From NCBI RefSeq assembly GCF_038002225.1, contig NZ_JBBOCA010000001.1, forward strand, positions 3,100,001-3,164,000: a stretch of DNA of 64,000 nucleotides, in the 5' to 3' direction. The translations under genes were made by a program, and so were the position numbers. Below are positions 1 through 64,000 of this stretch, one piece after another. The notes beneath the pieces are model-generated. The model did no database searches, was not told the DNA's origin, and worked only from the letters and a program-made list of their open reading frames with translations. The stretch's first letter is position 1. Every line of letters begins with the position of its first letter. This DNA comes from Paenibacillus sp. FSL R7-0204. GTDB taxonomy: Bacteria; Bacillota; Bacilli; Paenibacillales; Paenibacillaceae.

Positions 1-2829
1 AAGGCAGGGATGGCCGCAGTCCTTAAGGAACTGCTGGTCGTTAAGAACGCGCTGCGCGGGAGAACGCCGGAGTCGATTTTTGCACTGCCGGAGATGCAGG
101 ACCCGGAGATGAAGCTGGTCATGCGGCTGCTGGTTAACTTTATACCGCCGGCGTTTATCTCGGGGGAGACCTCGCTGTTCGGGCTGGTGGTGCTGAAGAA
201 GGTGGGGCTGACGCTGAAATACGGCAACTCGCCGGAGTCGGCGCTTGCTTTTATCGGCTATGCTATGCTCTTGTCCGGCTTCGGGGATACCCGGGGGGCC
301 TTCGCTTATGGACGTCTCGGGATTAGAATTAACGACAAATTCAATGATTTGCAGTGGAAAGGCGCGGCGCATGTTCTGTATACACTGTTCAGTCACGCCT
401 GGACCGAGCCCTGGGATACGCTCCAGGACTGGTTCGGTACCTCGATTGAAGCCAGTCTGCGGACAGGGGATCTGCTCTATCTCGCCCATTCTGCCTTCTA
501 TGTGAATCTCTGGAATCCGTCGATGGATGTCCCGGCGTTGCTTCAGGAAAGTGCCCGTACGATCTCTATGATCGAGAATACGAAATATAAGGAGTCGCTT
601 GCCACCGCACAGCTGGCCCGCCAGTATTATCTCAGCCTTGCCGGAGAGCTGCCGGAGCGTACCTCATTCAATAATGAAGCCTTTAGTGAAGAGGTTTATC
701 TGCACGAATTGCAGGAAGCAAGGTATTACTCGGGAATTGCCATCTACTATATTTACAAAATGAAGCTGCTGTTTCTCTACGAAAAGCATGATGAAGCACT
801 AGAGTACATTGAGCGGGCATATCCGATTATCGGGACGCTGGCCGGATCGGCTTTTATGGAGGAGTTCGTATTGTACACGTTCCTGAATCTGGCTTATGCT
901 TACAAAAGTTTGGGGGTAGGCGGCAAGCGGAAGGCCAGATCCAAAATGCGCAAGGAGCTCGGCCGGGTACGCAAATGGGCCAGCAATGCACCGGGAACCT
1001 TCCGCCAGCATGAATATCTGATGAGGGCCGAATGGGCCCGGATCTCCGGGAACAACACCCGCGCAGGCTATTATTATGATCTGGCGATTGAGGCCAGCGA
1101 GCAGGGCAGCTTCATCCGCTATAAGGCACTCTGCAACGAGCTGGCGGCCCGGTACTATATGGACAAAGGCTTCAATGAGTTCGCCGCCTATCTGCTCAGG
1201 CAATCCGAATATTATTATTCGGTCTGGGGCGCCAAGGAGAAGATCGCGTTCATCAAGGAGCGTTACCCTGCCCTGGTTCAGAAAATCAACACCAAGGAGT
1301 TCATGCATGGCAGGACGGTGACGGACTATACGGCGAGCATCGATCTCAATTCCATCATTCTGGCTTCGCAGGCCATCTCCAAAGAGATTGAGCTGAACCA
1401 CCTGCTGGAAGCGCTGATGCAGATCGTGATCAAGAATGCCGGGGCGCAGCGGGGCTGCATCCTGATGACCTCTAAGGCCAATCTTCTGGTCGAAGGGGAA
1501 TATAAAGCGGACACAGACCGGATCTCCGTGGCGATTCATGAGCCGCATCAGCTGGACAATCTGCCTGCCGCGATCATCAGAGCGGTGGAGGAGAGCCGGG
1601 AGAGCCTGATCTACAATGATGCGTATTCCGAGACTCCGTTCGTGAATGATCCTTATATTGTAAGGCAGCAGCCGAAATCGATGGTCTGCATGCCGCTGAT
1701 TAACCAGAATAAGACGATTGCCATCATCTATCTGGAGAATAATCTGGTGACCGGCGTATTCACCGAGGAACGGATGAAGATTATCAATCTGCTGTCCAGA
1801 GAGATGGTTTTCTCGCTTGAGAATGCCAGTCTGTATAATGAGCTTGAGCGCTCTGAGGAGAAGTACCGCCAACTGGTCAACAACCTGCAGGACGGGGTGT
1901 TCGTGGTCCAGGATATGCGCTGTGTCTATGTTAATGAGGCTCTGGAGCAGATGCTCGGCTATCAGCCGGGCGAGATGCTGGAGCAGCCCTTCGGGAATTT
2001 CATTACCCCCCCGGAGCGGGAGAAGGTGATGCATTATTATGCCAGACGAGTCGAGGGCAAGCAGGCACCGGAAGAGTACGAGACAAGGCTTTTGCATAAG
2101 GATAAGTCCCTTGAAGTCATCGCCATTCATAAGGTCGTCAGAATCATGTATCAGGATAAACCGGCGATTCAGGGAACGATCAAGGATATCACTGAGCGTA
2201 AGAAGGCGGAGGAGGAGCTGCGTCGCCATAAGGAGCATCTGGAGGAACTGGTGGCCGAGCGGACGAAGGAGCTGGAATTCAACAACGGAGAGCTGAGCAA
2301 GTATATCAGTCTGATTGAACGGATCTCCATCACCGATGAATTAACCGGGCTGTACAACCGCAGATACTTCAATAAACTGTTCCTGGATGAGGTGGATAAG
2401 GCTGCTGCCGGCAAACGGTATTTAACCTACCTGATGCTGGATATTGATTATTTCAAAAAATTCAATGATACCTACGGGCATTATGAAGGCGATACGGTAC
2501 TGCGCAGAATAGGCGGGGTTCTAAAGGAACTGGCTGAACAGGCGGATGGAACCGCGTTCCGGCTGGGCGGGGAGGAATTCGGGATTGTGGCCGCCGGACT
2601 GACTCCGCCAGAGTCCCGCATGTTCGCTGAATTGATCAGACGAAGCATTGCGGAGCTGGGGATACAGCATGATCTAAGTCCGGAATACGGAAGAATTACC
2701 GTCTCTATTGGCGTAGCCGCCGTACTTGTGGATGGTCTTCGCGAGGAGGATATCTACAAGCTGGGTGACGATGCACTGTACCAGTCCAAGGCTGAAGGCC
2801 GCAACTGTGTTACATTGTTCGAGCGATAG
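1..2829 (+). CDS. GAF-PAS-GGDEF diguanylate cyclase, C-terminal part of a larger signalling protein
   Basis: The reading frame is open to the left edge, so the true start lies outside the window; the ATG at 10 is internal or only apparent. Numbering from that ATG: residues 1-440 are helical, TPR-like sequence of the kind that follows the AAA ATPase in Ser/Thr-kinase/AAA/GAF signalling proteins; about 445-610 is a GAF domain; 614-735 a PAS domain; then a short coiled coil; about 778-938 a GGDEF domain. The GGEEF active-site motif (residues 853-857) and the LDIDYFK metal-binding stretch are intact, so it probably makes cyclic di-GMP from GTP in the cytoplasm in response to a ligand of the GAF or PAS domain. 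Domain assignments are from sequence pattern; the ATPase/kinase N-terminus is inferred, not seen. Confidence 0.85.
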   Translation, partial: KAGMAAVLKELLVVKNALRGRTPESIFALPEMQDPEMKLVMRLLVNFIPPAFISGETSLFGLVVLKKVGLTLKYGNSPESALAFIGYAMLLSGFGDTRGAFAYGRLGIRINDKFNDLQWKGAAHVLYTLFSHAWTEPWDTLQDWFGTSIEASLRTGDLLYLAHSAFYVNLWNPSMDVPALLQESARTISMIENTKYKESLATAQLARQYYLSLAGELPERTSFNNEAFSEEVYLHELQEARYYSGIAIYYIYKMKLLFLYEKHDEALEYIERAYPIIGTLAGSAFMEEFVLYTFLNLAYAYKSLGVGGKRKARSKMRKELGRVRKWASNAPGTFRQHEYLMRAEWARISGNNTRAGYYYDLAIEASEQGSFIRYKALCNELAARYYMDKGFNEFAAYLLRQSEYYYSVWGAKEKIAFIKERYPALVQKINTKEFMHGRTVTDYTASIDLNSIILASQAISKEIELNHLLEALMQIVIKNAGAQRGCILMTSKANLLVEGEYKADTDRISVAIHEPHQLDNLPAAIIRAVEESRESLIYNDAYSETPFVNDPYIVRQQPKSMVCMPLINQNKTIAIIYLENNLVTGVFTEERMKIINLLSREMVFSLENASLYNELERSEEKYRQLVNNLQDGVFVVQDMRCVYVNEALEQMLGYQPGEMLEQPFGNFITPPEREKVMHYYARRVEGKQAPEEYETRLLHKDKSLEVIAIHKVVRIMYQDKPAIQGTIKDITERKKAEEELRRHKEHLEELVAERTKELEFNNGELSKYISLIERISITDELTGLYNRRYFNKLFLDEVDKAAAGKRYLTYLMLDIDYFKKFNDTYGHYEGDTVLRRIGGVLKELAEQADGTAFRLGGEEFGIVAAGLTPPESRMFAELIRRSIAELGIQHDLSPEYGRITVSIGVAAVLVDGLREEDIYKLGDDALYQSKAEGRNCVTLFER

Positions 2830-2885
2830 GATTAGAGCGATAAGAGATGTACATAAATAAATATGATTAGGGAGCTGTTGAAGCA

Positions 2886-3752
2886 ATGAATACCGAACAC
2901 GAATCCGAACAGGAATCAGGACAAGAATCAGAATTGGACCAGCTGCGGAAGGCGCTTGAAGTATCTTTGCCCCTGGTGCAGCGGCTGTTCCCGCTGGATG
3001 TAATGTTTGCTTTGGCAGATCGGGACAAGTTCATATATTATCTGCAAGGGAAGGAATTGAAAGCCAAGATTGAACTAGGTTCTCCGGTACCGCCCAGCGG
3101 AGGAATCCGGGCTGCTCTGGAGAGCGGGGAGGAAGTCAGCACTACGATTCCAAGAGAGATCTACGGAATTCCTTTTAAATCGTCATCCATGCCTATCCGG
3201 GACCGGAACGGGGTGGTGACAGGGGTGTTCACGATCGGAATCAGCCTCAGCAATCAGGTAACGCTCAGCGATGCAGCGAATGCGCTGGCGGTGACCTCCG
3301 ACGAGATCAGCTCGACATCGGTAGAGATTGCGGGCACGGCCTCGGATCTGGCGAATACCGCCCGGGATCTGAAGGAGCTGGGCCAGAAGGTGGTAGAGGA
3401 TCTGCAGCAGACCGACGAGATTCTGGATTTCATCCGCAAGGTGGCGGAGAATTCCAACCTGCTGGGGCTCAATGCAGCGATTGAAGCGGCACATGCCGCT
3501 GAGCATGGACGGGGCTTCGGTATCGTGGCCCAAGAGATCCGCAAAATGTCAGTGTCCAGTGCTTCATCGGCGAAGGATATTGCCGGTATTCTACAGATGA
3601 TCAAGCAGAAGATTAACCAGATGGATGCCGTGCTTACGGATTGTCTGGCACAAAGCGAACGTCAGGCCGCAGCCACAGAGGAGATTACCGCCTCGATGCA
3701 GCAGCTCGCAGCTTCCGCCGTGGAGATTGAGAGTATCGCTCGTCTGATCTAG
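2886..3752 (+). CDS. Soluble methyl-accepting chemotaxis protein (YfmS-like)
   Basis: A 288-residue chemoreceptor with no membrane segment. The N-terminal 125 residues form a small sensor-like domain; the rest is the methyl-accepting signalling helix pair, with the conserved tip around residue 188 ([22 protein letters not shown]). Length and layout match the soluble B. subtilis YfmS type, which couples to CheA/CheW in the cytoplasm. The ATG follows an AGGGAG ribosome site. It lies 56 bp after the GGDEF gene, so the two may be cotranscribed. Its partners could be the CheW/CheA pair at 17.8-20.3 kb or a chemotaxis core elsewhere. The tip has H where most receptors have R, as in other soluble receptors. 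Confidence 0.85.
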   Translation: MNTEHESEQESGQESELDQLRKALEVSLPLVQRLFPLDVMFALADRDKFIYYLQGKELKAKIELGSPVPPSGGIRAALESGEEVSTTIPREIYGIPFKSSSMPIRDRNGVVTGVFTIGISLSNQVTLSDAANALAVTSDEISSTSVEIAGTASDLANTARDLKELGQKVVEDLQQTDEILDFIRKVAENSNLLGLNAAIEAAHAAEHGRGFGIVAQEIRKMSVSSASSAKDIAGILQMIKQKINQMDAVLTDCLAQSERQAAATEEITASMQQLAASAVEIESIARLI

Positions 3753-3857
3753 TCCGCACCTGTCTCTAGTGTCAAAGAGTTCCTCCCCTGCATACAGTAT
3801 CTGGACGAATGCCCAGTGTTACTTAAGGCAACAATCCAGTCTGAGGAGGAACTAATC

Positions 3858-4499
3858 ATGCTAGATCCAGTATTGCAGGCACCGGACCTGAAGCTTGCCG
3901 CCGATTCTAACCAGGTGCTTAATTATAAGCGGGATGCGAACAATTATATTACACAGCTTTTTGGCGAACAGCTTCCCGCGATACGCAACGGGTTCTTCAA
4001 TGCCCATATGAGCAGAGGCTTCATCGTCCAGCCGCACTGGCACACGAACGTGACGGAGATGATCTTCGTGATTAGCGGGGAGCTAATTGCCTCCGTGTTC
4101 GATCCGTTCACCCAGAAGCTGATGACCTATCATCTGAAGGCCGGACAAATTGCTGTCTTCCCGAAGGGCTGGTTCCACTGGATTCTGGCCGAGAGCGAAC
4201 AAGCCCATTTCCTGGCGATCTTCGATGCGCCGACACCGGATATTGTGTATGGTTCAGACTTCCTGCGGGCCGTTCCCAAAGAGGTCATCCAGCGCGCCTA
4301 TTGTATTAATGAAGAGGAGTACGCAATGGCCGTGGCTCCGCTGAAGGAATCGATTATTCTTGGACCCCCTCCGGGCTGTGCTGTTGCAGGCTCTGCCGGG
4401 GGAATGAATATGGGTCCGTCCGCCAAAAGCATGCCCGCCTACGTTGCCCAACAGCCTGCGGCGGCATTCTACCCTTATCCGATGTATCCTCGCCGTTAG
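3858..4499 (+). CDS. Cupin-domain protein
   Basis: A 213-residue single-domain cupin. The HWHTNVTEMIFVISGE stretch gives the usual His/His/Glu metal ligands of motif 1, and a PKGWFHW-like segment gives motif 2, as in germin and oxalate-decarboxylase-type cupins. The C-terminal 35 residues are Gly/Pro/Ala/Met rich and probably disordered. The frame is open further upstream, but the start at 3858 follows GAGGAGG and is preferred over a GTG at 3816. Substrate unknown; a metal-dependent role on a small carboxylate or a storage/spore role are both possible. Its downstream terminator has been split by an IS3-family insertion. Confidence 0.75.
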   Translation: MLDPVLQAPDLKLAADSNQVLNYKRDANNYITQLFGEQLPAIRNGFFNAHMSRGFIVQPHWHTNVTEMIFVISGELIASVFDPFTQKLMTYHLKAGQIAVFPKGWFHWILAESEQAHFLAIFDAPTPDIVYGSDFLRAVPKEVIQRAYCINEEEYAMAVAPLKESIILGPPPGCAVAGSAGGMNMGPSAKSMPAYVAQQPAAAFYPYPMYPRR

Positions 4500-4596
4500 G
4501 CGGCGGCTACGTTATATTAATGATCTAAAAAGAAAAAGCAGGCCAGGGAGAGATGAAGTGACCCCTGTCAAGTAGACAGTAATAAAAAAGCAATAT

Positions 4597-5490
4597 TTAA
4601 GCAGCCTGAGTTCGGTATTCATGAGGACTCAGGTTGTTTAGCTTCGTTTGGAAACGTGCATGGTTGTAAAAATGGATGTATTGCTGCACAGCATGCTTCA
4701 CCTGCTTAGCAGAGTGGAAGGAGTGGAGGTAGAAACACTCGGCTTTAAAATGACCAAAGAAGTTCTCCATACAGGCATTGTCCCAGCAGTTTCCCTTTCG
4801 GGACATACTGGCCTTTATACCGTATCGCTTCAGTAGGCTGCTGTATTGGCGGCTAGTATACTGAAATCCTTGGTCGCTGTGCAAAAGAACCCCTTCAGTA
4901 TCACGCCGTTTTCTCGCCTTTTTGACCGTATCAAATACCAGTTTTAAATCATTCTTAGGGCTAATCTGGTACGCTACAATTTCATTGTTAAACAGATCTT
5001 TAATCGCAGACAAATACAGCCTTTGCCCGTTGAAGATTAGATAAGTGATATCCGTAACCCACTTTTGGTTCGGCTGGTCTGCTGTACACTCTCTATTCAG
5101 ATGGTTGTCAGAGATGACGTAAGCCTCTTTCTTGCCGTAATAAGGCCTTTTCCTCCGAATGACTGCTTGAAGTCCTAGTTCGCCCATGAGTCGCTGTACA
5201 CGCTTGTGATTCACGTGGATGGCGTAGGTACGCTTTAGCCAAACCTTCACCCTGCGGTATCCATAAATACCTTTTAGCTTCTCAAAGCATTCGACGATTT
5301 TAAGCTTCAAGGCTTCGTCTTCGCGTTGCTTCAGTGAAACGAACGTTTGTCGATTCAACCACTTGTAAAAGCCACTCCTAGATACCCCAGCCAGGTTGCA
5401 CAGCAGGGTAAGGTTGTATTTCTTATGAAGCATTTCCTTAATCACTGTAAACTTTTTGCTGCTTGGGACAGCGTCCATTCCTCCTTTCAC
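4597..5490 (-). CDS. IS3-family transposase OrfB (DDE integrase domain)
   Basis: 297 residues carrying an IS3-type N-terminal helical region, the HTH_21 segment, and the rve integrase core. Catalytic residues are D147 (WVTDITY), D206 (HSDQG) and E242, with the D-35-E spacing of the family. The frame starts at a GTG (5490) that overlaps the orfA stop by 4 bp, but OrfB is expected mainly as the C-terminal half of an OrfAB fusion made by -1 frameshifting upstream at 5502-5508. No truncation is visible. Confidence 0.92.
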   Translation of the reverse strand: MKGGMDAVPSSKKFTVIKEMLHKKYNLTLLCNLAGVSRSGFYKWLNRQTFVSLKQREDEALKLKIVECFEKLKGIYGYRRVKVWLKRTYAIHVNHKRVQRLMGELGLQAVIRRKRPYYGKKEAYVISDNHLNRECTADQPNQKWVTDITYLIFNGQRLYLSAIKDLFNNEIVAYQISPKNDLKLVFDTVKKARKRRDTEGVLLHSDQGFQYTSRQYSSLLKRYGIKASMSRKGNCWDNACMENFFGHFKAECFYLHSFHSAKQVKHAVQQYIHFYNHARFQTKLNNLSPHEYRTQAA

Positions 5491-5783
5491 ATCTGTAAGA
5501 GCTTTTTTAGCATTTCATTTTCCGCCTCAAGGCGCTTGATCTTGGTCTCTGGATCTTCGGGACGTGTTCGGGGTCTGCCCATTCCGGGTCCTTTCGCCTT
5601 CCCTCTTTTTTCTTCAAGACCCTTTAATCCCTCTACCTTAAAGTGCTTCACCCATCGGCGAACCAAGGAATCGTTAATCCCCATTTCAAGTGCTACACTT
5701 TTATATCCCAACCCCTTTTTGAGGTAGAGGTCTACTGTCTTTTTCTTAAACTTCTCATCGTACGTTTTCCTCATTTCACCCAT
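5487..5783 (-). CDS. IS3-family transposase OrfA (helix-turn-helix subunit)
   Basis: 98 residues of the HTH_Tnp_1 / helix-turn-helix type, with a C-terminal leucine-zipper-like helix (ETKIKRLEAENEMLKKLLQ). OrfA binds the element ends and regulates transposition. Near its 3' end the mRNA reads A_AAA_AAG in frame (5508-5502), the canonical -1 slippery heptamer; slipping there enters the orfB frame and gives the OrfAB transposase. A good ribosome site lies just upstream of the ATG. Confidence 0.9.
   Translation of the reverse strand: MGEMRKTYDEKFKKKTVDLYLKKGLGYKSVALEMGINDSLVRRWVKHFKVEGLKGLEEKRGKAKGPGMGRPRTRPEDPETKIKRLEAENEMLKKLLQM
5502..5508 (-). promoter_or_regulatory. -1 programmed frameshift site (A_AAA_AAG)
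   Basis: Codons CTA AAA AAG in the orfA frame present the heptamer A AAA AAG. The orfB frame is the -1 frame at this point and is open through it, so slippage yields a continuous OrfAB protein. A GGAGG-like sequence and the orfB GTG follow within 20 nt. Confidence 0.75.
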
Positions 5784-5900
5784 AAAAAATCCCCTCCATA
5801 GTAGACAGAATAATCGGCTTGCTTTTTTCTGTCTACTATAGGGGGATCATATCAAGATTCCTTGGCCTGCTTTTCTAATGGAATACAGGGTCCGCGTGGT

Positions 5901-6572
5901 TTATTTCGCTTCTTCCAGCTTGTGGTTAAGATCCTTATATTGTCTCAGCAGTGCAGACAGTGCCTGCTTAATTGCTGCTGCATCTGTGGCTTGTGCAGCC
6001 TCTGCCAGAGCAGCCTGCTCTTTGAATAAGCCGTCGATATACGCCACATGTATGGTTACCGCATTGGCAAGCTTGCCGGATTCCAAATGGTCAGACGCCG
6101 CTAGCTTGAGGTCTGCAACTGCTGAGGCAGATAGGACTGCCTCAACGTGGCCCACGGTTGCCCCGTATTCCGGCACAATGGCAAGCGGAACCGTTTCGGC
6201 GTCTGTCAACGTTCCAGGCGTGGCTAATTGCACCTCCATAATCCCGGTTTTTTCTGTCCATGGAGTGGCGGACAATGCCGTGGTCAGATCCACGCTAAGC
6301 GCCTTCGTGCTTGTCAAATCATGGTAGCGGCTGAGCGTATCCCGCCAAGTCTGGGATGTTTCCGGTGCATAGCTGTTCACCAGCTCCAGAACCTGCGGTT
6401 CAAGCAAGGGGGGCAGCTTACTGCCATTTGTGGATGCAGTGGCCGTGCTTATGGTGGCAGTGGGTCCCTGTACTGTGGGCGAAGCGATTCCCGTATCCGC
6501 GAAGACCGGGGTGGCGATACTGGACAGCAGCAGGGTGGATAGAGCCATTCTTTTCACGATTAGTCGATTCAT
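5901..6572 (-). CDS. Secreted protein of unknown function
   Basis: 223 residues beginning with a clear Sec signal peptide (MNRLIVKRMALSTLLLSSIATPVFA, cleavage after AFA near residue 25), followed by a Thr/Ser/Ala-rich linker to about residue 50 and an alpha-helical region ending in a charged coiled-coil-like tail. I do not recognise a family. A GAAGGAG ribosome site precedes the ATG. The gene is divergent from the response regulator at 6730 and converges on the IS-split terminator. The composition suggests an exported helical protein; function is unknown. Confidence 0.6.
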   Translation of the reverse strand: MNRLIVKRMALSTLLLSSIATPVFADTGIASPTVQGPTATISTATASTNGSKLPPLLEPQVLELVNSYAPETSQTWRDTLSRYHDLTSTKALSVDLTTALSATPWTEKTGIMEVQLATPGTLTDAETVPLAIVPEYGATVGHVEAVLSASAVADLKLAASDHLESGKLANAVTIHVAYIDGLFKEQAALAEAAQATDAAAIKQALSALLRQYKDLNHKLEEAK

Positions 6573-6729
6573 GTACGAACACTCCTTCAGGTGGTTTGTC
6601 TTACAGCTCTCACTATAGCGGGCTTCTGTGGCACGAGAGGGTCAGCAATGTGGAAAAACAATGGCAGCGCCCTATACCGCTCACCCGCTTGCTATAATGG
6701 TGAAGAGACAAATCACGGAGGTTACCTGG

Positions 6730-7437
6730 ATGATCAATCAAACGGTCATTGCCGTTGTGGACGATGACGAGAATATACGCAATCTGGTGGAAGCTTATTT
6801 ACATAAGGAGAATTACCGGACGATTGGCCTTGGAAGTGCCGAGGAGGCGTGGGATTTATGGAGGAATGATCCTCCCGGCATGTGGGTGCTTGATATTATG
6901 CTTCCGGGAATGGACGGCTATGAGCTGTGCAGGCGTATTCGCGATGAAGCGGAGGTGCCGATTATTATGATCTCTGCCAAGGATAATGAAGTGGATAAAA
7001 TCCTGGGTCTGGAGCTTGGCAGCGACGATTATCTGGTCAAGCCCTTCAGTCCCCGTGAGCTGGTAGCCCGGATCAACCGCCAGTTGAAACGTTGGGAACG
7101 TCTTCAGCAGTCCCAGTCTGCGGCTGTTGTGCCTGCTGTGCATACAGGGATAGAGCTGGGCAGTCTGCTGCTGCATCCTGAGGAGAGAAGATCCTTCTGG
7201 TGGGGAAAGGAAGTGGAGCTGACCAGCAAGGAGTTCCTGATGCTGATGGTCTTTGCGGGAAGTCCGAACCGGGCCTTTACGCGCGAAGAGCTGCTGGGCC
7301 ATGTCTGGGGAGAGGATTATTTCGGCAGCGACCGCGCTGTCGACCATCTGATCAAGCGCATCCGCAAAAAAATGGACGGCTTGCCGCTGGAATCGGTCTG
7401 GGGTCACGGCTACCGTATGAGAGAGGTGCAGGAATGA
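6730..7437 (+). CDS. OmpR/PhoB-family response regulator
   Basis: 235 residues: receiver domain (about 5-118) with the acidic DDD pocket near residue 10, phosphoacceptor D55 (LDIMLPGMDG) and K104 (VKPFSPREL), then a winged-helix DNA-binding domain (about 135-232). The ATG at 6730 follows CACGGAGG; an upstream in-frame extension from 6628 lacks a ribosome site and was not used. It overlaps the histidine kinase gene by 4 bp (ATGA), so the two form a translationally coupled pair. The target genes are not evident; the divergent secreted protein is a candidate. Confidence 0.92.
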   Translation: MINQTVIAVVDDDENIRNLVEAYLHKENYRTIGLGSAEEAWDLWRNDPPGMWVLDIMLPGMDGYELCRRIRDEAEVPIIMISAKDNEVDKILGLELGSDDYLVKPFSPRELVARINRQLKRWERLQQSQSAAVVPAVHTGIELGSLLLHPEERRSFWWGKEVELTSKEFLMLMVFAGSPNRAFTREELLGHVWGEDYFGSDRAVDHLIKRIRKKMDGLPLESVWGHGYRMREVQE

Positions 7438-8846
7438 AGAGGATAGCGGAAAGGCTAAACCTGCGGATGAAAAAGCTGAAGCTGGTGCATCAGATCAACG
7501 TTGCTTTTGGGCTGTCTCTGCTGCTGGTCCTGTCTATCTCGGGAGTGATGATCCATTATGTACTGATGGACCATTTCATTGGCAAGGAGCAAGAGGGATT
7601 AAGGACGCTGGGCGCTTCCCTTACCGCGAGTCTGCAGCGGGCTCCATTCGCAGAAGGAGGGGCATTCACATTGGGAAAAAGCGAGCCGCTTACGGCTCCA
7701 TATCCTACGCTTTCCAGCGGAGTACAGGCCATCGTGAGCGACCAGCAGGGGAATGTGGTCTCGGGATATCTCCCGGCTCTGCCCGTGCAGTCCGGGGTAA
7801 CGGTGGATGTCACAGCTATGGAGCAGGGGAGCCTGCAGAGCTTATGGGATGGCAATGATCCGCGTTATCTGGTGCAGGTCAATACACTTCCTCAAGGTAA
7901 GCTCACCCTGCTGACGCCTGTCAGCAGAATCAAGGCCATCGAGCAGTCGCTCTTGAAACGGCTGATTCTTGTCTTTGCTGCGGGAGCGGCAGTAATGCTC
8001 CTGTTCAGCCTGTTCATTACGCGGAAGCTGATTGATCCGCTGATCAGCCTGCGTCAGGAACTGGGGAAAGTGAAAAACCGCCGGTTTGCCGAGGTGAATC
8101 TGGTCCGGGCAGGCGGTGAAATCGGTTCTGTCGCCAGGGCAGTATACGAGATGGCCGGTGAGCTGCACAGGTTCAACCGGGTGCAGAAGCAATTTTTCCA
8201 GAATGCCTCGCATGAGCTAAAGTCTCCGCTGATGTCGATATCGGGTTATGCGGAGGGCATTAGGGATGGGGTATTTGAAGGAGAGGGCGTCCGTAAAGGA
8301 CTGGATATCATTCTGAGTGAAAGCGGGCGCTTACGTGATCTGGTCAGTGAAATGACTCTTCTGGCGAAGCTGGACAGTGAAGAGGATATTTATCAGGCGG
8401 AGGATACGGATCTGGAGGAGCTGCTGAGCGAGGCGGTGGAGCGGGTCAATCCGTTGCTGGCGGCAAGGAAGCTGTCACTGCATCCGGCAGTCTCCGGGGA
8501 CCATGGGGGGATGGTAAGAGCGGACCGGGATAAGCTGCTGCAAGCTCTGCTGAACGTATTATCCAATGCGGCCCGTTATGCCGAGAAGCGAATTGATGTA
8601 GAGGTGCTTACAAGCAAGGGAAGGATCATATTAACGGTTGCTGACGATGGTCCGGGCATTGCAGAAGAGCTGCTGCCCAGCCTGTTTCACAGGTTCGTCA
8701 AAGGGAAAAATGGCGAATCCGGGCTGGGACTCGCCATCGCACGTGCTATTGTGGAACGCTGCGGCGGAGAGCTTAGTGCCCGGAACCGCCCGGAGGGCGG
8801 CGCAGTTTTCACCTTTGAGTTCCCGCCATCTGCGGGCAGCGTTTAG
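7434..8846 (+). CDS. Membrane sensor histidine kinase
   Basis: 470 residues: TM1 at about 20-42, an extracellular sensor region to about 170, TM2 at about 175-197, HAMP, then the kinase core. H260 lies in the H-box (ASHELKSPLMSISGY); the N-box (NVLSNAARYAE), G1 (DDGPGIAEE) and G2 (GESGLGLAIA) are intact. It would autophosphorylate and pass phosphate to the coupled regulator at 6730. The start at 7434 is fixed by the ATGA overlap. Its stop overlaps the stop of the convergent asparaginase gene by 4 bp, leaving no room for a terminator between them. Confidence 0.92.
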   Translation: MKRIAERLNLRMKKLKLVHQINVAFGLSLLLVLSISGVMIHYVLMDHFIGKEQEGLRTLGASLTASLQRAPFAEGGAFTLGKSEPLTAPYPTLSSGVQAIVSDQQGNVVSGYLPALPVQSGVTVDVTAMEQGSLQSLWDGNDPRYLVQVNTLPQGKLTLLTPVSRIKAIEQSLLKRLILVFAAGAAVMLLFSLFITRKLIDPLISLRQELGKVKNRRFAEVNLVRAGGEIGSVARAVYEMAGELHRFNRVQKQFFQNASHELKSPLMSISGYAEGIRDGVFEGEGVRKGLDIILSESGRLRDLVSEMTLLAKLDSEEDIYQAEDTDLEELLSEAVERVNPLLAARKLSLHPAVSGDHGGMVRADRDKLLQALLNVLSNAARYAEKRIDVEVLTSKGRIILTVADDGPGIAEELLPSLFHRFVKGKNGESGLGLAIARAIVERCGGELSARNRPEGGAVFTFEFPPSAGSV

Positions 8847-9880
8847 TACTCGTTGAACATTGCGGCAATTTCATCGTAGCCGGTGGTTTGCGTCAGCGCG
8901 AGGGAGAGCAGGATTCTGGCTTTTTGCGGGACCAGACTGTTGCAGGGAATAGAATTGGCTGACAGATCAATGTAGGAATCCTTAAGTGTAATTCCGCTGG
9001 AAATCCGCGAGCAGCGGACTACCGGGATGTTATTGTTCTTCAGCTCCCCCACCTTGTCAATCCAAGGCTTGCTGTAGATCCCCCCGCCTGCTCCGGCAAT
9101 GACAATCCCCTTGGAGACCGTAGCCAGATAATCCAGAATCCCGGGATTGGCATCCACATGGAAATAAGCTACGGACACTTCCGGCAGCTCCTGGATCACA
9201 GATACATCGAACTGGGTTGCGGTGGTATGCCGCTTCAGGGTGCGCGTATAGAAGAAGGCATGGCTGTCCCGCATATATCCCAGGCAGCCGAAATCTCGCT
9301 CATCGAAGGCGTTGGCCTTGAAGGTGTTCACCTTCTGCACATCCCGCCCGCTATAGATGCCCTCAGCGAAGACAACCATCACGCCCTGGCCGGAAGCCTC
9401 GGGATTCGCTGCTAGTGCAACGGACTGATACAGATTGAGGGGACCATCGGCGCTGATTGCGGTGGCAGGGCGCATAGATCCGGTAATAATGACCGGCTTG
9501 TCGGTCTTGATCACCAGGTTCAGGAAGTAGGACGTCTCATCCAGGGTGTCAGTGCCGTGGGTGATGACGAACCCGTGCACATCCTCCCGGAGAGCAAGCG
9601 TGTTAATGTAGGTTGCCAGTGTAAGCCAGTGTTCGCTGGTAATATCGGCGCTGCACAGATTGCTGACCTGTACCCCGGCGCAGTTCGCCAGCCGTTCCAG
9701 GTGCGGCACACTATCCAGCAGATCCTGCACGGGCAGGGCACCCGGCTCGTAATTCAAGGTTTTATGGGCTTCGCCGCTGCCGGCAATGGTACCGCCGGTG
9801 GCGAGGATGACTACATTTTTGAGACCGGGATTATAGTAAGGGGAAGCCGTGAAATTCAATTCGGGAATGGTATTCATCAT
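8843..9880 (-). CDS. L-asparaginase
   Basis: 345 residues of the bacterial asparaginase family, hydrolysing L-asparagine to aspartate and ammonia. The first catalytic threonine is T31 (ATGGTIAGSG) and the second triad is T110-D111 (THGTDTLDET); the GSMRPATAISADGP segment is also conserved. Sequence type resembles the high-affinity type II enzymes, but no signal peptide or lipobox is visible, so a cytoplasmic location is likely. Two adjacent Met codons occur at the start after AAAGGAAA. It is divergent from the hydrolase at 10012. Confidence 0.92.
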   Translation of the reverse strand: MMNTIPELNFTASPYYNPGLKNVVILATGGTIAGSGEAHKTLNYEPGALPVQDLLDSVPHLERLANCAGVQVSNLCSADITSEHWLTLATYINTLALREDVHGFVITHGTDTLDETSYFLNLVIKTDKPVIITGSMRPATAISADGPLNLYQSVALAANPEASGQGVMVVFAEGIYSGRDVQKVNTFKANAFDERDFGCLGYMRDSHAFFYTRTLKRHTTATQFDVSVIQELPEVSVAYFHVDANPGILDYLATVSKGIVIAGAGGGIYSKPWIDKVGELKNNNIPVVRCSRISSGITLKDSYIDLSANSIPCNSLVPQKARILLSLALTQTTGYDEIAAMFNEY

Positions 9881-9921
9881 AGGTCGTTTCCTTTCAGGTT
9901 GAGCCAGGATTCAAGTCATTC

Positions 9922-9981
9922 GCATGACATTGAGTGTATTATAACATTCATTCCTTCATGCATGACATAGTAAGGTATAAT
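9922..9981. promoter_or_regulatory. Divergent promoter region with two GCATGACAT repeats
   Basis: The 131-bp gap between ansA-like and hydrolase genes contains TATAAT at 9976-9981 facing right and ATTATA at 9938-9943 (TATAAT on the minus strand). Two direct copies of GCATGACAT (9922-9930 and 9960-9968) flank these boxes 38 bp apart. They could bind one regulator controlling both genes; no known box was matched and the -35 elements are weak. Confidence 0.35.
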
Positions 9982-10011
9982 AAGTAGAAAAATATAGATG
10001 GGAAGATCTGT

Positions 10012-10950
10012 ATGTTCAGGGTAGAGGAAGTAGCGCAAGGAGTGTGGGCTGCGATTGTTATCCCGGGCCGGGGCGCGGTAGGCAATGCGTCGATCATCGA
10101 TCTTGGGGATTGTACGGTCGTAGTGGATACCTTCAATTTGCCGGCAGCAGCCAGGCTTCTGCGGGAAACGGCCGAGAAGCTGACAGGGAAGCCGGTCAAA
10201 TACATAATTAATACTCACTATCACGGGGATCATCATTACGGTAATCAGGAGTTTCCTGGTAGTGTCATTCTATCGACAAAGCTAACCCGTGAGGTGCTGA
10301 CAACCCATGCGGCACCTGCTCTGGAGGAATGGCAGGAAGGACTGCAGAAGCAGATCACAGGACTGAAGGAGATACGCAATGCTGCTACGGATTTCCGTCA
10401 ACAGCAAGCGCTCGCTTATGAAATATCGGACAAACAGGCGTTGCTGGAGGCCACGCCTACAATCCGCAGGGTGACAGCAGCGGTGACCTTCAAGGATAGT
10501 CTGGATATTCACGGTTCAGCGCGTTCGCTGCATCTGTTCACATATGGCGGCGGGCATACCCTCAGCGATGCTATGGTGTACGTTGCTGATGTTCAGGTGC
10601 TGATCGCAGGAGATCTGGTTCTGAACAGATTCCACCCGGCTATGCTTCATGGATTTCCGGAAGCGTGGACAACTATTGTAGAGCGTATTGGCAGGGAGAT
10701 TGATTTCACATGGCTGATTCCCGGTCATGGGGAGGTTGCCGGACGGGAGAGCATCCCTGAAATGCTGCGCTATCTCACAGAGATTCAGGAGTATGCAGCA
10801 ACAGCAGCCCGAAGCGGTGAAAGTGCAGAGCACTGGATAGCCAAGGGAATCCCGGAGCCTTTTGATACATGGGAGGGCTCTCATATCTTCGAGTGGAATT
10901 TCCGCTGGTTGTTCAATACTTATACTGATCCTAAGAAAAGAGGGAGATAA
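10012..10950 (+). CDS. Metallo-beta-lactamase-fold hydrolase
   Basis: 312 residues with the MBL metal motif HxHxDH (H69, H71, D73, H74 in NTHYHGDHHYG), a later GGGHT histidine, an AGDL aspartate and a GHGE histidine, as in the glyoxalase II / quinoprotein-relay-like hydrolases. A dinuclear zinc enzyme in the cytoplasm is expected; no signal peptide is seen. Substrate not predictable. It starts at an ATG after GGGAAG and ends 2 bp before the next gene, with which it forms an operon. Confidence 0.85.
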   Translation: MFRVEEVAQGVWAAIVIPGRGAVGNASIIDLGDCTVVVDTFNLPAAARLLRETAEKLTGKPVKYIINTHYHGDHHYGNQEFPGSVILSTKLTREVLTTHAAPALEEWQEGLQKQITGLKEIRNAATDFRQQQALAYEISDKQALLEATPTIRRVTAAVTFKDSLDIHGSARSLHLFTYGGGHTLSDAMVYVADVQVLIAGDLVLNRFHPAMLHGFPEAWTTIVERIGREIDFTWLIPGHGEVAGRESIPEMLRYLTEIQEYAATAARSGESAEHWIAKGIPEPFDTWEGSHIFEWNFRWLFNTYTDPKKRGR

Positions 10951-10952
10951 GC

Positions 10953-11783
10953 ATGCTGAAGCTAGATAGCCGGGATTACGCCCTTGCCCGGCCGCTGCTA
11001 AAGGAAGTGAAGATCAACACCCTGTTCGCTGAAGGAGTGCTGAGTGGGCAGACGACAGGCAGTGTGTATGTGGATTCTGTACATACCCCCCGTACCTTCT
11101 ATGTGGCTCATGAATACGGGATGTCGCTGGTCTATGGAGATTCCGGCAATGAGGAGTTTAACCGCAGCTTATCTGACTATATTACGAACAAGACGGGGCA
11201 CCGGCATTCAGCAGAATGGCTGCAGGCTGATCCGGCAGGGTGCTGGGACCCGCTGATTGAAGCAATGCTTATTGGGCATAATGCACGGCTTGATGCGGAG
11301 GATAAACGCAGAATGTATATACAGACCCGGGTGAATTTTACGTTCGATCCGGAGGTCTACTATCGTGCGAAGGCGCAATGTTTCCGGCAGGATGCGGAGA
11401 TTGTCCAGATGGACGGTGAAGGGTTCAGCGAGCAGACGGGTGCGGTGATTCCCCGGTATTTCTGGCGTGACGCGGAGCACTTCCTGGCTTCTGGCAAAGG
11501 ATACACTTTACTGTGGGAGGGAGAGCAGGCCTCCAGCGCCTTCTCGGCTTACCGGACAACCGATCAGCTGGAGATTGGAATCGAATCGGCACCGGGTCAC
11601 CGGGGGAAGCATTTTGCCTTCTCAGTGTGCTGTAAGTTAATCGATTACTGTCTGGAGCAGGGCCTGGAGCCGGTGTGGGGCTGCCGCCAAGAGAATGTGG
11701 GCTCGTACAGACTGGCGCAGAAGCTGGGCTTCAAGCCAGTATTGAACATCCCCTACTACCGTTTGTCCGAGCTTCCCGCCTAA
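10953..11783 (+). CDS. GNAT-fold acetyltransferase (PF12746-like)
   Basis: 276 residues of the two-part GNAT_acetyltran type: an N-terminal domain (about 1-125) and a C-terminal acetyl-CoA-binding domain with a degenerate motif A around 195-215 and the NVGSYRLAQKLGFKP segment near 250. Acceptor unknown. It is a paralogue of the protein at 54895-55737: both share the EEFNRSLSDY-like stretch near residue 70 and the C-terminal motif. It follows the hydrolase gene by 2 bp after AGAGGGAGATAA, so it is cotranscribed, and it is closed by the terminator at 11789. Confidence 0.8.
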   Translation: MLKLDSRDYALARPLLKEVKINTLFAEGVLSGQTTGSVYVDSVHTPRTFYVAHEYGMSLVYGDSGNEEFNRSLSDYITNKTGHRHSAEWLQADPAGCWDPLIEAMLIGHNARLDAEDKRRMYIQTRVNFTFDPEVYYRAKAQCFRQDAEIVQMDGEGFSEQTGAVIPRYFWRDAEHFLASGKGYTLLWEGEQASSAFSAYRTTDQLEIGIESAPGHRGKHFAFSVCCKLIDYCLEQGLEPVWGCRQENVGSYRLAQKLGFKPVLNIPYYRLSELPA

Positions 11784-11788
11784 CAAAG

Positions 11789-11830
11789 AGCAGCAAATCT
11801 CCGCATAGATGGGGGATTGCTGCTATTTTT
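11789..11830 (+). terminator. Rho-independent terminator
   Basis: AGCAGCAA and TTGCTGCT arms with an extended imperfect stem and a following ATTTTTG tract, 6 bp after the GNAT stop codon. Confidence 0.75.
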
Positions 11831-12139
11831 GTAAAGAAGGGGCAGTATTAGTTTGAACCGTTGCGGATAAGTACTGAATCGGATTGGGCGAGTATGCTTT
11901 AGGCCGGTATGTTGGGGCATAGCGATAAGCCCGTTGGCTGCAAAATACAGGAATGAAAAAATAGGTGGATTTTGTACACTTGCTGATGAACGGAAATGGC
12001 TTGCCACGACAATCATTGGAAAAACAGCACTTAATTAAACGCAAATTATATAAAATAGAAAAAACAATGAAATTAGATGCTGTTTTTCCACTTGTTTGCC
12101 TGCAAATGCTGAAAATCGCAAAACTAAGATACGTTTTTC
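11831..12139. repeat. Gene-free repeat-rich DNA with a 20-bp inverted repeat
   Basis: No convincing gene. Arms 12017-12036 and 12071-12090 are complementary at 18 of 20 positions (core TGGAAAAACAGCA / TGCTGTTTTTCCA) around a 34-nt A-rich loop. The sequence GTTTTTCCACTTGTTT (12082-12097) recurs as GTTTTTCTACTTGTTT just across the IS at 13372-13387, so before insertion this was a roughly 54-bp tandem. It resembles dispersed palindromic intergenic repeats rather than a gene. Copy 12131-12139 is the left target duplication of the IS4-family element. Confidence 0.55.
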
Positions 12140-13369
12140 TAGGCCTGTTGATTACCCAAAAAAAGGTAGCAAAAAGGCCGCCATTTCGATAAAGTGTTTG
12201 TACCCCTACAAACCTTCCGAAACGAGGCGGCCTCATGAAAAAGTCTACTTCAATTTCAAACATTCTGCAATTGGTGATTCCCGAGGAAAAACTACGTCCG
12301 ATTCTGGAAGAATTAAACTATATTGATGTTGCGCGTAAATTTACCGTGTATGATTTGTTTTTGTTTCTAGCTGAAGCAGCGTTTCAGCAGTGGGATGGAT
12401 ACCGAGACGGTGCCCAGCGAATGTCCCTTCAGGGACAACGTGCGGTGAATTATTCGACGCTTTCCAAAAAGGCTAAAGAGGTTCCTTTCTCCTTATTTAA
12501 GCGTCTATTGAAACTCATGATAGGGCTCTGTAATCGGAAGGCCAAGCGGTCACTCGGTATTCCGAAAGAACTGTTAATCGTGGATTCAACCACCATTTCG
12601 GTCGGTCAAGGCCGCTTGCCTTGGGCACAAATTAAAGGCAGAAAAGCAGGCGTTAAGCTGCATGTCGGATTACTTGGGGACTCGAATGAATTGCACAAAG
12701 TGACGGAGACCCCGGCTGTACAGCATGATTTAAACAGTTGCGCCTTCCTGCTCGACAGCCAATATATTTTGGTGGCAGACCGCGCTTACGGGAAGCACAA
12801 GCTGTTTGACAGCTATCAAGAGAAGAAAGAGCGGCAATATTTTGTCATTCGGCTTAAGGATAACACCACGCTCGTGAATCCGGTCCCGCGCCTGCGAAAT
12901 CGCCCATTTGAGGGAAGTATCGAGCAGGATTTGACGTGCCAATTAGGAAAGGTTAAGGCGCTCAGCAAGAATCAGTTTCGGGTGGTGATTCTTAAAGATC
13001 CTAAAGGGAATCCCGTCATTCTTGCGACAAATCTGCACTGGCACTCCCCCGAAGCCATAGCAGACATCTATAAGAAACGTTGGCAGATTGAAGTATTTTT
13101 TCGTTGGATTAAGCAGCATTTAAACATTCCCAAGTTATTTGGAACCACAGAAAATGCAGTATATGGGCAGCTATACGTGGCTTTATTGGTGTATGTGTTG
13201 CTAAAGTTTCTGTTTGAACAGGGAAATAGTACTGTGCATGTTAGCGCTAGATTAACGTTCGCCGAGTTTGATCGATTATTTACGCTGCAAAAGCTACCTG
13301 TGGAGTGGAAGATTTATTTAGCTCATGCCGTCGATTTTATTAACAGAAAATAGCTAATCAACAGGCTTA
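12140..13369 (+). mobile_element. IS4-family insertion sequence
   Basis: 1230 bp. Terminal repeats are TAGGCCTGTTGATTA (left) and TAATCAACAGGCTTA (right), complementary at 14 of 15 positions. The 9-bp ACGTTTTTC is duplicated on both sides (12131-12139 and 13370-13378; identity extends to 10-11 bp), as expected for this family. One intact transposase gene fills it, so it appears recently inserted and potentially mobile. Confidence 0.9.
12235..13353 (+). CDS. IS4-family transposase
   Basis: 372 residues with an RNase-H-like DDE core: D117 (IVDSTTISVG), D182 (VADRAYG) and E286. The IS4 signature Y-x2-R-x3-E-x6-K is complete (Y279, R282, E286, K293). A beta-strand insertion between the second D and the E is consistent with cut-and-paste IS4 enzymes. 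The start follows ACGAGGCGG. The stop codon lies 16 bp from the right end of the element. No frameshift or truncation is visible. Confidence 0.92.
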   Translation: MKKSTSISNILQLVIPEEKLRPILEELNYIDVARKFTVYDLFLFLAEAAFQQWDGYRDGAQRMSLQGQRAVNYSTLSKKAKEVPFSLFKRLLKLMIGLCNRKAKRSLGIPKELLIVDSTTISVGQGRLPWAQIKGRKAGVKLHVGLLGDSNELHKVTETPAVQHDLNSCAFLLDSQYILVADRAYGKHKLFDSYQEKKERQYFVIRLKDNTTLVNPVPRLRNRPFEGSIEQDLTCQLGKVKALSKNQFRVVILKDPKGNPVILATNLHWHSPEAIADIYKKRWQIEVFFRWIKQHLNIPKLFGTTENAVYGQLYVALLVYVLLKFLFEQGNSTVHVSARLTFAEFDRLFTLQKLPVEWKIYLAHAVDFINRK

Positions 13370-13464
13370 ACGTTTTTCTACTTGTTTTATGAATGGAAGG
13401 GCGCGCCTGCCTCAGCGATCCACGGCCCCCGTTCCCTCGCCCGGAGATCCCCGCTTAATACCCG

Positions 13465-14220
13465 TCAAATCCGCCGTGCATCCACAAAGCAATGCAGGTG
13501 CAGCGGAGACAGCACCTTCAGCCCTTCGCCGAGCCCGAAGCCCCTGCCTTCGGCCAGCTGGCGGCCTTGCTCGCCGAAATAGATCCGGTACATGGCGAGC
13601 TGCTCTTCATTGAACTGGCTGCGGTGCAGGGCCATGGCCTTGAACTTGCGCTCGAAGTGGTCTGTGATGTCGATGACCGTATTAGGCTCAGCGGTGAAGT
13701 AGAAGCCGATGGCCTTCGGTTGCCATGGCCGGGTAAGGGTGCCTCTCGGATACAGGGGCAGCCCGGAGGACAAGACAGCCTGGGCAGCGGCCCTGCCGGT
13801 AACGATGTGGTCATAATGCGCCTCATAGCTCAGCCACGGATCTGGACACAGAACCAGGTCCGGCTGGACCGTCCGGATGATCTCGGCAATCTCTCCCGCG
13901 AGGGCTGGGATATGCTCCAGTGTTCCGTCGCCATGGTCCAATTGGTGGAACACCGTAGCTCCCAGCAATCTTCCGGCTGCTTCCAGTTCGCTTGCGCGGA
14001 TGGCGGCGATCCCGGCGGAAGACAACTGCTCGTCCACCGCGCCAAGATCTCCGTTCGTGACGGTAAGATAATGAATCTCGCAGCCCCGCTCCGCGAATGA
14101 GGCAATGGTGCCCCCGATGCCTACCTCATTGTCGTCCGGGTGCGGCTGTATACATAATACCGTCCGGCACCCGCTAAGATCTGGAGGAGACATCAACGCT
14201 GCTAGTGTGGATATATCCAT
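13465..14220 (-). CDS. PIG-L (LmbE-type) zinc deacetylase
   Basis: 251 residues of the PIG-L fold. The N-terminal motif PHPDDNE supplies the zinc ligands and catalytic base (H27, D29, D30, E32), and a second ligand is expected in YEAHYDH near residue 155. Members remove acetyl groups from N-acetylglucosamine-type substrates or oligosaccharides; BshB and MshB are relatives. It lies in the same orientation as, and downstream of, the GPH sugar transporter, separated by a 371-bp repeat-containing gap, so a role in handling an imported acetylated sugar is plausible but unproven. AGGAGG precedes the ATG. Confidence 0.85.
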   Translation of the reverse strand: MDISTLAALMSPPDLSGCRTVLCIQPHPDDNEVGIGGTIASFAERGCEIHYLTVTNGDLGAVDEQLSSAGIAAIRASELEAAGRLLGATVFHQLDHGDGTLEHIPALAGEIAEIIRTVQPDLVLCPDPWLSYEAHYDHIVTGRAAAQAVLSSGLPLYPRGTLTRPWQPKAIGFYFTAEPNTVIDITDHFERKFKAMALHRSQFNEEQLAMYRIYFGEQGRQLAEGRGFGLGEGLKVLSPLHLHCFVDARRI

Positions 14221-14310
14221 AATCCAAATACCTCCTATTATTCTGTGGTAAGGGTAAAGTTAGTCCCTCTCAAGGTTGGATGAAGAGAAATTACTCAACC
14301 GGGCCTGCTC

Positions 14311-14495
14311 CTTACGGACCGGAGAGCCGTTATTTACAAGAAACAGACTTATTTGGTTGCCTTGCGGACTATGGCGCCCTTATTTGCTCCATAATCAATG
14401 TTATGGCGCGGAAAATCCGGCAATAAGTGCCGTGGAGTCCGTAACTTGCTCCAATCGTGCCTTTTGGCAGAAATAAGCGCAGCTGAGCCCGTTAC
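14311..14495. repeat. Array of four 24-25-bp repeat units, two per orientation
   Basis: Units at 14311-14335 and 14361-14385 read forward and units at 14422-14445 and 14471-14495 read in reverse. The approximate consensus is TTACGGACTCNNNNGCNCTTATTT. Start-to-start spacing is 50 bp within each pair, so the array is itself a large inverted repeat. It sits in the 371-bp gap between deacetylase and transporter genes, where no gene or clear promoter was seen; the remaining 95 bp to 14591 hold nothing recognisable. Confidence 0.6.
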
Positions 14496-14591
14496 ACCTA
14501 GACGCACCCCTGACCATGAACGATTCAATCAGGGAAGAGTATCTCCCCGCCATCATCTCTCCTCCATCAGCTCATCCCCCCACCAGCCCCA

Positions 14592-15929
14592 CTAAAGGGA
14601 CCGGCTATGATTCAGATCGCTCAGGATCTGCACCCGCTGCTTCTCCGTTATATTGTAGAACAGAATCGGCAGAATAGCGGCCAGGAAGCAGAGTGCAGGC
14701 AGCAGGAACATCACGAAGCTAAGGCCGTGCCGGAGCTGCGGAGTCGCCGGCTGATTCTCCACGTAGCTGAGCAGGCCGAGACTGGCTCCGATAATCATCC
14801 GCGACACCGCCCCGCTGAACTTGGTAATGAAGGTGTTCGTCGAGAATACAATGCCCTCTCCCCGGAAGCCCAGCTTCCATTCCGAATAATCTATCGTATC
14901 GAGCAGCATCGAGGTACTGACAATCGTCGTCATGCCGGAGAAGAAGAAGCTGACCCCGAAGAACACCAGCGTGTTTATCACGTTATGGTCACCCAGCAGA
15001 TAAGGCAGAATGCAGGCTACACTCCCCAAAATGCAGGAGATAATGAATACCTTCTTCTTGGCGAAGCGGCGCAGCAGCGGCGGCGTTGCGATCATTCCCA
15101 GCAGCATACCGGCCACCAGACTGATCCCGACCTGTGTGGCATACCCCGCATCTCCCCAGACATAGACCACATAATAGAGCTGAATGCTCTGCCGGATGCC
15201 GTTTACCAGGTTGATAATCAAGAGAGAGGCGAGCAGGGTGAGCAGCGGCTTGTTCTTGTACACCGTTTGCAGGTTCTGGCGGAAGGATATCTTCTCAGCG
15301 GAAGGAACGACCCGTTCCTTGGTGAGCATCCCGGTCAGAACCATCGACAGCGCCGCAATGACCCCGATAATGATTGCCGAGTACAGATAAGCCTGCGTAT
15401 TCCGTTCACCGCCGAAGGCGAGCAGAAGCTGGATACCGCCGATGGTGATAACGACTGCGCCGAGCGTTCCGCCGATTTTGCCCAGTGTGACGAATAAGGT
15501 GCGTTCTCCCGGATCGGTGGAGACTACGCTCGACAAGGCCCAGAGCGGTGTGTCACAAACCGTGTACAGCATTCCCCATAGCAGGTAAGAGACGGTAGCG
15601 ATTACAAGAGTCACGGTCCGGGAACCGCCGAAGTCCCAGAAGCAGAGGATGGTCGCCAGCGCGATCAGAAAAGGGGCGAACAGCAGATAAGGCCGGAATT
15701 TCCCCCATCTGGAGCGTGTTTTATCGGTAATCATGCCCATGAGCGGATCAAGACAAGCATCGATAATGCTTGCTGCTACCAGAATGACACTGGCGGTGGT
15801 TGCCGGAATCCCCAGCAGATCAGTATAGAAGAACAGGATGTACATCGACATGAAGCTGTAGAGCATATTCTGGCCCAGCAGACCGCCTGAGAACACCAGT
15901 TTTTCGGCCACAGGTACTTTTGCTGACAT
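14592..15929 (-). CDS. GPH-family (glycoside-pentoside-hexuronide) sugar transporter
   Basis: 445 residues, about 12 membrane segments, with the MelB/XynP-like N-terminus (LFFYTDLLGIPATTASVILVAASIIDACLDPLMGMITD) and the conserved RWGKFRPY loop between TM2 and TM3. Members import disaccharides or glycosides with Na+ or H+ across the cytoplasmic membrane. Transcription probably starts at the TTGACA/TATAAA promoter just upstream, over a LacI-like operator. A PIG-L deacetylase lies downstream in the same orientation. Substrate not predictable. Confidence 0.85.
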   Translation of the reverse strand: MSAKVPVAEKLVFSGGLLGQNMLYSFMSMYILFFYTDLLGIPATTASVILVAASIIDACLDPLMGMITDKTRSRWGKFRPYLLFAPFLIALATILCFWDFGGSRTVTLVIATVSYLLWGMLYTVCDTPLWALSSVVSTDPGERTLFVTLGKIGGTLGAVVITIGGIQLLLAFGGERNTQAYLYSAIIIGVIAALSMVLTGMLTKERVVPSAEKISFRQNLQTVYKNKPLLTLLASLLIINLVNGIRQSIQLYYVVYVWGDAGYATQVGISLVAGMLLGMIATPPLLRRFAKKKVFIISCILGSVACILPYLLGDHNVINTLVFFGVSFFFSGMTTIVSTSMLLDTIDYSEWKLGFRGEGIVFSTNTFITKFSGAVSRMIIGASLGLLSYVENQPATPQLRHGLSFVMFLLPALCFLAAILPILFYNITEKQRVQILSDLNHSRSL

Positions 15930-15961
15930 GACAAGCCTCTTTTCGCGGAGGATAAAATGGG

Positions 15962-16015
15962 ATTGAATCGATTGCTAATTATGTTTATTTATAACTTATT
16001 TCTATGTTCTGTCAA
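15962..16015 (-). promoter_or_regulatory. SigA promoter with LacI-like operator for the GPH transporter
   Basis: On the minus strand, TTGACA (16015-16010), 16 bp, then TATAAA (15993-15988). Immediately downstream, 15962-15979 contains the near-palindrome TTGAATCGATTGCT with central AATCGATT, the CG-centred pattern of LacI/GalR-type operators. A repressor bound there would block the transcription start. No LacI-type regulator is encoded nearby. Confidence 0.55.
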
Positions 16016-16234
16016 GAAGATTCTGGGCAAGCTGCGGAATAATGAACATTTCCATTTGTTAAGAGTGGATTGCACCGGGTTTAACGAAAAAAATATGAAA
16101 AACTAAAAGTGGAATATAATTTTTTTGATATAAAATGTCGAAATATAGCTAATGATGTCCCGCCGGCTGATAGGGGAGTGTAAGATTAACGCCGAGAAGA
16201 AGGACGCTATGATGTAACCACAGGGGGAAGCCAC

Positions 16235-17824
16235 ATGAAATGGTTCGGGAATTTGAAAACAGCTACAAAGATCGTCTCCGCTTTTTTGATCGTCTCTTTA
16301 ATCCTGGCAGGACTTGGAGTCTATTCGGTCCTATCCCTGCGCAGCAACAACATGAATATGAAAGAGATGTACAACAATAACCTGATTTCCGTCAGAGATC
16401 TGTCTGCTGCCGAGATCAGCTATCAGCTTAACCAGGTCTATACACGGGATATGAGCAACACAACAGATACAGTGAAGATTGCCGATTATGAGCAAAAGAT
16501 TGCTTCAGGCCGCGAGGAGATTGCCCGGAAGGTGGACAACTACCGGCCGCTGGCGACTACTCCCCGTGAAAAAGAGCTGCTGGCCTCTTTTGACCAGGAG
16601 TATGCAAGTTACGAAAAGCTGTTCGATCAGGCGATTGTTCTGGCGGGTCAGGATGATACGGCTGCATTCAATACATTTCTGACCACGCAGTTGACCGTAC
16701 AGGGTCAGAACGTGCTGAACAATCTGGACGGTCTGATCAAGGTGAACGTTGAGCTGGCAGAGCAGGCGAACAACCATTCACAGTCCGCGTATTCCTCGGC
16801 GTTCATCCTTACAATCTCAGTGGTCATCGCGGCGGTTATCCTTAGTATTATGATCGGCTACCTGATCGCAAGATCAATCTCCAGACCCCTGATGCAGATG
16901 CTGCATGTAGCTACAGAAGTGGCTAATGGAAATCTGACGCAGCAAGCGGATATATCTACTAAGGATGAAGTCGGACAACTGGCCACAGCCCTGAACCGGA
17001 TGGTTCATAACCTGAAGGAATTAATCAACGGGATTGTGATGAATTCTCAGAGCGTTGCGGCCTCTTCTGAACAGATCTCTGCCAGCACCCAGGAGATTGC
17101 CAGCACCAGCACGAACCAGTCGGCGGCGGCGACCAATATCACCGAGCTGTTCAAGGAGCTGTCGATAGCGATTGATTCTGTAGCCTCCAGCGCCGAGGAA
17201 GCGGCAGAGCTCTCCAATGATACCGTGCGGACCGCCCGGGAAGGCGGATACGTGGTGGAGACTTCACTGCAGGGGATGCAGACCGTTAATCACCAGATGA
17301 AGCAGCTGGAAGACGATTCCAGTCAAATCGGCGATATCATCGAAGTGATCGACGATATCGCCGAGCAGACCAATCTCCTGGCCCTGAACGCAGCGATTGA
17401 AGCGGCACGTGCCGGAGAACAGGGACGCGGCTTCGCCGTGGTGGCGGACGAGGTCCGCAAGCTTGCCGAACGCAGCAGCGATGCCACGAAGGAGATTACG
17501 AAGATTATCAAGGTCATGCAGGAGAATACGAAGCAGAGTGTGAGGGCAGTCGCTGAGAGCGTAGAGCAGTCCTCAATGACCAGCCAGGCCTTCGAGCAGA
17601 TCATCCTGATGGTCAATACCTCCTCGCTCAAGGTCAACGAGATTGCTGCCGCCTGCGAAGAGGAATCGGCACAGGCTGCTGAGGTGATGGACTCGGTTCA
17701 ATCCATTGCGGCCTCCAGCGAGGAATCGGCAGCGGCTTCTGAAGAGACGGCGGCTACCTGCCAGGCCCTGGCGCTGTTATCCGAGGATCTGGCCAAGTCC
17801 GCTGCCGCATTCAAGACCCATTAA
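16235..17824 (+). CDS. Transmembrane methyl-accepting chemotaxis protein
   Basis: 529 residues: TM1 about 11-31, a four-helix-bundle type extracellular sensor (about 32-185), TM2 about 189-211, HAMP about 213-265, then the cytoplasmic signalling coiled coil. The tip sequence around residues 380-410 ([20 protein letters not shown]) is fully canonical. GGGGGAAG precedes the ATG. It is the first gene of an MCP-CheW-CheA operon (23 bp to cheW), so its signal should feed that kinase. A GCTGATAG sequence about 65 bp upstream is reminiscent of a SigD -10 box but no matching -35 was found. Confidence 0.92.
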
Positions 17825-17847
17825 TTCAACAGACGGAAGGTGAAGAC

Positions 17848-18273
17848 ATGTCGTCCTTACAGAAGGAACAATATATCGAGCTTGCGGTAGGAGCCGAGAC
17901 CTGTGCTATCCGGATTGAAGAGATTCATGAGATTATCAAAATGCTCAGCATTACAGATATCCCCTTCAGCCGAAATGAAGTCAAGGGTGTAGTCAATCTG
18001 CGCGGCAAGGTGGTTTGTGTTATGAGCCTGCGCAATCTGCTGGGGATGGCCGATGAGCCCTATACCCGGAGTACGAGAATTATTGTGGTCAACTACCGCG
18101 AGGAATTCGTCGGACTGATTGTAGATAAGGTGAACAAGGTGACTACGTACGCCGAGATTCATCCGCCGGCAGGCGGACATAACCGCAGCCGCGATGCGGT
18201 ATTCCACGGAGTGGGGCAGCGGGATGACCAGCTGATCGGTATTCTGAAGCTCGAAGAAATATTGGGCGGGTAA
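17848..18273 (+). CDS. CheW-like adaptor
   Basis: 141 residues comprising one CheW domain (about 8-140), which bridges chemoreceptor tips and the CheA P5 domain. The conserved VVNLRGKVVCVMSLRNLLG segment is present near residue 50. It sits between a receptor and a CheA gene with short spacers (23 and 15 bp) after GGAAGGTGAAG. Because the set lacks CheB, CheR, CheC, CheD and CheY, it is probably an accessory signalling array rather than the main flagellar system. Confidence 0.88.
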   Translation: MSSLQKEQYIELAVGAETCAIRIEEIHEIIKMLSITDIPFSRNEVKGVVNLRGKVVCVMSLRNLLGMADEPYTRSTRIIVVNYREEFVGLIVDKVNKVTTYAEIHPPAGGHNRSRDAVFHGVGQRDDQLIGILKLEEILGG

Positions 18274-18288
18274 AAAGGGGAACAAGCA

Positions 18289-20283
18289 ATGATGATGGAA
18301 CTGTCGGCTTACCGCGATATATTCATAGAAGAGCTGAACGAGCAATTAGAGCGGATCGACCAGGCCCTGCTTGCGCTGGAGCATGCTCCAACCGCTGAGC
18401 TGATTCAGACGATCTTCCGTGCAGCCCATACGATCAAGGGCTCCGCTTCCACAATGGGCTTCCGTGAGATGAGCGATCTCACGCATGAGGTGGAGTATGC
18501 GCTGGAGTGGGTGCGGGCGAAGAAGCCGGAGATCACCGGCAACCTGATTGATACGCTTTTCCGGGCGCTGGATGCGATGAAGCTGTTGCGCACGCAGTAT
18601 GTCAGCGGGGAGGGCTTCACAGACTGTTCCGCTGTGGTGGCGGAGATCAAAGCGCTGATTAATAAACCGGCTGAACTTCAGCCGGTCCGGCTTCCGGTCT
18701 TAAATGCAGCGGAGCTGCTTCAGGCGGAAGAGGCCGCCGCAGCGGGCTACTCGCTGTTGGCCCTTGCAATCACCTTAAGAGAGGACTGCCAGATGAAGGC
18801 GGCCCGGCATTATATCCTCTTGCAGCGTATCGAGGAGGTCTGCGGACCGGTGATCGCTGCTGCTCTGGCGCCCCCCGCGGCGCCTGGAGCCGATGAAGAC
18901 GCACGCTACAGCCAATTTGCTGTAGTCGCTGCTTCCCCGCGCGAGATCCGGCAGGTGTCCGAGCAACTGGCAGGGGAGACAGATGTCGAGAGTATTGTCA
19001 TTACACCGTTCGTGCCCGAACCTGCTGCCGGGACTGACACCCAGACCACGGCAGTACCGGTGCTGACAGAATCTTCGTCCTCTGCTCCGGGGAAGGGCAA
19101 GTCCCATGAGGTACAGTCAACGGTCCGGGTGAGTGTGGAGCGGTTGGACCATTTAATGAATCTGGTGGGCGAGCTGCTGATCGAGCAGACCTCTCTGGCC
19201 GATCTGAGCGCTAACGGACAACGAACTGATTCCGCCAAGGTTCTGCCTGATATAGGCTCTATATCGGATCATATGGGCGGGATTATCAAAGAGCTCCAGG
19301 AAGGGGTCATGAAGACCCGGATGCTGCCGATGGATCAGCTGTTTAACCGTTTTCCGCGGCTGGTCAGGGATTTGGCCCAGAAGCTGGGCAAGGATATTGA
19401 GCTGCAGATTCAGGGAGGCGAGACCGAGCTGGACCGGATGATCATTGAAGAGCTAAGTGATCCGCTAATCCACTTGATCCGTAACAGCGCCGATCACGGA
19501 ATCGAGAGTCCAGAGGTGCGTGTACAGCAGGGCAAGGCTCCGAAGGGCAGAATTACGCTTACTTCTTTTCATGAGGAGAACCAGGTCGTGATTCGTCTGG
19601 AGGATGATGGACAGGGCATCGATGCCGCCCGAATTACAGCCTCTGCGCTCAGTAAAGGGATCATTACCGAAGAGCAGGCAGGGTATTTAACCGCGCAGGA
19701 AGCCGTTAGCCTGATCTTCGAGCCGGGCTTCTCCACAGCCTCCGAAGTCAGCGAAGTGTCAGGGCGGGGCGTGGGGATGGATATTGTCCGCAGTCAGATT
19801 GGACGTCTCAACGGAATCATAGATATTCAGACCGAGCCGGGGGCAGGTACGCTGTTTACGATTCGTCTGCCGCTTACACTGGCTATTATCAAGGGGCTGC
19901 TGGTCAAGGTCTCCGGTCGTGTGCTGATTGTCCCGATGTATAATGTGGCCGAGATCGTGCGGATCGCTCCCGAAGAGATTCAGGTTGTTCAAGGGGAGCA
20001 GGCGATTATTAACCACGGGCGGATTGTACCGCTCTCCTGGCTCAGAGACAAGCTGCATTATCCGCGCATAGAGCGCCGTTCCAAGACAATACCGCTTGTG
20101 ATTGTAAGGTCTGTTGACAGGATCGCCGCCTTTGCAGTCGATGAGATCATCGGCAATCAGGAGGTGGTTATCAAGTCCTTGGGCGCGTATCTGGGGAAGA
20201 TGAACCATCTGTCCGGGGCAACCATCCTGGGCAACGGCCGGGTCGCTCTAATTCTGGATGCCTCTTATCTTGTTAGCCATTGA
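18289..20283 (+). CDS. CheA-type chemotaxis histidine kinase
   Basis: 664 residues: P1 Hpt domain with phosphorylatable H47 (RAAHTIKGSA), a variable P2-like region and Pro/Thr linker to about 270, P3 dimerisation (about 275-345, NLVGELLIEQT), P4 ATPase (N-box LIRNSADHGIE, G-boxes DDGQGID and GRGVGMDIV), and a C-terminal CheW-like P5 domain (about 525-660). It receives receptor input through the CheW at 17848 and phosphorylates CheY/CheB-type regulators, none of which is encoded here. Three Met codons in a row obscure the exact start; AAAGGGG precedes them. Confidence 0.92.
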   Translation: MMMELSAYRDIFIEELNEQLERIDQALLALEHAPTAELIQTIFRAAHTIKGSASTMGFREMSDLTHEVEYALEWVRAKKPEITGNLIDTLFRALDAMKLLRTQYVSGEGFTDCSAVVAEIKALINKPAELQPVRLPVLNAAELLQAEEAAAAGYSLLALAITLREDCQMKAARHYILLQRIEEVCGPVIAAALAPPAAPGADEDARYSQFAVVAASPREIRQVSEQLAGETDVESIVITPFVPEPAAGTDTQTTAVPVLTESSSSAPGKGKSHEVQSTVRVSVERLDHLMNLVGELLIEQTSLADLSANGQRTDSAKVLPDIGSISDHMGGIIKELQEGVMKTRMLPMDQLFNRFPRLVRDLAQKLGKDIELQIQGGETELDRMIIEELSDPLIHLIRNSADHGIESPEVRVQQGKAPKGRITLTSFHEENQVVIRLEDDGQGIDAARITASALSKGIITEEQAGYLTAQEAVSLIFEPGFSTASEVSEVSGRGVGMDIVRSQIGRLNGIIDIQTEPGAGTLFTIRLPLTLAIIKGLLVKVSGRVLIVPMYNVAEIVRIAPEEIQVVQGEQAIINHGRIVPLSWLRDKLHYPRIERRSKTIPLVIVRSVDRIAAFAVDEIIGNQEVVIKSLGAYLGKMNHLSGATILGNGRVALILDASYLVSH

Positions 20284-20366
20284 TTATTTTCCATTGCCGC
20301 AGGCCGGTATAGAACCGGCAGTAATGGTGAAAAATATGGAAAGAAACACCGGAAAGGGGTGAAGAG

Positions 20367-20540
20367 TTGGATATTACAATGGCTTCAGATGAAGTTATCA
20401 GTAGGATCAAGCAGCTTCAATCTGGTGGGGGCAACATGAACAAGAAGCAGATCAAGCAGCAGGAGCCCGAGCTGATGAGAAGTGCGCTGTATTATTTTCC
20501 AAGCTGGGAACACGCCATGAAGAACGCAGGTCTGCTGTAA
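20367..20540 (+). CDS. 57-residue protein with one HNH-associated-repeat-like motif
   Basis: A short gene with a TTG start preceded by AAAGGGGTG at good spacing. The C-terminal 35 residues (MNKKQIKQQEPELMRS then ALYYFPSWEHAMKNAGLL) follow the pattern of the roughly 50-residue homing-endonuclease-associated repeat (HNH_repeat, PF18780), a small helical DNA-binding unit ending in FxSWxxAxxxAG. Only one copy is present and there is no nuclease next to it. It follows cheA by 83 bp and ends just before a strong terminator, so it may be cotranscribed with the chemosensory operon. Family match is by eye. Confidence 0.55.
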   Translation: MDITMASDEVISRIKQLQSGGGNMNKKQIKQQEPELMRSALYYFPSWEHAMKNAGLL

Positions 20541-20552
20541 GGGAATAAGCAA

Positions 20553-20606
20553 AGCCAAAAAACCGGAAGAGGCGCAGACTGCTGCGGCTCTTCCGGTTTT
20601 TTGGCT
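20553..20606. terminator. Strong bidirectional terminator
   Basis: Arms AGCCAAAAAACCGGAAGAG and CTCTTCCGGTTTTTTGGCT are perfectly complementary over 19 bp, with a T6 run on either strand. It closes the chemosensory operon on the plus strand and the convergent gene at 20608 on the minus strand. Confidence 0.9.
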
Positions 20607-20607
20607 G

Positions 20608-20997
20608 TTACAGCCCAAGACAGGGGGGCTGCTTCAAGCCACTCACAGACCTTGGACTCTTGAACTGCAGTTCAATGGCCTGCTGGTTCATATGAAGCTC
20701 TGCCATATACGCCTTGATCTTAACCTGGAGTGTATGCAGCATTTCGGTATGCATATCATCTATACGGTCCTCGTTACAGAACGCTGAACAAGCCAGAAAG
20801 CCGTCTGTATAGGATTTGGTGTCATCCACTACCGTATTCAATTTTTCTTTGTAGATCCGTTTTACCGGTCCGTTCTCCGGCTTGATCTCGTAATAGCGGT
20901 TCGTTTCCACCAGCAGACGCCAATGATTAACCTCAAGGCCATAGGCATCCTTTTCCAGCTGCACGGTCACTTTGAAGATTTTGATAGGACTGTTCAT
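20608..20997 (-). CDS. Small cytoplasmic protein of unknown function
   Basis: 129 residues, no signal peptide or membrane segment, mixed alpha/beta composition with many charged residues and two cysteines in an FLACSAFCN segment. I do not recognise a family. The frame is complete and ends at the bidirectional terminator; the upstream ribosome site is weak (GAATGGAA). Codon use resembles the neighbours, so a real gene is more likely than chance, but no function can be given. Confidence 0.5.
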   Translation of the reverse strand: MNSPIKIFKVTVQLEKDAYGLEVNHWRLLVETNRYYEIKPENGPVKRIYKEKLNTVVDDTKSYTDGFLACSAFCNEDRIDDMHTEMLHTLQVKIKAYMAELHMNQQAIELQFKSPRSVSGLKQPPCLGL

Positions 20998-21164
20998 GTT
21001 GTTATTCCATTCTCATTGCAGGATTCAGAGATTATAGCATGTACAGACCGCAATGCCCACTGGAAGATTATATTGATATCGTATAATTTGGCATCATAGC
21101 ATACAATTAATCCATTATTGTCCTGAAGCGGCAATACGTTAGCCTACTACAAAGGAGATCTGAA

Positions 21165-21923
21165 ATGAAAAACACTGCTGCACAAGGACGTCCTATCGTT
21201 TACTCGCTGGTATGGGGAGTGGTCCTGACCCTGGTTGTATCCGTTGCCTCCGCTGTAGCCGCGATTATGGAGTTCAGCGATATGGGGATTAGAAATGCCC
21301 AGGCCTGTGCCTACCTGGTTATGGGTATTATTGTAACTGTCTATATGAAAAGAAAGGATTCTTCGCTCGTGAGCTTCGGCTTCCGCAAGCTGGAGACTGA
21401 GCCTTCCAGAGCTGTTCTGTTCTACATCCCGCTAATCATTATTGCCTTAGCCCAGCCGCTGATGAATGGGGTTAACGTTGAACTGGGAGCGCCTGATGTG
21501 ATCAGCATTGTTATTATGACGCTGCTGGTGGGCTACGCTGAGGAAGCCATTTTTAGAGGAGTGATTTGGAATTATCTGAGATCTAAAGGCCCGCTCTACT
21601 ATATTGTGTTCTCATCCATCGTATTCGGGGTTCTACATATGGCCAACGCGTTTGGCGGAAATGATATCATACATACGCTTCTCCAGGTGATCAATGCGCT
21701 GCTGTTGGGTTGTCTTCTCGCTTTGCTGATAGAGACTGGCAGGAATATTATTCCGCTGATCGCGTTCCATTTTATTTATGATGCGCTGGCCATGGTCAGC
21801 AATGAGAATCTGGAGCATGAGGTGCTAATCGTCTCAATTCTTAATATTTTGTATCTCCTCTATGGAATTTATCTGCTCGTGATATTAATCCGCAAGCACA
21901 GAAAACATAGTCTCACTCTGTAG
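21165..21923 (+). CDS. CPBP-family intramembrane metalloprotease
   Basis: 252 residues, about seven or eight membrane segments. The CPBP (Abi) motifs are intact: EEAIFR (E126, E127, R131), FGVLH (H158) and a third HFIYDA motif near residue 202. Family members cleave prenylated or other substrates inside the membrane, and in Firmicutes are often linked to bacteriocin maturation or immunity; nothing here identifies the substrate. AAAGGAGA precedes the ATG and a perfect terminator follows 5 bp after the stop. Confidence 0.85.
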   Translation: MKNTAAQGRPIVYSLVWGVVLTLVVSVASAVAAIMEFSDMGIRNAQACAYLVMGIIVTVYMKRKDSSLVSFGFRKLETEPSRAVLFYIPLIIIALAQPLMNGVNVELGAPDVISIVIMTLLVGYAEEAIFRGVIWNYLRSKGPLYYIVFSSIVFGVLHMANAFGGNDIIHTLLQVINALLLGCLLALLIETGRNIIPLIAFHFIYDALAMVSNENLEHEVLIVSILNILYLLYGIYLLVILIRKHRKHSLTL

Positions 21924-21927
21924 ATAC

Positions 21928-21970
21928 ACCGGCCAGTCTGGAGATAATCATCAGTCTGGCCGGTATTTTT
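21928..21970 (+). terminator. Rho-independent terminator
   Basis: ACCGGCCAG and CTGGCCGGT form a 9-bp stem (extended by internal pairs) followed by ATTTTT, directly after the CPBP gene. Confidence 0.85.
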
Positions 21971-22116
21971 CTGACAAAATGATAGCGCATACATGAGAAG
22001 GAGCAGCTAACGGGAGCAAATAATCCGTAAACCAAGCAATGTTTAGAGATAGGCATTTTATTTACAATCCTCCTGAAATATCGCAGATTATGCGGGGATA
22101 TGCAGGTTTTTGAAAG

Positions 22117-22145
22117 TTTAAATTTGAGCATTTATCGGGTATAAT
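22117..22145 (+). promoter_or_regulatory. SigA-like promoter of the structured RNA
   Basis: TTTAAA (22117-22122), 17 bp, then a perfect TATAAT (22140-22145). The predicted start is about 22150-22153, exactly at the 5' arm of the first helix of the RNA below. Confidence 0.6.
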
Positions 22146-22149
22146 GTAG

Positions 22150-22787
22150 ACATCACCACAGGAACCACAGCAACAAGAGCACCAAGCCTTACAAGTGGTA
22201 CTGCAGGTGATGGTCTCATTCCTAAATTTAGCAATGAATGAAGGAAAGGAGAGAGCCCCGATGTACTAGCGTTAGCGAAGCATGCCGGAATCGGCTGCTG
22301 ATGAAGAAGGTGGATGATAACATCTTCTGGCAGATCGTGGGTATGCGGGAACCCAAAGAGCAAATCTTTTTTTGAAGAAGAACGAAGCTAATTATTCAAG
22401 CAAGAGAAGGTTCTTGCGGAAGAAAGAGCGTGATTCCAATGAAAAAGGTTAGCGAAGCGTACAACTGCGATTTATCACAGTAGGGAAAACGTCCGTGAAA
22501 ACGTTTTTCGTGAAATCGTGTACGCGGGAATCCACCCCATATGCATGACATGGAGCAATACTCCGAAAATGGAGCGAACGGGCAATACGGAAACATGAAT
22601 GAAACATGAAATTGAGAACAATCACCATGTCAGGGATATGGCTTTTGTTACTTGGAGGAAATGATTGAATTGAATAGCGTAATCAACACATGAATCCCCG
22701 GGCCTTAAGCAATCAGGCAGCGGGGATTTGTGCGTACGTACATAATAAGCTCTTTCTCTCCTGCGGAGGGAAGGGGCTCTTTTTTTG
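22150..22787 (+). ncRNA. Candidate large structured noncoding RNA (about 635 nt)
   Basis: A gene-free stretch bounded by a promoter and a terminator in which nearly every segment can pair. Helices seen: CATCACC/GGTGATG (22151-22157 with 22206-22212) enclosing CAG/CTG and CCAC/GTGG; GCATGCC/GGTATGC (22280-22286 with 22340-22346) enclosing CTGC/GCAG and GAAGA/TCTTC; GATTCC/GGAATC, GCGTAC/GTACGC, CGATTT/AAATCG and AAAACGT/ACGTTTT nested from 22432 to 22532; CCATAT and TGACATGG (22537-22553) with CCATGTCA and ATATGG (22625-22641), 14 bp around a 3x3 internal loop; AATCCCCG/CGGGGATT (22693-22700 with 22721-22728). Two of the arms repeat the same module (GTTAGCGAAGC at 22271 and 22448; GCGGGAAYCC at 22345 and 22524). 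I could not match it to tmRNA, RNase P, 6S, T-box or a riboswitch class known to me. A 10-codon frame at 22661-22693 is too poorly spaced from its GGAGG to be convincing. Confidence 0.65.
22748..22787 (+). terminator. Rho-independent terminator of the structured RNA
   Basis: AGCTCTTTCTCTCC and GGAGGGAAGGGGCT arms (several G-T wobbles) around TGC, followed by CTTTTTTTG. It separates the RNA from the germination operon, whose start is 143 bp further on; that gap holds no recognised promoter box. Confidence 0.7.
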
Positions 22788-22930
22788 ATATAAAAGATGC
22801 AATCAAAGCTTGGTCGTCACTGCGGTGAACATTTGGCCCTCCGGCCGCTGCTGCTTGGTTTAGAAATAAACCTTATTAGGCAAGACTGGATTACATAACT
22901 AACGCGGTATGCAGCAGGGAGAGACTACAC

Positions 22931-24430
22931 ATGAAATTTCACGAACAGTACCCCGGCCACTTGGATAATGAGCATCCTCAGCACCTGTGCCGGGAAGCCC
23001 ACCTCAATACGGAGCGGATCTGCCGCAGACTGGGCAACAGCTCGGATGTAAGCGTTAGGTCACTTCTTCTGGATTGGGCTTCTGTACAGCGGGAATGTGT
23101 CATTCAATTAATTTTTCTGGACGGGATGGTGAACAATCAGGTTCTGGAGGAGTCCTTTATTCCGGCGATTCAGTCTGCACCGCCTCCCCCGGAAGGGCAC
23201 AGTCTGCCGGACTATTTCAGCAACCAGATCCTGAGTGCGGGACAGGTCCGAACAGCCGGAGAGCTGAGCGGAGCGGTCAAGGATGTATTATCCGGCTGTG
23301 TACTGGTGTTAATTGACGGCTGTGAAGAGGCGCTTGCGCTTGCTATCCAGGGCTATGAGAAGAAGAGTATCGATGAGACCAAGACGGAAACGGTGATCCG
23401 GGGGCCGCAAGAAGGGTTCACCGATGATCTGCGCACTAATATTACGATGATCCGCAGGAAGATGAAGGATGAACGGCTGAGAATTGTAACCCGTTCGGTG
23501 GGGCAGGTCACGCAGACCGATATTTCAATCCTCTATGTCGAGGGGCTGGCAGATCAGCAGGTGCTGAACCGGATCTCGGAGATGTTCGATGAGATTGGAC
23601 TGAAGACCGTCCTGGAAGGCGAATTCATCGAGGAGTATCTGCAAAGCAACAAATACACCGTATTTCCGACAGTGCTTAATACGGAAAGGCCGGATAGCAT
23701 TACGGCAGGTCTGGCGGAAGGCAGGGTAGCCATTATAGTAGACGGGACCCCCTTTGTCATGATTGTTCCCTCCCTGTTTCTGGATTTCATCCAGTCGGCG
23801 GAGGATAGTTATCAGCCTTATCTGTTCTCCAGTCTGATTCGGATCTTGCGGCTTACCGCTGTAATCATCAGTATCTTTGCTCCCGGACTCTATATTGCCA
23901 TTACAACCTTCCATCAGGATTTGCTGCCCACACGGCTGTTGCTAAGTATTATGTTTCAGCGTGAGGGCGTACCATTTCCGGCATTTGTTGAAGCTACGCT
24001 CATGGAGATCACCTTCGAAATCATACGTGAAGCCGGAATCCGTATGCCCCGCAACATCGGCCAGGCGGTATCCATTGTGGGGACTCTGATTGTCGGGCAA
24101 GCCGCAGTAGATGCCGGAATTGTCTCGGCAGGGATGGTTATCGTGGTGGCGATTACCGGAATTTCAAGCTTCGTCATTCCTGCCTATAATATGTCGATCC
24201 CCATCCGGCTCATCCGGTTTCTGTTCATGGGGGCGGCAGCTTCCTTCGGAATCTACGGGATTACAGTAGGGTTCGTCATTCTGACTGTGCATATCTGCAG
24301 CCTGGAGTCTGCGGGAGTCCCTTATATGCGGCCTTACGCGCCTTATCTGAAGAGTGAACAGGCAGACGGCGTCTTCCGCAGTCCTTATTGGTCAAGCTCG
24401 CGGAATAAGCGCACCAGGAACGGGGCTTAG
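22931..24430 (+). CDS. GerA-family spore germinant receptor, A subunit
   Basis: 499 residues of the GerAA/GerBA/GerKA family: a soluble N-terminal half (about 1-285) and a C-terminal membrane half with about five segments, including the conserved PFxxFVE...EITFEIIREAGIRMPRNIGQAVSIVG region near residues 350-385. With the B and C subunits it forms the inner-membrane receptor that senses amino acids or sugars and triggers germination. Expression is expected in the forespore; I could not identify a SigG box. GGGAGAGA precedes the ATG. First gene of a four-gene operon. Confidence 0.93.
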   Translation: MKFHEQYPGHLDNEHPQHLCREAHLNTERICRRLGNSSDVSVRSLLLDWASVQRECVIQLIFLDGMVNNQVLEESFIPAIQSAPPPPEGHSLPDYFSNQILSAGQVRTAGELSGAVKDVLSGCVLVLIDGCEEALALAIQGYEKKSIDETKTETVIRGPQEGFTDDLRTNITMIRRKMKDERLRIVTRSVGQVTQTDISILYVEGLADQQVLNRISEMFDEIGLKTVLEGEFIEEYLQSNKYTVFPTVLNTERPDSITAGLAEGRVAIIVDGTPFVMIVPSLFLDFIQSAEDSYQPYLFSSLIRILRLTAVIISIFAPGLYIAITTFHQDLLPTRLLLSIMFQREGVPFPAFVEATLMEITFEIIREAGIRMPRNIGQAVSIVGTLIVGQAAVDAGIVSAGMVIVVAITGISSFVIPAYNMSIPIRLIRFLFMGAAASFGIYGITVGFVILTVHICSLESAGVPYMRPYAPYLKSEQADGVFRSPYWSSSRNKRTRNGA

Positions 24431-24432
24431 CC

Positions 24433-25635
24433 ATGAGAAGGACGGTAATCCTGATCTGTGTGCTGGTTCTGATGAGTACGCCGTTAACGGGCTGCTGGAG
24501 CCGAAAGGAGCTTAGTGATTTGGCGGTCGCCATCGGTCTTGGCATTGACCGTACGGACAAGGGCTACCGGGTAACTGTGCAGATTGTTGCGCCCAGTCTG
24601 GCGGCTGCCAGCAGCGGAGGCGCGGGTGGACCTCCGGCTCTTGTAGTTGCCACGGAGTCGGCAACCATTATGGAAGCCCTGCGTAAATTGACCACTATGC
24701 TGCCGCGTAAGATATATCTATCCCATCTGAGCATGCTGCTGCTGGACGAGGCCATGGCCAGGCAGGGCATCCGCAAGCCGCTGGATTTCCTGTTCAGGGA
24801 TCACGAGGTCCGGCCGGATTTCGATGTGGCCATCGTCCGGGCCGGTACGGCTTATGATGCATTGTCGATCATGACACCTCTGGAGCGGCTGCCGGCCAGA
24901 GACCTCTATGATTCACTGAACGGGTCCCAGAAGAATTGGGCGCCGACCTCGGCTGTACGCCTGCTTGATCTGATGAAATGGTTTGATCTGGACGGCCAGG
25001 AAGCCGTATTGACCGGTCTTCATCTGGTGGGGGATCTGGAGAAGGGAAAGACGAAGGAAAACGTCGATTCCATTAACAGCCCGCTCAAATTTGAGTATCG
25101 GGGTATAGGCGTAATGAAGGATGATGTTCTGCTCGGCTGGCTGAATGAATCGGACAGCAAGGCCTATAACTATGTGACCGGCAAGGTCAAATCGACAGTA
25201 GGCAAGGTGGATTGTCCGGACCTGGACGGGGATTTTGTAATGGAGGTACTGGATGCCAAGACCTCGATTAAGCCTGAAGTGCGAAACGGCGAGCCTTCAG
25301 CCACTGTCAAGGTGAGAATTGAGGCTAATGTGGGAGAGGTGGAATGTAACCTTGATTTGAACAGCCGGGAGACGCTGGAGAAGATGAAGGAGATGGCTAT
25401 TGCACGAACGGAGGCGCTGATTGCCACAGGAATCCGGGATGTGCAGAGTGATTTTGGCGTCGATATCTTTGGCTTCGGCAATAAATTTCATCAGAAGCAT
25501 CCCCGGTACTGGAGTAAATGGAAGGATCAATGGAATGAGAAATTCAGCAGGATGGATGTGAGGGTGGTTGTGGAATACATCATTAAGGGTCGAGGAAGAA
25601 TCGTAAATCCGCCATTTAAGGAACCGGACGCATGA
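24433..25635 (+). CDS. Ger(x)C-family germinant receptor lipoprotein, C subunit
   Basis: 400 residues with a lipoprotein signal peptide (lipobox LTGC, Cys near residue 21, followed by WSRKELSDLAVAIGLGID, the Ger(x)C N-terminal signature) and the three-domain GerAC body. It is anchored on the outer face of the spore inner membrane and completes the receptor with the A and B subunits. It starts 2 bp after the A-subunit stop and overlaps the next small gene by 4 bp, so the operon is translationally coupled. Confidence 0.92.
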   Translation: MRRTVILICVLVLMSTPLTGCWSRKELSDLAVAIGLGIDRTDKGYRVTVQIVAPSLAAASSGGAGGPPALVVATESATIMEALRKLTTMLPRKIYLSHLSMLLLDEAMARQGIRKPLDFLFRDHEVRPDFDVAIVRAGTAYDALSIMTPLERLPARDLYDSLNGSQKNWAPTSAVRLLDLMKWFDLDGQEAVLTGLHLVGDLEKGKTKENVDSINSPLKFEYRGIGVMKDDVLLGWLNESDSKAYNYVTGKVKSTVGKVDCPDLDGDFVMEVLDAKTSIKPEVRNGEPSATVKVRIEANVGEVECNLDLNSRETLEKMKEMAIARTEALIATGIRDVQSDFGVDIFGFGNKFHQKHPRYWSKWKDQWNEKFSRMDVRVVVEYIIKGRGRIVNPPFKEPDA

Positions 25636-25856
25636 GTGCTTTTCTAATCTCAATTAATGTGCTGCTATGGATGTGGCAAATCAGCCGGTACCGCAAGAAA
25701 CGGGGCAGACTCCGGGAGAAAACGCTTGTGTACGCTCTGTATGCCCTAGCACTGGGCTTAAATATTGTGTCGGCCAGAGACGGGTTCACCCCGGATCTGC
25801 TGCGGCCGTTCATTAACCTGCTTCAATTCTTGAAGCCGGGCGACATTCTAGGCTAA
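25632..25856 (+). CDS. Small two-segment membrane protein, candidate germinant receptor D subunit
   Basis: 74 residues, starting at an ATGA overlap with the C-subunit gene. A hydrophobic N-terminal helix (about 2-18), a basic loop (SRYRKKRGRLREK) and a second hydrophobic stretch (about 32-50) give a two-pass membrane protein. Small D-type subunits with two membrane segments are known in many GerA-family operons of Bacillus and relatives. Position between gerC and gerB and the coupled start support that role; sequence similarity was not tested. Confidence 0.6.
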   Translation: MSAFLISINVLLWMWQISRYRKKRGRLREKTLVYALYALALGLNIVSARDGFTPDLLRPFINLLQFLKPGDILG

Positions 25857-25891
25857 CTGGGAGTAGATTCAACAAAGGAGGGGATGTACAG

Positions 25892-26965
25892 ATGAGCTCC
25901 CGGCAGTTAATGATGCTGCTGACACTGCATTATTGGGGAAGTGCCTTGCTAGGGCTGCCTTCGATGGTCATCGGATTGTCCGGTAAAGATTCCTGGGCAC
26001 CGATCCTGCTGGGCATGCTGATTCAGCTGCTGATCATCCGGTTATTCGCGGCGCTGTATTCCCAGATGAACGGCGATACTCTGGGGCAATTTCTAAGCCG
26101 TGTTCTGGGGAAGGCGGGCGGGAAAATCATGCTGGCCCTGTATATATTCTGTGTGCCTTTTCTCATCTTCATCTTGACGCTCCGCAGCCTCGGCGACTTT
26201 ACCAGTAACGATCTGTTCATAGAGACTCCACCATCAGCGATCTATGTCCTGATCCTGTTCGCCTTGGTCTATTGCCTGTATAAAGGGATTATTGCGGTCG
26301 GCCGGTCTGCTGAGATTACGTTCCCGGTTGCAATGGCCCTGCTTCTCTTGTTCTTGCTGTCCCTGCTGCACGGTTCGGAATGGACGAACTTCCTGCCCGT
26401 CTTTGAGAAGGGGGTGCAGCCCGTATTTCAGGGCACGGTTATGTTCCTTGGTTATCCGAGCAGTGAAGTAGCCTTAAGCCTGTTCCTGGTTCCCTTCATC
26501 AAGGACAAGGCCTCTTATCGAAAAGCGCTCGTCCACAGCACCTGGATTACCAGTATCGCCCTGCTCCTGTTGACGGTGCTGATTATCGCGGTGCTGGGAG
26601 AAAGCCTGCCGCCGAACATGCCTTATGTCAGCCAGTTTGCGGCCAAAACAGTAACGATAGGCGGATTCTATGAGCGGATTGAGACTATCGTCACAATCAT
26701 CTGGTTCATCGTTATTTTTTACCGGCTGATTCTTACCCTCTTCATCGTTGCCTATGGCTGTGCTGATCTATTCGGAATTAAGCAATACAAGGGACTGCTG
26801 ATTCCTCTGGCCCTGGCCAGCATTCCGTTGGCGATGAATGTCTGGGATAATCCATCAGTGATTGCCGAGCTGAATGAAATCTGGTATCTCAATGTATTCT
26901 TCTTCAACCTGCTGTGTCCGTTAATATGGTATGCAGCCAGCAAGCTCAGGAGCAGGCTTAAGTAG
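25892..26965 (+). CDS. GerAB-family germinant receptor, B subunit
   Basis: 357 residues with about ten membrane segments, of the spore-germination (GerAB/APC-transporter-like) family. The B subunit is thought to hold the germinant-binding pocket. AAAGGAGGGG precedes the ATG; the gene is 35 bp downstream of the small D-like gene. Its 3' end overlaps the convergent serine hydrolase gene by 8 bp. The order A-C-D-B differs from the classical B. subtilis A-B-C order but occurs in other Bacillales. Confidence 0.9.
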   Translation: MSSRQLMMLLTLHYWGSALLGLPSMVIGLSGKDSWAPILLGMLIQLLIIRLFAALYSQMNGDTLGQFLSRVLGKAGGKIMLALYIFCVPFLIFILTLRSLGDFTSNDLFIETPPSAIYVLILFALVYCLYKGIIAVGRSAEITFPVAMALLLLFLLSLLHGSEWTNFLPVFEKGVQPVFQGTVMFLGYPSSEVALSLFLVPFIKDKASYRKALVHSTWITSIALLLLTVLIIAVLGESLPPNMPYVSQFAAKTVTIGGFYERIETIVTIIWFIVIFYRLILTLFIVAYGCADLFGIKQYKGLLIPLALASIPLAMNVWDNPSVIAELNEIWYLNVFFFNLLCPLIWYAASKLRSRLK

Positions 26966-27905
26966 CCCCCAATAAAGGCACGATATAGTCACGGAACACA
27001 TCCACTGGAGGATTATTCTTCCCGCGCTTGTTATCCTGGGTCAGCACAGCGACGAGCTGAAGCTCCGGCACTACATAGATGAATTGCCCGGCGTACCCGC
27101 GGGCGTAATAGTAGTCTACCAGACTGAATTCTCCGGCTGCTGTGCTGCAGGACAGGGCATCTGTCCACCAATGCCAGCCGTATCCTCCGTGGCGGGGAGG
27201 CTCCGTGTGCATGACTGGCTGTACCGAACGTGCGGCCCGCGTTCTGGAGATGATCTGAGAATCCTTCCATACCCCCTGCTGCAAATAGAGCTGTCCGAAA
27301 TTCAGCAGATCGGCCGGCCGCAGCTTCAGCCCGAAGCCGCCGGTATGGATGCCCTGGGGGTCCGATTCCCAGTCATAATCCCGGATGCCGAGCGGTCCGA
27401 AAAGAGCCTGTTCGGCATAGCTGGCTGTGCTCTGTCCTGTGGCTTGTACCAGAATCGAAGACAGCAATTGCGAGATTCCCGAATTGTATTCCATCCGGGT
27501 ACCCGGCTCATCCGCAAGCGGCTGCTCCAGCACATAATTCACCCAATGCGGGGTGCGTGTCATCTTCGGGAAGGAGTTTGCCCCGCCGAACTCCGTCCAG
27601 CGAAAGCCTGCGGACATGGTCAGCAGCTGCTCTAGTGTAATGTTCTGCTTCCGTGCGTCCTTATCGCGCAGAACCTGCGGGAAAAAGCCGCTCAGAGGTG
27701 CTGAAGGGCCGGGCAGCAGCCCCTGGTCCATGGCGATGCAGATCAGCGCAGAGAGGATGCTCTTGGTGCAGGAGTTGATCTTCGCCAGCTCGGAGGCCGT
27801 GCGCTGATCTCTATAATGTTCGAAGATCAGCCTGCCTTGCTGCTGAATCAGACAGCTCCGCAGATTCAGCGGCGCAAGCGAGGCCGATAGGGTGGACAGG
27901 TTCAT
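26958..27905 (-). CDS. Serine hydrolase, class C beta-lactamase / DD-peptidase fold
   Basis: 315 residues. The SxxK catalytic motif is SCTK (S45, K48), followed by a YxN motif (YNSG) near residue 155 and a third motif region GYAGQ near residue 280. No signal peptide or membrane helix is visible, so a cytoplasmic esterase or amide hydrolase like the 6-aminohexanoate-dimer hydrolase group is more likely than a cell-wall enzyme. Substrate unknown. It converges on gerB with an 8-bp overlap. The 211-bp gap to the GNAT gene at 28117 shows nothing beyond AT-rich promoter-like DNA. Confidence 0.82.
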   Translation of the reverse strand: MNLSTLSASLAPLNLRSCLIQQQGRLIFEHYRDQRTASELAKINSCTKSILSALICIAMDQGLLPGPSAPLSGFFPQVLRDKDARKQNITLEQLLTMSAGFRWTEFGGANSFPKMTRTPHWVNYVLEQPLADEPGTRMEYNSGISQLLSSILVQATGQSTASYAEQALFGPLGIRDYDWESDPQGIHTGGFGLKLRPADLLNFGQLYLQQGVWKDSQIISRTRAARSVQPVMHTEPPRHGGYGWHWWTDALSCSTAAGEFSLVDYYYARGYAGQFIYVVPELQLVAVLTQDNKRGKNNPPVDVFRDYIVPLLGAT

Positions 27906-28116
27906 TGGGATTTTCCTTTCTGTATTTACTTATATCACTTGAATGTCTGTGTACTCGCTGGATGAATTCTCATGTATTATCTCAATCCTCCGCCTCGAAG
28001 TCCAATTTGTTTATACACATTTATTACCAGCCGCGGCTTGCCATAGTCAGTTATTATAAGATTATATAAGAAGCGCTAAGAAGTTAACGTCAGGCATACA
28101 GGAGCGGAGGAGATTT

Positions 28117-28665
28117 ATGGTTCAGGATCACGAATTGCGGATACGTCCAATAGCTGAAGGGGATCTGCCCAGGCTGTGGGAGCTCGCTTATAAAGAGGAA
28201 GCACCGGAATGGAAGAAATGGGATGCGCCTTATTATGAACATAAGCGGATTACATGGGAGACGTATTACGGGAAGCGAGCCGAAATTATTGGATGTGGGA
28301 ACAATTGGGTAATAGAAGTAGAGGGCGTTGTTATAGGCGATGTCAGCTACTATTGGGAGCATGAGCCGTCATACTGGCTGGAGATGGGGATTGTCATCTA
28401 TGATCCTGCCTTTTGGAGCAGCGGTTACGGAACTAGAGCGCTCAAGCTGTGGATCAGTCATTTATTCACTACCCTTCCGCTAGTCCGTGTCGGCTACACC
28501 ACCTGGTCCGGGAATGAGCGCATGATGAAAGCAGGAATGAAGCTGGGCATGACAATGGAGGCCAGGTTGAGAAAATGCCGCTATTATAACGGAACCTTCT
28601 ATGATTCTATCCGGATGGGGCTGCTTAGAGAGGAGTGGGCGGATACTTTGAAAGAGCAAATATGA
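28117..28665 (+). CDS. GNAT-family N-acetyltransferase (RimJ/RimL type)
   Basis: 182 residues of the Acetyltransf_3 type. The acetyl-CoA-binding motif A lies around residues 90-110 (DPAFWSSGYGTRALKLWI), and the C-terminal LGMTMEARLRKCRYYNGTFYDSIRMGLLREEW segment is typical of RimL-like enzymes that acetylate protein N-termini or small amines. Acceptor unknown. GGAGCGGAGGAG precedes the ATG. Single gene. Confidence 0.85.
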   Translation: MVQDHELRIRPIAEGDLPRLWELAYKEEAPEWKKWDAPYYEHKRITWETYYGKRAEIIGCGNNWVIEVEGVVIGDVSYYWEHEPSYWLEMGIVIYDPAFWSSGYGTRALKLWISHLFTTLPLVRVGYTTWSGNERMMKAGMKLGMTMEARLRKCRYYNGTFYDSIRMGLLREEWADTLKEQI

Positions 28666-28669
28666 ATGT

Positions 28670-28734
28670 TTGTGAAAAAAGACACAATTTCGTGAAAATT
28701 ATCACGTTGTATTCATAAAATTTTAATATATAAT
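28670..28734 (+). promoter_or_regulatory. Promoter with two Crp/Fnr-like (or Rex-like) sites
   Basis: TTGTAT (28707-28712), 16 bp, TATAAT (28729-28734). Directly upstream is CGTGAAAATTATCACG (28691-28706), a perfect NGTGA-N6-TCACN palindrome centred near -42.5, and 20 bp further up TTGTGAAAAAAGACACAA (28670-28687), centred near -62.5. The spacing is what an activator of the Crp/Fnr family would use; the upper site also resembles a Rex box with two mismatches. Confidence 0.55.
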
Positions 28735-28766
28735 AAGATTAACTTAAAGAAACAGGGGGAATTAAA

Positions 28767-29321
28767 ATGAAATTATTTAAAGTATTAGTAGTAGCAGGCG
28801 TATCGGTAGCTTTGTTGTCGGGTTGTGGATCGGATAAAAACAATGCAGACAAAGGGGCAGCAGCGACAACTGCTCCAGCAACAGAGCAGACAGATGCAAA
28901 AACCTCCGCTTCGATCGTGAACCAGGCTGATTCTTTCATTAATGCAGTAAGTGACAAGGGAACCTGGATCGTTGCTGTGCTGAATGATCTGACTGTGGAC
29001 AAGGATGTAGTGGTAGCAGGCGAATTCCACGACAAGAACGATACAGCTAAGCCGATCTACCGTAAGCTGGCCTTGTACGCACAGGATGCAGACCACAAAG
29101 TTACAGCTTCGTACACCCTTACAGCGCCGAAAGTAACTGTACAGAGCGAGAACTTCCGCGTTCAAGGCGGTACGATTAAAGGTGATGTATATGTAGAAGC
29201 TAACGGCTTCAACGTGTATAAGGATGCTACCATCGACGGCAACTTGTACTTCTCCAGCGAAGATGTGAAGGCAACGGCTGTACTTGAAGGTAAAGTAACC
29301 GGAGCTACTGAAGTTAAATAA
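28767..29321 (+). CDS. Lipoprotein with beta-helix-like C-terminal region
   Basis: 184 residues. The signal peptide ends in a lipobox LSGC (Cys about residue 20), followed by an Ala/Thr/Gln-rich linker. Residues about 55-184 consist of short repeating strands (TVDKDVVVAGEF, GTIKGDVYVEANGFNV, TIDGNLYFSSEDVKA) that resemble the polymer-forming or bactofilin-like beta-helix. It should be anchored on the outer face of the membrane. Function unknown. A GGGGG ribosome site, an activator-type promoter upstream and a terminator downstream make it a single-gene unit. Confidence 0.75.
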   Translation: MKLFKVLVVAGVSVALLSGCGSDKNNADKGAAATTAPATEQTDAKTSASIVNQADSFINAVSDKGTWIVAVLNDLTVDKDVVVAGEFHDKNDTAKPIYRKLALYAQDADHKVTASYTLTAPKVTVQSENFRVQGGTIKGDVYVEANGFNVYKDATIDGNLYFSSEDVKATAVLEGKVTGATEVK

Positions 29322-29351
29322 TATCATTCACAGCATAGAAGCGAATGACAT

Positions 29352-29398
29352 AAGCCAGCAGATGAAGGCCCACTTGGAGCCTGGTCTGCTGGCTTTTT
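29352..29398 (+). terminator. Rho-independent terminator
   Basis: AAGCCAGCAGA and TCTGCTGGCTT, an 11-bp stem, followed by TTT, 30 bp after the lipoprotein stop. Confidence 0.85.
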
Positions 29399-29440
29399 GC
29401 ATGAATAAATAAATGGTTATAGCTTGCTGCAGGGGTACTT

Positions 29441-29497
29441 TTGTAATCTGACCGGAAATATTCTATAGTTAGATGGAAGCCATTGTAAGCGCAAACA
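29441..29497 (+). promoter_or_regulatory. SigA-like promoter with a CcpA (cre) site
   Basis: TTGTAA (29441-29446), 17 bp, TATAGT (29464-29469). At about +8 to +22 lies TTGTAAGCGCAAACA (29483-29497), which fits every position of the cre consensus WTGNAANCGNWNNCW. A cre there would repress the following gene when preferred sugars are present. Confidence 0.55.
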
Positions 29498-29510
29498 CTT
29501 GGGATTGGGG

Positions 29511-30221
29511 ATGTATAAAGAGATGAAAACTACACGTAGATGGGGCATGGCAGCCGGAGTGATTCTTGCTTCGGTAGCGGTACTCTATATCTTATTATAT
29601 ATGTACGAAAAACCAGGCGGCTGGTCTGACCGGCGGATGTCGCAAGCGTTAGGACTGGAGCAGACCCTCCAGATTCCGCTTGGCGACAGTCCGGAGGAAG
29701 CCGTACGGTTGTTCCGTGAGTCAGATTCCATGACGGTGGTACATAAGGAGACTGTCGGCAGGGGAGAGCTTGTGTTCCTTACCCGGTCAGGCCAGCAGGA
29801 AGGCGGCGACCTTCAGGTAGAGTATGTCCGCAAGACTTGGCTTGGATGGAAATGGGTCTGGGGAGCAGGGTATGGACTCGGCGAAGAGCCTTCCCCAGCG
29901 GCCATGAATTATATGAGGGTGCCTGAAATAGAGCAGGTCTCCACGCCGTTTCCCATGGTATTCGGAGAAGTGCTGGACCCGAACATTGACCAAATCATTA
30001 TTCAGCAGAAGGAAGCCGGGACGGACAAATCCGAAGCGAAGCTGATTACGGCGGCTTCCGGCCGGACGATCTGGTTTGCTTTTCAGCCGGCGACGGCAGG
30101 CGTTCCGTTCGAGATTGAAGGACTGGACCAGGCCGGAAAAATAATCGCTACCAAGGTTATTACAGATGACCGGGGCAGCGGGACGATTGTGCCCCCGGTA
30201 AATGGGTCAATCTCCGAATGA
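29511..30221 (+). CDS. Membrane-anchored extracytoplasmic protein of unknown function
   Basis: 236 residues with one N-terminal membrane segment (about 12-32 after a basic KTTRRW stretch) and an otherwise soluble, probably external domain. No family recognised. Start choice is uncertain: ATG at 29511 after TTGGGG, or ATG at 29523; a TTG at 29499 is less likely. The gene stands alone, is preceded by a promoter with a cre-like site, and converges on the ABC exporter gene 21 bp beyond its stop. Confidence 0.6.
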   Translation: MYKEMKTTRRWGMAAGVILASVAVLYILLYMYEKPGGWSDRRMSQALGLEQTLQIPLGDSPEEAVRLFRESDSMTVVHKETVGRGELVFLTRSGQQEGGDLQVEYVRKTWLGWKWVWGAGYGLGEEPSPAAMNYMRVPEIEQVSTPFPMVFGEVLDPNIDQIIIQQKEAGTDKSEAKLITAASGRTIWFAFQPATAGVPFEIEGLDQAGKIIATKVITDDRGSGTIVPPVNGSISE

Positions 30222-30242
30222 GGAATGTTGATAGACTCCGAG

Positions 30243-32078
30243 TCATCCTGCAGTAAGCGATTCCGGAAGTAGTGCCGAACCCCTGGTTCCAGCCCCTGTA
30301 GAGTTGAATTGTAAGTGGTAGAGGTCAGCATAGAGTCCGTTTTGCTCCAGAAGTTCATCATGTGTCCCTTCCTCGGCGATTGTCCCCTGGTCAAGAACTA
30401 TAATCCGCGAGGCATCCCGTACCGTTGACAGTCTGTGGGCTATCACGAGGGTGGTCCTGTCTGACATTAGCCGTTCGAGTGATTGCTGCACCAGCCGTTC
30501 AGACTCATTATCAAGTGCTGATGTAGCTTCATCCAGCAGCAGGAGCGGTGCATTACGCAGGAATGCTCTGGCGATGGCCAGGCGTTGCCTTTGACCGCCG
30601 GATAAGGAGGAGCCATGTTCACCAATCATTGTGTCATAGCCTTCCGGCAGGCGCATGATAAATTCATCTGCACCTGCCAACCGGGCGGCTTCTCGTATCT
30701 CCCCGTCCGTTGCCTCAGCTGCGCTGAATGCAATATTCTCCCGGATACTGCCCGAGAATAAGTAGGGATTCTGCGGTACATAGGAGATCATCCGGCGGGC
30801 CTCTTCCAACTGACCGTGTACTGCATTACCGCACACGTTAATACTGCCGGTTTGCGGTTCATACAGTCCGCAGCATAATCGTACCAGTGTTGTTTTACCC
30901 GAGCCGCTGGGTCCGACAATAGCGACGGTCTCGCCATGCTGTAGCTGGAGATTAATCTCTGATAAGCCGGTCTTCTCCTTGGACTGAGGCCCAGCGAAGC
31001 TATAGCACAGCCCTTGTATACTTAATACATTCTCCTCAGTAGTGGCCACTTCTCCAGGGGAAGAGAAGCGGCCGCTGTATGCTTCTCCTTCCAAAGTAGC
31101 ATCAAGAATTTCAAATACACGATCAGCTGCACCGAGTGATTCCTGTACCCCGCCCCAAGTCTGCGACATTTCGACGAACGGCCATTGAACTCGTCCCATC
31201 AGGAGGATGAAGGCAAGCACTTCACCTGCTGTGGTCTCTCCCCGCATCGCTGATCTTGCAATTAGTACAGCACAGCTGATCATTACAGCGTTGTTGATGA
31301 AAGCGGAAGAATGCCAGAGCAGGGCATTCAGCAGGGTTCTTTGCTGCTCAAGCTGGTTCAGTTTTCTGCGTTCCGTGGCATACCTGCTGAGCAGCATATT
31401 CTCCAGTGAAAATGAACGGACGACCTTCATCCCTTGAGTAGTCTCCTGCAGAATTCCCCGTAACAGGGCTTCTTGGGCATAGATCTGCGTGAACAGCTTG
31501 CGCAGTTTGCGGTCAAAGAAACGTCCTGACAGAAAGACCACAGGTCCCGTGCCAAGTGCAAGCAGTGCGAGCCATACATCCATACTGGCTAAATACAGAA
31601 ATGCTACCAAGCAGAGCAATAGATTATAGCCCAGATCGTAAACCAGACTACTGATCATTCCCATGGCTGCTCCCACATCCTTAGTATTGCGAGAGGTCAG
31701 ATCGCCGGAATGCATAGCTTCCAGACGGCTGTAAGGCAGCCGGTGACTGGTGTCAAAGAACTTTGCCCGGAAATCCCAGGACATACGGCTGTGAACGGTG
31801 AAGCGGAGGTAATGCTGCAGCATAAGACAGAGGATAGTCACTAGACAAGCCAGGGAACAAATTACGGTTATCCTTGTCAAGGACAGCATATCGGTATTGT
31901 TAATAGTATCAATGAAAACCTGTTGAATCGTGGCGAACCCGATATCCAGGGCAAGCTTGGCTGTGAGCAATACCACAGCTGTCAGAAATCCGAGCCGGTA
32001 TGGCTTGATATAAGGGAGCAGCCGCTTGAGCGCTTCCCGAAGCCGGATTGGGCCAGCTGAAGATGAATTAGCATTCAT
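30243..32078 (-). CDS. ABC exporter half-transporter, second subunit
   Basis: 611 residues: six membrane segments in the N-terminal 330 residues, then an ATPase domain with Walker [10 protein letters not shown] (about residue 387), signature LSGGQRQR and Walker B LLLLDEATSALD. It pairs with the subunit encoded just upstream to make a heterodimeric multidrug or lipid exporter of the BmrCD/YheHI type. The start at 32078 follows GGAAGGAGG and overlaps the upstream gene by 11 bp; a longer frame to 32117 was rejected for lack of a ribosome site. Second of two exporter genes and third in the regulator-led operon. Confidence 0.9.
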   Translation of the reverse strand: MNANSSSAGPIRLREALKRLLPYIKPYRLGFLTAVVLLTAKLALDIGFATIQQVFIDTINNTDMLSLTRITVICSLACLVTILCLMLQHYLRFTVHSRMSWDFRAKFFDTSHRLPYSRLEAMHSGDLTSRNTKDVGAAMGMISSLVYDLGYNLLLCLVAFLYLASMDVWLALLALGTGPVVFLSGRFFDRKLRKLFTQIYAQEALLRGILQETTQGMKVVRSFSLENMLLSRYATERRKLNQLEQQRTLLNALLWHSSAFINNAVMISCAVLIARSAMRGETTAGEVLAFILLMGRVQWPFVEMSQTWGGVQESLGAADRVFEILDATLEGEAYSGRFSSPGEVATTEENVLSIQGLCYSFAGPQSKEKTGLSEINLQLQHGETVAIVGPSGSGKTTLVRLCCGLYEPQTGSINVCGNAVHGQLEEARRMISYVPQNPYLFSGSIRENIAFSAAEATDGEIREAARLAGADEFIMRLPEGYDTMIGEHGSSLSGGQRQRLAIARAFLRNAPLLLLDEATSALDNESERLVQQSLERLMSDRTTLVIAHRLSTVRDASRIIVLDQGTIAEEGTHDELLEQNGLYADLYHLQFNSTGAGTRGSALLPESLTAG

Positions 32079-33915
32079 TTTGTAATCCTCCTTCCGCAAT
32101 CTCCTCTGTCTGGACACCCGCCTGGGCCATAGCGTGGTACTTGCCTTGCATGGCCATCAGCTCCCCGTGGGTCCCTTGTTCTGTAATCGCTCCTGCTTCC
32201 ATGAAGTAAATATGATCCGCATGCCTGATGGTTGACAGCCGGTGGGCAATCACCACTGTGGTCCGGTTCATCATCAGCACCTGCAAAGCCTGCTGAACAA
32301 CCTCCTCATTATGGCTGTCAAGGGCAGCAGTAGGCTCATCAAGCAGCAACAGCCCCGGTTCACGGACGAAGGCCCGGGCAATGGATAGCCGCTGACGTTC
32401 ACCTCCTGATAAAGTAAGTCCCCTTTCACCGATAATCGTCTCATATTGTTGGGGAGTTCCCATAATGAACTTGTGGATACCCGCATTTTTAGCAGCGGAT
32501 ATAACTTCTTCACGGGACGCCTCGGGTCGTCCCCAGGCAATATTCTCGTATAGTGAACCGGAGAATAGATAAGGCTCCTGGGATACGTAGGAGATATGTC
32601 TGCGCCAGCTATGCGGTGGAATCGTATGTAAAGGCATGCCGCCATGATGGATGCTCCCTCCATCAGGCACATAAGCTGCAAGCATTAGCTGAAGAATGGT
32701 ACTTTTGCCGCTGCCGCTGGCACCTGCAAAGGCAGTTACCTTTCCGGGCTCAATCCGCAGATGGATGCCGGTTAATACTTTGTGTTGTCCGTACCCGAAG
32801 GTGACATTACGGAATACAAGGGGCAGCTGACCGGCTGCAGGCTGCTTATCTTCAGTCCATGCTTCAGGGTTCTGTTCTGCAGCGTCTGTATTCGCCGGGC
32901 TCTCGCCTTCTAAGGGCAGATCCATAATCTCAAATAAACGTCTACCTTGTGCCAGTGAAGCTTGTAATTCAGTCCATAGATTGGCAAGCTTGGATAGCGG
33001 ATTAGAAATTTGCTCAAAACAGAGAAGAAAAGCGGCAACGGCCCCTACATCAAGCCGGCCTCCGACTACCAGATAGCCACCATAAGAGAGAACATAGAGC
33101 AATCCGCCGAGGGTAACAGCCAGAGGCATATTGTATCCTACAGCTTCAACCCGTGATACTGACAAATGAACAGTGTTAAATTGTCGGACTCTGTGGTTGA
33201 ACTGCCCTAGCAGGCGGGAAGCAAGGGAGAAAGCACGCACGACCTCAGCGCCCTGTATCGAATCCTGAACGAATGCCTGTTGTTCACTCTCGATACTCTG
33301 GCGCTGCTCATTCATCCTGCGAAGCCGGGAGGTAAAGGGGAGCATGACCAGCGGGACCAGCGAACAGATGAGTATAGTACCCAGAGTTAGAACAAACTGC
33401 AGAGACAGAAGATAAGTCAGCAGAAATGCGATTTGCAGTAGATTGCTGATCAGTTCGGTGGTCTTCCTGTTAATTCCTTGCTGGGCGGCTGGCGCAGAAT
33501 CGTTCATCCGGCTGATCAGATCGGCGGAATGATAACGGTCCAGCTCTTTCATCTGAATGTTCATTAACCTTGTCAGCAGGGAGACCTGGAGCCTGGAGGT
33601 GGATTTGATCTCCAGCAGTCCTGAGAGATAGGTATTCAGAAAGTGGACTCCAGCATCGATAACTATAATGACAACGGCAAGAGTCATCGCGGCTGCAAGA
33701 CCGGAAGTGTCATGGTGTGTAGCCGCATTAATAATACGCCGTAGAATTTCAGCAATACCTACGCTTGTAAGTGAGGTGATGGCTGCAAAAAAACAAAGGA
33801 TGATATACCAGCCAGTATATGGTTTGCCTAGCTTCAGCAAACGGATAAAGATATTTTGGGCAGCGGCGGGTTGTTTATCTAGTGGTACTGCTCCGGTAGT
33901 AGTGGTCCGATTCAA
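32068..33915 (-). CDS. ABC exporter half-transporter, first subunit
   Basis: 615 residues with the same layout as its partner: six membrane segments and a C-terminal ATPase with Walker A GASGSGKST (about residue 396), signature LSGGERQR (about 501) and Walker B LLLLDEPTAALD (about 520). In heterodimers one subunit often has a non-canonical Walker B Glu; here both subunits keep the catalytic E after DE, so two active sites are possible. It starts with TTG after CTGGAGGGG and lies 29 bp downstream of an ArsR-type regulator gene that probably controls it. Confidence 0.9.
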   Translation of the reverse strand: MNRTTTTGAVPLDKQPAAAQNIFIRLLKLGKPYTGWYIILCFFAAITSLTSVGIAEILRRIINAATHHDTSGLAAAMTLAVVIIVIDAGVHFLNTYLSGLLEIKSTSRLQVSLLTRLMNIQMKELDRYHSADLISRMNDSAPAAQQGINRKTTELISNLLQIAFLLTYLLSLQFVLTLGTILICSLVPLVMLPFTSRLRRMNEQRQSIESEQQAFVQDSIQGAEVVRAFSLASRLLGQFNHRVRQFNTVHLSVSRVEAVGYNMPLAVTLGGLLYVLSYGGYLVVGGRLDVGAVAAFLLCFEQISNPLSKLANLWTELQASLAQGRRLFEIMDLPLEGESPANTDAAEQNPEAWTEDKQPAAGQLPLVFRNVTFGYGQHKVLTGIHLRIEPGKVTAFAGASGSGKSTILQLMLAAYVPDGGSIHHGGMPLHTIPPHSWRRHISYVSQEPYLFSGSLYENIAWGRPEASREEVISAAKNAGIHKFIMGTPQQYETIIGERGLTLSGGERQRLSIARAFVREPGLLLLDEPTAALDSHNEEVVQQALQVLMMNRTTVVIAHRLSTIRHADHIYFMEAGAITEQGTHGELMAMQGKYHAMAQAGVQTEEIAEGGLQNEC

Positions 33916-33944
33916 GGGGAACCCCTCCAGTTAATAATTGGGTC

Positions 33945-35051
33945 TTAATCCAGCATGACTTTTGTTGTTAAGGCAAGCAGATTGCGCAAAGTATCGGTTC
34001 TGAGCACATAATACAGGCGGTGATCTACCCGCTCGATGTCCAGAAGATCCAGGAAAAACAGGAAGTTGGCATGATAATTCACAGCTGCAGGTGTGATGCC
34101 AAGCGCAGTAGCGATTTCCTTACCATAGTGCGGCCGCTGTTTGAGTAAGAGCAGGAGATCCAGGCGCCGTTTATCCGAGAAGGCCTTGAGGAACAGCTCG
34201 GTCTTCTCCCGGTCGGCAACGGGGCCGTATACGCGGTCATTGTGTACGCCGAAGATGACCCAGCCTATCTGCCCGGTTTCTGTATGGAAATTGTAGAAGC
34301 TGTTGTTCACCTGTGAAACAAAGCTGACATGGAAGGTGGCAGGAAAGTCAAAGAGTGCAGGCTCATTCTTATGAAGTTCACGAATAAAAACCTCCGGGGT
34401 ACTACGGAACTGTGCCTCATAACGGAGTGAGGCCTGTTCAGAAATTGCTTGAATCCGGTCTTTCCAGTGAATGAAAACATCCTGATGGAATTGACGCAGG
34501 AGCTGTATGTAACGCAGCTTGGTTTCTTGCGGACGTGCAAGGCATTCAAGCAGCGGACCATGGGCTTCTACCACCTCAGGCTGAGGTTGCGTGTCCGAAG
34601 CAAGTTCTAAGAGCTTATTGAGATCCTTTTTGACCACCTCCCAATCGTAGCCCTTCAACAGTGCCTCCAAATTATCGTGGTAGACGCCATAGACCATCTC
34701 TGAAACGATGTGCTCAGCAGGACTTTTCTCCAGTCTGTTGATCCATTCTTCGGCAGTCTGCGCCTCTGGATAGGAACAGGCAGATTCATATAACGGGAAA
34801 TCCAGTGCATTGTGAAAAAAGTTGTGACGGAAAAAAAACATCAGCTCACGAGTGAAATGAGGTGACAATAACTTGCGGGCATCTTCAAAATAGGTTCCGA
34901 GCAGCTCATCAATTTCGATTTTATATTCCGCTGCCAGATCTGCCAGCTGATCCTCACATGCCAACATTCCCATGGAAACAATAAACTCAATCGCCTCGTT
35001 GTACGCAAAACGGATGTTTTTCAGTAGTGTCTCTTGCAAAGAATCGTTCAT
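33945..35051 (-). CDS. ArsR-type winged-helix regulator of the ABC exporter
   Basis: 368 residues. The C-terminal 80 residues form a winged helix (FSDKRRLDLLLLLKQRPHYGKEIATALGITPAAVNYHANFLFFLDLLD), an ArsR-like repressor reader domain; the N-terminal 280 residues are a large helical or mixed domain likely to sense a ligand, as in the longer ArsR-family regulators with DUF5937-like N-termini. It heads an operon with the two exporter genes. A palindromic candidate operator lies in its own promoter region at 35105-35133, so autoregulation is likely. GGGAGG precedes the ATG. Confidence 0.75.
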   Translation of the reverse strand: MNDSLQETLLKNIRFAYNEAIEFIVSMGMLACEDQLADLAAEYKIEIDELLGTYFEDARKLLSPHFTRELMFFFRHNFFHNALDFPLYESACSYPEAQTAEEWINRLEKSPAEHIVSEMVYGVYHDNLEALLKGYDWEVVKKDLNKLLELASDTQPQPEVVEAHGPLLECLARPQETKLRYIQLLRQFHQDVFIHWKDRIQAISEQASLRYEAQFRSTPEVFIRELHKNEPALFDFPATFHVSFVSQVNNSFYNFHTETGQIGWVIFGVHNDRVYGPVADREKTELFLKAFSDKRRLDLLLLLKQRPHYGKEIATALGITPAAVNYHANFLFFLDLLDIERVDHRLYYVLRTDTLRNLLALTTKVMLD

Positions 35052-35104
35052 TTGTGCCTCCCGTTTATATTTTGTGTTAAGAAAATTGAATATTAATTAA
35101 TTTC

Positions 35105-35133
35105 AAGTAACATTTAATAATTACTTAATGTTA
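35105..35133 (-). promoter_or_regulatory. Palindromic candidate operator of the exporter operon
   Basis: TAACATT (35108-35114) and AATGTTA (35127-35133) form an inverted repeat around 12 bp, interleaved with AAGTAA/TTACTT (35105-35110 and 35121-35126). It lies 54-82 bp upstream of the regulator start in very AT-rich DNA. Confidence 0.45.
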
Positions 35134-35203
35134 AAATAAGCTAAATGCAGGAGTTTGTAAAGTAGAAATTAGTTGTGTTTCATTCAGCTAACGGGTGGAA
35201 CGC

Positions 35204-35250
35204 CAAAAAAACCGCCTCACCGGAAGCCCTACATAGGACTTGGATGAGGC
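35204..35250 (-). terminator. Rho-independent terminator (minus strand)
   Basis: Read on the minus strand, GCCTCATC...GGTGAGGC with an inner AAGTCC/GGGCTT helix is followed by GGTTTTTTTGG. It ends transcription from the LysE gene. Confidence 0.75.
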
Positions 35251-35307
35251 AGTTCGACCGCCTAGTTGCGAATTTGGAAGAGTTTTAATGGAGGAGACAG
35301 GGAAGAG

Positions 35308-35375
35308 TTACGCCAACTGCGATATATACTCATAAGCCGTGATGCCATACACACTTTTGAAATGCCGGTTCAGAT
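35308..35375 (-). pseudogene. Relic of an AraC-type regulator C-terminus
   Basis: Immediately downstream of the LysE stop, the minus strand encodes LNRHFKSVYGITAYEYISQ..., ending in a stop at 35308. This is the last helix-turn-helix of an AraC/XylS-type regulator (pattern F-K-x-x-x-G-x-T-x-x-E-Y). Nothing upstream in the same frame continues the protein, so it is the tail left after a deletion that joined it to the LysE gene. Short length limits confidence. Confidence 0.45.
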
Positions 35376-35960
35376 CTCTATGATGCCGGATACAAGTACC
35401 GCTGAATATACCAGAAAAAGGGCCATTAACGTATTCATCACCCGCCGGTGCTGCTGCAAAAAGCTTCTAAAGACGGACCCGAAGGCCACCCATGTGGTGA
35501 ATGCCAGGAATCCGATGAAGGTCACGAGCAGAACGAACCCGAAGGCGGCAGCCGAAGAATCGTAGTAAGGCATGACGTAACCCGGTATGACGGTCAGTGT
35601 AAACAGCAGCACCTTGGGATTCACGAACTGCATCAGCAGACCGGAATAGAAGCTGGCCGAATGCCGGGTTACTTCCCCGGAGCTGCGGCCCATATGATAG
35701 ACTTGATACGCCAGATACAGCATATACACGCTGCCTGCGATCTGCATGATGCGGAGAATCTCCGGGAGTACGCCTGCCAGCAGGTGGTTGAGTAGAGCGG
35801 AGGCGGCAAGCAGCAGCCCGAAGGCCAGTGTGGCTCCGCTTACGTATACCATGGTTTGTCTGGTCCCGTGATGCTGGACGGAAGACAGGATTACAATATT
35901 AGTGGGGCCGGGTGTGAAGGTAACCACAATACAATAGATGATAAAGGAAAGGATATTCAT
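35370..35960 (-). CDS. LysE/RhtB-family amino-acid exporter
   Basis: 196 residues with about six membrane segments. The TPGPTNIVILSS motif near residue 15-27 is the LysE-family signature; the family exports basic or other amino acids. The ATG at 35960 follows GGAGGTCATC; an upstream extension to 36023 has no ribosome site. The 3' end lies against an AraC-type relic, suggesting that the present downstream border was formed by a deletion. A terminator follows at 35204. Confidence 0.85.
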   Translation of the reverse strand: MNILSFIIYCIVVTFTPGPTNIVILSSVQHHGTRQTMVYVSGATLAFGLLLAASALLNHLLAGVLPEILRIMQIAGSVYMLYLAYQVYHMGRSSGEVTRHSASFYSGLLMQFVNPKVLLFTLTVIPGYVMPYYDSSAAAFGFVLLVTFIGFLAFTTWVAFGSVFRSFLQQHRRVMNTLMALFLVYSAVLVSGIIEI

Positions 35961-36043
35961 GATGACCTCCGGTGAAAGTAGTTCCTTGAATATACACCGG
36001 GGCTGCGAATCGCTATAGTACATTATTGCAATCCGCTATTCCT

Positions 36044-36292
36044 TTAGCTAAGAGAACTCCAGAGTGTCAATATCCCCATCACCATCAGGAAAGATCCCAT
36101 CCATAAGCCCACGGCCCCTCTGAAGCGCATGGAGCTGATGTAGGCGTCACTGGGTTCACTATCGCCTTTCGTTTTCCAGCCCTCACTCGCCTGCCAACTG
36201 AAGGTAGGGTTTCTGCGCACATATAAGCTAAATAAGTTGACTGCAATTCCAAATAACAAGATGAAGATTGCGCTAAAAGTTTCGATGATCAT
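36044..36292 (-). CDS. Small two-segment membrane protein (DUF6199-like)
   Basis: 82 residues with hydrophobic segments at about 4-23 and 61-80 separated by a polar region containing SDAYISSMRFRGA, a pattern seen in small DUF6199-type proteins of Paenibacillus and Bacillus. Function unknown. AGGAG lies close upstream of the ATG. Same orientation as lysE, divergent from the Bce-type regulator at 36424. Confidence 0.5.
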   Translation of the reverse strand: MIIETFSAIFILLFGIAVNLFSLYVRRNPTFSWQASEGWKTKGDSEPSDAYISSMRFRGAVGLWMGSFLMVMGILTLWSSLS

Positions 36293-36423
36293 CAGCTCCT
36301 AGGTAGGTTCAAATTTGTCGCCGTTTGTATCTAATACGTTACTTGGTTTAGGGGAGGTTTCACAAATATAATAAACGTGAAGTATAATAGTCCGATAGTA
36401 TTTCTTCTGAAGGAGAGTCCTTT

Positions 36424-37113
36424 GTGTTCAAAATTATGCTTATAGAAGACGATATTACGCTGTTCGGGGAGATCCGGGAGCGTCTGGCCCAATGGTCGTA
36501 TGAGGTGTACGGGGTTACGAATTTCGGTAAGGTCCTGCAAGAGTTCTCGGAGGTGAAGCCCGACCTGGTGGTGATTGATATCCAGCTGCCGCGCTTCGAC
36601 GGCTTCCACTGGTGCCGGATTCTGCGCAGCCACTCCAAGGTGCCGATTATTTTCCTCTCCTCCCGGGACCATCCGAGCGATATGGTGATGTCGATGCAGC
36701 TGGGGGCCGATGATTTCATTCAGAAGCCGTTCCACTTCGAGGTGCTGATTGCCAAGATTCAGGCCATCCTCCGCCGGGTCTACAATTACAGCAAGGAAGG
36801 CACGGAGCTGAAGACCTGGCGCGGAGCGGCAATTGAGTTCGTGAAGAATACGGTCACGGGGAGCGGGGGGGCAGCGCTGCTTACGAAGAATGAGATGCTG
36901 ATTCTCAAAATCCTGCTGGAGCGCAAAAACACCATTGTAGAGCGTGAGGAGATCATCACCAGCCTGTGGGACAACGAGCATTTTGTCAGCGATAATACGC
37001 TGACTGTGAATGTGAACCGGCTGCGCAAGAAGCTGGAGCCGCTCGGCCTGGATACGTACATTGAGACAAAGGTCGGTCAAGGGTATATGGCGACAGAAGA
37101 GGCGGAACAATGA
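36424..37113 (+). CDS. BceR-like response regulator
   Basis: 229 residues: receiver with D52 (VIDIQLPRFDG) and K101 (QKPFHFEVL), then an OmpR-type winged helix. The sequence type is that of BceR/YvcP regulators, which activate peptide-antibiotic ABC transporters. It starts with GTG after GGAGAG and overlaps the kinase gene by 4 bp. A TGTGACA-N4-TGTCACA palindrome typical of these regulators lies upstream of the transporter genes at 38110-38127, consistent with direct control. Confidence 0.9.
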   Translation: MFKIMLIEDDITLFGEIRERLAQWSYEVYGVTNFGKVLQEFSEVKPDLVVIDIQLPRFDGFHWCRILRSHSKVPIIFLSSRDHPSDMVMSMQLGADDFIQKPFHFEVLIAKIQAILRRVYNYSKEGTELKTWRGAAIEFVKNTVTGSGGAALLTKNEMLILKILLERKNTIVEREEIITSLWDNEHFVSDNTLTVNVNRLRKKLEPLGLDTYIETKVGQGYMATEEAEQ

Positions 37114-38114
37114 TATGGAAATACATCACCGAGAAGCGGAGCTGGCTGCTCCTGCTGGCCGCCTTCCAGCTGATTATTCTGTTCGTGGCCTATATTGACT
37201 CTGCCATTCCGCTGCTGCCGATCCTGTACATTGTACTCCTCAATACGCTGCTCTGCCTGGCCTTCGTCTTCCTGAGCTATTCCCGGGAGACCCGATTCTA
37301 TAAGAGCCTTGCTTCCTGGGATCAGATCTATGAGCTGCAGGCGGTCCAGGAGCCGGGTAGTCCGATGGAACGGCTGGTCCATGAGGCGATAAGCGCCCAG
37401 ACGGACCGCTACAAGCGTGAATCCTCCATGAATATCCAGCTTCTGGAATCGGAGAAGGACGAGCTGCTGGCCTGGATACATGAGGTCAAGACTCCGCTGA
37501 CTGCTATGCAGCTCATGATAGAACGCCTGCCGGATGAGACCTTGCAAAGACAGATGATGTACGAATGGCTGCGCATCCACCATCTGCTTGACCAGCAGCT
37601 GCATCAGAAGCGGATTCCCTTCATCCGCAACGATCTGTTCATTGAAAAGGTCAGTCTTGCCCCTATCCTGAATAAGGAGATCCGGGCATTGAAATCCTGG
37701 TGCATCTCCAAACGAATCGGGTTCGACGTAGAGCTTGAGGCCGAGACCGTGCTGACAGACGGCAAATGGCTGGCCTTCATGCTAAGGCAACTCCTGACCA
37801 ATGCCGTGAAATACAGCGAAGCCTCCGATATCCTCGTCCGGAGCCGTGAAGAGGGAGGCCATGTTGCGCTTGTCATTGAAGACAGCGGACAAGGGATTGA
37901 TCCCAGGGATCTGCCGCGGATCTATGATAAGGGCTTCACCTCATCGCGCTTCCGTCAGGAGGGGGCTGCCACCGGCATGGGGCTGTACCTAACCCGGCAG
38001 GTCGCGGAGCCGCTGCTGATTAGACTTCACGCTGCTTCCGTGCTGGGGCAGGGGAGTGTATTTACGCTGACTTTTCCAAGGGAAAATGACTTTCAGCGCC
38101 TGACAGGCATGTGA
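37110..38114 (+). CDS. BceS-like intramembrane-sensing histidine kinase
   Basis: 334 residues with two close N-terminal membrane segments (about 12-30 and 36-55) and almost no extracellular loop, the hallmark of Bce-type kinases that sense through their transporter rather than directly. H124 lies in the H-box (WIHEVKTPLTAM); the ATPase motifs (LLTNAVKYSE, DSGQGIDPRDL, GMGLYL) are intact. Coupled to the regulator by an ATGA overlap. The stop codon lies within the 14-bp palindrome that contains the presumed operator. Confidence 0.9.
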   Translation: MIWKYITEKRSWLLLLAAFQLIILFVAYIDSAIPLLPILYIVLLNTLLCLAFVFLSYSRETRFYKSLASWDQIYELQAVQEPGSPMERLVHEAISAQTDRYKRESSMNIQLLESEKDELLAWIHEVKTPLTAMQLMIERLPDETLQRQMMYEWLRIHHLLDQQLHQKRIPFIRNDLFIEKVSLAPILNKEIRALKSWCISKRIGFDVELEAETVLTDGKWLAFMLRQLLTNAVKYSEASDILVRSREEGGHVALVIEDSGQGIDPRDLPRIYDKGFTSSRFRQEGAATGMGLYLTRQVAEPLLIRLHAASVLGQGSVFTLTFPRENDFQRLTGM

Positions 38115-38184
38115 CAATAGTGTCACATGCCTGTTCCATTTGTTCGGCGAAGCGCAGGAAAATGATCGTCCACCCGCTTATGAT
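38103..38184 (+). promoter_or_regulatory. BceR-type operator and promoter of the ABC transporter genes
   Basis: ACAGGCATGTGACA and TGTCACATGCCTGT (38103-38116 and 38121-38134) form a perfect 14-bp palindrome around ATAG; its core TGACA-N4-TGTCA fits the BceR/PsdR-type binding pattern (TnACA-N4-TGTAA). A -10 box TATGAT lies at 38179-38184 without a recognisable -35, as expected for an activated promoter. The hairpin has no T-run, so a terminator role is less likely. Confidence 0.6.
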
Positions 38185-38212
38185 AGAAATATAGAAAAGG
38201 AGTGGGGAACAG

Positions 38213-38968
38213 ATGCTTATCATGCAGGCTAACAAAATCTATAAAACCTATGGCAACAAATTTAACAAACAGGAAGTCCTGAGGGGCATTGATCTTCAGG
38301 TGGACAAGGGCGAGTTCGTCGGAATCATGGGACCGTCCGGGTCCGGCAAAACGACGCTTCTGAACGTATTGTCCTCCATTGACCGGGTAAGCAAAGGGAC
38401 GATCGAAATTGAGGGCAAGGAATTCACGGGGATGAAGGAGAAGCAGCTCGCCGAATTCCGCAAGCATCATCTCGGGTTCATTTTCCAGGATTATAATCTG
38501 CTTGACACCTTGACGGTTAAGGAGAATATCATGCTGCCGCTGTCGATTACAGGCATGTCCAAGAAGGAGGCGCACCAGAAATTCGACCAGGTGGCAGGCG
38601 AGCTGGGAATCTATGAGCTGAAGGACAAATATCCGGCGGAAATCTCCGGCGGGCAGAAGCAGCGTACGTCTGCGGCACGGGCCTTCGTGCATGATCCAAG
38701 TATTATTTTTGCCGATGAGCCGACGGGAGCCTTGGATTCCAAGTCTGCGTCCGATCTGCTGAACAAGCTGGCCGCCATGAACAGCAAGCGTGAAGCTACC
38801 ATTGTCATGGTTACACATGATGCCGTTGCCGCAAGCTACTGCAGCCGCGTGGTGTTCATCCGGGACGGTCAAATCTACACCCAGCTGAACAAGGGGGAGG
38901 AATCGCGGCAATCCTTCTTGGGTGATATTATCAGCACCCAGGGCGTACTTGGTGGTGTCACGCAATGA
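38213..38968 (+). CDS. BceA-like ABC transporter ATPase
   Basis: 251 residues of the MacB/LolD/BceA ATPase type: Walker [10 protein letters not shown] (about 40-48), Q-loop QDYNLL, signature ISGGQKQR and Walker [13 protein letters not shown]. With the large permease encoded next (4-bp ATGA overlap) it makes the transporter that both signals to BceS and frees lipid targets from bacitracin-like peptides. Start at 38213 (ATG after GGAGTGGGG) or the in-frame ATG at 38222. Confidence 0.92.
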
Positions 38969-40908
38969 GTCTGAATTATATTATCCTGCGGAACCTCAAA
39001 AAGAACATTAAGAACTATTACCTCTACGTATTCGCGCTCATTTTCAGTGTGGCCCTGTACTTCTCCTTCGTAACGCTGCAGTTCGACCCGGCCATGAAGG
39101 AGGTCAGCGGTTCGATCAAAGGCGGGGCAGCTATCGGCGCATCCTCCGTCCTGCTGGTTGCGATTGTGGCCATCTTCCTGTTGTATGCGAACACGATCTT
39201 CATCAAGCGCCGCAGCAAGGAGATCGGGCTGTTCCAGCTCATCGGGCTGACCAAAAGCAGAATCTTCGTGCTGCTGAGCGCAGAGAATCTGATTCTATAT
39301 TTCGGATCGATGTTCGCGGGAATTGGCGCAGGGTTCGTGATGTCACGGCTGATCCTGATGATTCTGTTCAAAATCCTGGAGGTCGACCTGCTGGCGGCCT
39401 TGCGCTTCTCCCCCGAGGCATTGCAGCGGACGGTGTTGGTTTTTGCCGCTGTGTATGTGCTGATTATGATCATGAATTACACGTTCATCCGGGCTCAGAG
39501 CATTCTGTCACTGTTCAAAGCTAAGGCCACTTCCCAGACTCGTATTCAGAGAATGTCGTTGTGGGAGGTTGTGATCGGCCTGCTCGGGATGATCAGTATC
39601 TTCGGAGGATACTATATCTCAGGGGAGCTGTTCAGCGGCAAATTTACGGGCATGGGCGCATTGATGTATGCGATGATTGCCATCCTCGCACTGGTGATTA
39701 TCGGAACGTATCTGTTCTACAAAGGCTCGGTCAGCTTTCTCTTCAATCTCATCCGCCGCAGTAAAAAAGGCTACCTGTCCATTCGGGAGGTATTATCGCT
39801 CTCTTCCATTATGTTCCGGATGAAATCGAACGCCCTGCTGCTGACTGTCATCACCACGGTATCTGCGCTGGCCATTGGCCTGCTCTCTCTGAGCTATATC
39901 TCTTATTATTCGGTGGGGGCCTCTGCCAGAGAGAGTTCACCGCATGATTACGGTTTCCTTCAGAAGGCGGATGAGGCCGGATTCCGGGAGGCGCTCAACA
40001 AGGCCGGCATAAGTTATACCACTCTGGAGATTCCAACGGTTCAGGTAGAGGTGGGTCTTAAGGAAGTCTTAGATACTAGAAATACCCCGGGCAATGAAAC
40101 CATTCTCTCAGCAACTGTGATCAGTGACAGCAGTCTGAAGGACATGGATTTGCAGCCGGGCGAGGTAGAGATTAAAGGGTATACGACTACAAAGCAAACT
40201 ATGCTGAAGCTCAAGAAGAAGGGGGAGCTCGACTTCTCCACCAAGGATGGTGTGATGAAGCAGCAGCTCACGGGTTTGTCTGAGGAGACTGTGCTGCCGT
40301 ATTATTTTGGCGGAGGGATTCTGGGGGTATTCGTGGTGGATGATTCTGTCTTCCAGGAATTGCTCCAGCATAAAGACCCGGATGAGCAAAAAAGAGTGAA
40401 AGGCGGAGGAATCTACTATGGTATGAATCTTGCCTCGTCCTCGCAGGCCAAGCAGGCTTACGAGATTTATAAGCAGCAGAAGCCGGAGCTGCAAAGCTTC
40501 TCACAATATGAGTTTGAGTTCAACCAGCGGACCAATATGGGCCTCATTATGTTCATTGTCGGCTTCCTGGGCCTGACGTTCCTGATTACCTCCGGCTGTA
40601 TTCTCTACTTCAAGCAGATGGATGAGAGCGAGGAGGAGCGGGAGGGATATACGATTCTGCGCAAGCTGGGCTTCACCCAAGGGGATCTCCTGCGAGGCAT
40701 CCAGTTCAAGCAGCTGTTCAATTTCGGTATTCCGCTGATCGTCGGCCTGTGTCACAGTTATTTTGCGGTGAAATCCGGCTGGTTCCTGTTTGGAACCGAG
40801 ATGCTGACCCCGATGTTCGTAGTGATGGGGCTGTACACCGTGCTGTATTCGATCTTCGGCCTCCTGTCAGTCCTGTATTACAAGCGGGTGATCCGGGAAT
40901 CACTGTAA
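38965..40908 (+). CDS. BceB-like ABC transporter permease
   Basis: 647 residues with ten predicted membrane segments and a large extracellular domain of about 200 residues (roughly 310-525) between TM7 and TM8, the defining feature of Bce-type permeases and the presumed peptide/target-binding site. FtsX-like domains lie on both sides. It completes a RR-HK-ATPase-permease module for antimicrobial-peptide resistance. The closest characterised systems are BceRSAB, PsdRSAB and YxdJKLM of B. subtilis; the peptide specificity cannot be read from sequence. Confidence 0.92.
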
Positions 40909-40936
40909 AGAGATGAAGTGAAAAGATGAATTAAAG

Positions 40937-40964
40937 AGGATGGCCTTGGGGCTGTCCTTTTCTT
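40937..40964 (+). terminator. Rho-independent terminator
   Basis: AGGATGGCC and GGCTGTCCT (two wobbles) around TTGG, followed by TTTTCTTG, 29 bp after the permease gene. Confidence 0.7.
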
Positions 40965-41072
40965 GTGCGTGTATGTAATTATATTGTTGCAATCCATAAG
41001 GGTTCAGCTCTTGCCTTACGCAAAACAGGTAGCGATAATGGTATAATAAGACCGAAACGGAGCAGACCAAAT

Positions 41073-41135
41073 GTTATCGCCGAGGCAACGGGGCTTTCCG
41101 TAGAAGAGATTCAGAAGTTAAAGCCGCTACAGTAA
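41073..41135 (+). pseudogene. Possible relic of an Rpn/PD-(D/E)XK transposase-like protein C-terminus
   Basis: Within a 269-bp gap, the frame VIAEATGLSVEEIQKLKPLQ-stop matches the usual tail of Rpn-family recombination-promoting nucleases (IAEATGLSxEEIxxLK). No start or upstream domain remains. Only about 20 codons, so this could be chance. The rest of the gap (40965-41072) shows nothing else clear. Confidence 0.35.
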
Positions 41136-41177
41136 GAGTAGCAGAGCTATCAGATTATAGACAGAAGAGGTGGGGGC

Positions 41178-41903
41178 GTGTCAGTTACAGTTGGGGAGAT
41201 TAAATCGATTAACCGTTATCCGGTAAAATCCTTTGCAGGAGAGACACTGGAGGCCTGTAAGGTTGTATCTTACGGTGTGGAGGGGGACCGGTATTGTTCC
41301 TTTTATGATATGACCAAAAAAGACTGGTCACAGTATATTACTGCCCGGAAGATTCCGAAGATGATGTCTTATAAGGCGGAATATACAGAGGGAGATATCC
41401 GGGTGACGGCTGCGGATGGCCGGGTGTTCGGCTGGGACCGGGAGCTGCTGAATGAAATTCAAAGTCTGACTTCCATCGGAATTACCATGTCTGAATTCAT
41501 GGCACCACACCCGGAGGAGCAGCACCCGGAGCTCTTATCGGTAGATGGGGCCAGTATTTTGCTGGTGACTGATAAGAGCCTGAAGAAGCTGGAGGCGATG
41601 TGGGGCAAGCCCATAGACCAGCGCCGCTTCCGGGGGAACTTCCTCGTGGAAGTGAGTGAGGACTCGCTCGGAGAGGAAGAGTGGCTCGGCCGCCGTCTGT
41701 CGATTGGCAGTACAGTGCTGCAAGTGGATAGTTACTGTGAGCGCTGCGTGATGATTACGACCGATCCGGATACGCTGGAGCGGGACAGCTCCCTGCTGAA
41801 GCAAGTATACAAAGAGCTTAAGCAGCAGTTCGGCGTTTACGCTTCCGTTATCACTCCGGGAGAGGTCCGGCTGGGCGATCAGGTAGTGATGCTGGATAAC
41901 TAA
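41178..41903 (+). CDS. MOSC-domain protein
   Basis: 241 residues. The N-terminus (INRYPVKSFAGETLEACKVVSYGVEGDRYCSFYD) is the beta-barrel MOSC_N-type segment and the rest is a MOSC domain ending with the conserved cysteine motif CERCVMITTDPDT near residue 195. MOSC proteins bind or transfer molybdenum-cofactor sulfur or act on reducible N-hydroxylated or thiopurine-like substrates (YiiM, mARC relatives). GTG start after AGAGGTGGGG. Single gene; no molybdenum genes nearby. Confidence 0.85.
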   Translation: MSVTVGEIKSINRYPVKSFAGETLEACKVVSYGVEGDRYCSFYDMTKKDWSQYITARKIPKMMSYKAEYTEGDIRVTAADGRVFGWDRELLNEIQSLTSIGITMSEFMAPHPEEQHPELLSVDGASILLVTDKSLKKLEAMWGKPIDQRRFRGNFLVEVSEDSLGEEEWLGRRLSIGSTVLQVDSYCERCVMITTDPDTLERDSSLLKQVYKELKQQFGVYASVITPGEVRLGDQVVMLDN

Positions 41904-41945
41904 GCTGGACAGAAGTCCTACGCTCCTGCCAAAGGTGAGCGGTCA

Positions 41946-41990
41946 CTTACATAATGTCTTTAGCGACTATAATGTTGTAAGTTTTACAAC
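41946..41990 (+). promoter_or_regulatory. Promoter with palindrome upstream of the ArsR-type regulator
   Basis: CTTACA (41946-41951), 16 bp, TATAAT (41968-41973), then GTTGTAA-GTT-TTACAAC (41974-41990), a perfect 7-bp inverted repeat covering the transcription start. Good position for autorepression. Confidence 0.45.
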
Positions 41991-42020
41991 TTTGATATCT
42001 CAGCAACGGCACCGTTGGGA

Positions 42021-42138
42021 GAATTGTTGCACAGATTGCAGGAATTGTCCGGAATAACTGCCTTATGCGAAGGAATTGCTGCATTTTATGCAATATTCTC
42101 GGGTTAGCGGGAGTTCGATCCGGGGAATGTTGCAATTC
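42021..42138. repeat. Cluster of GAATTGYTGCA-type short repeats
   Basis: Five related units, alternately oriented: 42021-42031, 42037-42046 (reverse), 42072-42083, 42089-42098 (reverse) and 42125-42134. Adjacent opposite units can form small hairpins. The cluster lies between the promoter at 41946 and the GTG at 42173, so it would be part of the untranslated leader of the regulator mRNA. Confidence 0.5.
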
Positions 42139-42172
42139 GTGCTGGATATGTAATTACGGACATCTAAATGGG

Positions 42173-43120
42173 GTGAGCGAGATACTGGAACTATCCATGG
42201 AACATGCGGATGAGCTGGTGAAGGTAACACACGCATTGTCTACAGAACTGAGGCTGAGAATGCTGGCGCTGCTCAATAGCCGGCGAATGAATGTTGCGGA
42301 GCTGGCGGAGGCGCTGGAGATCCCTGTATCGACAGCAGCCTCCAATGTGAAGGTGCTGGAGCAAGCCGGGCTGATCGTGACGGAGCTGCTGCCTGCTTCA
42401 CGCGGGGCGATGAAGGTCTGCAGCCGGATCTATGATGATATCAAGATCATCATCAATGCCCCGCAGCCCCTGGCTGAGGCGGACCAGGGCGAGTATTGCT
42501 ATGAGATTGCCATGCCGATCGGCAATTTCACCGCCTGCGAAGTGGCACCGACCTGCGGCATGGTCAGTGAGACCGGTCCGATCATTACGGAGGACTCCCC
42601 GGCAGGCTTCTTTCACCCGGACCGGGTTCAGGCCCAATTGGTCTGGCTGCGCAAAGGCTATCTCGAATACCGATACCCGCTGGAGATTCCGGCGGGAGCA
42701 GAGATCCGCGAGATCCAGTTCTCGGTGGAGATCTGTTCGGAAGCGCCGAATTATGCCAATGACTGGCCTTCGGATATTACGCTCTGGATCAACGGAGTGG
42801 AGGTGGGCACCTGGACCTCGCCCGGCGACTTTGGCGGACGGCGCGGGAAGCTGAATCCCGCCTGGTGGATTGATACAGGCACCCAGTTCGGCACGCTGAA
42901 GACCTGGAGCGTAGACCGTACCCGCAGCACCATCGACCATCAGGAGCTATCCGCTGTGACTCTGGCGCAGCTGAATCTGACCCGGCAGAATCATGTGGAT
43001 CTGCGGTTGGGCGTCAAGGAGGATGCCAGGCACAAGGGGGGAATGAACCTGTTCGGCAAGAAGTTCGGCGATTATGAGCAGGACCTGGTGATGAAGATTT
43101 TTTATAGCGTGAAGGCCTAG
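42173..43120 (+). CDS. ArsR-type transcriptional regulator with large C-terminal domain
   Basis: 315 residues. Residues about 8-80 form an ArsR-like winged helix (LSTELRLRMLALLNSRRMNVAELAEALEIPVSTAASNVKVLEQAGLI). The remaining 230 residues are beta-rich (IQFSVEICSEAPNYANDWPSDITLWINGVEVGTW), resembling carbohydrate-binding jelly-roll folds, so a sugar ligand is likely. It precedes the GH2 gene in the same orientation and probably controls it. The frame is open to 42065, but that extension is Cys-rich repeat DNA and was excluded; the GTG at 42173 lacks a strong ribosome site and an ATG at 42197 is possible. Confidence 0.7.
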   Translation: MSEILELSMEHADELVKVTHALSTELRLRMLALLNSRRMNVAELAEALEIPVSTAASNVKVLEQAGLIVTELLPASRGAMKVCSRIYDDIKIIINAPQPLAEADQGEYCYEIAMPIGNFTACEVAPTCGMVSETGPIITEDSPAGFFHPDRVQAQLVWLRKGYLEYRYPLEIPAGAEIREIQFSVEICSEAPNYANDWPSDITLWINGVEVGTWTSPGDFGGRRGKLNPAWWIDTGTQFGTLKTWSVDRTRSTIDHQELSAVTLAQLNLTRQNHVDLRLGVKEDARHKGGMNLFGKKFGDYEQDLVMKIFYSVKA

Positions 43121-43147
43121 TTGGAATATGAGCTGGGCTTATTGTGA

Positions 43148-43178
43148 AGAACCTGCTGCTGTCGGCGGGTTCTTTTTC
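43148..43178 (+). terminator. Rho-independent terminator
   Basis: AGAACCTGC and GCGGGTTCT form a 9-bp stem with one wobble, followed by TTTTC, shortly after the regulator stop. Confidence 0.75.
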
Positions 43179-43209
43179 GAAAGATAAGAATCTATATGTT
43201 TTGGGGTCT

Positions 43210-43263
43210 CCACAAAGTACCTGAATCAACACCTACGCTAAAGCCCCACTTTGTGGGGTTATT
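43210..43263 (+). terminator. Hairpin with an alternative pairing partner (possible attenuator)
   Basis: CCCCAC-TTT-GTGGGG (43244-43258) followed by TTATTTTG looks like a terminator. CCACAAAGT at 43210-43218 is perfectly complementary to ACTTTGTGG at 43248-43256 and could compete with it. It lies before the GH2 promoter at 43273, so it may act on transcripts coming from the regulator gene. Confidence 0.4.
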
Positions 43264-43272
43264 TTGTGAGCA

Positions 43273-43322
43273 TTGACATTTCGGCAGATTCTGCAATAAT
43301 TAATACATATTTATTGTATTAA
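43273..43322 (+). promoter_or_regulatory. Promoter and palindromic operator of the GH2 gene
   Basis: TTGACA (43273-43278), 16 bp, AATAAT (43295-43300), followed at once by TTAATACA-N7-TGTATTAA (43300-43307 and 43315-43322), a perfect 8-bp inverted repeat over the start site. The neighbouring ArsR-type regulator is the obvious candidate to bind it. Confidence 0.6.
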
Positions 43323-43357
43323 AACAAAATTATTGTTATTAAGGAGTGTGCACATCA

Positions 43358-45115
43358 ATGACAACCCGGCACTATATCAAGGACTACCCGCGGCCGCAGT
43401 TCATCCGTGACGCCTGGCAGAGCCTGAACGGAGAATGGGATTTCCGTTATGACGATGACAACACGGGGGAGCGGAACCGGTGGTACGAGGAGCTGCAAGG
43501 CGATCTGAAGATTCAGGTTCCGTTCACGTATGAGACGGAGGCCAGCGGGATCGGTGAGACCGTGTTCCATCCGTATGTATGGTATGAGCGGGAATTGCAG
43601 CTGCAAGAGGGCTTGGGTAACAAGCGGGTCCTGCTGAATTTCCAGGCGGTGGATCACGTGGCGAAGGTGTGGGTGAACGGCAGCTATGCCGGGGGGCACC
43701 AAGGCGGCTATGCGGCTTTTACACTGGATATTACCGATTATCTGGACACGGGTTCTGGAGCCGTCAACCGTCTGACCGTCAAGGCAGAGGACAGCCAGAG
43801 CTGCACACAGCCACGGGGCAAGCAGCGCTGGGTGGATGAGAATTTCGAATGCTTCTATGTGCAGACCACGGGAATCTGGCAAAGTGTGTGGCTGGAGTAT
43901 GTATCCCCTTCGTATCTCAAGTCTGTCAAAATCACCCCGGATCTCGATAACCGCTCAGTCCAATTTGAATATAACACCAATGGGGCTAACCCTAATCTGC
44001 GGCTGGAGACGCGGATCAGCACCGGGGAGAAGACCTTCAAGCAGGTCTCGCTTCAGGCCGACCGCGCTTCGCTCCAGCTTGACATAGAACTGACCCATGA
44101 AGCGAATGGCCCGTGGAAGCTCCAGTCGTGGTCGCCCGCTTCGCCGGTGCTGTATGAGGTGGAGCTCGTTCTGTACGAAGGGAACAAGGTGATCGACCAG
44201 GTCTATTCCTACTTCGGCCTCCGCAAAATCTCCATCGAACAAGGCAAGGTGCTGCTCAACAACACGCCGGTGTATCAGAAGCTGATTCTGGACCAGGGAT
44301 ATTGGCCGGACAGCCATCTGACCCCGCCTTCGGAAGAGGCGCTGATTGCTGATATCGACGCGATTCTGGCGATGGGCTACAACGGGGTCCGCAAGCATAT
44401 GAAGATTGAGGATGCGCGCTTCCTGTACTGGTGTGATGTGAAGGGGCTGCTGGTCTGGTCAGAGATGGCGGCCACCTATGAGTTTGGTGATGAGGCAGTG
44501 GAGCAGTTCACGAAGGAGTGGACCGAGATTGTCCGGCAGCAATATAATCATCCCTCTGTGATTACCTGGGTGCCTTTTAACGAATCCTGGGGAATTCCGC
44601 AGGTCTACACGAATAAACGGCAGCAGCAATTCACTGAGGGCATCTATCATCTGACCAAGGCCATTGACCCGAACCGTCCGGTTATTGTGAATGACGGCTG
44701 GGAGCATACGGTCAGCGACATTATTACCCTGCATGATTATGAGGAGAGTGGGGCGGTCTTGCTTGAGCGTTATGCAGATTCCGGCAATGTGCTTGGCGGC
44801 AGCTCTTCGTTCAATAACTGGAAATTCGCGATGGCCCAGGGCTATGAATACCGGGGTCAGCCTGTCATAGTCAGTGAATTCGGGGGCATTGCCTTCAACA
44901 CCGGCGAAGGATGGGGCTATGGGGAGCAAGTCGGCAGCACTGAGGCGTTCATCGAGCGGTTCCGCAGCATCACACAGGCCATCAAGGACACCCCGTACAT
45001 CTGCGGATACTGCTACACACAGGTTACGGATGTCCAGCAGGAAGTGAACGGACTGCTGAATGCGGACCGGACCCCGAAGATTCCGCTGGACGAGATTCGT
45101 AAGATCAACCGGTAG
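43358..45115 (+). CDS. Glycoside hydrolase family 2 protein
   Basis: 585 residues with the GH2 order: sugar-binding jelly roll (about 1-185), immunoglobulin-like domain (about 186-285) and TIM barrel (about 290-585). The acid/base is E409 (PFNESWG) and the nucleophile E507 (VSEFGG). GH2 includes beta-galactosidases, beta-glucuronidases and beta-mannosidases; at under 600 residues without C-terminal domains it is closest to the short beta-glucuronidase/galactosidase type. No signal peptide, so it acts on an imported oligosaccharide. Start at the ATG 43358 after AAGGAG; a GTG at 43346 is too close to that site. Confidence 0.9.
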   Translation: MTTRHYIKDYPRPQFIRDAWQSLNGEWDFRYDDDNTGERNRWYEELQGDLKIQVPFTYETEASGIGETVFHPYVWYERELQLQEGLGNKRVLLNFQAVDHVAKVWVNGSYAGGHQGGYAAFTLDITDYLDTGSGAVNRLTVKAEDSQSCTQPRGKQRWVDENFECFYVQTTGIWQSVWLEYVSPSYLKSVKITPDLDNRSVQFEYNTNGANPNLRLETRISTGEKTFKQVSLQADRASLQLDIELTHEANGPWKLQSWSPASPVLYEVELVLYEGNKVIDQVYSYFGLRKISIEQGKVLLNNTPVYQKLILDQGYWPDSHLTPPSEEALIADIDAILAMGYNGVRKHMKIEDARFLYWCDVKGLLVWSEMAATYEFGDEAVEQFTKEWTEIVRQQYNHPSVITWVPFNESWGIPQVYTNKRQQQFTEGIYHLTKAIDPNRPVIVNDGWEHTVSDIITLHDYEESGAVLLERYADSGNVLGGSSSFNNWKFAMAQGYEYRGQPVIVSEFGGIAFNTGEGWGYGEQVGSTEAFIERFRSITQAIKDTPYICGYCYTQVTDVQQEVNGLLNADRTPKIPLDEIRKINR

Positions 45116-45139
45116 AAGGGTCTATCCGCAGAGCGGAGA

Positions 45140-45937
45140 TCAGGTGATCAGCTCCGGGACAGGACAGAACCCAGGATTCGCGGTGCACAGAGCTGTGGTG
45201 AAGTCGGGCCGTGTCTTCCTCAGCACAGCGAAATAACTACGGATGACATGATTCAGCTCAGGACTGCCATTCTGGAAGGATAGGGACTTAAGGGTCTGGA
45301 CATGGGTGTAATAGTATTTGGTCTTCTGCTTAGGCAGCTTGTAGACGGTTGGCGGAACATACGTAGTGACGTCAAAAAGATTGGCATAGCGGTAGCTGCT
45401 GCGCACATACCGGCTGAAGGCCTTGGCAAAATCCGGATCCCCGACACGCGGAGAACCGTAGGTATACAGCCGCGGGGCGGTCAAGGAAGAATTGGCAGCA
45501 ACATCCAGCGCACACAGAGTGGCCAGTGCCCCGCCAAGGCTATGGCCTGTTACATATAGCGTCTTTTCTGGAGACAGAGTGCCAAGCACGGAGAGAATGG
45601 CATCCCGAGCGGATGCATAGATATCGGTGAACCCCCGATGGGTCATGCAGGGTTCCTGGATGTATTTAAATTTCTTTTGCGCGGCATTCATGTTCGAGAG
45701 CCAGTCATTGGTGGAGATGCTTCCGCGCCAGGCAATAATGATCTCCTGCGGTGATTCCAGAATGAAGCCGAACAGCTCCCACACATTCCCCATCGATTTC
45801 GCCTGGAAGCTATGCACGGCCGAGAAGTCCATCGGTACCACGAACGCACCCTCCGCATTGGCAAATTGGGTATAGGTCTGTCCGCAGACAGCCGCCAGAA
45901 AAATCGCCCATTCCGCCTCACCTGTCATGGTACTCAT
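45140..45937 (-). CDS. Class 3 lipase (alpha/beta hydrolase)
   Basis: 265 residues with the lipase_3 fold. Nucleophile S133 in GHSLGG, with a catalytic Asp expected in the DVTTYVPP region (FDVTTYVP) and a His in the ELNHVIRSY segment near the C-terminus. No signal peptide is visible, as in other Bacillales members. It hydrolyses acylglycerols or lipid esters. It converges on the GH2 gene 24 bp away, with no clear terminator between them, and is divergent from the hydrolase at 46106. Confidence 0.85.
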   Translation of the reverse strand: MSTMTGEAEWAIFLAAVCGQTYTQFANAEGAFVVPMDFSAVHSFQAKSMGNVWELFGFILESPQEIIIAWRGSISTNDWLSNMNAAQKKFKYIQEPCMTHRGFTDIYASARDAILSVLGTLSPEKTLYVTGHSLGGALATLCALDVAANSSLTAPRLYTYGSPRVGDPDFAKAFSRYVRSSYRYANLFDVTTYVPPTVYKLPKQKTKYYYTHVQTLKSLSFQNGSPELNHVIRSYFAVLRKTRPDFTTALCTANPGFCPVPELIT

Positions 45938-46105
45938 TCTGCATCCCGCCTTTCTTTATATCTGTGTATGATGGGAAGGCGGGATTGGTGCCTATTCGTA
46001 TGGTGACAGCATAGATGGACCGTGTATATAATTAATCCATTGTCTGTCAAATACATATAAGGTAAAGCAAACGTAAGGGATTGCGGGAATGGAGGAGGAA
46101 ATGAA

Positions 46106-46981
46106 ATGATTGAGGAACGTATCTCAATAGGAGAGATAAGCATTAACGCCAGGTATTCATTGAAAGACAAGCCTGTCGTCCTGTTGCTTCATTTCAGCGG
46201 CGGGAACCTGCATATGTGGGATGGCATTCTTCTGCAGCTGGAGCAGGAATACAGTATAGTTGCCCCGGATCTCCGGGGGCATGGCCGTTCGGACAAGCCG
46301 GAGACTGGCTATCATATTGACGAGATGGCAGAGGATATGTATCAGTTGCTGAGGCATTTGCAGGTGGACAAGTGCCACGTAGTAGGAAGCTCCATGGGGG
46401 CGCAGGTAGCGGTCAGTCTGGCAGCAGCTCATCCTGAGCTTGTAGCGTCCCTGGTGTGCGAAGGTGCGCTGAATAACGAATTTGGAGAATACGGTATATT
46501 TCACGGCACGGCAGAAGAGGTGGAGCAGAGGAAAGTGCAGCTCCGGGCAGAACTGGAGGAATGGAAGGAACCGTGCTATGACAGCATTGAATCGTATGTA
46601 TCCGGGCAGAGGGACGAGCTGACTGCGGAGGGCCTGTGGAATGAATATTTCTGTGCGTTCTATACGCATAGCCTGGAGCAACATCCAGACGGCAAGTATA
46701 CCTATTGTTATCCGAACCGAATCAGAATCGAATACATAGTGAAGTATTGGGAGTTGTCCTTTGAACACTATTATCAGACAATACAATGTCCGGTCCTGTT
46801 CCTGCCCAGCGAAGCGGAAGGGAACGATGAACGGGTCCGCAGCAGTCTGAATGCCTTCGCAGAGCTGCTGGACAGCTATGAAATTGCGCTGATCCCGGAT
46901 TCGCTTCATGCGTATGTCTGGATGCAGCTTCCGCTTCAGGCGGGTCAGGCTGTGCGGGCTTTTCTGGACAAGCAGAGCTAA
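46106..46981 (+). CDS. Alpha/beta-fold hydrolase
   Basis: 291 residues of the canonical alpha/beta hydrolase type: oxyanion loop HFSGGNLHMW, DLRGHGRSDKP, nucleophile S96 in GSSMGAQ, and a C-terminal His in DSLHAYVW near residue 272. Cytoplasmic, substrate unknown (esterase, haloperoxidase-like or C-C hydrolase). GGAGGAGG precedes the ATG. Single gene closed by the terminator at 47000. Confidence 0.85.
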   Translation: MIEERISIGEISINARYSLKDKPVVLLLHFSGGNLHMWDGILLQLEQEYSIVAPDLRGHGRSDKPETGYHIDEMAEDMYQLLRHLQVDKCHVVGSSMGAQVAVSLAAAHPELVASLVCEGALNNEFGEYGIFHGTAEEVEQRKVQLRAELEEWKEPCYDSIESYVSGQRDELTAEGLWNEYFCAFYTHSLEQHPDGKYTYCYPNRIRIEYIVKYWELSFEHYYQTIQCPVLFLPSEAEGNDERVRSSLNAFAELLDSYEIALIPDSLHAYVWMQLPLQAGQAVRAFLDKQS

Positions 46982-46999
46982 CACTATTAGCATATAAAG

Positions 47000-47037
47000 A
47001 AGCCCGGTTCAGAGACAGAACTCCGAACCGGGCTTTG
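47000..47037. terminator. Rho-independent terminator, both strands
   Basis: AGCCCGGTTC and GAACCGGGCT, a perfect 10-bp stem with 14-nt loop, between two convergent genes; weak T-run (TTTG) on the plus strand. Confidence 0.75.
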
Positions 47038-47068
47038 CTGTGTGAAGGATGGTGCCTATTGTCAGTTC

Positions 47069-48949
47069 TTATTCGTCCTCCGGCGGATCTTCAACTACCC
47101 GGTCAGGCAACTGCGTCACATAGCTGTCGGACATGCGGAGCAGTTCCAGCGCCCGGGTGAATTCATCCTCTGTCGATTGAAGCAGATCCGTCCCGTCACC
47201 GGATAACGTATAATGCTGGCCGTCCTCGAACCCGCTGCCTGACAGGAACAGCTCTTCATTATTAACGAAGGAACCCGTAGGCAGATAATAGCGCTGCGGC
47301 AGCAGGTTGTATGCTGTCTGATTAAGCAAATCCTGTCCGAAGTGGATATGATAGTCCAGCGGGACCCCGAGCAGATTCGCAACGGTCGGCAGAATGTCTA
47401 CCTGGCCGCCTAATTGCTCCTTCAGTGCCGGTGTCGTAACACCAGTGGCTGAGATGATGAGCGGTATATTAATCAAATCACGCTCATTATAATCATGCTC
47501 CAGGATTTCCTGCAGCAGGACTTTATCCCCATCCTTCAGTGAGAAAATCGGAAGTCCCCGGTGATCGCCGTAGAGAACCACTACGCTGTTATCCCATACC
47601 CCGCTGCTCTTAAGCTCCTCTATGAACTGGCCCAGCGCATAATCCGCATAGTTCTCAGCCCGGATATAGTCGCCGACCAGCGTTCCCTCGTAACGTTCCG
47701 GCAAGGTCATCTTGTATTTGCTCTCCGGGATGGAGAACGGATTATGCGACGACATCGAGATTACATGGGCATAGAACGGCTGTTCACGCTGGTCCATCCG
47801 CGCAAGCTCCGCAGAGGTCTTTCTGTACAGGACTTCATCCGAGGAGCCATAGAAGACTGCATCCTCTTCGCCGAAGTAGGTTTTGTCGTAATATTGATTG
47901 AAGCCCAGCGCCTTGTACAGCTCCCCGCGGTTCCAGAACTCCACATTATTGGTATGAAAAGTCGCGGTATCATAGCCCTGGGCCTCCAGCAGCTTCGGCA
48001 GACTCGGCAGCTCCTTCGGGGCATACTTATCTGTGGCCGGACCGTCCGGCGGCACATAAAAGGAAGTGTTGACGATGAATTCGGCATCCGAGGTATTGCC
48101 CTGGCCTACCTGCTGAAAGAACCGGGGGAAATAGTAGCTCCCGCCCGCCAGCTTATTCAGGTTCGGCGTGATTTCGGTTCCGTCCACCGACAGATTGATC
48201 AGGAAGTTTTGGAGCGACTCCATCTGCAGGATGATCAGATTCTTACCCTTGGCAGCCCCGAACAAGACCGGATCAGCCTTCGGCTGGATGCCCTTCGTCA
48301 TGTCAATGCCGGCCTGGGAGATCTGCGCAGGGTCCATAGGCTCCTCTGCGGGTTCGCGCAGCAGGGCGTAGGCTTCATAATTGAGAATGCCCATTTGCTC
48401 TGCCTTAACATTCTCATTCATACTGGCTTTGTTGGGGAAAATATTCATCATACACAGTATAAGCGAGATGCAGAACAGGATAGCCACCGCCTTGCGGTTG
48501 CTGGGGCGGGACATGGAATGCTTCCAGGCAAGCGCTTTTTTGCGTCTGAGCATGATCAGGCTGATGATAATGATGTCTACAAATATAAGCATATATTGTG
48601 GATGAACGACGGCGAATATACTTTTTTTGACGGCGCCTACCTGCTTGACCTGACCGAAGACTTGTGACGTAGCGATCATCCCAAAATGATTATGATAGAC
48701 GATGAGAGAGAAGAACAGGACGGTAATGAGCAGATTGACGATCAGATAGATGGCGACCTTATGCCTCGTGGCGAACCATTCGATGAGGCAGAAGAACAGC
48801 AGCACGAACGGGATTTCCTTCAGCCAAGTGGTCCAGGTCGGACCGTCCTCAAACAGGTAATACCAGGCGAAATAACTCTTCACGAGCATAATCAGCGAGA
48901 AGAACAGAATCGACCTTTTTCGAAGAGAACGTGATTCCTTGTAAGGCAT
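47069..48949 (-). CDS. LTA synthase-family glycerol-phosphate transferase
   Basis: 626 residues: five N-terminal membrane segments (to about residue 170), a linker, then an extracellular sulfatase-fold domain. The catalytic threonine is about T286 in GQGNTSDAEF, and the metal site includes E in ILQMES, with DHRG and H near residues 455-470. The LtaS family polymerises glycerol phosphate from phosphatidylglycerol onto glycolipid at the outer membrane face. The C-terminal acidic tail (VVEDPPEDE) is unusual but short. Single gene. Confidence 0.92.
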   Translation of the reverse strand: MPYKESRSLRKRSILFFSLIMLVKSYFAWYYLFEDGPTWTTWLKEIPFVLLFFCLIEWFATRHKVAIYLIVNLLITVLFFSLIVYHNHFGMIATSQVFGQVKQVGAVKKSIFAVVHPQYMLIFVDIIIISLIMLRRKKALAWKHSMSRPSNRKAVAILFCISLILCMMNIFPNKASMNENVKAEQMGILNYEAYALLREPAEEPMDPAQISQAGIDMTKGIQPKADPVLFGAAKGKNLIILQMESLQNFLINLSVDGTEITPNLNKLAGGSYYFPRFFQQVGQGNTSDAEFIVNTSFYVPPDGPATDKYAPKELPSLPKLLEAQGYDTATFHTNNVEFWNRGELYKALGFNQYYDKTYFGEEDAVFYGSSDEVLYRKTSAELARMDQREQPFYAHVISMSSHNPFSIPESKYKMTLPERYEGTLVGDYIRAENYADYALGQFIEELKSSGVWDNSVVVLYGDHRGLPIFSLKDGDKVLLQEILEHDYNERDLINIPLIISATGVTTPALKEQLGGQVDILPTVANLLGVPLDYHIHFGQDLLNQTAYNLLPQRYYLPTGSFVNNEELFLSGSGFEDGQHYTLSGDGTDLLQSTEDEFTRALELLRMSDSYVTQLPDRVVEDPPEDE

Positions 48950-49129
48950 TGCGTATGCGCATCCTTTTCTATATAATCCATTAATTTTATTACAAGGCCG
49001 AGTTCAAAATCAACCGGATTTAAGGGCGGTTTGGTGAAAAATAAAGGTGAAAATTCGCCGCATATACGTTATTCTCTAAGAAGCATCCGGGAAGTTGAAC
49101 CGTTGATAAACGAAGCAGGAGGAACAACC

Positions 49130-49384
49130 ATGACAAAAGAATTCTCGCGCCAGTATACAGACAGTGTGAAGCAGGAACTATTGAGCAGACTCGGCCTGAA
49201 GCAGGTGTATTTCAAGGGACAGCAGGGCGAGGACCTGTTATATGAAGCAACGGGCTTTGACCGCGGGACCTCGCATAAGTTCTGTGTTAGAACGCGGAAG
49301 GGCACCGTTGATGAATGGGTAGGCGGGAAGTGGATGAAGGTCCGCAGCTTCTCAATTGCCAGCAAACAGGAGGGATTAGAATGA
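49130..49384 (+). CDS. Small protein of unknown function
   Basis: 84 residues, no membrane segment, basic, with a pattern of strands (KQVYFKGQQGEDLLYEATGF, HKFCVRTRKGTVDEWVGGKW). No family recognised. AGGAGGAAC precedes the ATG at 49130; a longer frame from 49031 lacks a ribosome site. Its stop overlaps the start of the SGNH hydrolase gene by 4 bp (ATGA), so the two are translationally coupled. Confidence 0.6.
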   Translation: MTKEFSRQYTDSVKQELLSRLGLKQVYFKGQQGEDLLYEATGFDRGTSHKFCVRTRKGTVDEWVGGKWMKVRSFSIASKQEGLE

Positions 49385-50517
49385 GCAGCCATTCCCATTT
49401 GCAGTTACAGGTACAGCCTTTGACAGAGATCAAGCATCTGAAGATTCATGGCAGAACGACCGGAGCGCTTAACCCCCTGACGTTATTCTGGACGGGCAGT
49501 GCGATAGAGGTGAACCTCCGGGCCGCCGAGCTGTGGCTTGAAGTGGAATCCGGTTACGATCATCACGAGTCTTGGATTAGTATATTGATCAACTCCGTTC
49601 CCGTCAGCAGACAGATGGTGAATGCCGGAAGGCACTGGATCTGCGTATTCAGAGGGATGAACCCTGAGCGGGTGAAGAATATCCGGATTGTAAAAGAGGT
49701 CCAGGCGATGAGCGGCGATCCCGGCTCTTATCTTCAGTTCCATGCGGTCCGCACAGACGGCAGCTTCCTGCCTGTTGAAGCGAAGCCGTACCGGCTGGAG
49801 TTCATCGGTGACAGCATCACATCAGGTGAGGGCGTCATTGGTGCCAAGAGCGAAGAGGACTGGATTCCCGCCTGGTTCAGCGGCGTGCATAACTATACAG
49901 CGATCACTGCCGAGGCTGTGCAGGCCGAATTCCGGGTGATCTCACAGAGCGGATGGGGCGTGCTCTCCAGCTGGGACAACAATCCGCGGGGTAATATCCC
50001 TGATATCTACGAGCAGGTTTGCGGTCTGCTGACCGGTCCCCGTAATGAAGCGCTTGGGGCGCATGCGATGAATGATTTTGCGGCCTGGCAGCCGGATGTG
50101 GTAGTAGTCAACCTGGGTACCAATGATGACGGCGCGTTCAACTCCCCCGAGTGGCTGGATGAGGACACCGGACGTATCTGTAAGCAGCGGCTGAATGAAG
50201 ACGGAAGCTATCATGAGGAGGATCTGGCCGCCTTCGAGACCGCAGTCACGAGGTTCCTGGCGAAGCTGAGAAGCTATAACCCCGGGGCGCATCTTCTCTG
50301 GGTGTATGGAATGCTGGGCCTCTCCCTGATGCCGGCGATTTACCGGGCGGTGGATGGATACATGAGGTCTACGGGCGACAAGAACGTGTCGGTGTTCCAG
50401 CTGCCGAATGTGACGAATGAAACGATGGGAGCGCGAACCCATCCGGGCCTGCCGGCACACGAGCAGACAGCAGGGGAGTTAAGCGGCTATATCCGGGGTC
50501 TTTTGTCAGGGTCATAG
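49381..50517 (+). CDS. SGNH/GDSL hydrolase, CE2-like carbohydrate esterase
   Basis: 378 residues: an N-terminal beta-sandwich (about 1-130) followed by an SGNH domain with nucleophile S145 in FIGDSITSGE, block III GTND near residue 245, and a C-terminal His in TNETMGARTHPGLPAHEQ. This two-domain order is that of CE2 acetyl-xylan/glucan esterases, which remove O-acetyl groups from polysaccharides. No signal peptide, so it probably acts on imported oligosaccharides. The start is set by the ATGA overlap after GGAGGGA. Confidence 0.85.
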   Translation: MSSHSHLQLQVQPLTEIKHLKIHGRTTGALNPLTLFWTGSAIEVNLRAAELWLEVESGYDHHESWISILINSVPVSRQMVNAGRHWICVFRGMNPERVKNIRIVKEVQAMSGDPGSYLQFHAVRTDGSFLPVEAKPYRLEFIGDSITSGEGVIGAKSEEDWIPAWFSGVHNYTAITAEAVQAEFRVISQSGWGVLSSWDNNPRGNIPDIYEQVCGLLTGPRNEALGAHAMNDFAAWQPDVVVVNLGTNDDGAFNSPEWLDEDTGRICKQRLNEDGSYHEEDLAAFETAVTRFLAKLRSYNPGAHLLWVYGMLGLSLMPAIYRAVDGYMRSTGDKNVSVFQLPNVTNETMGARTHPGLPAHEQTAGELSGYIRGLLSGS

Positions 50518-50534
50518 ATTAGGAGGCAAAACCA

Positions 50535-50858
50535 TTGAATGCTTATGTGTTACTATCCTTAGCGATTGTGAGCGAGGTCTTCGGCAGCTCTATGCTTAAG
50601 GCATCGAACGGGTTCAAAAAGCTGCTTCCCTCCATGGCGGTGGTCGCTGGTATGGGCCTGGCATTCTTCAATCTGTCCCTGGCGCTGAAAGAAATCCCTC
50701 TCGGGACAGCTTATGCCATCTGGTCTGGCGTGGGAACGGCGTTAACCGCACTGGTTGGCGTGCTGGTCTATAAGGAACGGCTGAATGTGCGAAAAATAGC
50801 AGGCTTAATCCTCATCATTGGCGGTGTGGTTCTGCTGAAGCTGTCAACGGGGGTGTAG
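50535..50858 (+). CDS. SMR-family multidrug efflux subunit, first of a pair
   Basis: 107 residues, four membrane segments, with the SMR glutamate (SEVFGSSMLKASNGF, E about 13) and the SGVGTALTALVGV signature. Starts with TTG after AGGAGG. Two bp downstream lies a second SMR gene, so the pair probably forms a heterodimeric exporter of the YkkCD/EbrAB type for cationic drugs or guanidinium-like compounds. No guanidine riboswitch is seen upstream; the gene follows the esterase closely. Confidence 0.88.
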   Translation: MNAYVLLSLAIVSEVFGSSMLKASNGFKKLLPSMAVVAGMGLAFFNLSLALKEIPLGTAYAIWSGVGTALTALVGVLVYKERLNVRKIAGLILIIGGVVLLKLSTGV

Positions 50859-50860
50859 AG

Positions 50861-51217
50861 ATGAGAGGTTATTTAGCGCTAAGCATCGCTATTATTTCAG
50901 AAATCTTCGGTACGACGATGCTTAAGCTCTCCGATGGATTCAGCAGTGTGCTGCCGTCGATCGGAGTAGTGCTTGGGATGGGCCTGGCTTTTTACTGCTT
51001 ATCGATCAGTCTTCGCACCATACCTCTGAGCCTGGCTTATGCCATCTGGTCTGGCGTGGGGACAGCGCTGACGGCATTGATCGGCATCCTGATCTGGAAT
51101 GATCCGTTCAATCTGCTCACCGGCATTAGTCTGCTGATCATTATCGGAGGCCTGGTACTGCTGAATTCACCGGAGAAGGCTGGCGGGGAAAACGCCCCTG
51201 AAGCTGCAGAGAATTAG
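50861..51217 (+). CDS. SMR-family multidrug efflux subunit, second of a pair
   Basis: 118 residues, four membrane segments, SMR glutamate in SEIFGTTMLKLSDGF and the YAIWSGVGTALTALIGI signature, plus a short polar C-terminal tail. It starts 2 bp after the first subunit's stop; GTAGAG lies at the junction. The two proteins differ in loop charge, as expected for subunits inserted in opposite orientation. Confidence 0.88.
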   Translation: MRGYLALSIAIISEIFGTTMLKLSDGFSSVLPSIGVVLGMGLAFYCLSISLRTIPLSLAYAIWSGVGTALTALIGILIWNDPFNLLTGISLLIIIGGLVLLNSPEKAGGENAPEAAEN

Positions 51218-51294
51218 GTCTTGCTGATCAAGCCTTCGGTATGCTGAAATGGAAGTAGCAACGTGCAGGAAGTGAGCGAGAAGGAGCAACCGGA

Positions 51295-52035
51295 ATGAGA
51301 AAAGTGTATCTGATAGCCGCCGTATGGCTCAGCCTATTGCTGCTGGCGGCATGTAGCGATGGCACCGGCAGCGGTTCTGGCGGGAAGCTTGCCGATACAG
51401 GTCTAAGTGCAGCCCCGGCAGAGGATTCGGCCATTCGTGTACCCCGAAGTACGAGTCGACCGCAAAGCAGCAGCCAGCCCTACCTGGGCAGGGTTTATAA
51501 GGTTGTGGTAGATCCGGGCCACGGCGGGGAAGATCCCGGGGCAGTCTCTGTCAGCGGACGTATGGAGAAGGACTTCAACCTTAGCCTATCAGAGAAAATT
51601 GCAGCCAGAGTGGAGCAGTACCCGGAGCTTGAGACCCTGCTTACCCGGACCGGGGATGCTTTTATCTCCTCACAAGATCTGTTCCGGCCCCAGTTCGCCA
51701 ACAACCTGCCTGCAGACCTGTTCATCTCCATTCATGGCAATACCTATGAGGATGCATCGGCATCGGGTACAGAAACCTTTTATTATCATGAAGAATCCTT
51801 GGCTTGGGCCGAGACGATACATAAGCATGTCATTCAAGCTACCGGCCTCAAAGACCGCGGCGTGAAGAAAGGGAATTTCTTCGTGCTGCGCGATACGGTA
51901 ATGCCGTCGGTGCTGCTGGAACTGGGCTATTTAACGAATCCCGGCGACGAGGCGAAGATGTGGACCTCCGGGTTCCAGGAGAGCGTGGCCTCTGCTGTTG
52001 TGGATGCCGTTAGGGAGTATCTGGGGCTGGAGTGA
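51295..52035 (+). CDS. N-acetylmuramoyl-L-alanine amidase lipoprotein (Amidase_3)
   Basis: 246 residues. A lipoprotein signal peptide with lipobox LAAC (Cys about 19), a Ser/Gly-rich linker, then an Amidase_3 domain: zinc ligands in VVDPGHGGEDPGA (H near 78), a downstream E and the SIHGN His, and the catalytic E in VLLELGYLTNPGDE. It cleaves peptidoglycan stem peptides from muramic acid on the outer face of the membrane, as CwlD-type enzymes do in spore cortex formation. It overlaps the next frame slightly; the FlaR-like start is 38 bp after its stop. Confidence 0.9.
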   Translation: MRKVYLIAAVWLSLLLLAACSDGTGSGSGGKLADTGLSAAPAEDSAIRVPRSTSRPQSSSQPYLGRVYKVVVDPGHGGEDPGAVSVSGRMEKDFNLSLSEKIAARVEQYPELETLLTRTGDAFISSQDLFRPQFANNLPADLFISIHGNTYEDASASGTETFYYHEESLAWAETIHKHVIQATGLKDRGVKKGNFFVLRDTVMPSVLLELGYLTNPGDEAKMWTSGFQESVASAVVDAVREYLGLE

Positions 52036-52073
52036 TGGATCACTATGATGTCAAAATGCACAAGGAGAAGCCT

Positions 52074-52445
52074 ATGAACCGGATTTTAATTCTCGGATCA
52101 GGAGGATCAGGCAAGTCTACCCTGGCCCGTAATTATTCAAGGACCATGGATAGCAGACTCAAGCGCGCGGATGTCATTATTTTTCTGGATTCACCCCGGA
52201 TATTGTGTATGTACCGGATTGTGAAGCGTCGTCTTATGTACCATAACCAGACTAGACCGGATATGAACGAAGGCTGCCCGGAGAAGCTCGATTGGACTTT
52301 TGTGAAATGGGTCTGGAACTATAAGGCACGAAGCCGTGCTGTCACCCTGGAGAGACTCAAGCAGACCGGAGCTCACCAGCAAGTGCTGATCGTAAATACA
52401 AGGCGGCAGGTCAAGGAGTTGCTTCATCATTTCGCAGAATGCTGA
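52074..52445 (+). CDS. FlaR-like P-loop protein with an internal deletion
   Basis: 123 residues. Walker A GSGGSGKST is present (about residues 8-16), followed directly by NYSRTMDSRLKRADVIIFLDSPR and the C-terminal half typical of FlaR/adenylate-kinase-like proteins (TRPDMNEGCPEKLDWTFVKWVWNY). The usual 45-50 residues between LAR and the NYSRT segment (substrate-binding and lid region) are missing in frame. The rest is intact and has an AAGGAGA ribosome site, so it may be a nonfunctional deletion product. Its stop abuts the stop of the convergent gene with no gap. Confidence 0.7.
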   Translation: MNRILILGSGGSGKSTLARNYSRTMDSRLKRADVIIFLDSPRILCMYRIVKRRLMYHNQTRPDMNEGCPEKLDWTFVKWVWNYKARSRAVTLERLKQTGAHQQVLIVNTRRQVKELLHHFAEC

Positions 52446-52979
52446 TCAACGCCGCACATACAGCCCCTTGCGGTCCAGCTGCAGCTCACTTGAGATCAGA
52501 AGCAGGATAAGTTCCTCGATTGCAGATAGAGTGGCTACTAAGCATACAACTATTGTCCAGATCGCCTGATTCACATAGGGAAGCAGCAACGGTGTAAGGA
52601 ATAGCAGTAATCCGGCTAGCTTGTTCCCGTAGGTATGAATGCTGCCGTAGGTGCTGAATTTGCGCAGCGCGGTTAGGATGGAGGCTCCCCGGATGACGGC
52701 AATCAGTACGACCCACAGGATGAGGCCGAGGGTAATACCAAGGAACGGATATAAGGTATAGAGTGCAGTGCCTGCCAGTGTCATGTCGGCCACGGAATCG
52801 AGCTTGGCACCGAGGTTGCTATCCGTACCGGTCATTCGGGCAATAGGGCCATCCAGCAGATCGGTAATTCCGCACAGCAGGTAGACTACAGTGAAGCCAG
52901 TGCCCAGTGGTACCAGGTACAGCAGCAGAAGGGCCAGCCCGATCCGGCTGAGCGTGATGCAGTTGGGGGCAAGCTTCAT
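52446..52979 (-). CDS. CDP-alcohol phosphatidyltransferase
   Basis: 177 residues, about five or six membrane segments. The family motif D-x2-D-G-x2-A-R-x8-G-x3-D-x3-D is complete (D40, D43, G44, A47, R48, G57, D61, D65). It transfers a phosphatidyl group from CDP-diacylglycerol to an alcohol such as glycerol phosphate, inositol or serine at the cytoplasmic membrane; acceptor not predictable. GGGAGG lies upstream of the ATG. Confidence 0.9.
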   Translation of the reverse strand: MKLAPNCITLSRIGLALLLLYLVPLGTGFTVVYLLCGITDLLDGPIARMTGTDSNLGAKLDSVADMTLAGTALYTLYPFLGITLGLILWVVLIAVIRGASILTALRKFSTYGSIHTYGNKLAGLLLFLTPLLLPYVNQAIWTIVVCLVATLSAIEELILLLISSELQLDRKGLYVRR

Positions 52980-53169
52980 GGCAACCTCCCTTTTTAACCG
53001 TGTAATGGGGATTTCCTGTCTAGCTTATTCGTATATATTCTATGCTTCATTATGCCTCTGAATTTGCGGATTGTCTTGAATAGAAAGTACCCGTTAATAT
53101 GGTGCAGGAACTGTCGGATGCATTCCCTGCGTAGCTGTTAATCTGATGGGGAGGAAAGGGAGGTGCACG

Positions 53170-54051
53170 ATGAACCTGCTGGAAGATATGAATGCCGCAC
53201 TCTTCTACATTGAAGAGCACCTGGACGACGAGATCGATATGAAAGTGGCTGCGGGCTTCGCGTTATGCTCGGAGTATCATTTTACACGGATGTTCTCCTT
53301 CCTGGCCGGTATCCCGCTCTCGGAATATATCCGCCGCAGACGTCTCACGCTGGCTGCCTTCAAGCTGCAGGGGAGCCAGCACCGGATTATTGATGTTGCC
53401 CTGGAGTATGGATACACTTCGCCGGATGCATTCACAAAAGCCTTTCAGCAGCTTCATGGCGTAACGCCTTCAGAAGCAAGAACGGCAGGGACACCCTTGA
53501 AGGCCTTTCCTCGAATGACCTTTCAGTTAACCATTAGAGGAGGCAATGAAATGAATTACCGCATTGAGGAGAAAGAGGCCTTTCGGATCGTTGGACTTAA
53601 GAAAAGGGTAGCCATCCAGTTCAGCGGGGTGAACCCGGAGATCGCTGCCATGTGGCAGAGTCTGAGTATGGAGATGATAGGGGAGCTGAAGGGGCTGTCG
53701 AATATCATTCCGGCCGGGATGATCAGCGCATCCGTGAATTTCCCGGAAGGACGGATGGATGAACGCGGGGAGCTGGATCATTATATTGGTGTTGCCACCA
53801 CGCTGGAAGCTCCGCTATCCTATGCCAAGCTTGAGGTTCCTGCGTCCACGTGGGCTGTATTCGAAGCAGTGGGGCCGTTCCCGGACACACTTCAGAATAT
53901 CTGGGGCAGGATCTACTCCGAATGGTTCCCCTCTTCCAATTACGAGCAGGTCGAAGGGCCGGAGCTTCTATGGAATGAAAGCAAGGATACCAGTTCGCCA
54001 ACATTTAAAAGTGAAATATGGATTCCGGTGCGGGAAGCAGAGCGCCCTTAA
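53170..54051 (+). CDS. AraC-family regulator with GyrI-like effector domain
   Basis: 293 residues: N-terminal AraC-type double helix-turn-helix (about 1-105, ending [33 protein letters not shown]) and a C-terminal GyrI-like/SOUL-type effector domain (about 125-290) with the [15 protein letters not shown] and WIPVRE signatures. Such Rob/BmrR-like proteins sense small hydrophobic or cationic compounds and activate efflux or stress genes. The start at 53170 follows AAGGGAGG; a start at 53146 was rejected. Confidence 0.88.
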
Positions 54052-54157
54052 CGGTGCAGGTATCCATCCAGAGCAGCACGGTCTCCAATCAGAATGAATA
54101 GTGCCTCCTACAATCGGGTAATGGTAGTCTAGTATAACTAACTAGGAGGCATACTTC

Positions 54158-54778
54158 ATGGAGTGGACTTTGGAAGATGTGGAAGAGACGAGCAGGCTAC
54201 ATCCTGAGTCGTTTTTTATTCCTGTAAGACAGGAGCGGGAGACACAGGGCACGGGGAGAATGGTGCGGCTGCACTTCATGCTGGCCCATCCGGCTGAAGG
54301 GCAGCCACGTGCTGAACGGATGTGGGTGGAGATCACCGGGAGAGATCCGGTTACCGGGCGGTACACAGGCGTCTTGACCAATACACCCGGGGTGATCCAG
54401 TCGCTGAAGCTCGGAGATCCGGTCGAATTCGAACCCAGACATATCGCGCAGACCATCCTTCGAAAAGGAGACCCTGCATGGGTCGAAGCCGGAGAGAAGG
54501 CGGCTATGGTCACCAGGCAATGCCTGACGCCAGGCAGCGGTGTGCGCTGGATGTACCGGGAGGCCGCTACCCGTGAAGAAGACAGCGGCTGGCGGCTGTT
54601 CACCGGAGAAGAAGATAACGCTTATCTGAGCGACCCGAAGAATACGGCCATCATGAATGTGTATGATCTGATCGACCGGGACCCGAGCTTGCTGGAGCCT
54701 TTTAAAGGAGCTGTGGGTACAGCGTTTGAACGGAGCGGGCCGGACACCGCTTGGGTAGAGGTGAAGAATTGGCGGTGA
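54158..54778 (+). CDS. DUF2314 - DUF2185 (Imm33-like) fusion protein
   Basis: 206 residues. The N-terminal half (about 25-105) resembles DUF2314 (MWVEITGRDPVTGRYTGVLTNTP, then GDPVEFEP); the C-terminal half (about 110-206) matches the DUF2185/Imm33 pattern (DSGWRLFTGEEDNAYLSDPKN then VYDLIDRDPSLL, GTAFER). Imm33 proteins are proposed immunity proteins of polymorphic toxin systems; no toxin is encoded here. Cytoplasmic. CTAGGAGG precedes the ATG and a terminator follows. Confidence 0.65.
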   Translation: MEWTLEDVEETSRLHPESFFIPVRQERETQGTGRMVRLHFMLAHPAEGQPRAERMWVEITGRDPVTGRYTGVLTNTPGVIQSLKLGDPVEFEPRHIAQTILRKGDPAWVEAGEKAAMVTRQCLTPGSGVRWMYREAATREEDSGWRLFTGEEDNAYLSDPKNTAIMNVYDLIDRDPSLLEPFKGAVGTAFERSGPDTAWVEVKNWR

Positions 54779-54791
54779 GCATGATATACTA

Positions 54792-54830
54792 GGCTGGCGG
54801 ACACAGGTGACTGTGGCCCCGGCTTTTTTG
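54792..54830 (+). terminator. Rho-independent terminator
   Basis: GCTGG..CACAG and CTGTG..CCGGC arms with GTGA loop, followed by TTTTTT. Confidence 0.7.
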
Positions 54831-54894
54831 AAATATAGAATTTATATGTTTCACGCTATACATAACAGGTAATTAGCTGAGAGGAAGGATTAGA

Positions 54895-55737
54895 ATGATT
54901 GAATTACAGGCTAGTGAGTATAGTAGGATCGAGCATCTTATACCGCATAGAGAAGGAGAGTTCATCTTTGTATTTGTTCATGGGGTGATAGATCTTAATC
55001 AGCCAGGCAGAATATTTGTGAATAAGCTAGATCAGCCGACGGCTGGGCTTGTCACAAGCCGAGGAGGGAAATATTATCTGTTCGGGCAGGAAGATGATGA
55101 GCAGTTCAATCGAAGCTTGCTTGATTTCTTAGCCAATCCGGCCAATCACGCGAATTTCTATGATTTGTACTTCTCCTCCAGTCCATGGCTTGCGCTGCTC
55201 AAGGAACCGTTGAAAGACAACACAGTGGAGCTCAGTAGAACACATTATAAGATGAACAGCAATGCTAAAGCTCCTGCTGACATCCAGGAAGACTCTGGAG
55301 AATTTATTTTAACTAGAATTGATGAGCAGTTGTTTGGACGCTACATTCAGGAGATGGACGATAGTTACCGATTACTGTGGACTTCGGCTGAGACCTACCT
55401 GGACAGGGCCTTTGGTTATTGTTATTTGAATGAGAGCGGATTTGTAAGCGCGTGCAACACTTTTTATGTGGGTGGCGGCTATATTGAACCGGATATCATC
55501 ACACACCAGGATTACCGCAATCAAGGGTTGGCGTTCAGACTGTGTCAAGAATTCATAGCGCTTGGCCATCAGCGGAAGCTAACAACGTATTGGGATTGTG
55601 ATACCGGCAATACTGGCTCCAATCATCTGGCCGCTAAGTTAGGTCTGGTGAAGGTAGGCGAAGTTCCTATTCTGTGGTGGCATGAGAGTAAGGAAGTCAT
55701 TGTGAAATATTTAGCCACTTACAACTATAGTACATAA
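54895..55737 (+). CDS. GNAT-fold acetyltransferase (PF12746-like)
   Basis: 280 residues, same two-part family as the gene at 10953: N-terminal domain with QFNRSLLDFL near residue 70 and a C-terminal GNAT domain with RNQGLAFRLCQEFI (acetyl-CoA-binding motif A, about residue 205) and the GNTGSNHLAAKLGL segment near 240. Acceptor unknown. GAGAGGAAGGA precedes the ATG. It is followed within 17 bp by the APH-fold kinase gene, so the two may be coexpressed. Confidence 0.8.
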   Translation: MIELQASEYSRIEHLIPHREGEFIFVFVHGVIDLNQPGRIFVNKLDQPTAGLVTSRGGKYYLFGQEDDEQFNRSLLDFLANPANHANFYDLYFSSSPWLALLKEPLKDNTVELSRTHYKMNSNAKAPADIQEDSGEFILTRIDEQLFGRYIQEMDDSYRLLWTSAETYLDRAFGYCYLNESGFVSACNTFYVGGGYIEPDIITHQDYRNQGLAFRLCQEFIALGHQRKLTTYWDCDTGNTGSNHLAAKLGLVKVGEVPILWWHESKEVIVKYLATYNYST

Positions 55738-55753
55738 GGGAGGCAGACAATTT

Positions 55754-56668
55754 ATGGGAGAAACGAATGTATGGGATGCGGAGTGGGAGGTTAACGAAGA
55801 GCAGGCGCGGACGCTGATCGGCAGACAATTCCCTCAGCTGTCATCGAAGCAGGTGAAGCGATTGGGCTGGGGCTGGGACAATACGGTTTTTCTCATCGGT
55901 GACGAGTACGTGTTCCGGTTTCCAAGAAGAACGTTTGCCGTTGGCGCGATTCGGATGGAAGGGAAGCTGTTGCCGGAGCTGGAGGCCTATTTGACCATCC
56001 CCTATCCGAAACCGCTGTTTTATGGCGAACCAAGTGATGAATACCCGGCACCATTCCTTGGCTATGCCCACGTGCCAGGCGATTTCCCAATCGGTCTGAC
56101 GGAAGAACGCCGGGCTTTATCGGCAGAGACGCTGGCGGAATTTTTGCGGAGATTGCATGAATTTCCGGTGCAGACGGCGCTGAAGTGCGGAGTTCAGCAG
56201 GATCATCGAAGCTTGACGGACATCGCATCGCGCAAAGTGAAGATGGAGGGCTTTCTATCGAAGCTGGCTGAACACTTGTCGCCGGAGGAGTCCGGTGCGA
56301 TCGAAGCGTATCTTAGCAGGCTGCAAAAGGACCGTGTCGAGACGGTGAATGTACTGCTTCATGGCGATCTTCATTTCAAAAATATGCTTGTGAATGAGAA
56401 CGGGATCGTCTCCGGCATCATTGATTGGGGCGATCTGAGCGTAGGCCATCCGGCTTGCGATTTGAGCGTTGCTTATAGCTTTTTACCACCTTACGCCCGC
56501 GGTGTGTTTTACGAAACGTACGGAGGAGCAGACGAGGAGACGAAGCTGCTGGCGCGGCTGATCGCGGTATACATCCCCATGCTGATCTTCATGCAAGCGG
56601 TCGATGACGGGAATGAAGCGATTGCGGCAGAGGCGAAATCCAACATCATGCGGGCACTGTCGGATTAG
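55754..56668 (+). CDS. APH-family small-molecule kinase (phosphotransferase)
   Basis: 304 residues of the aminoglycoside/choline kinase fold. The catalytic loop HGDLHFKNML (Asp base near residue 212) and the metal motif IDWGD (near 228) are intact; an N-terminal NTVFLIGDEYVFRFPRR segment carries the nucleotide-binding strand. It could inactivate an aminoglycoside or macrolide-like drug or phosphorylate a metabolite. GGGAGG precedes the ATG. Upstream neighbour is a GNAT enzyme. Confidence 0.85.
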   Translation: MGETNVWDAEWEVNEEQARTLIGRQFPQLSSKQVKRLGWGWDNTVFLIGDEYVFRFPRRTFAVGAIRMEGKLLPELEAYLTIPYPKPLFYGEPSDEYPAPFLGYAHVPGDFPIGLTEERRALSAETLAEFLRRLHEFPVQTALKCGVQQDHRSLTDIASRKVKMEGFLSKLAEHLSPEESGAIEAYLSRLQKDRVETVNVLLHGDLHFKNMLVNENGIVSGIIDWGDLSVGHPACDLSVAYSFLPPYARGVFYETYGGADEETKLLARLIAVYIPMLIFMQAVDDGNEAIAAEAKSNIMRALSD

Positions 56669-56737
56669 GCTCATTATTCCGTTGCGGCTAGAATTTAACA
56701 TAGCCTTTTGAAAATACACATTGTGGAGGTGACCAAC

Positions 56738-57274
56738 CTGAGGCCCATATATTACTTGCTGCTGGCCGTACTGCTCATAGCTGGCTGTAGCACCAATAAG
56801 GATGCACAACCCGCTCCAGAGCAGACGGAGATATTGGGAGAAATGCCTGAAGAGATGCCTGCGGATTTCGATTTTCTCGTCCGCTACGGGTATGGGGAGG
56901 TCACCAAGAATGAGATCAATACGTATCAGGATAGCGTGGTCAAAGATCTGATTATGAACGGAACGGCCACAGCGGATATTACGCTGACCGAAGATGAAAT
57001 GCGCAGCATCTATGAGCGGATGAGAGGCATCCACATCATGGGGAAGCTGGAGCTTGTGCCCCTCAAGCAGAGCTGCGCGAGGGTACCTTACCAGGAAGAC
57101 AGCTGGAGGATCACCGTCAACGGCTTCACACGGAATTGGTCCTGGTCCGGCGAGAATTGTGAGTTAACGGAAGATGCAGAGCAGCTGCTGGAGCTGCGGA
57201 ATTTCATTGCAGACATTGTAGCAGGTAAAGAAGAGTACCAGGCATTACCCGAAGCTGAAGGCGGCTATGATTAA
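56738..57274 (+). CDS. Lipoprotein of unknown function with probable CTG start
   Basis: About 178 residues. The signal peptide RPIYYLLLAVLLIAGC has a clear lipobox (LIAGC). A strong GGAGGTGA lies at 56725-56732; the only start-like codon at normal spacing after it is CTG at 56738, since the in-frame GTG codons at 56723 and 56729 fall inside the ribosome site and a TTG at 56708 has none. The mature region is acidic and soluble with two cysteines (SCARVPY and GENCEL) that could form a disulfide. No family recognised. A terminator follows. Confidence 0.65.
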   Translation: MRPIYYLLLAVLLIAGCSTNKDAQPAPEQTEILGEMPEEMPADFDFLVRYGYGEVTKNEINTYQDSVVKDLIMNGTATADITLTEDEMRSIYERMRGIHIMGKLELVPLKQSCARVPYQEDSWRITVNGFTRNWSWSGENCELTEDAEQLLELRNFIADIVAGKEEYQALPEAEGGYD

Positions 57275-57317
57275 GGAGAACAGCATATAGAGTGTACGAC
57301 TGCAAGCGTACTCCCCA

Positions 57318-57347
57318 AGTCCGATCCCAAAGGATCGGATTTTTGCT
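57318..57347 (+). terminator. Rho-independent terminator
   Basis: TCCGATCC-CAAA-GGATCGGA, a perfect 8-bp stem followed by TTTTTG. Confidence 0.85.
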
Positions 57348-57456
57348 TTAATGGGATAGGGATACAGCAACCGGATAGAGTAGGAGGGGGTTTAAATTCA
57401 GTTTAAATATGTCGGTTACTATCCTTATAGATTCAGCAATCAAGGAGGAATAAAGC

Positions 57457-58479
57457 ATGAAGCAGACACAATCAGCAGGGCAGGGCGGCAGCTACGCCAT
57501 TGAAGCGCAAGGATTGGTCAAAATTTACGGGAGCAACCGGGCCGTGGATGGTGTGGATCTCAAGGTTGGCACAGGAATGATCTATGGGGTGCTGGGTCCC
57601 AATGGTGCCGGGAAGACAACCGTAATTCGCATGCTGGCGACCCTGCTGCAGCCTGACGCAGGTTCGGCGCGTATCTTCGGACATGATGTGGCAAAAGAAC
57701 CGCAGATCGTGCGTCAGTTAATCGGAGTGACGGGTCAATATGCATCGGTGGATGAATCGCTTAGCGCAACGGAGAACCTGGTGATCTTCTCCAGGCTGCA
57801 TGGCCTGGGACGTGCGGAGTCGCGCAGCAAAGCCTCCGACCTGCTGGAGGAATTCGGCTTGACGGAAGCAGCGAAGCGCCCTTTGAAGAATTTCTCCGGC
57901 GGGATGCGCCGGCGGCTGGATCTGGCGGCCAGTCTAATTGCGCAGCCGCCGCTCATTTTCCTGGATGAGCCGACAACGGGGCTTGATCCCCGGACGCGCA
58001 ATCAGATGTGGGAGACGATCCGCAGGCTGGTGAATACGGGATCAACGGTCCTGCTGACGACCCAATATCTTGAAGAAGCGGATCAACTGGCGGACCGGAT
58101 TGCCGTGATTGATACCGGTAAGGTGGTTGCAGAGGGCACCGTTGATGAACTCAAGAGCTCGGTGGGCAACTCCTCACTTCACCTGAAGGTGGTCCAACCG
58201 CAGCAGTTACTGAAGGCGCGGCAGATTGTGGAGCAGGTGCTTCAGGTACGCTCTAACCTGTCCGCAGAAGCAGCCAAAATTATCGCACCGATGGGGAACG
58301 TGGACCGGGTAACCGACCTTTTGATCGCCCTTCGTGAGGCAGGCATACCGCTGCTTGAGATGAGTGTGCAAAAGCCAACGCTGGATGAAGTATTCCTGAC
58401 CTTAACCGGCCATGGTGTCAAGGAAGACGCGGGGTTTATCCCGGATAGTACACAGAAGAAGGAGGGAGTATTAGCATGA
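57457..58479 (+). CDS. DrrA-type ABC transporter ATPase
   Basis: 340 residues of the daunorubicin-resistance ATPase type: Walker A GPNGAGKTT (about residue 48), signature FSGGMRRRLD, Walker B LIFLDEPTTGLD, and the DrrA-specific C-terminal domain ending near KPTLDEVFLTLTGH. It drives an ABC-2 permease encoded immediately downstream with a 4-bp ATGA overlap. Family members export antibiotics or lipids. CAAGGAGGAA precedes the ATG. Confidence 0.92.
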   Translation: MKQTQSAGQGGSYAIEAQGLVKIYGSNRAVDGVDLKVGTGMIYGVLGPNGAGKTTVIRMLATLLQPDAGSARIFGHDVAKEPQIVRQLIGVTGQYASVDESLSATENLVIFSRLHGLGRAESRSKASDLLEEFGLTEAAKRPLKNFSGGMRRRLDLAASLIAQPPLIFLDEPTTGLDPRTRNQMWETIRRLVNTGSTVLLTTQYLEEADQLADRIAVIDTGKVVAEGTVDELKSSVGNSSLHLKVVQPQQLLKARQIVEQVLQVRSNLSAEAAKIIAPMGNVDRVTDLLIALREAGIPLLEMSVQKPTLDEVFLTLTGHGVKEDAGFIPDSTQKKEGVLA

Positions 58480-59288
58480 GTACTTTAATCAAGCCGGGTG
58501 TAGACCGTAATTTAAAAAACCATACCAGCTTCGGCCAAGTGGTACGTAATTCCTTAACGATGGCCTACAGAGGACTGCTCAAGATCCGGCGTACACCGGA
58601 GCAATTGTTTGACGTTACGTTTCAGCCGATTATTTTCACCTTGATGTTCACGTATATTTTCGGCGGGGCGATTGCCGGTGATGTGGCAAGTTATCTGCCG
58701 GTAATCATTCCGGGAATCTTGGTGCAGACCGTAATCACGACCTCTGTGGTCACCGGTGTCCAGCTGCGGGAGGACATGGAGAAAGGGGTGTTCGATCGCT
58801 TCAAATCGCTGCCGATTGCCCGGATTGCCCCTCTCGCAGGAGCACTGTTAGCAGATACGATACGCTACACGATTGCTACAGTACTCACCTTCGTAATGGG
58901 TTACATCATGGGCTTGCGGCCGGAAGGCGGGATCGGAGGGGTAGCCTTGGCAGCGGTTCTGGTCATCGGATGCTCCTGGGCCATCAGCTGGATCTTTGCC
59001 TTTTTCGGTGTGATCGCCCGCACAGCATCCAGTGTTCAGGGGATCTCAATGATCGTGTTATTCCCGCTAACCTTCCTCTCGAATGCCTTCGTGCCGGTTG
59101 ATACGATGCCGAAATGGCTTCAGTGGTTCGTGAATAACAATCCGATCTCACATCTGGTCACTGCTGTCCGTGAACTGGTGAACCATGGAACGGTAGGTAG
59201 TGATCTGGTCTACTCCCTGATCGGAGCCGCTGTGATTGTAGCGGTCTTCGCTCCGATTACCGTGCGTGCGTATATGCGCCGGACATAA
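58476..59288 (+). CDS. DrrB-type ABC-2 permease
   Basis: 270 residues, six membrane segments of the ABC-2 type, with the conserved GVQLREDMEKGVFDRFKSLPIARIAPLAG cytoplasmic stretch and FLSNAFVPVDTMPKWLQWFVNNNPISH near the C-terminus. Forms the exporter with the ATPase encoded upstream (ATGA overlap). Substrate unknown. A terminator follows at 59304. Confidence 0.9.
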   Translation: MSTLIKPGVDRNLKNHTSFGQVVRNSLTMAYRGLLKIRRTPEQLFDVTFQPIIFTLMFTYIFGGAIAGDVASYLPVIIPGILVQTVITTSVVTGVQLREDMEKGVFDRFKSLPIARIAPLAGALLADTIRYTIATVLTFVMGYIMGLRPEGGIGGVALAAVLVIGCSWAISWIFAFFGVIARTASSVQGISMIVLFPLTFLSNAFVPVDTMPKWLQWFVNNNPISHLVTAVRELVNHGTVGSDLVYSLIGAAVIVAVFAPITVRAYMRRT

Positions 59289-59303
59289 GTCTGGTTCAGT
59301 AAG

Positions 59304-59344
59304 ACGTCAACGAATGCAGGGATGCATCTGTTGGCGTTTTTTTG
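59304..59344 (+). terminator. Rho-independent terminator
   Basis: ACGTCAAC and GTTGGCGT (one wobble) with inner ATGC/GCAT, followed by T7 and G. Confidence 0.8.
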
Positions 59345-59380
59345 TATGCGAAAAACCGAATACAATGTGACCAGTCAGGC

Positions 59381-59911
59381 TCAGGAATTTTGAGTCCATT
59401 CCGTTAGGGATAGCTCATAGTCAACAAAAGTCTGTAATTCCCCATGCTGATCTGCCCAGGCATTCTTTCGCACCGCTATTTTTCGGAAGCCGAGTTTCTC
59501 ATACACATGCTGCGCTCTGGTGTTCTTTAGGTTTGTATCCAGTATAATTTTATGAAATCCCTGGGCTTCAAATAGATAACGGATCAGCATTTCTAAACAC
59601 TGTGTGCCTGCCCCTTTGTTTTGTTGGTTGAAATCACAGATTTTGATACCAATCTCCGCCACATGTCCAGAAACCGCACTGTAGCTCATTTCTCCTGCAG
59701 GAGCACCATCGATTTCCAGAATCAAACGGCCTTTCCGTTCAGAGTCTCTCCCGGTCTGCAATTGGGTTAACACCTCTTGTTCAGTAATTCCTAAGCCCTT
59801 AGGAAATCCGGCATGTGCCATGACTTCTCCATCGTTCCACCAGTTGCATAACAGCTCTGCATCGGCTACTGTTGCATCCCGGATGACCAAGTTACCTTGT
59901 TGCATATACAA
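59381..59911 (-). CDS. GNAT-family N-acetyltransferase
   Basis: 176 residues of the Acetyltransf_3/RimJ type, with motif A around CDFNQQNKGAGTQCLEMLIRYL (about residues 95-115) and the NTRAQHVYEKLGFRK motif near 130-145. Acceptor unknown. GGAGGTG precedes a TTG (59911) at ideal spacing; the next in-frame ATG (59905) is the alternative start. Convergent with the ABC exporter genes. Confidence 0.85.
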   Translation of the reverse strand: MYMQQGNLVIRDATVADAELLCNWWNDGEVMAHAGFPKGLGITEQEVLTQLQTGRDSERKGRLILEIDGAPAGEMSYSAVSGHVAEIGIKICDFNQQNKGAGTQCLEMLIRYLFEAQGFHKIILDTNLKNTRAQHVYEKLGFRKIAVRKNAWADQHGELQTFVDYELSLTEWTQNS

Positions 59912-59991
59912 TCTCTACACCTCCATGATTCCAAATGAGCGTAGCTTCATCGTAGCATGCCATGACTTCCGCGAGAATGGAGAGTATTGTT

Positions 59992-60510
59992 TTATACAAA
60001 TTGTATTAGGTTTAAGAGTACTAGCAGCGATAGATTCAGCAGCAGCCCCAGTATAGATAATTTGTTCCGCTTAACAATTCCAAGCACGCTGATGCAAACA
60101 GCGAACAGCAGAAGGAAGTATACCAGATACAGGGAAGTGTCAGCGTAGAGTGCTAAGACCTTAGACCCTGCGTCATTCACAAACTCGCCCTCGTACAGGT
60201 TCTTGTACCTGCGGTTAGCATAAATTAATACACTGGTAATACAAACGGAGGATAATAACACAGGAATAGCAGTTAGACCTCTTGTCTTTTTCTCATATCT
60301 GCCTGCTGTAACGGACCAAACTCCATAGATGACAAATCCCGAAAGCAGGCAGATGAAGTACATCTGATAGAACATCATCCCTTCCTCACGGTCCCCGGTT
60401 CCGCCCCCATCCGGTCCTGAAGCATATAATAATAAGTTGGTTATGACCAGCATGAAATTTAGGAGCGCGTATTTAACGGCACTAATTCCTATTCCCTTAA
60501 TTTCTAACAT
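59992..60510 (-). CDS. Integral membrane protein of unknown function
   Basis: 172 residues with about five hydrophobic segments (15-33, 47-67, 80-98, 125-145, 150-170) and a Gly/Glu-rich loop near residue 35. No family recognised. GCGGAGG lies upstream of the ATG. It shares orientation with the GNAT gene 80 bp downstream. Confidence 0.6.
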   Translation of the reverse strand: MLEIKGIGISAVKYALLNFMLVITNLLLYASGPDGGGTGDREEGMMFYQMYFICLLSGFVIYGVWSVTAGRYEKKTRGLTAIPVLLSSVCITSVLIYANRRYKNLYEGEFVNDAGSKVLALYADTSLYLVYFLLLFAVCISVLGIVKRNKLSILGLLLNLSLLVLLNLIQFV

Positions 60511-60676
60511 TCTTACCTCCGCTTAATTGTCTGATTCTCCCGTTGTGCTATTGTCACTTTTTTGTTATGAGCTATATTATTTGAATACCCTCTAACCAAT
60601 ATAATATATGCTTTTACATACTTCATCCCCCTTTAGGCAAATTAATACTATACCTATTGACCAAAGGGAGAATTTA

Positions 60677-61147
60677 ATGAGAAGAAATCTACAAGTCATT
60701 ACCATACTGCTAATGATCGCGCTTATAACCAACGGGCTAGCACCAGCTCAACGTACCGCAGCAGAACCGCCGTCACAGTTACAGAAGCCACAGGCTGACT
60801 CCAGGGAGCTACAGCTGCAAGACATGCTTGTGCTGCAATTGCTTCCCTATATGGATGAACAGTTGAAGGCGGCCTATTTTAGTCTTTTGACTACACCTCC
60901 TCAGTTGTATCCGTATCTGGTTCAAGTAGAGCAGGTAGAGAGGTTGAACGGCTTCCGCGGCTTTGACTTTCGGATTACGCTGAGAGCCTTCCCTACAGTG
61001 GGACCGCATATCGGTGTGGGCGAAGATCTGTTTACGTATAGAATCTCATCATCACAAGTGAAGCTTGTAGAATACAAACATTTAAACGGACCCGAGCGGT
61101 ACAATTTCCCTCCAAATTACCTGGACATGTGGAGAAAGAGTAAATGA
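60677..61147 (+). CDS. Secreted DUF3888-family protein
   Basis: 156 residues with a Sec signal peptide (MRRNLQVITILLMIALITNGLA), then a mature domain matching the DUF3888 pattern: LQLLPYMDEQLKAAYF, a middle strand region and VGPHIGVGEDLFTYRIS, ending in a FPPNYL segment. Function unknown; members are common in Bacillales. The ATG at 60677 follows AAAGGGAGA; an extension to 60608 lacks a ribosome site. Confidence 0.75.
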   Translation: MRRNLQVITILLMIALITNGLAPAQRTAAEPPSQLQKPQADSRELQLQDMLVLQLLPYMDEQLKAAYFSLLTTPPQLYPYLVQVEQVERLNGFRGFDFRITLRAFPTVGPHIGVGEDLFTYRISSSQVKLVEYKHLNGPERYNFPPNYLDMWRKSK

Positions 61148-61238
61148 AGGCACTTTTTTCAGAAACCTTCTGGAGTTGTGGCGCGTTAGCCTTTATAATA
61201 TGACGAGAATATAGAATAAAGGAAAAGGTGTTCACTTC

Positions 61239-62795
61239 ATGAGTATATTAAATGTAGAAAAGCTAAGTCACGGGTTCGGCGACCGGGCGATCTTCACCGA
61301 TGTCTCCTTCCGTCTGCTGAAGGGCGAGCATATTGGTCTGATTGGTGCCAATGGTGAAGGTAAATCCACCTTCATGAATATCATTACCGGTAAGCTGCAG
61401 CCGGACGAAGGCAAGGTGGAATGGGCGAAACGGATGCGCGCCGGTTATCTGGACCAGCATGCGGTGCTTCAGCAGGGGCAATCCATCCGGGATGTGCTGC
61501 GCGGCGCCTTCCAATATCTGTTCGATATGGAACAAGAGATGAACGATATGTACGGCAAGATGGGGGATGTGACCCCTGAGGAGCTGGAGCAGCTGCTGGA
61601 GGATGTCGGAACGATTCAGGACATGCTGACCAGCCAGGACTTCTATATGATCGATGCCAAAATCGATGAAACCGCGCGTGGACTGGGCTTAACCGACATC
61701 GGTCTGGACAAGGATGTCAACGACCTCAGCGGCGGTCAGCGGACCAAGGTGCTGCTGGCGAAGCTGCTGCTGGAGAAGCCGGACATTCTGCTGCTCGATG
61801 AGCCTACGAACTATCTGGATGAACAGCATATCAACTGGCTGAAGCGTTATCTGCTGGATTATGAGAATGCCTTCATTCTGATCTCGCATGACATTCCGTT
61901 CCTGAACAGCGTGATCAACCTGATCTACCATATGGAGAACCAGTCGCTGTCGCGTTACGTGGGCGATTATGAGTATTTCCAGCAGGTGTACGAAGCGAAG
62001 AAGTCGCAGCTGGAATCCGCGTTCAAGCGCCAGCAGCAGGAGATTGCCGATCTGAAGGACTTCGTAGCCCGCAACAAGGCCAGCGTAGCGACCCGCAATA
62101 TGGCGATGTCCCGCCAGAAGAAGCTGGATAAGATGGAGGTCATCGAGATTGCCAAGGAGAAGCCGAAGCCGCAGTTCAACTTCAAGCAGGGGCGGACCTC
62201 CGGCAAAATGGTTTTTGAGACCAAAGATCTGGTGATCGGGTATGATTCCCCATTATCGCGTCCGCTGGACCTCAGCATGGAGCGGGGCCAGAAGATTGCC
62301 CTCGTCGGTGCGAACGGTATCGGTAAAACCACGCTGCTGCGCAGCATTCTCGGGCAGATTCAGCCCATCTCAGGATCAGCCCGTCTTGGCGATCTGCTGG
62401 AGATCGGGTATTTCGAACAGGAAATGAAGGAATCGAATTACAACACCTGTATCGAGGAGATCTGGAACGAATTCCCGTCCTACTCCCAATTCGAGATTCG
62501 TGCAGCGCTGGCGAAGTGCGGCCTGACCACCAAGCATATTGAGAGCAAAATCGCTGTCCTGAGCGGTGGCGAGAAGGCCAAGGTACGTCTGTGCAAGCTG
62601 ATTAACCGGGAGAGCAATCTGCTGGTACTCGATGAGCCTACCAACCATCTCGATGTCGATGCGAAGGAAGAACTGCAACGTGCACTCAAAGCCTATAAAG
62701 GCAGCATTCTGCTGATCTCCCATGAGCCTGAATTCTACCGTGATATCGTGACCGATACCTGGAACTGCGAATCATGGACGACCAAAGTCTTCTAG
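61239..62795 (+). CDS. ABC-F family ATPase (YkpA/YbiT-like)
   Basis: 518 residues with two ABC domains joined by a charged linker (about 245-315) and no membrane segment. Walker A motifs are GANGEGKST (about 37) and GANGIGKTT (about 350); signatures LSGGQRTKV and LSGGEKAKV; Walker B LLLDEPTNYLD and LVLDEPTNHLD. ABC-F proteins act on ribosomes as translation factors or antibiotic-protection factors. Length and linker fit the housekeeping YkpA/YbiT group rather than known resistance types. ATG after GGAAAAGGTG; TATAAT at 61194 suggests its own promoter. Confidence 0.88.
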   Translation: MSILNVEKLSHGFGDRAIFTDVSFRLLKGEHIGLIGANGEGKSTFMNIITGKLQPDEGKVEWAKRMRAGYLDQHAVLQQGQSIRDVLRGAFQYLFDMEQEMNDMYGKMGDVTPEELEQLLEDVGTIQDMLTSQDFYMIDAKIDETARGLGLTDIGLDKDVNDLSGGQRTKVLLAKLLLEKPDILLLDEPTNYLDEQHINWLKRYLLDYENAFILISHDIPFLNSVINLIYHMENQSLSRYVGDYEYFQQVYEAKKSQLESAFKRQQQEIADLKDFVARNKASVATRNMAMSRQKKLDKMEVIEIAKEKPKPQFNFKQGRTSGKMVFETKDLVIGYDSPLSRPLDLSMERGQKIALVGANGIGKTTLLRSILGQIQPISGSARLGDLLEIGYFEQEMKESNYNTCIEEIWNEFPSYSQFEIRAALAKCGLTTKHIESKIAVLSGGEKAKVRLCKLINRESNLLVLDEPTNHLDVDAKEELQRALKAYKGSILLISHEPEFYRDIVTDTWNCESWTTKVF

Positions 62796-62829
62796 AGAAC
62801 CGAGCCGGCAATAACGCCGGTGTTGAGCT

Positions 62830-62874
62830 TGACCCGTAGGAGGGTACTTTGCGAAAAGTGACTCTTGCGGGTCA
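62830..62874 (+). promoter_or_regulatory. Leader hairpin upstream of the PTS gene
   Basis: TGACCCGTAGGAG and CTCTTGCGGGTCA pair over 13 bp (two wobbles), enclosing ACTTT-GCGA-AAAGT with a GNRA-type loop. No T-run follows, so it is not a normal terminator; it may be a control element or mRNA stabiliser of the PTS transcript, whose start codon is 28 bp on. Confidence 0.45.
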
Positions 62875-62901
62875 TTCGTATTACAGTGGAGTGGAGTAAG
62901 A

Positions 62902-64000
62902 ATGCAGGGGGATCATATGAACGTTGTGAATGAGGAGACAGTCGTGAAGCCATCCAAACGCAGTCTGGTCAATATCATTATTGACGGCATTTCTGGTATC
63001 TTTCTTCCCATAGTTAATATATTGAGCGCGGCAGGAATCATGAAGGGTCTGCTCGCAGGTGCGGTTGCGCTGGAGCTCATCAGCAAGACCGAAGGCACCT
63101 ATACGGTGCTGAATGCCATGGCGGACAGCCTGTTCCATTACCTTCCGCTGCTGCTGGCGTTTACGGCAGCCCGTAAATTCGGGGCCAATCCTTTTACGGC
63201 GGTCGTGATAGGCGGAGTTATGCTATATCCCAGTCTGACTACACTATTTGCGAACAACGAAGTCATTGAGTTTATGGGTATGAGCATTAGGCCGGTGAAT
63301 TATCCTGCAAGCGCTATTCCCATCATCCTGGCGGTAGGCCTGCTGGTCTATGTCGAGCGATTCTGTGTCAAAATATTGCCGGAGGTCATCCGGGGCTTCT
63401 TCACTCCGCTGATCTCCGTGATCGTGGTATCGTCGGTGACGCTGCTGGTATTCGGACCGATGGGAGCGCTGGCCGGGGATGCCCTGGCAGACGGGTATCG
63501 TACAGTGTATAATTTCAGTTCAGTCGGAGCCGGAATGGTGCTGGGGGCGATCATTCAGCCGATGGTGATCTTCGGACTGCACTGGAGTCTGGTGCCGCTG
63601 GCGATCAACAACATCAGCACGGGTGGATCAGACACGATCCTCGCGCTGATGGGTCCCGCCGCATTTGCCCAAGCGGGAGCAGCGCTGGCAGTATTCATCA
63701 AAGCCAAAGACAAGCAGTTCCGCACCTTAAGCCTGTCGGCATCGATATCGGCCTTGTTCGGTGTCACCGAGCCTGCAATGTTCGGGGTCAATCTGCCGCT
63801 GCGTAAGCCGATGATTATTGTCTGCATTGCAGGCTCGATTGGCGGCGGGATGGTCGGGATGTTCGGCTCGTCTGCGATTTCGTTCGCTTTTCCGGGGCTG
63901 GCTACGCTGCCTGCTTATCTGGGGGAAGGGTTCGGCGGCTTCCTGATCGCATGTACCACCGGGTTCCTGATTGCCCTGATTGCAACGCTGTGCGTGAAGC
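62902..64000 (+). CDS. PTS sugar transporter EIIC domain protein, partial
   Basis: At least 366 residues, open at the right edge. The sequence (SGIFLPIVNILSAAGIMKGLL, HYLPLLLAFTAARKFGANPF and the GVTEPAMFGVNLPLRKP signature) is that of the glucose-superfamily EIIC of beta-glucoside, sucrose and trehalose permeases. Unlike BglF or TreP it begins directly with EIIC and has no N-terminal EIIB domain; EIIB or EIIA may follow outside the window or be supplied in trans. Start at ATG 62902 after GTGGAG, or ATG 62917 after AGGGGG. It is preceded by a leader hairpin. Confidence 0.85.
   Translation, partial: MQGDHMNVVNEETVVKPSKRSLVNIIIDGISGIFLPIVNILSAAGIMKGLLAGAVALELISKTEGTYTVLNAMADSLFHYLPLLLAFTAARKFGANPFTAVVIGGVMLYPSLTTLFANNEVIEFMGMSIRPVNYPASAIPIILAVGLLVYVERFCVKILPEVIRGFFTPLISVIVVSSVTLLVFGPMGALAGDALADGYRTVYNFSSVGAGMVLGAIIQPMVIFGLHWSLVPLAINNISTGGSDTILALMGPAAFAQAGAALAVFIKAKDKQFRTLSLSASISALFGVTEPAMFGVNLPLRKPMIIVCIAGSIGGGMVGMFGSSAISFAFPGLATLPAYLGEGFGGFLIACTTGFLIALIATLCVK

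Follow-up and report, generated by a model that had tools for sequence, protein, structure and literature searches.

Our analysis of a 64,000-nucleotide stretch of the genome of Paenibacillus sp. FSL R7-0204 (the window, to which all coordinates refer) showed that a structured RNA is encoded at positions 22150-22786 by a freestanding gene that has a promoter of its own. The existence of an RNA family is near certain, and the picture of that family as modular, with a defined fold and a micro-ORF of conserved length, is well supported. The RNA consists of one to four copies of a hairpin module of about 120 nt followed by a 3′ domain, and its size therefore varies; the window gene has two modules. 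A widespread RNA family is thereby added to the Bacilli, with matches in roughly half of the genomes sampled from one order.

The RNA gene and its boundaries

The gene lies in about 1 kb without a convincing gene between a gene for a CPBP/Rce1-like protein (21165-21923) and gerA (22931-24430; Pfam). A preliminary description of this interval had proposed an undescribed large structured RNA, and this is borne out by the lack of an Rfam match, many homologues and strong compensatory changes. The single large RNA that it described is real, but two related modules, a 3′ domain and a micro-ORF had been overlooked; because of this conserved frame of about seven codons, its statement that the interval lacks any convincing gene holds only for genes of normal size. 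The features are as follows.

22117-22122 and 22140-22145, + strand: promoter, with -35 TTTAAA, a 17-nt spacer and -10 TATAAT
22150-22237, + strand: 5′ region, starting with ACATCACC, with a local helix 22151-22157/22206-22212 in the minimum-free-energy fold
22238-22362, + strand: module 1 (covariance model R1, 81.8 bits, E 2.9e-19, whole genome)
22245-22251 and 22261-22269, + strand: module 1 Shine-Dalgarno (SD)-like AAAGGAG (predicted anti-SD pairing -13.4 kcal/mol) and two-codon ORF ATG TAC TAG
22416-22541, + strand: module 2 (model R1, 111.9 bits, E 9.3e-28)
22420-22428, + strand: module 2 SD-like AAGAAAGAG (predicted anti-SD pairing -12.9 kcal/mol)
22439-22483, + strand: module 2 14-codon ORF, MKKVSEAYNCDLSQ and stop
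22537-22553 with 22625-22641, + strand: 3′ domain helix, 14 bp with a 3x3 internal loop
22654-22658, + strand: conserved SD sequence GGAGG of the micro-ORF (predicted anti-SD pairing -10.9 kcal/mol)
22670-22693, + strand: micro-ORF TTG AAT AGC GTA ATC AAC ACA TGA, seven codons, MNSVINT
22689-22732, + strand: conserved terminal hairpin, overlapping the micro-ORF stop codon
22748-22786, + strand: second intrinsic terminator, with seven T at 22780-22786

The perfect TATAAT that had been noted at 22140 is present, and the TGAAAG upstream of the window promoter is part of a TGAA-n-TTTA motif common to the relatives. Of 119 entries (with L094 and L114 representing one locus), 57 have the pattern TGAAn1-3TTTA..TAnnnT in the 500 bases before their first module, compared with 0.8% of shuffled sequences; since only these 57 entries contain it, the promoter is conserved in kind and not in every letter. 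Aligned relatives show a single conserved gene comprising the promoter, a 5′ start near CATCACC, the 3′ domain and the terminal hairpin, and NCATCACC occurs in most, not all, of 28 representative loci aligned at the 5′ region. The + strand has a predicted folding energy of -210.3 kcal/mol (z = -6.9 relative to 20 shuffles), and folding of the - strand is also good (z = -4.1).

No Rfam 15 covariance model matched within the 64-kb window; for 21700-23000 the best hit had an E value of 7.1 and belonged to an unrelated microRNA model outside the RNA. At the gathering threshold, 19 homologous loci and one false-hit locus yielded only SAM, TPP and tRNA matches, all outside the RNA. Membership of a known Rfam family, including OLE, ROOL, GOLLD and raiA, was therefore rejected, and the likeness to OLE, ROOL and GOLLD that had been pointed out stands for size and not for membership. 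The family was not found in the literature searched. In a Paenibacillus riograndensis transcriptome, 27 intergenic small RNAs are reported, three of them annotated (PMC5670726).

Distribution of the family

Homologues were detected by blastn in 51 of 100 genomes of the genus and in 47 of 295 genomes of the family (4 of 19 genera), the source genome, which carries exactly one locus, being included in both counts. A pattern search for the module in genome contigs gave 26 stretches, 23 from Paenibacillus, one from Fontibacillus and two from metagenome-assembled genomes of Paenibacillaceae. Covariance model R1, built from 73 modules that include both window modules, matched 146 of 296 genomes of the order, again with the source genome; these matches span four families and 25 of 48 genera, and at least one marginal one is false. 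The match in G135 (genus g7, E about 8e-4) lies inside a protein-coding stretch, has no match to model R2 and was rejected; G155, of the same genus and with the same score, was set aside too, but both remain in the order and class tallies. A further marginal match of the order is G031 (E 9e-4). In a sample of the class, R1 matched 15 of 299 genomes, G135 and G155 among them and six outside the order, and in a sample of the phylum R2 matched 4 of 398, all within the class; stricter filters were used in the large covariance searches.

The distribution is patchy, 20 same-genus genomes being listed without a match to the model, which argues that the RNA is dispensable. Distant members have the module, the 3′ ORF and the terminal hairpin, and many have TGAATATTTACA-N-TATNAT promoter-like sequences.

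A repeated hairpin module

The two module regions of the window resemble each other, scoring 48 in a crude test in which none of 500 shuffles exceeded 41.5. Profile searches of 74 loci found one module in 30 loci, two in 29 and four in 14 (L094 and L114 being the same); the remaining locus, L038, has two RNA genes. A module starts with an SD-like tract, GAUUCC/GUCC, RWUG and GUUAGCGAAGC and ends with GCRUGYGGGAACUC.

Covariation strongly supports the module fold. Among 73 nonredundant modules, two-sided changes were present in 25 of 28 pairs, and 87% of the cells were paired. There were 217 two-sided cells, compared with 73.8 +/- 8.4 after shuffling that ignored the relatedness of the sequences, and at most 80 when the structure was slid along the alignment, a control that leans towards the structure since the latter was set partly by eye, by adding helices and pairs to an RNAalifold prediction on a plain MAFFT alignment. 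The compensatory changes in relatives by which the preliminary description proposed to judge the RNA are thus found, and are strong in the module. Helix 3 is the weakest (72% paired), and L160, L165, L180 and similar distant members retain only the two ends of the module, its central arm being almost absent.

A strong SD tract precedes an NTG at one alignment column in 113 of 115 modules (ATG in 84, TTG in 25, GTG in 4 and CTG in 0); the NTG is missing in the other 2. The ORF that it opens has 2 codons in 52 modules, 4 to 8 in 28, 9 to 19 in 32 and more in 1. A stop occurs within 19 codons in 72 of 73 modules in frame, compared with 59 in the +1 and 68 in the +2 control frame; by clusters, these control frames run beyond 19 codons in 11 and 8 of 41, compared with 1 in frame. 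Because the control frames often close early too, ORF length loses force as proof of translation, and translation of the modules is suggested, not proved. The sequences suggest that each module exposes its own SD tract and start codon ahead of an ORF of 2 to 19 codons. A conserved VSEAY peptide was considered and rejected, since a one-base insertion shifts the reading frame of GUUAGCGAAGC between modules.

The 3′ domain and the terminators

The preliminary description had located the 14-bp helix and its 3x3 internal loop precisely: it lies exactly as described, in blocks of 6 and 8 bp, and none of 30 single-base shuffles of the stretch gave an equally good one. All 13 pairs that were counted in it are intact in 23 of 23 sequences (100% paired), and none changes on both sides; the helix thus shows no covariation and, being near-invariant, was rejected as evidence of it. 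An equivalent two-block helix with a 3x3 loop is present in the distant loci L151, L155, L156, L157, L164 and L187; it was not found in some others, for example, L159, L162 and L163. A candidate pseudoknot, AACAA (22617-22621) with TTGTT (22645-22649), would cross the 14-bp helix and was 91% paired in the 23 sequences, without two-sided changes. In genus g8 (L097-L112), an extra insert of about 100 to 150 nt lies between the strands of the helix, with CTGTGAAGCATACGCCAATCGGCAAGAC, for example, in several loci.

The conserved terminal hairpin was 98.2% paired in the 23 sequences, with two-sided changes in 7 of its 12 pairs. The seven-T terminator at which the RNA had been said to end exists, although the T run begins one base later than claimed; the hairpin at 22689-22732 forms the 3′ end that is widely conserved. 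Only some members of the window's own clade were seen to have a terminator like that at 22748-22786, and it may be a lineage-specific backup. In the predicted fold, GAGAGCCCC of the 5′ half pairs with GGGGCTC of this last terminator; the sequence differs in relatives (GAGAATCCC), so the pairing is probably not conserved and was set aside.

A terminal micro-ORF of conserved length

The sequence downstream of the last module was taken as a segment in 119 distinct loci (120 segments), and an ORF of 6 to 10 codons at the terminal hairpin was present in 120 of 120: 6 codons in 6, 7 in 101, 8 in 9, and 9 and 10 in 2 each, the two with 9 being one locus represented twice. The ORF was called by a frame-free rule in 109, by re-choosing the start in 9 more (118 of 120) and by eye in the last 2, L043 and L044 (MRSQQET and MRSQEET). 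Among the 11 exceptions, five had an unrelated NTG, and the start was re-chosen by the same score near the hairpin; in the other six (L040-L044 and L046), the score preferred an ATG beside the SD sequence that opens a 2- or 5-codon ORF, and the start was moved to the column homologous to that in L045 and L070. Outside the 120 segments are L001 (the window itself), L050, in which a 7-codon frame was read by eye, L078 and L081/L118.

When the segments are clustered at 80% identity, the stop of frame 0 falls at codons 6 to 10 in 40 of 41 clusters, L043 being the exception. Frames +1 and +2 first close there in 0 and 3 of the 120 segments, and likewise of the 41 clusters, both frames being counted from the fourth codon because the motif TTGAATAG closes the two at once. 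In the 118 script-called ORFs, the start is TTG in 96, GTG in 14 and ATG in 8, and TAA, TAG and TGA are all seen as stops. The predicted peptides comprise 85 distinct sequences in 118, with Asn second in 99 and at the C terminus in 0 of 118. Read from the sequences, the micro-ORF thus keeps its length and frame while its peptide varies. Relatedness among most of the loci leaves the length changes as the independent events; we estimate, without a tree, about eight, all multiples of three.

The spacing from SD to start is long, at 9 to 16 nt in 36 of 41 clusters. With the first-choice start of the script, 99 of 118 segments have their stop codon between -9 and +1 nt from the terminal stem; the other 19 include loci with another hairpin or in which the script took another start. 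The position of the stop partly follows from the A-rich base of the stem, and the frame argument alone is independent. The micro-ORF was present in all 40 loci of the order that were read, and distant members have an SD tract and then NTG-AAT-A... with a short frame whose stop codon lies at the terminal hairpin.

Pairing to the anti-SD sequence, computed with an assumed 3′ end of 16S rRNA, was predicted at -13.2 kcal/mol for the modules (18 clusters) and -10.5 kcal/mol for the micro-ORFs (40 clusters), compared with -7.7 and -7.0 kcal/mol for shuffles of the same composition. Random 21-mers of the window gave -5.25 kcal/mol and five neighbouring genes -8.3 to -14.7 kcal/mol; the pairing of modules and micro-ORFs is thus better than that of shuffles and within the range of neighbouring genes.

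Genomic setting

The CPBP gene lies upstream in only part of the window's genus, in which a beta-lactamase-family gene is often convergent downstream; CheB- and GNAT-like genes lie near the RNA in genus g8 (the last three named from sequence alone). Clustering of neighbours across lineages found no neighbour gene that is kept. Clusters joining near and distant loci (c0 with 11 proteins, c1 with 10 and c5 with 5) are present in a minority of the loci, and their positions vary. Viral contigs gave no match in the pattern search, nor did phage and plasmid records by blastn at the DNA level. As the neighbours differ by lineage and no phage or plasmid match was seen, the gene is freestanding and likely acts in trans.

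Possible functions

We tentatively favor, while giving it somewhat less than even credence, the idea that this is a trans-acting structured RNA that docks ribosomes on minimal ORFs and resembles the mccA mRNA in mechanism. ORFs of 2 to 8 codons are reported to be translated repeatedly without release of the ribosome; the seven codons of mccA are recycled many times in vitro, and short mccA RNA accumulates when bound by ribosomes (PMC6495379). By analogy, 30S or 70S ribosomes would load on the minimal ORFs of the modules and the 3′ end, and, on frames too short to leave, would terminate and re-initiate in place, as on the seven-codon mccA in vitro. An RNA with n modules might thus hold n+1 ribosomes, or it might sense initiation; the module folds would gate ribosome access, and the peptides would be by-products. 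We infer that the same physics as in mccA would hold ribosomes here, each module copy adding a docking site. In 33 of 113 modules, the ORF exceeds 8 codons and is beyond the reported reiterative range. Such an RNA would likely serve in ribosome storage or titration or as a reporter of translation. That it specifically parks n+1 ribosomes, tethered by endless re-initiation, with the copy number of the module setting the capacity, we consider doubtful; if true, Bacilli would store or monitor their ribosomes on a new principle. The family makes testable both the roles of large orphan RNAs of Bacillota and whether cells hold ribosomes on minimal ORFs.

The mccA messenger shares with this RNA a seven-codon ORF, a strong SD sequence, conservation of length and not of sequence, and a terminator just downstream; the mccA-type combination of about seven codons and strong SD was found here in the 101 of 120 segments with 7 codons and in the mean anti-SD pairing given above. 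Unlike mccA, which heads an operon with mccB, the micro-ORF has no cross-lineage neighbour by clustering and is preceded by one to four conserved structured modules, and its peptides never end in Asn as the mccA peptide does.

Almost as plausible, and also short of even, is a trans-acting noncoding RNA, a ribonucleoprotein scaffold or regulator like OLE or raiA/ModT, in which the purine tracts, the NTG and TTGAATA would be untranslated motifs bound by protein or by the RNA itself. That GUUAGCGAAGC, GGGAACUC and AAUUGAAUA are conserved more strongly than codon logic would require, and that GUUAGCGAAGC is in different frames in different modules, would suit such an RNA, as would the variable copy number of one module, which fits multivalent protein binding. 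However, the terminal ORF retains its frame and length in every segment while its codons vary, and anti-SD pairing is as strong as at neighbouring genes, both of which speak for translation over untranslated motifs.

OLE RNA of H. halodurans and other Bacillota is likewise about 600 nt, highly structured and freestanding; unlike OLE, to which it has no Rfam match, the window RNA has a micro-ORF, and we know of no repeated modules in OLE. Ribosomal protein bS21 is reported in the OLE complex (PMC12054373). ROOL and GOLLD are similar in size and structural richness, whereas here there is no Rfam, phage or viral match and there are a modular copy number and a micro-ORF. The size and layout of the raiA motif/ModT RNA differ from those of the window RNA, which has no Rfam match to it. 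Like the window RNA, the raiA motif/ModT RNA is a conserved structured RNA of Bacillota (PMC11706538). The two-codon ORFs after SD tracts in many modules recall minigenes but, unlike these, lie inside a conserved, covarying RNA hairpin that is tandemly repeated. A minigene is a start codon, one sense codon and a stop, as in the lambda bar type. To our knowledge, a variable-copy module with a ribosome-binding-like site and a heptacodon ORF of conserved length matches no known kind of RNA. A minigene is also reported at axe-txe (PMC8708949).

It is improbable that the RNA is a messenger for a bioactive heptapeptide, such as a pheromone or an mccA-type antibiotic precursor, with the modules as a regulatory 5′ leader. 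The seven-codon length is that of mccA, and the peptide is species-variable, as would be expected; yet the neighbour clustering shows no cross-lineage gene to modify, export or sense it, none of the 118 peptides obeys the MccA precursor rule of a terminal Asn (PMC6495379), the Asn at codon 2 belongs to the RNA motif, and the modules would be left without a role.

Somewhat less probable still is a cis-acting leader or attenuator, in which ribosomes on the micro-ORF would decide whether the abutting terminator forms and so control the next gene. The closeness of the stop codon to the terminal stem is what an attenuator would have, but no conserved downstream gene such as a riboswitch or leader would control was found among the neighbours: the downstream gene varies by lineage and is often convergent, so readthrough would have no consistent target.

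A mobile or phage-derived element, which the differing chromosomal settings between lineages and the two copies in L038 might evoke, is very improbable given the single locus in the window's genome and the DNA-level searches without viral, phage or plasmid matches.

Variant loci

The two RNA genes of L038 (Paenibacillus G002), at 5109-5682 (two modules) and 11900-12338 (one module), lie about 6.5 kb apart. In L042 and L045, of the window's genus, the 5′ region differs in sequence and length, with repeats of the GAGCCGTTTAAGC type, and may hold a diverged extra module. L176-L178, from outside the order, have two modules 0 to 2 bases apart, with the same neighbours in all three genomes. L165 (5054-5548) has a tandem array of three near-identical short modules spanning no more than 500 bases, suggestive of recent duplication.
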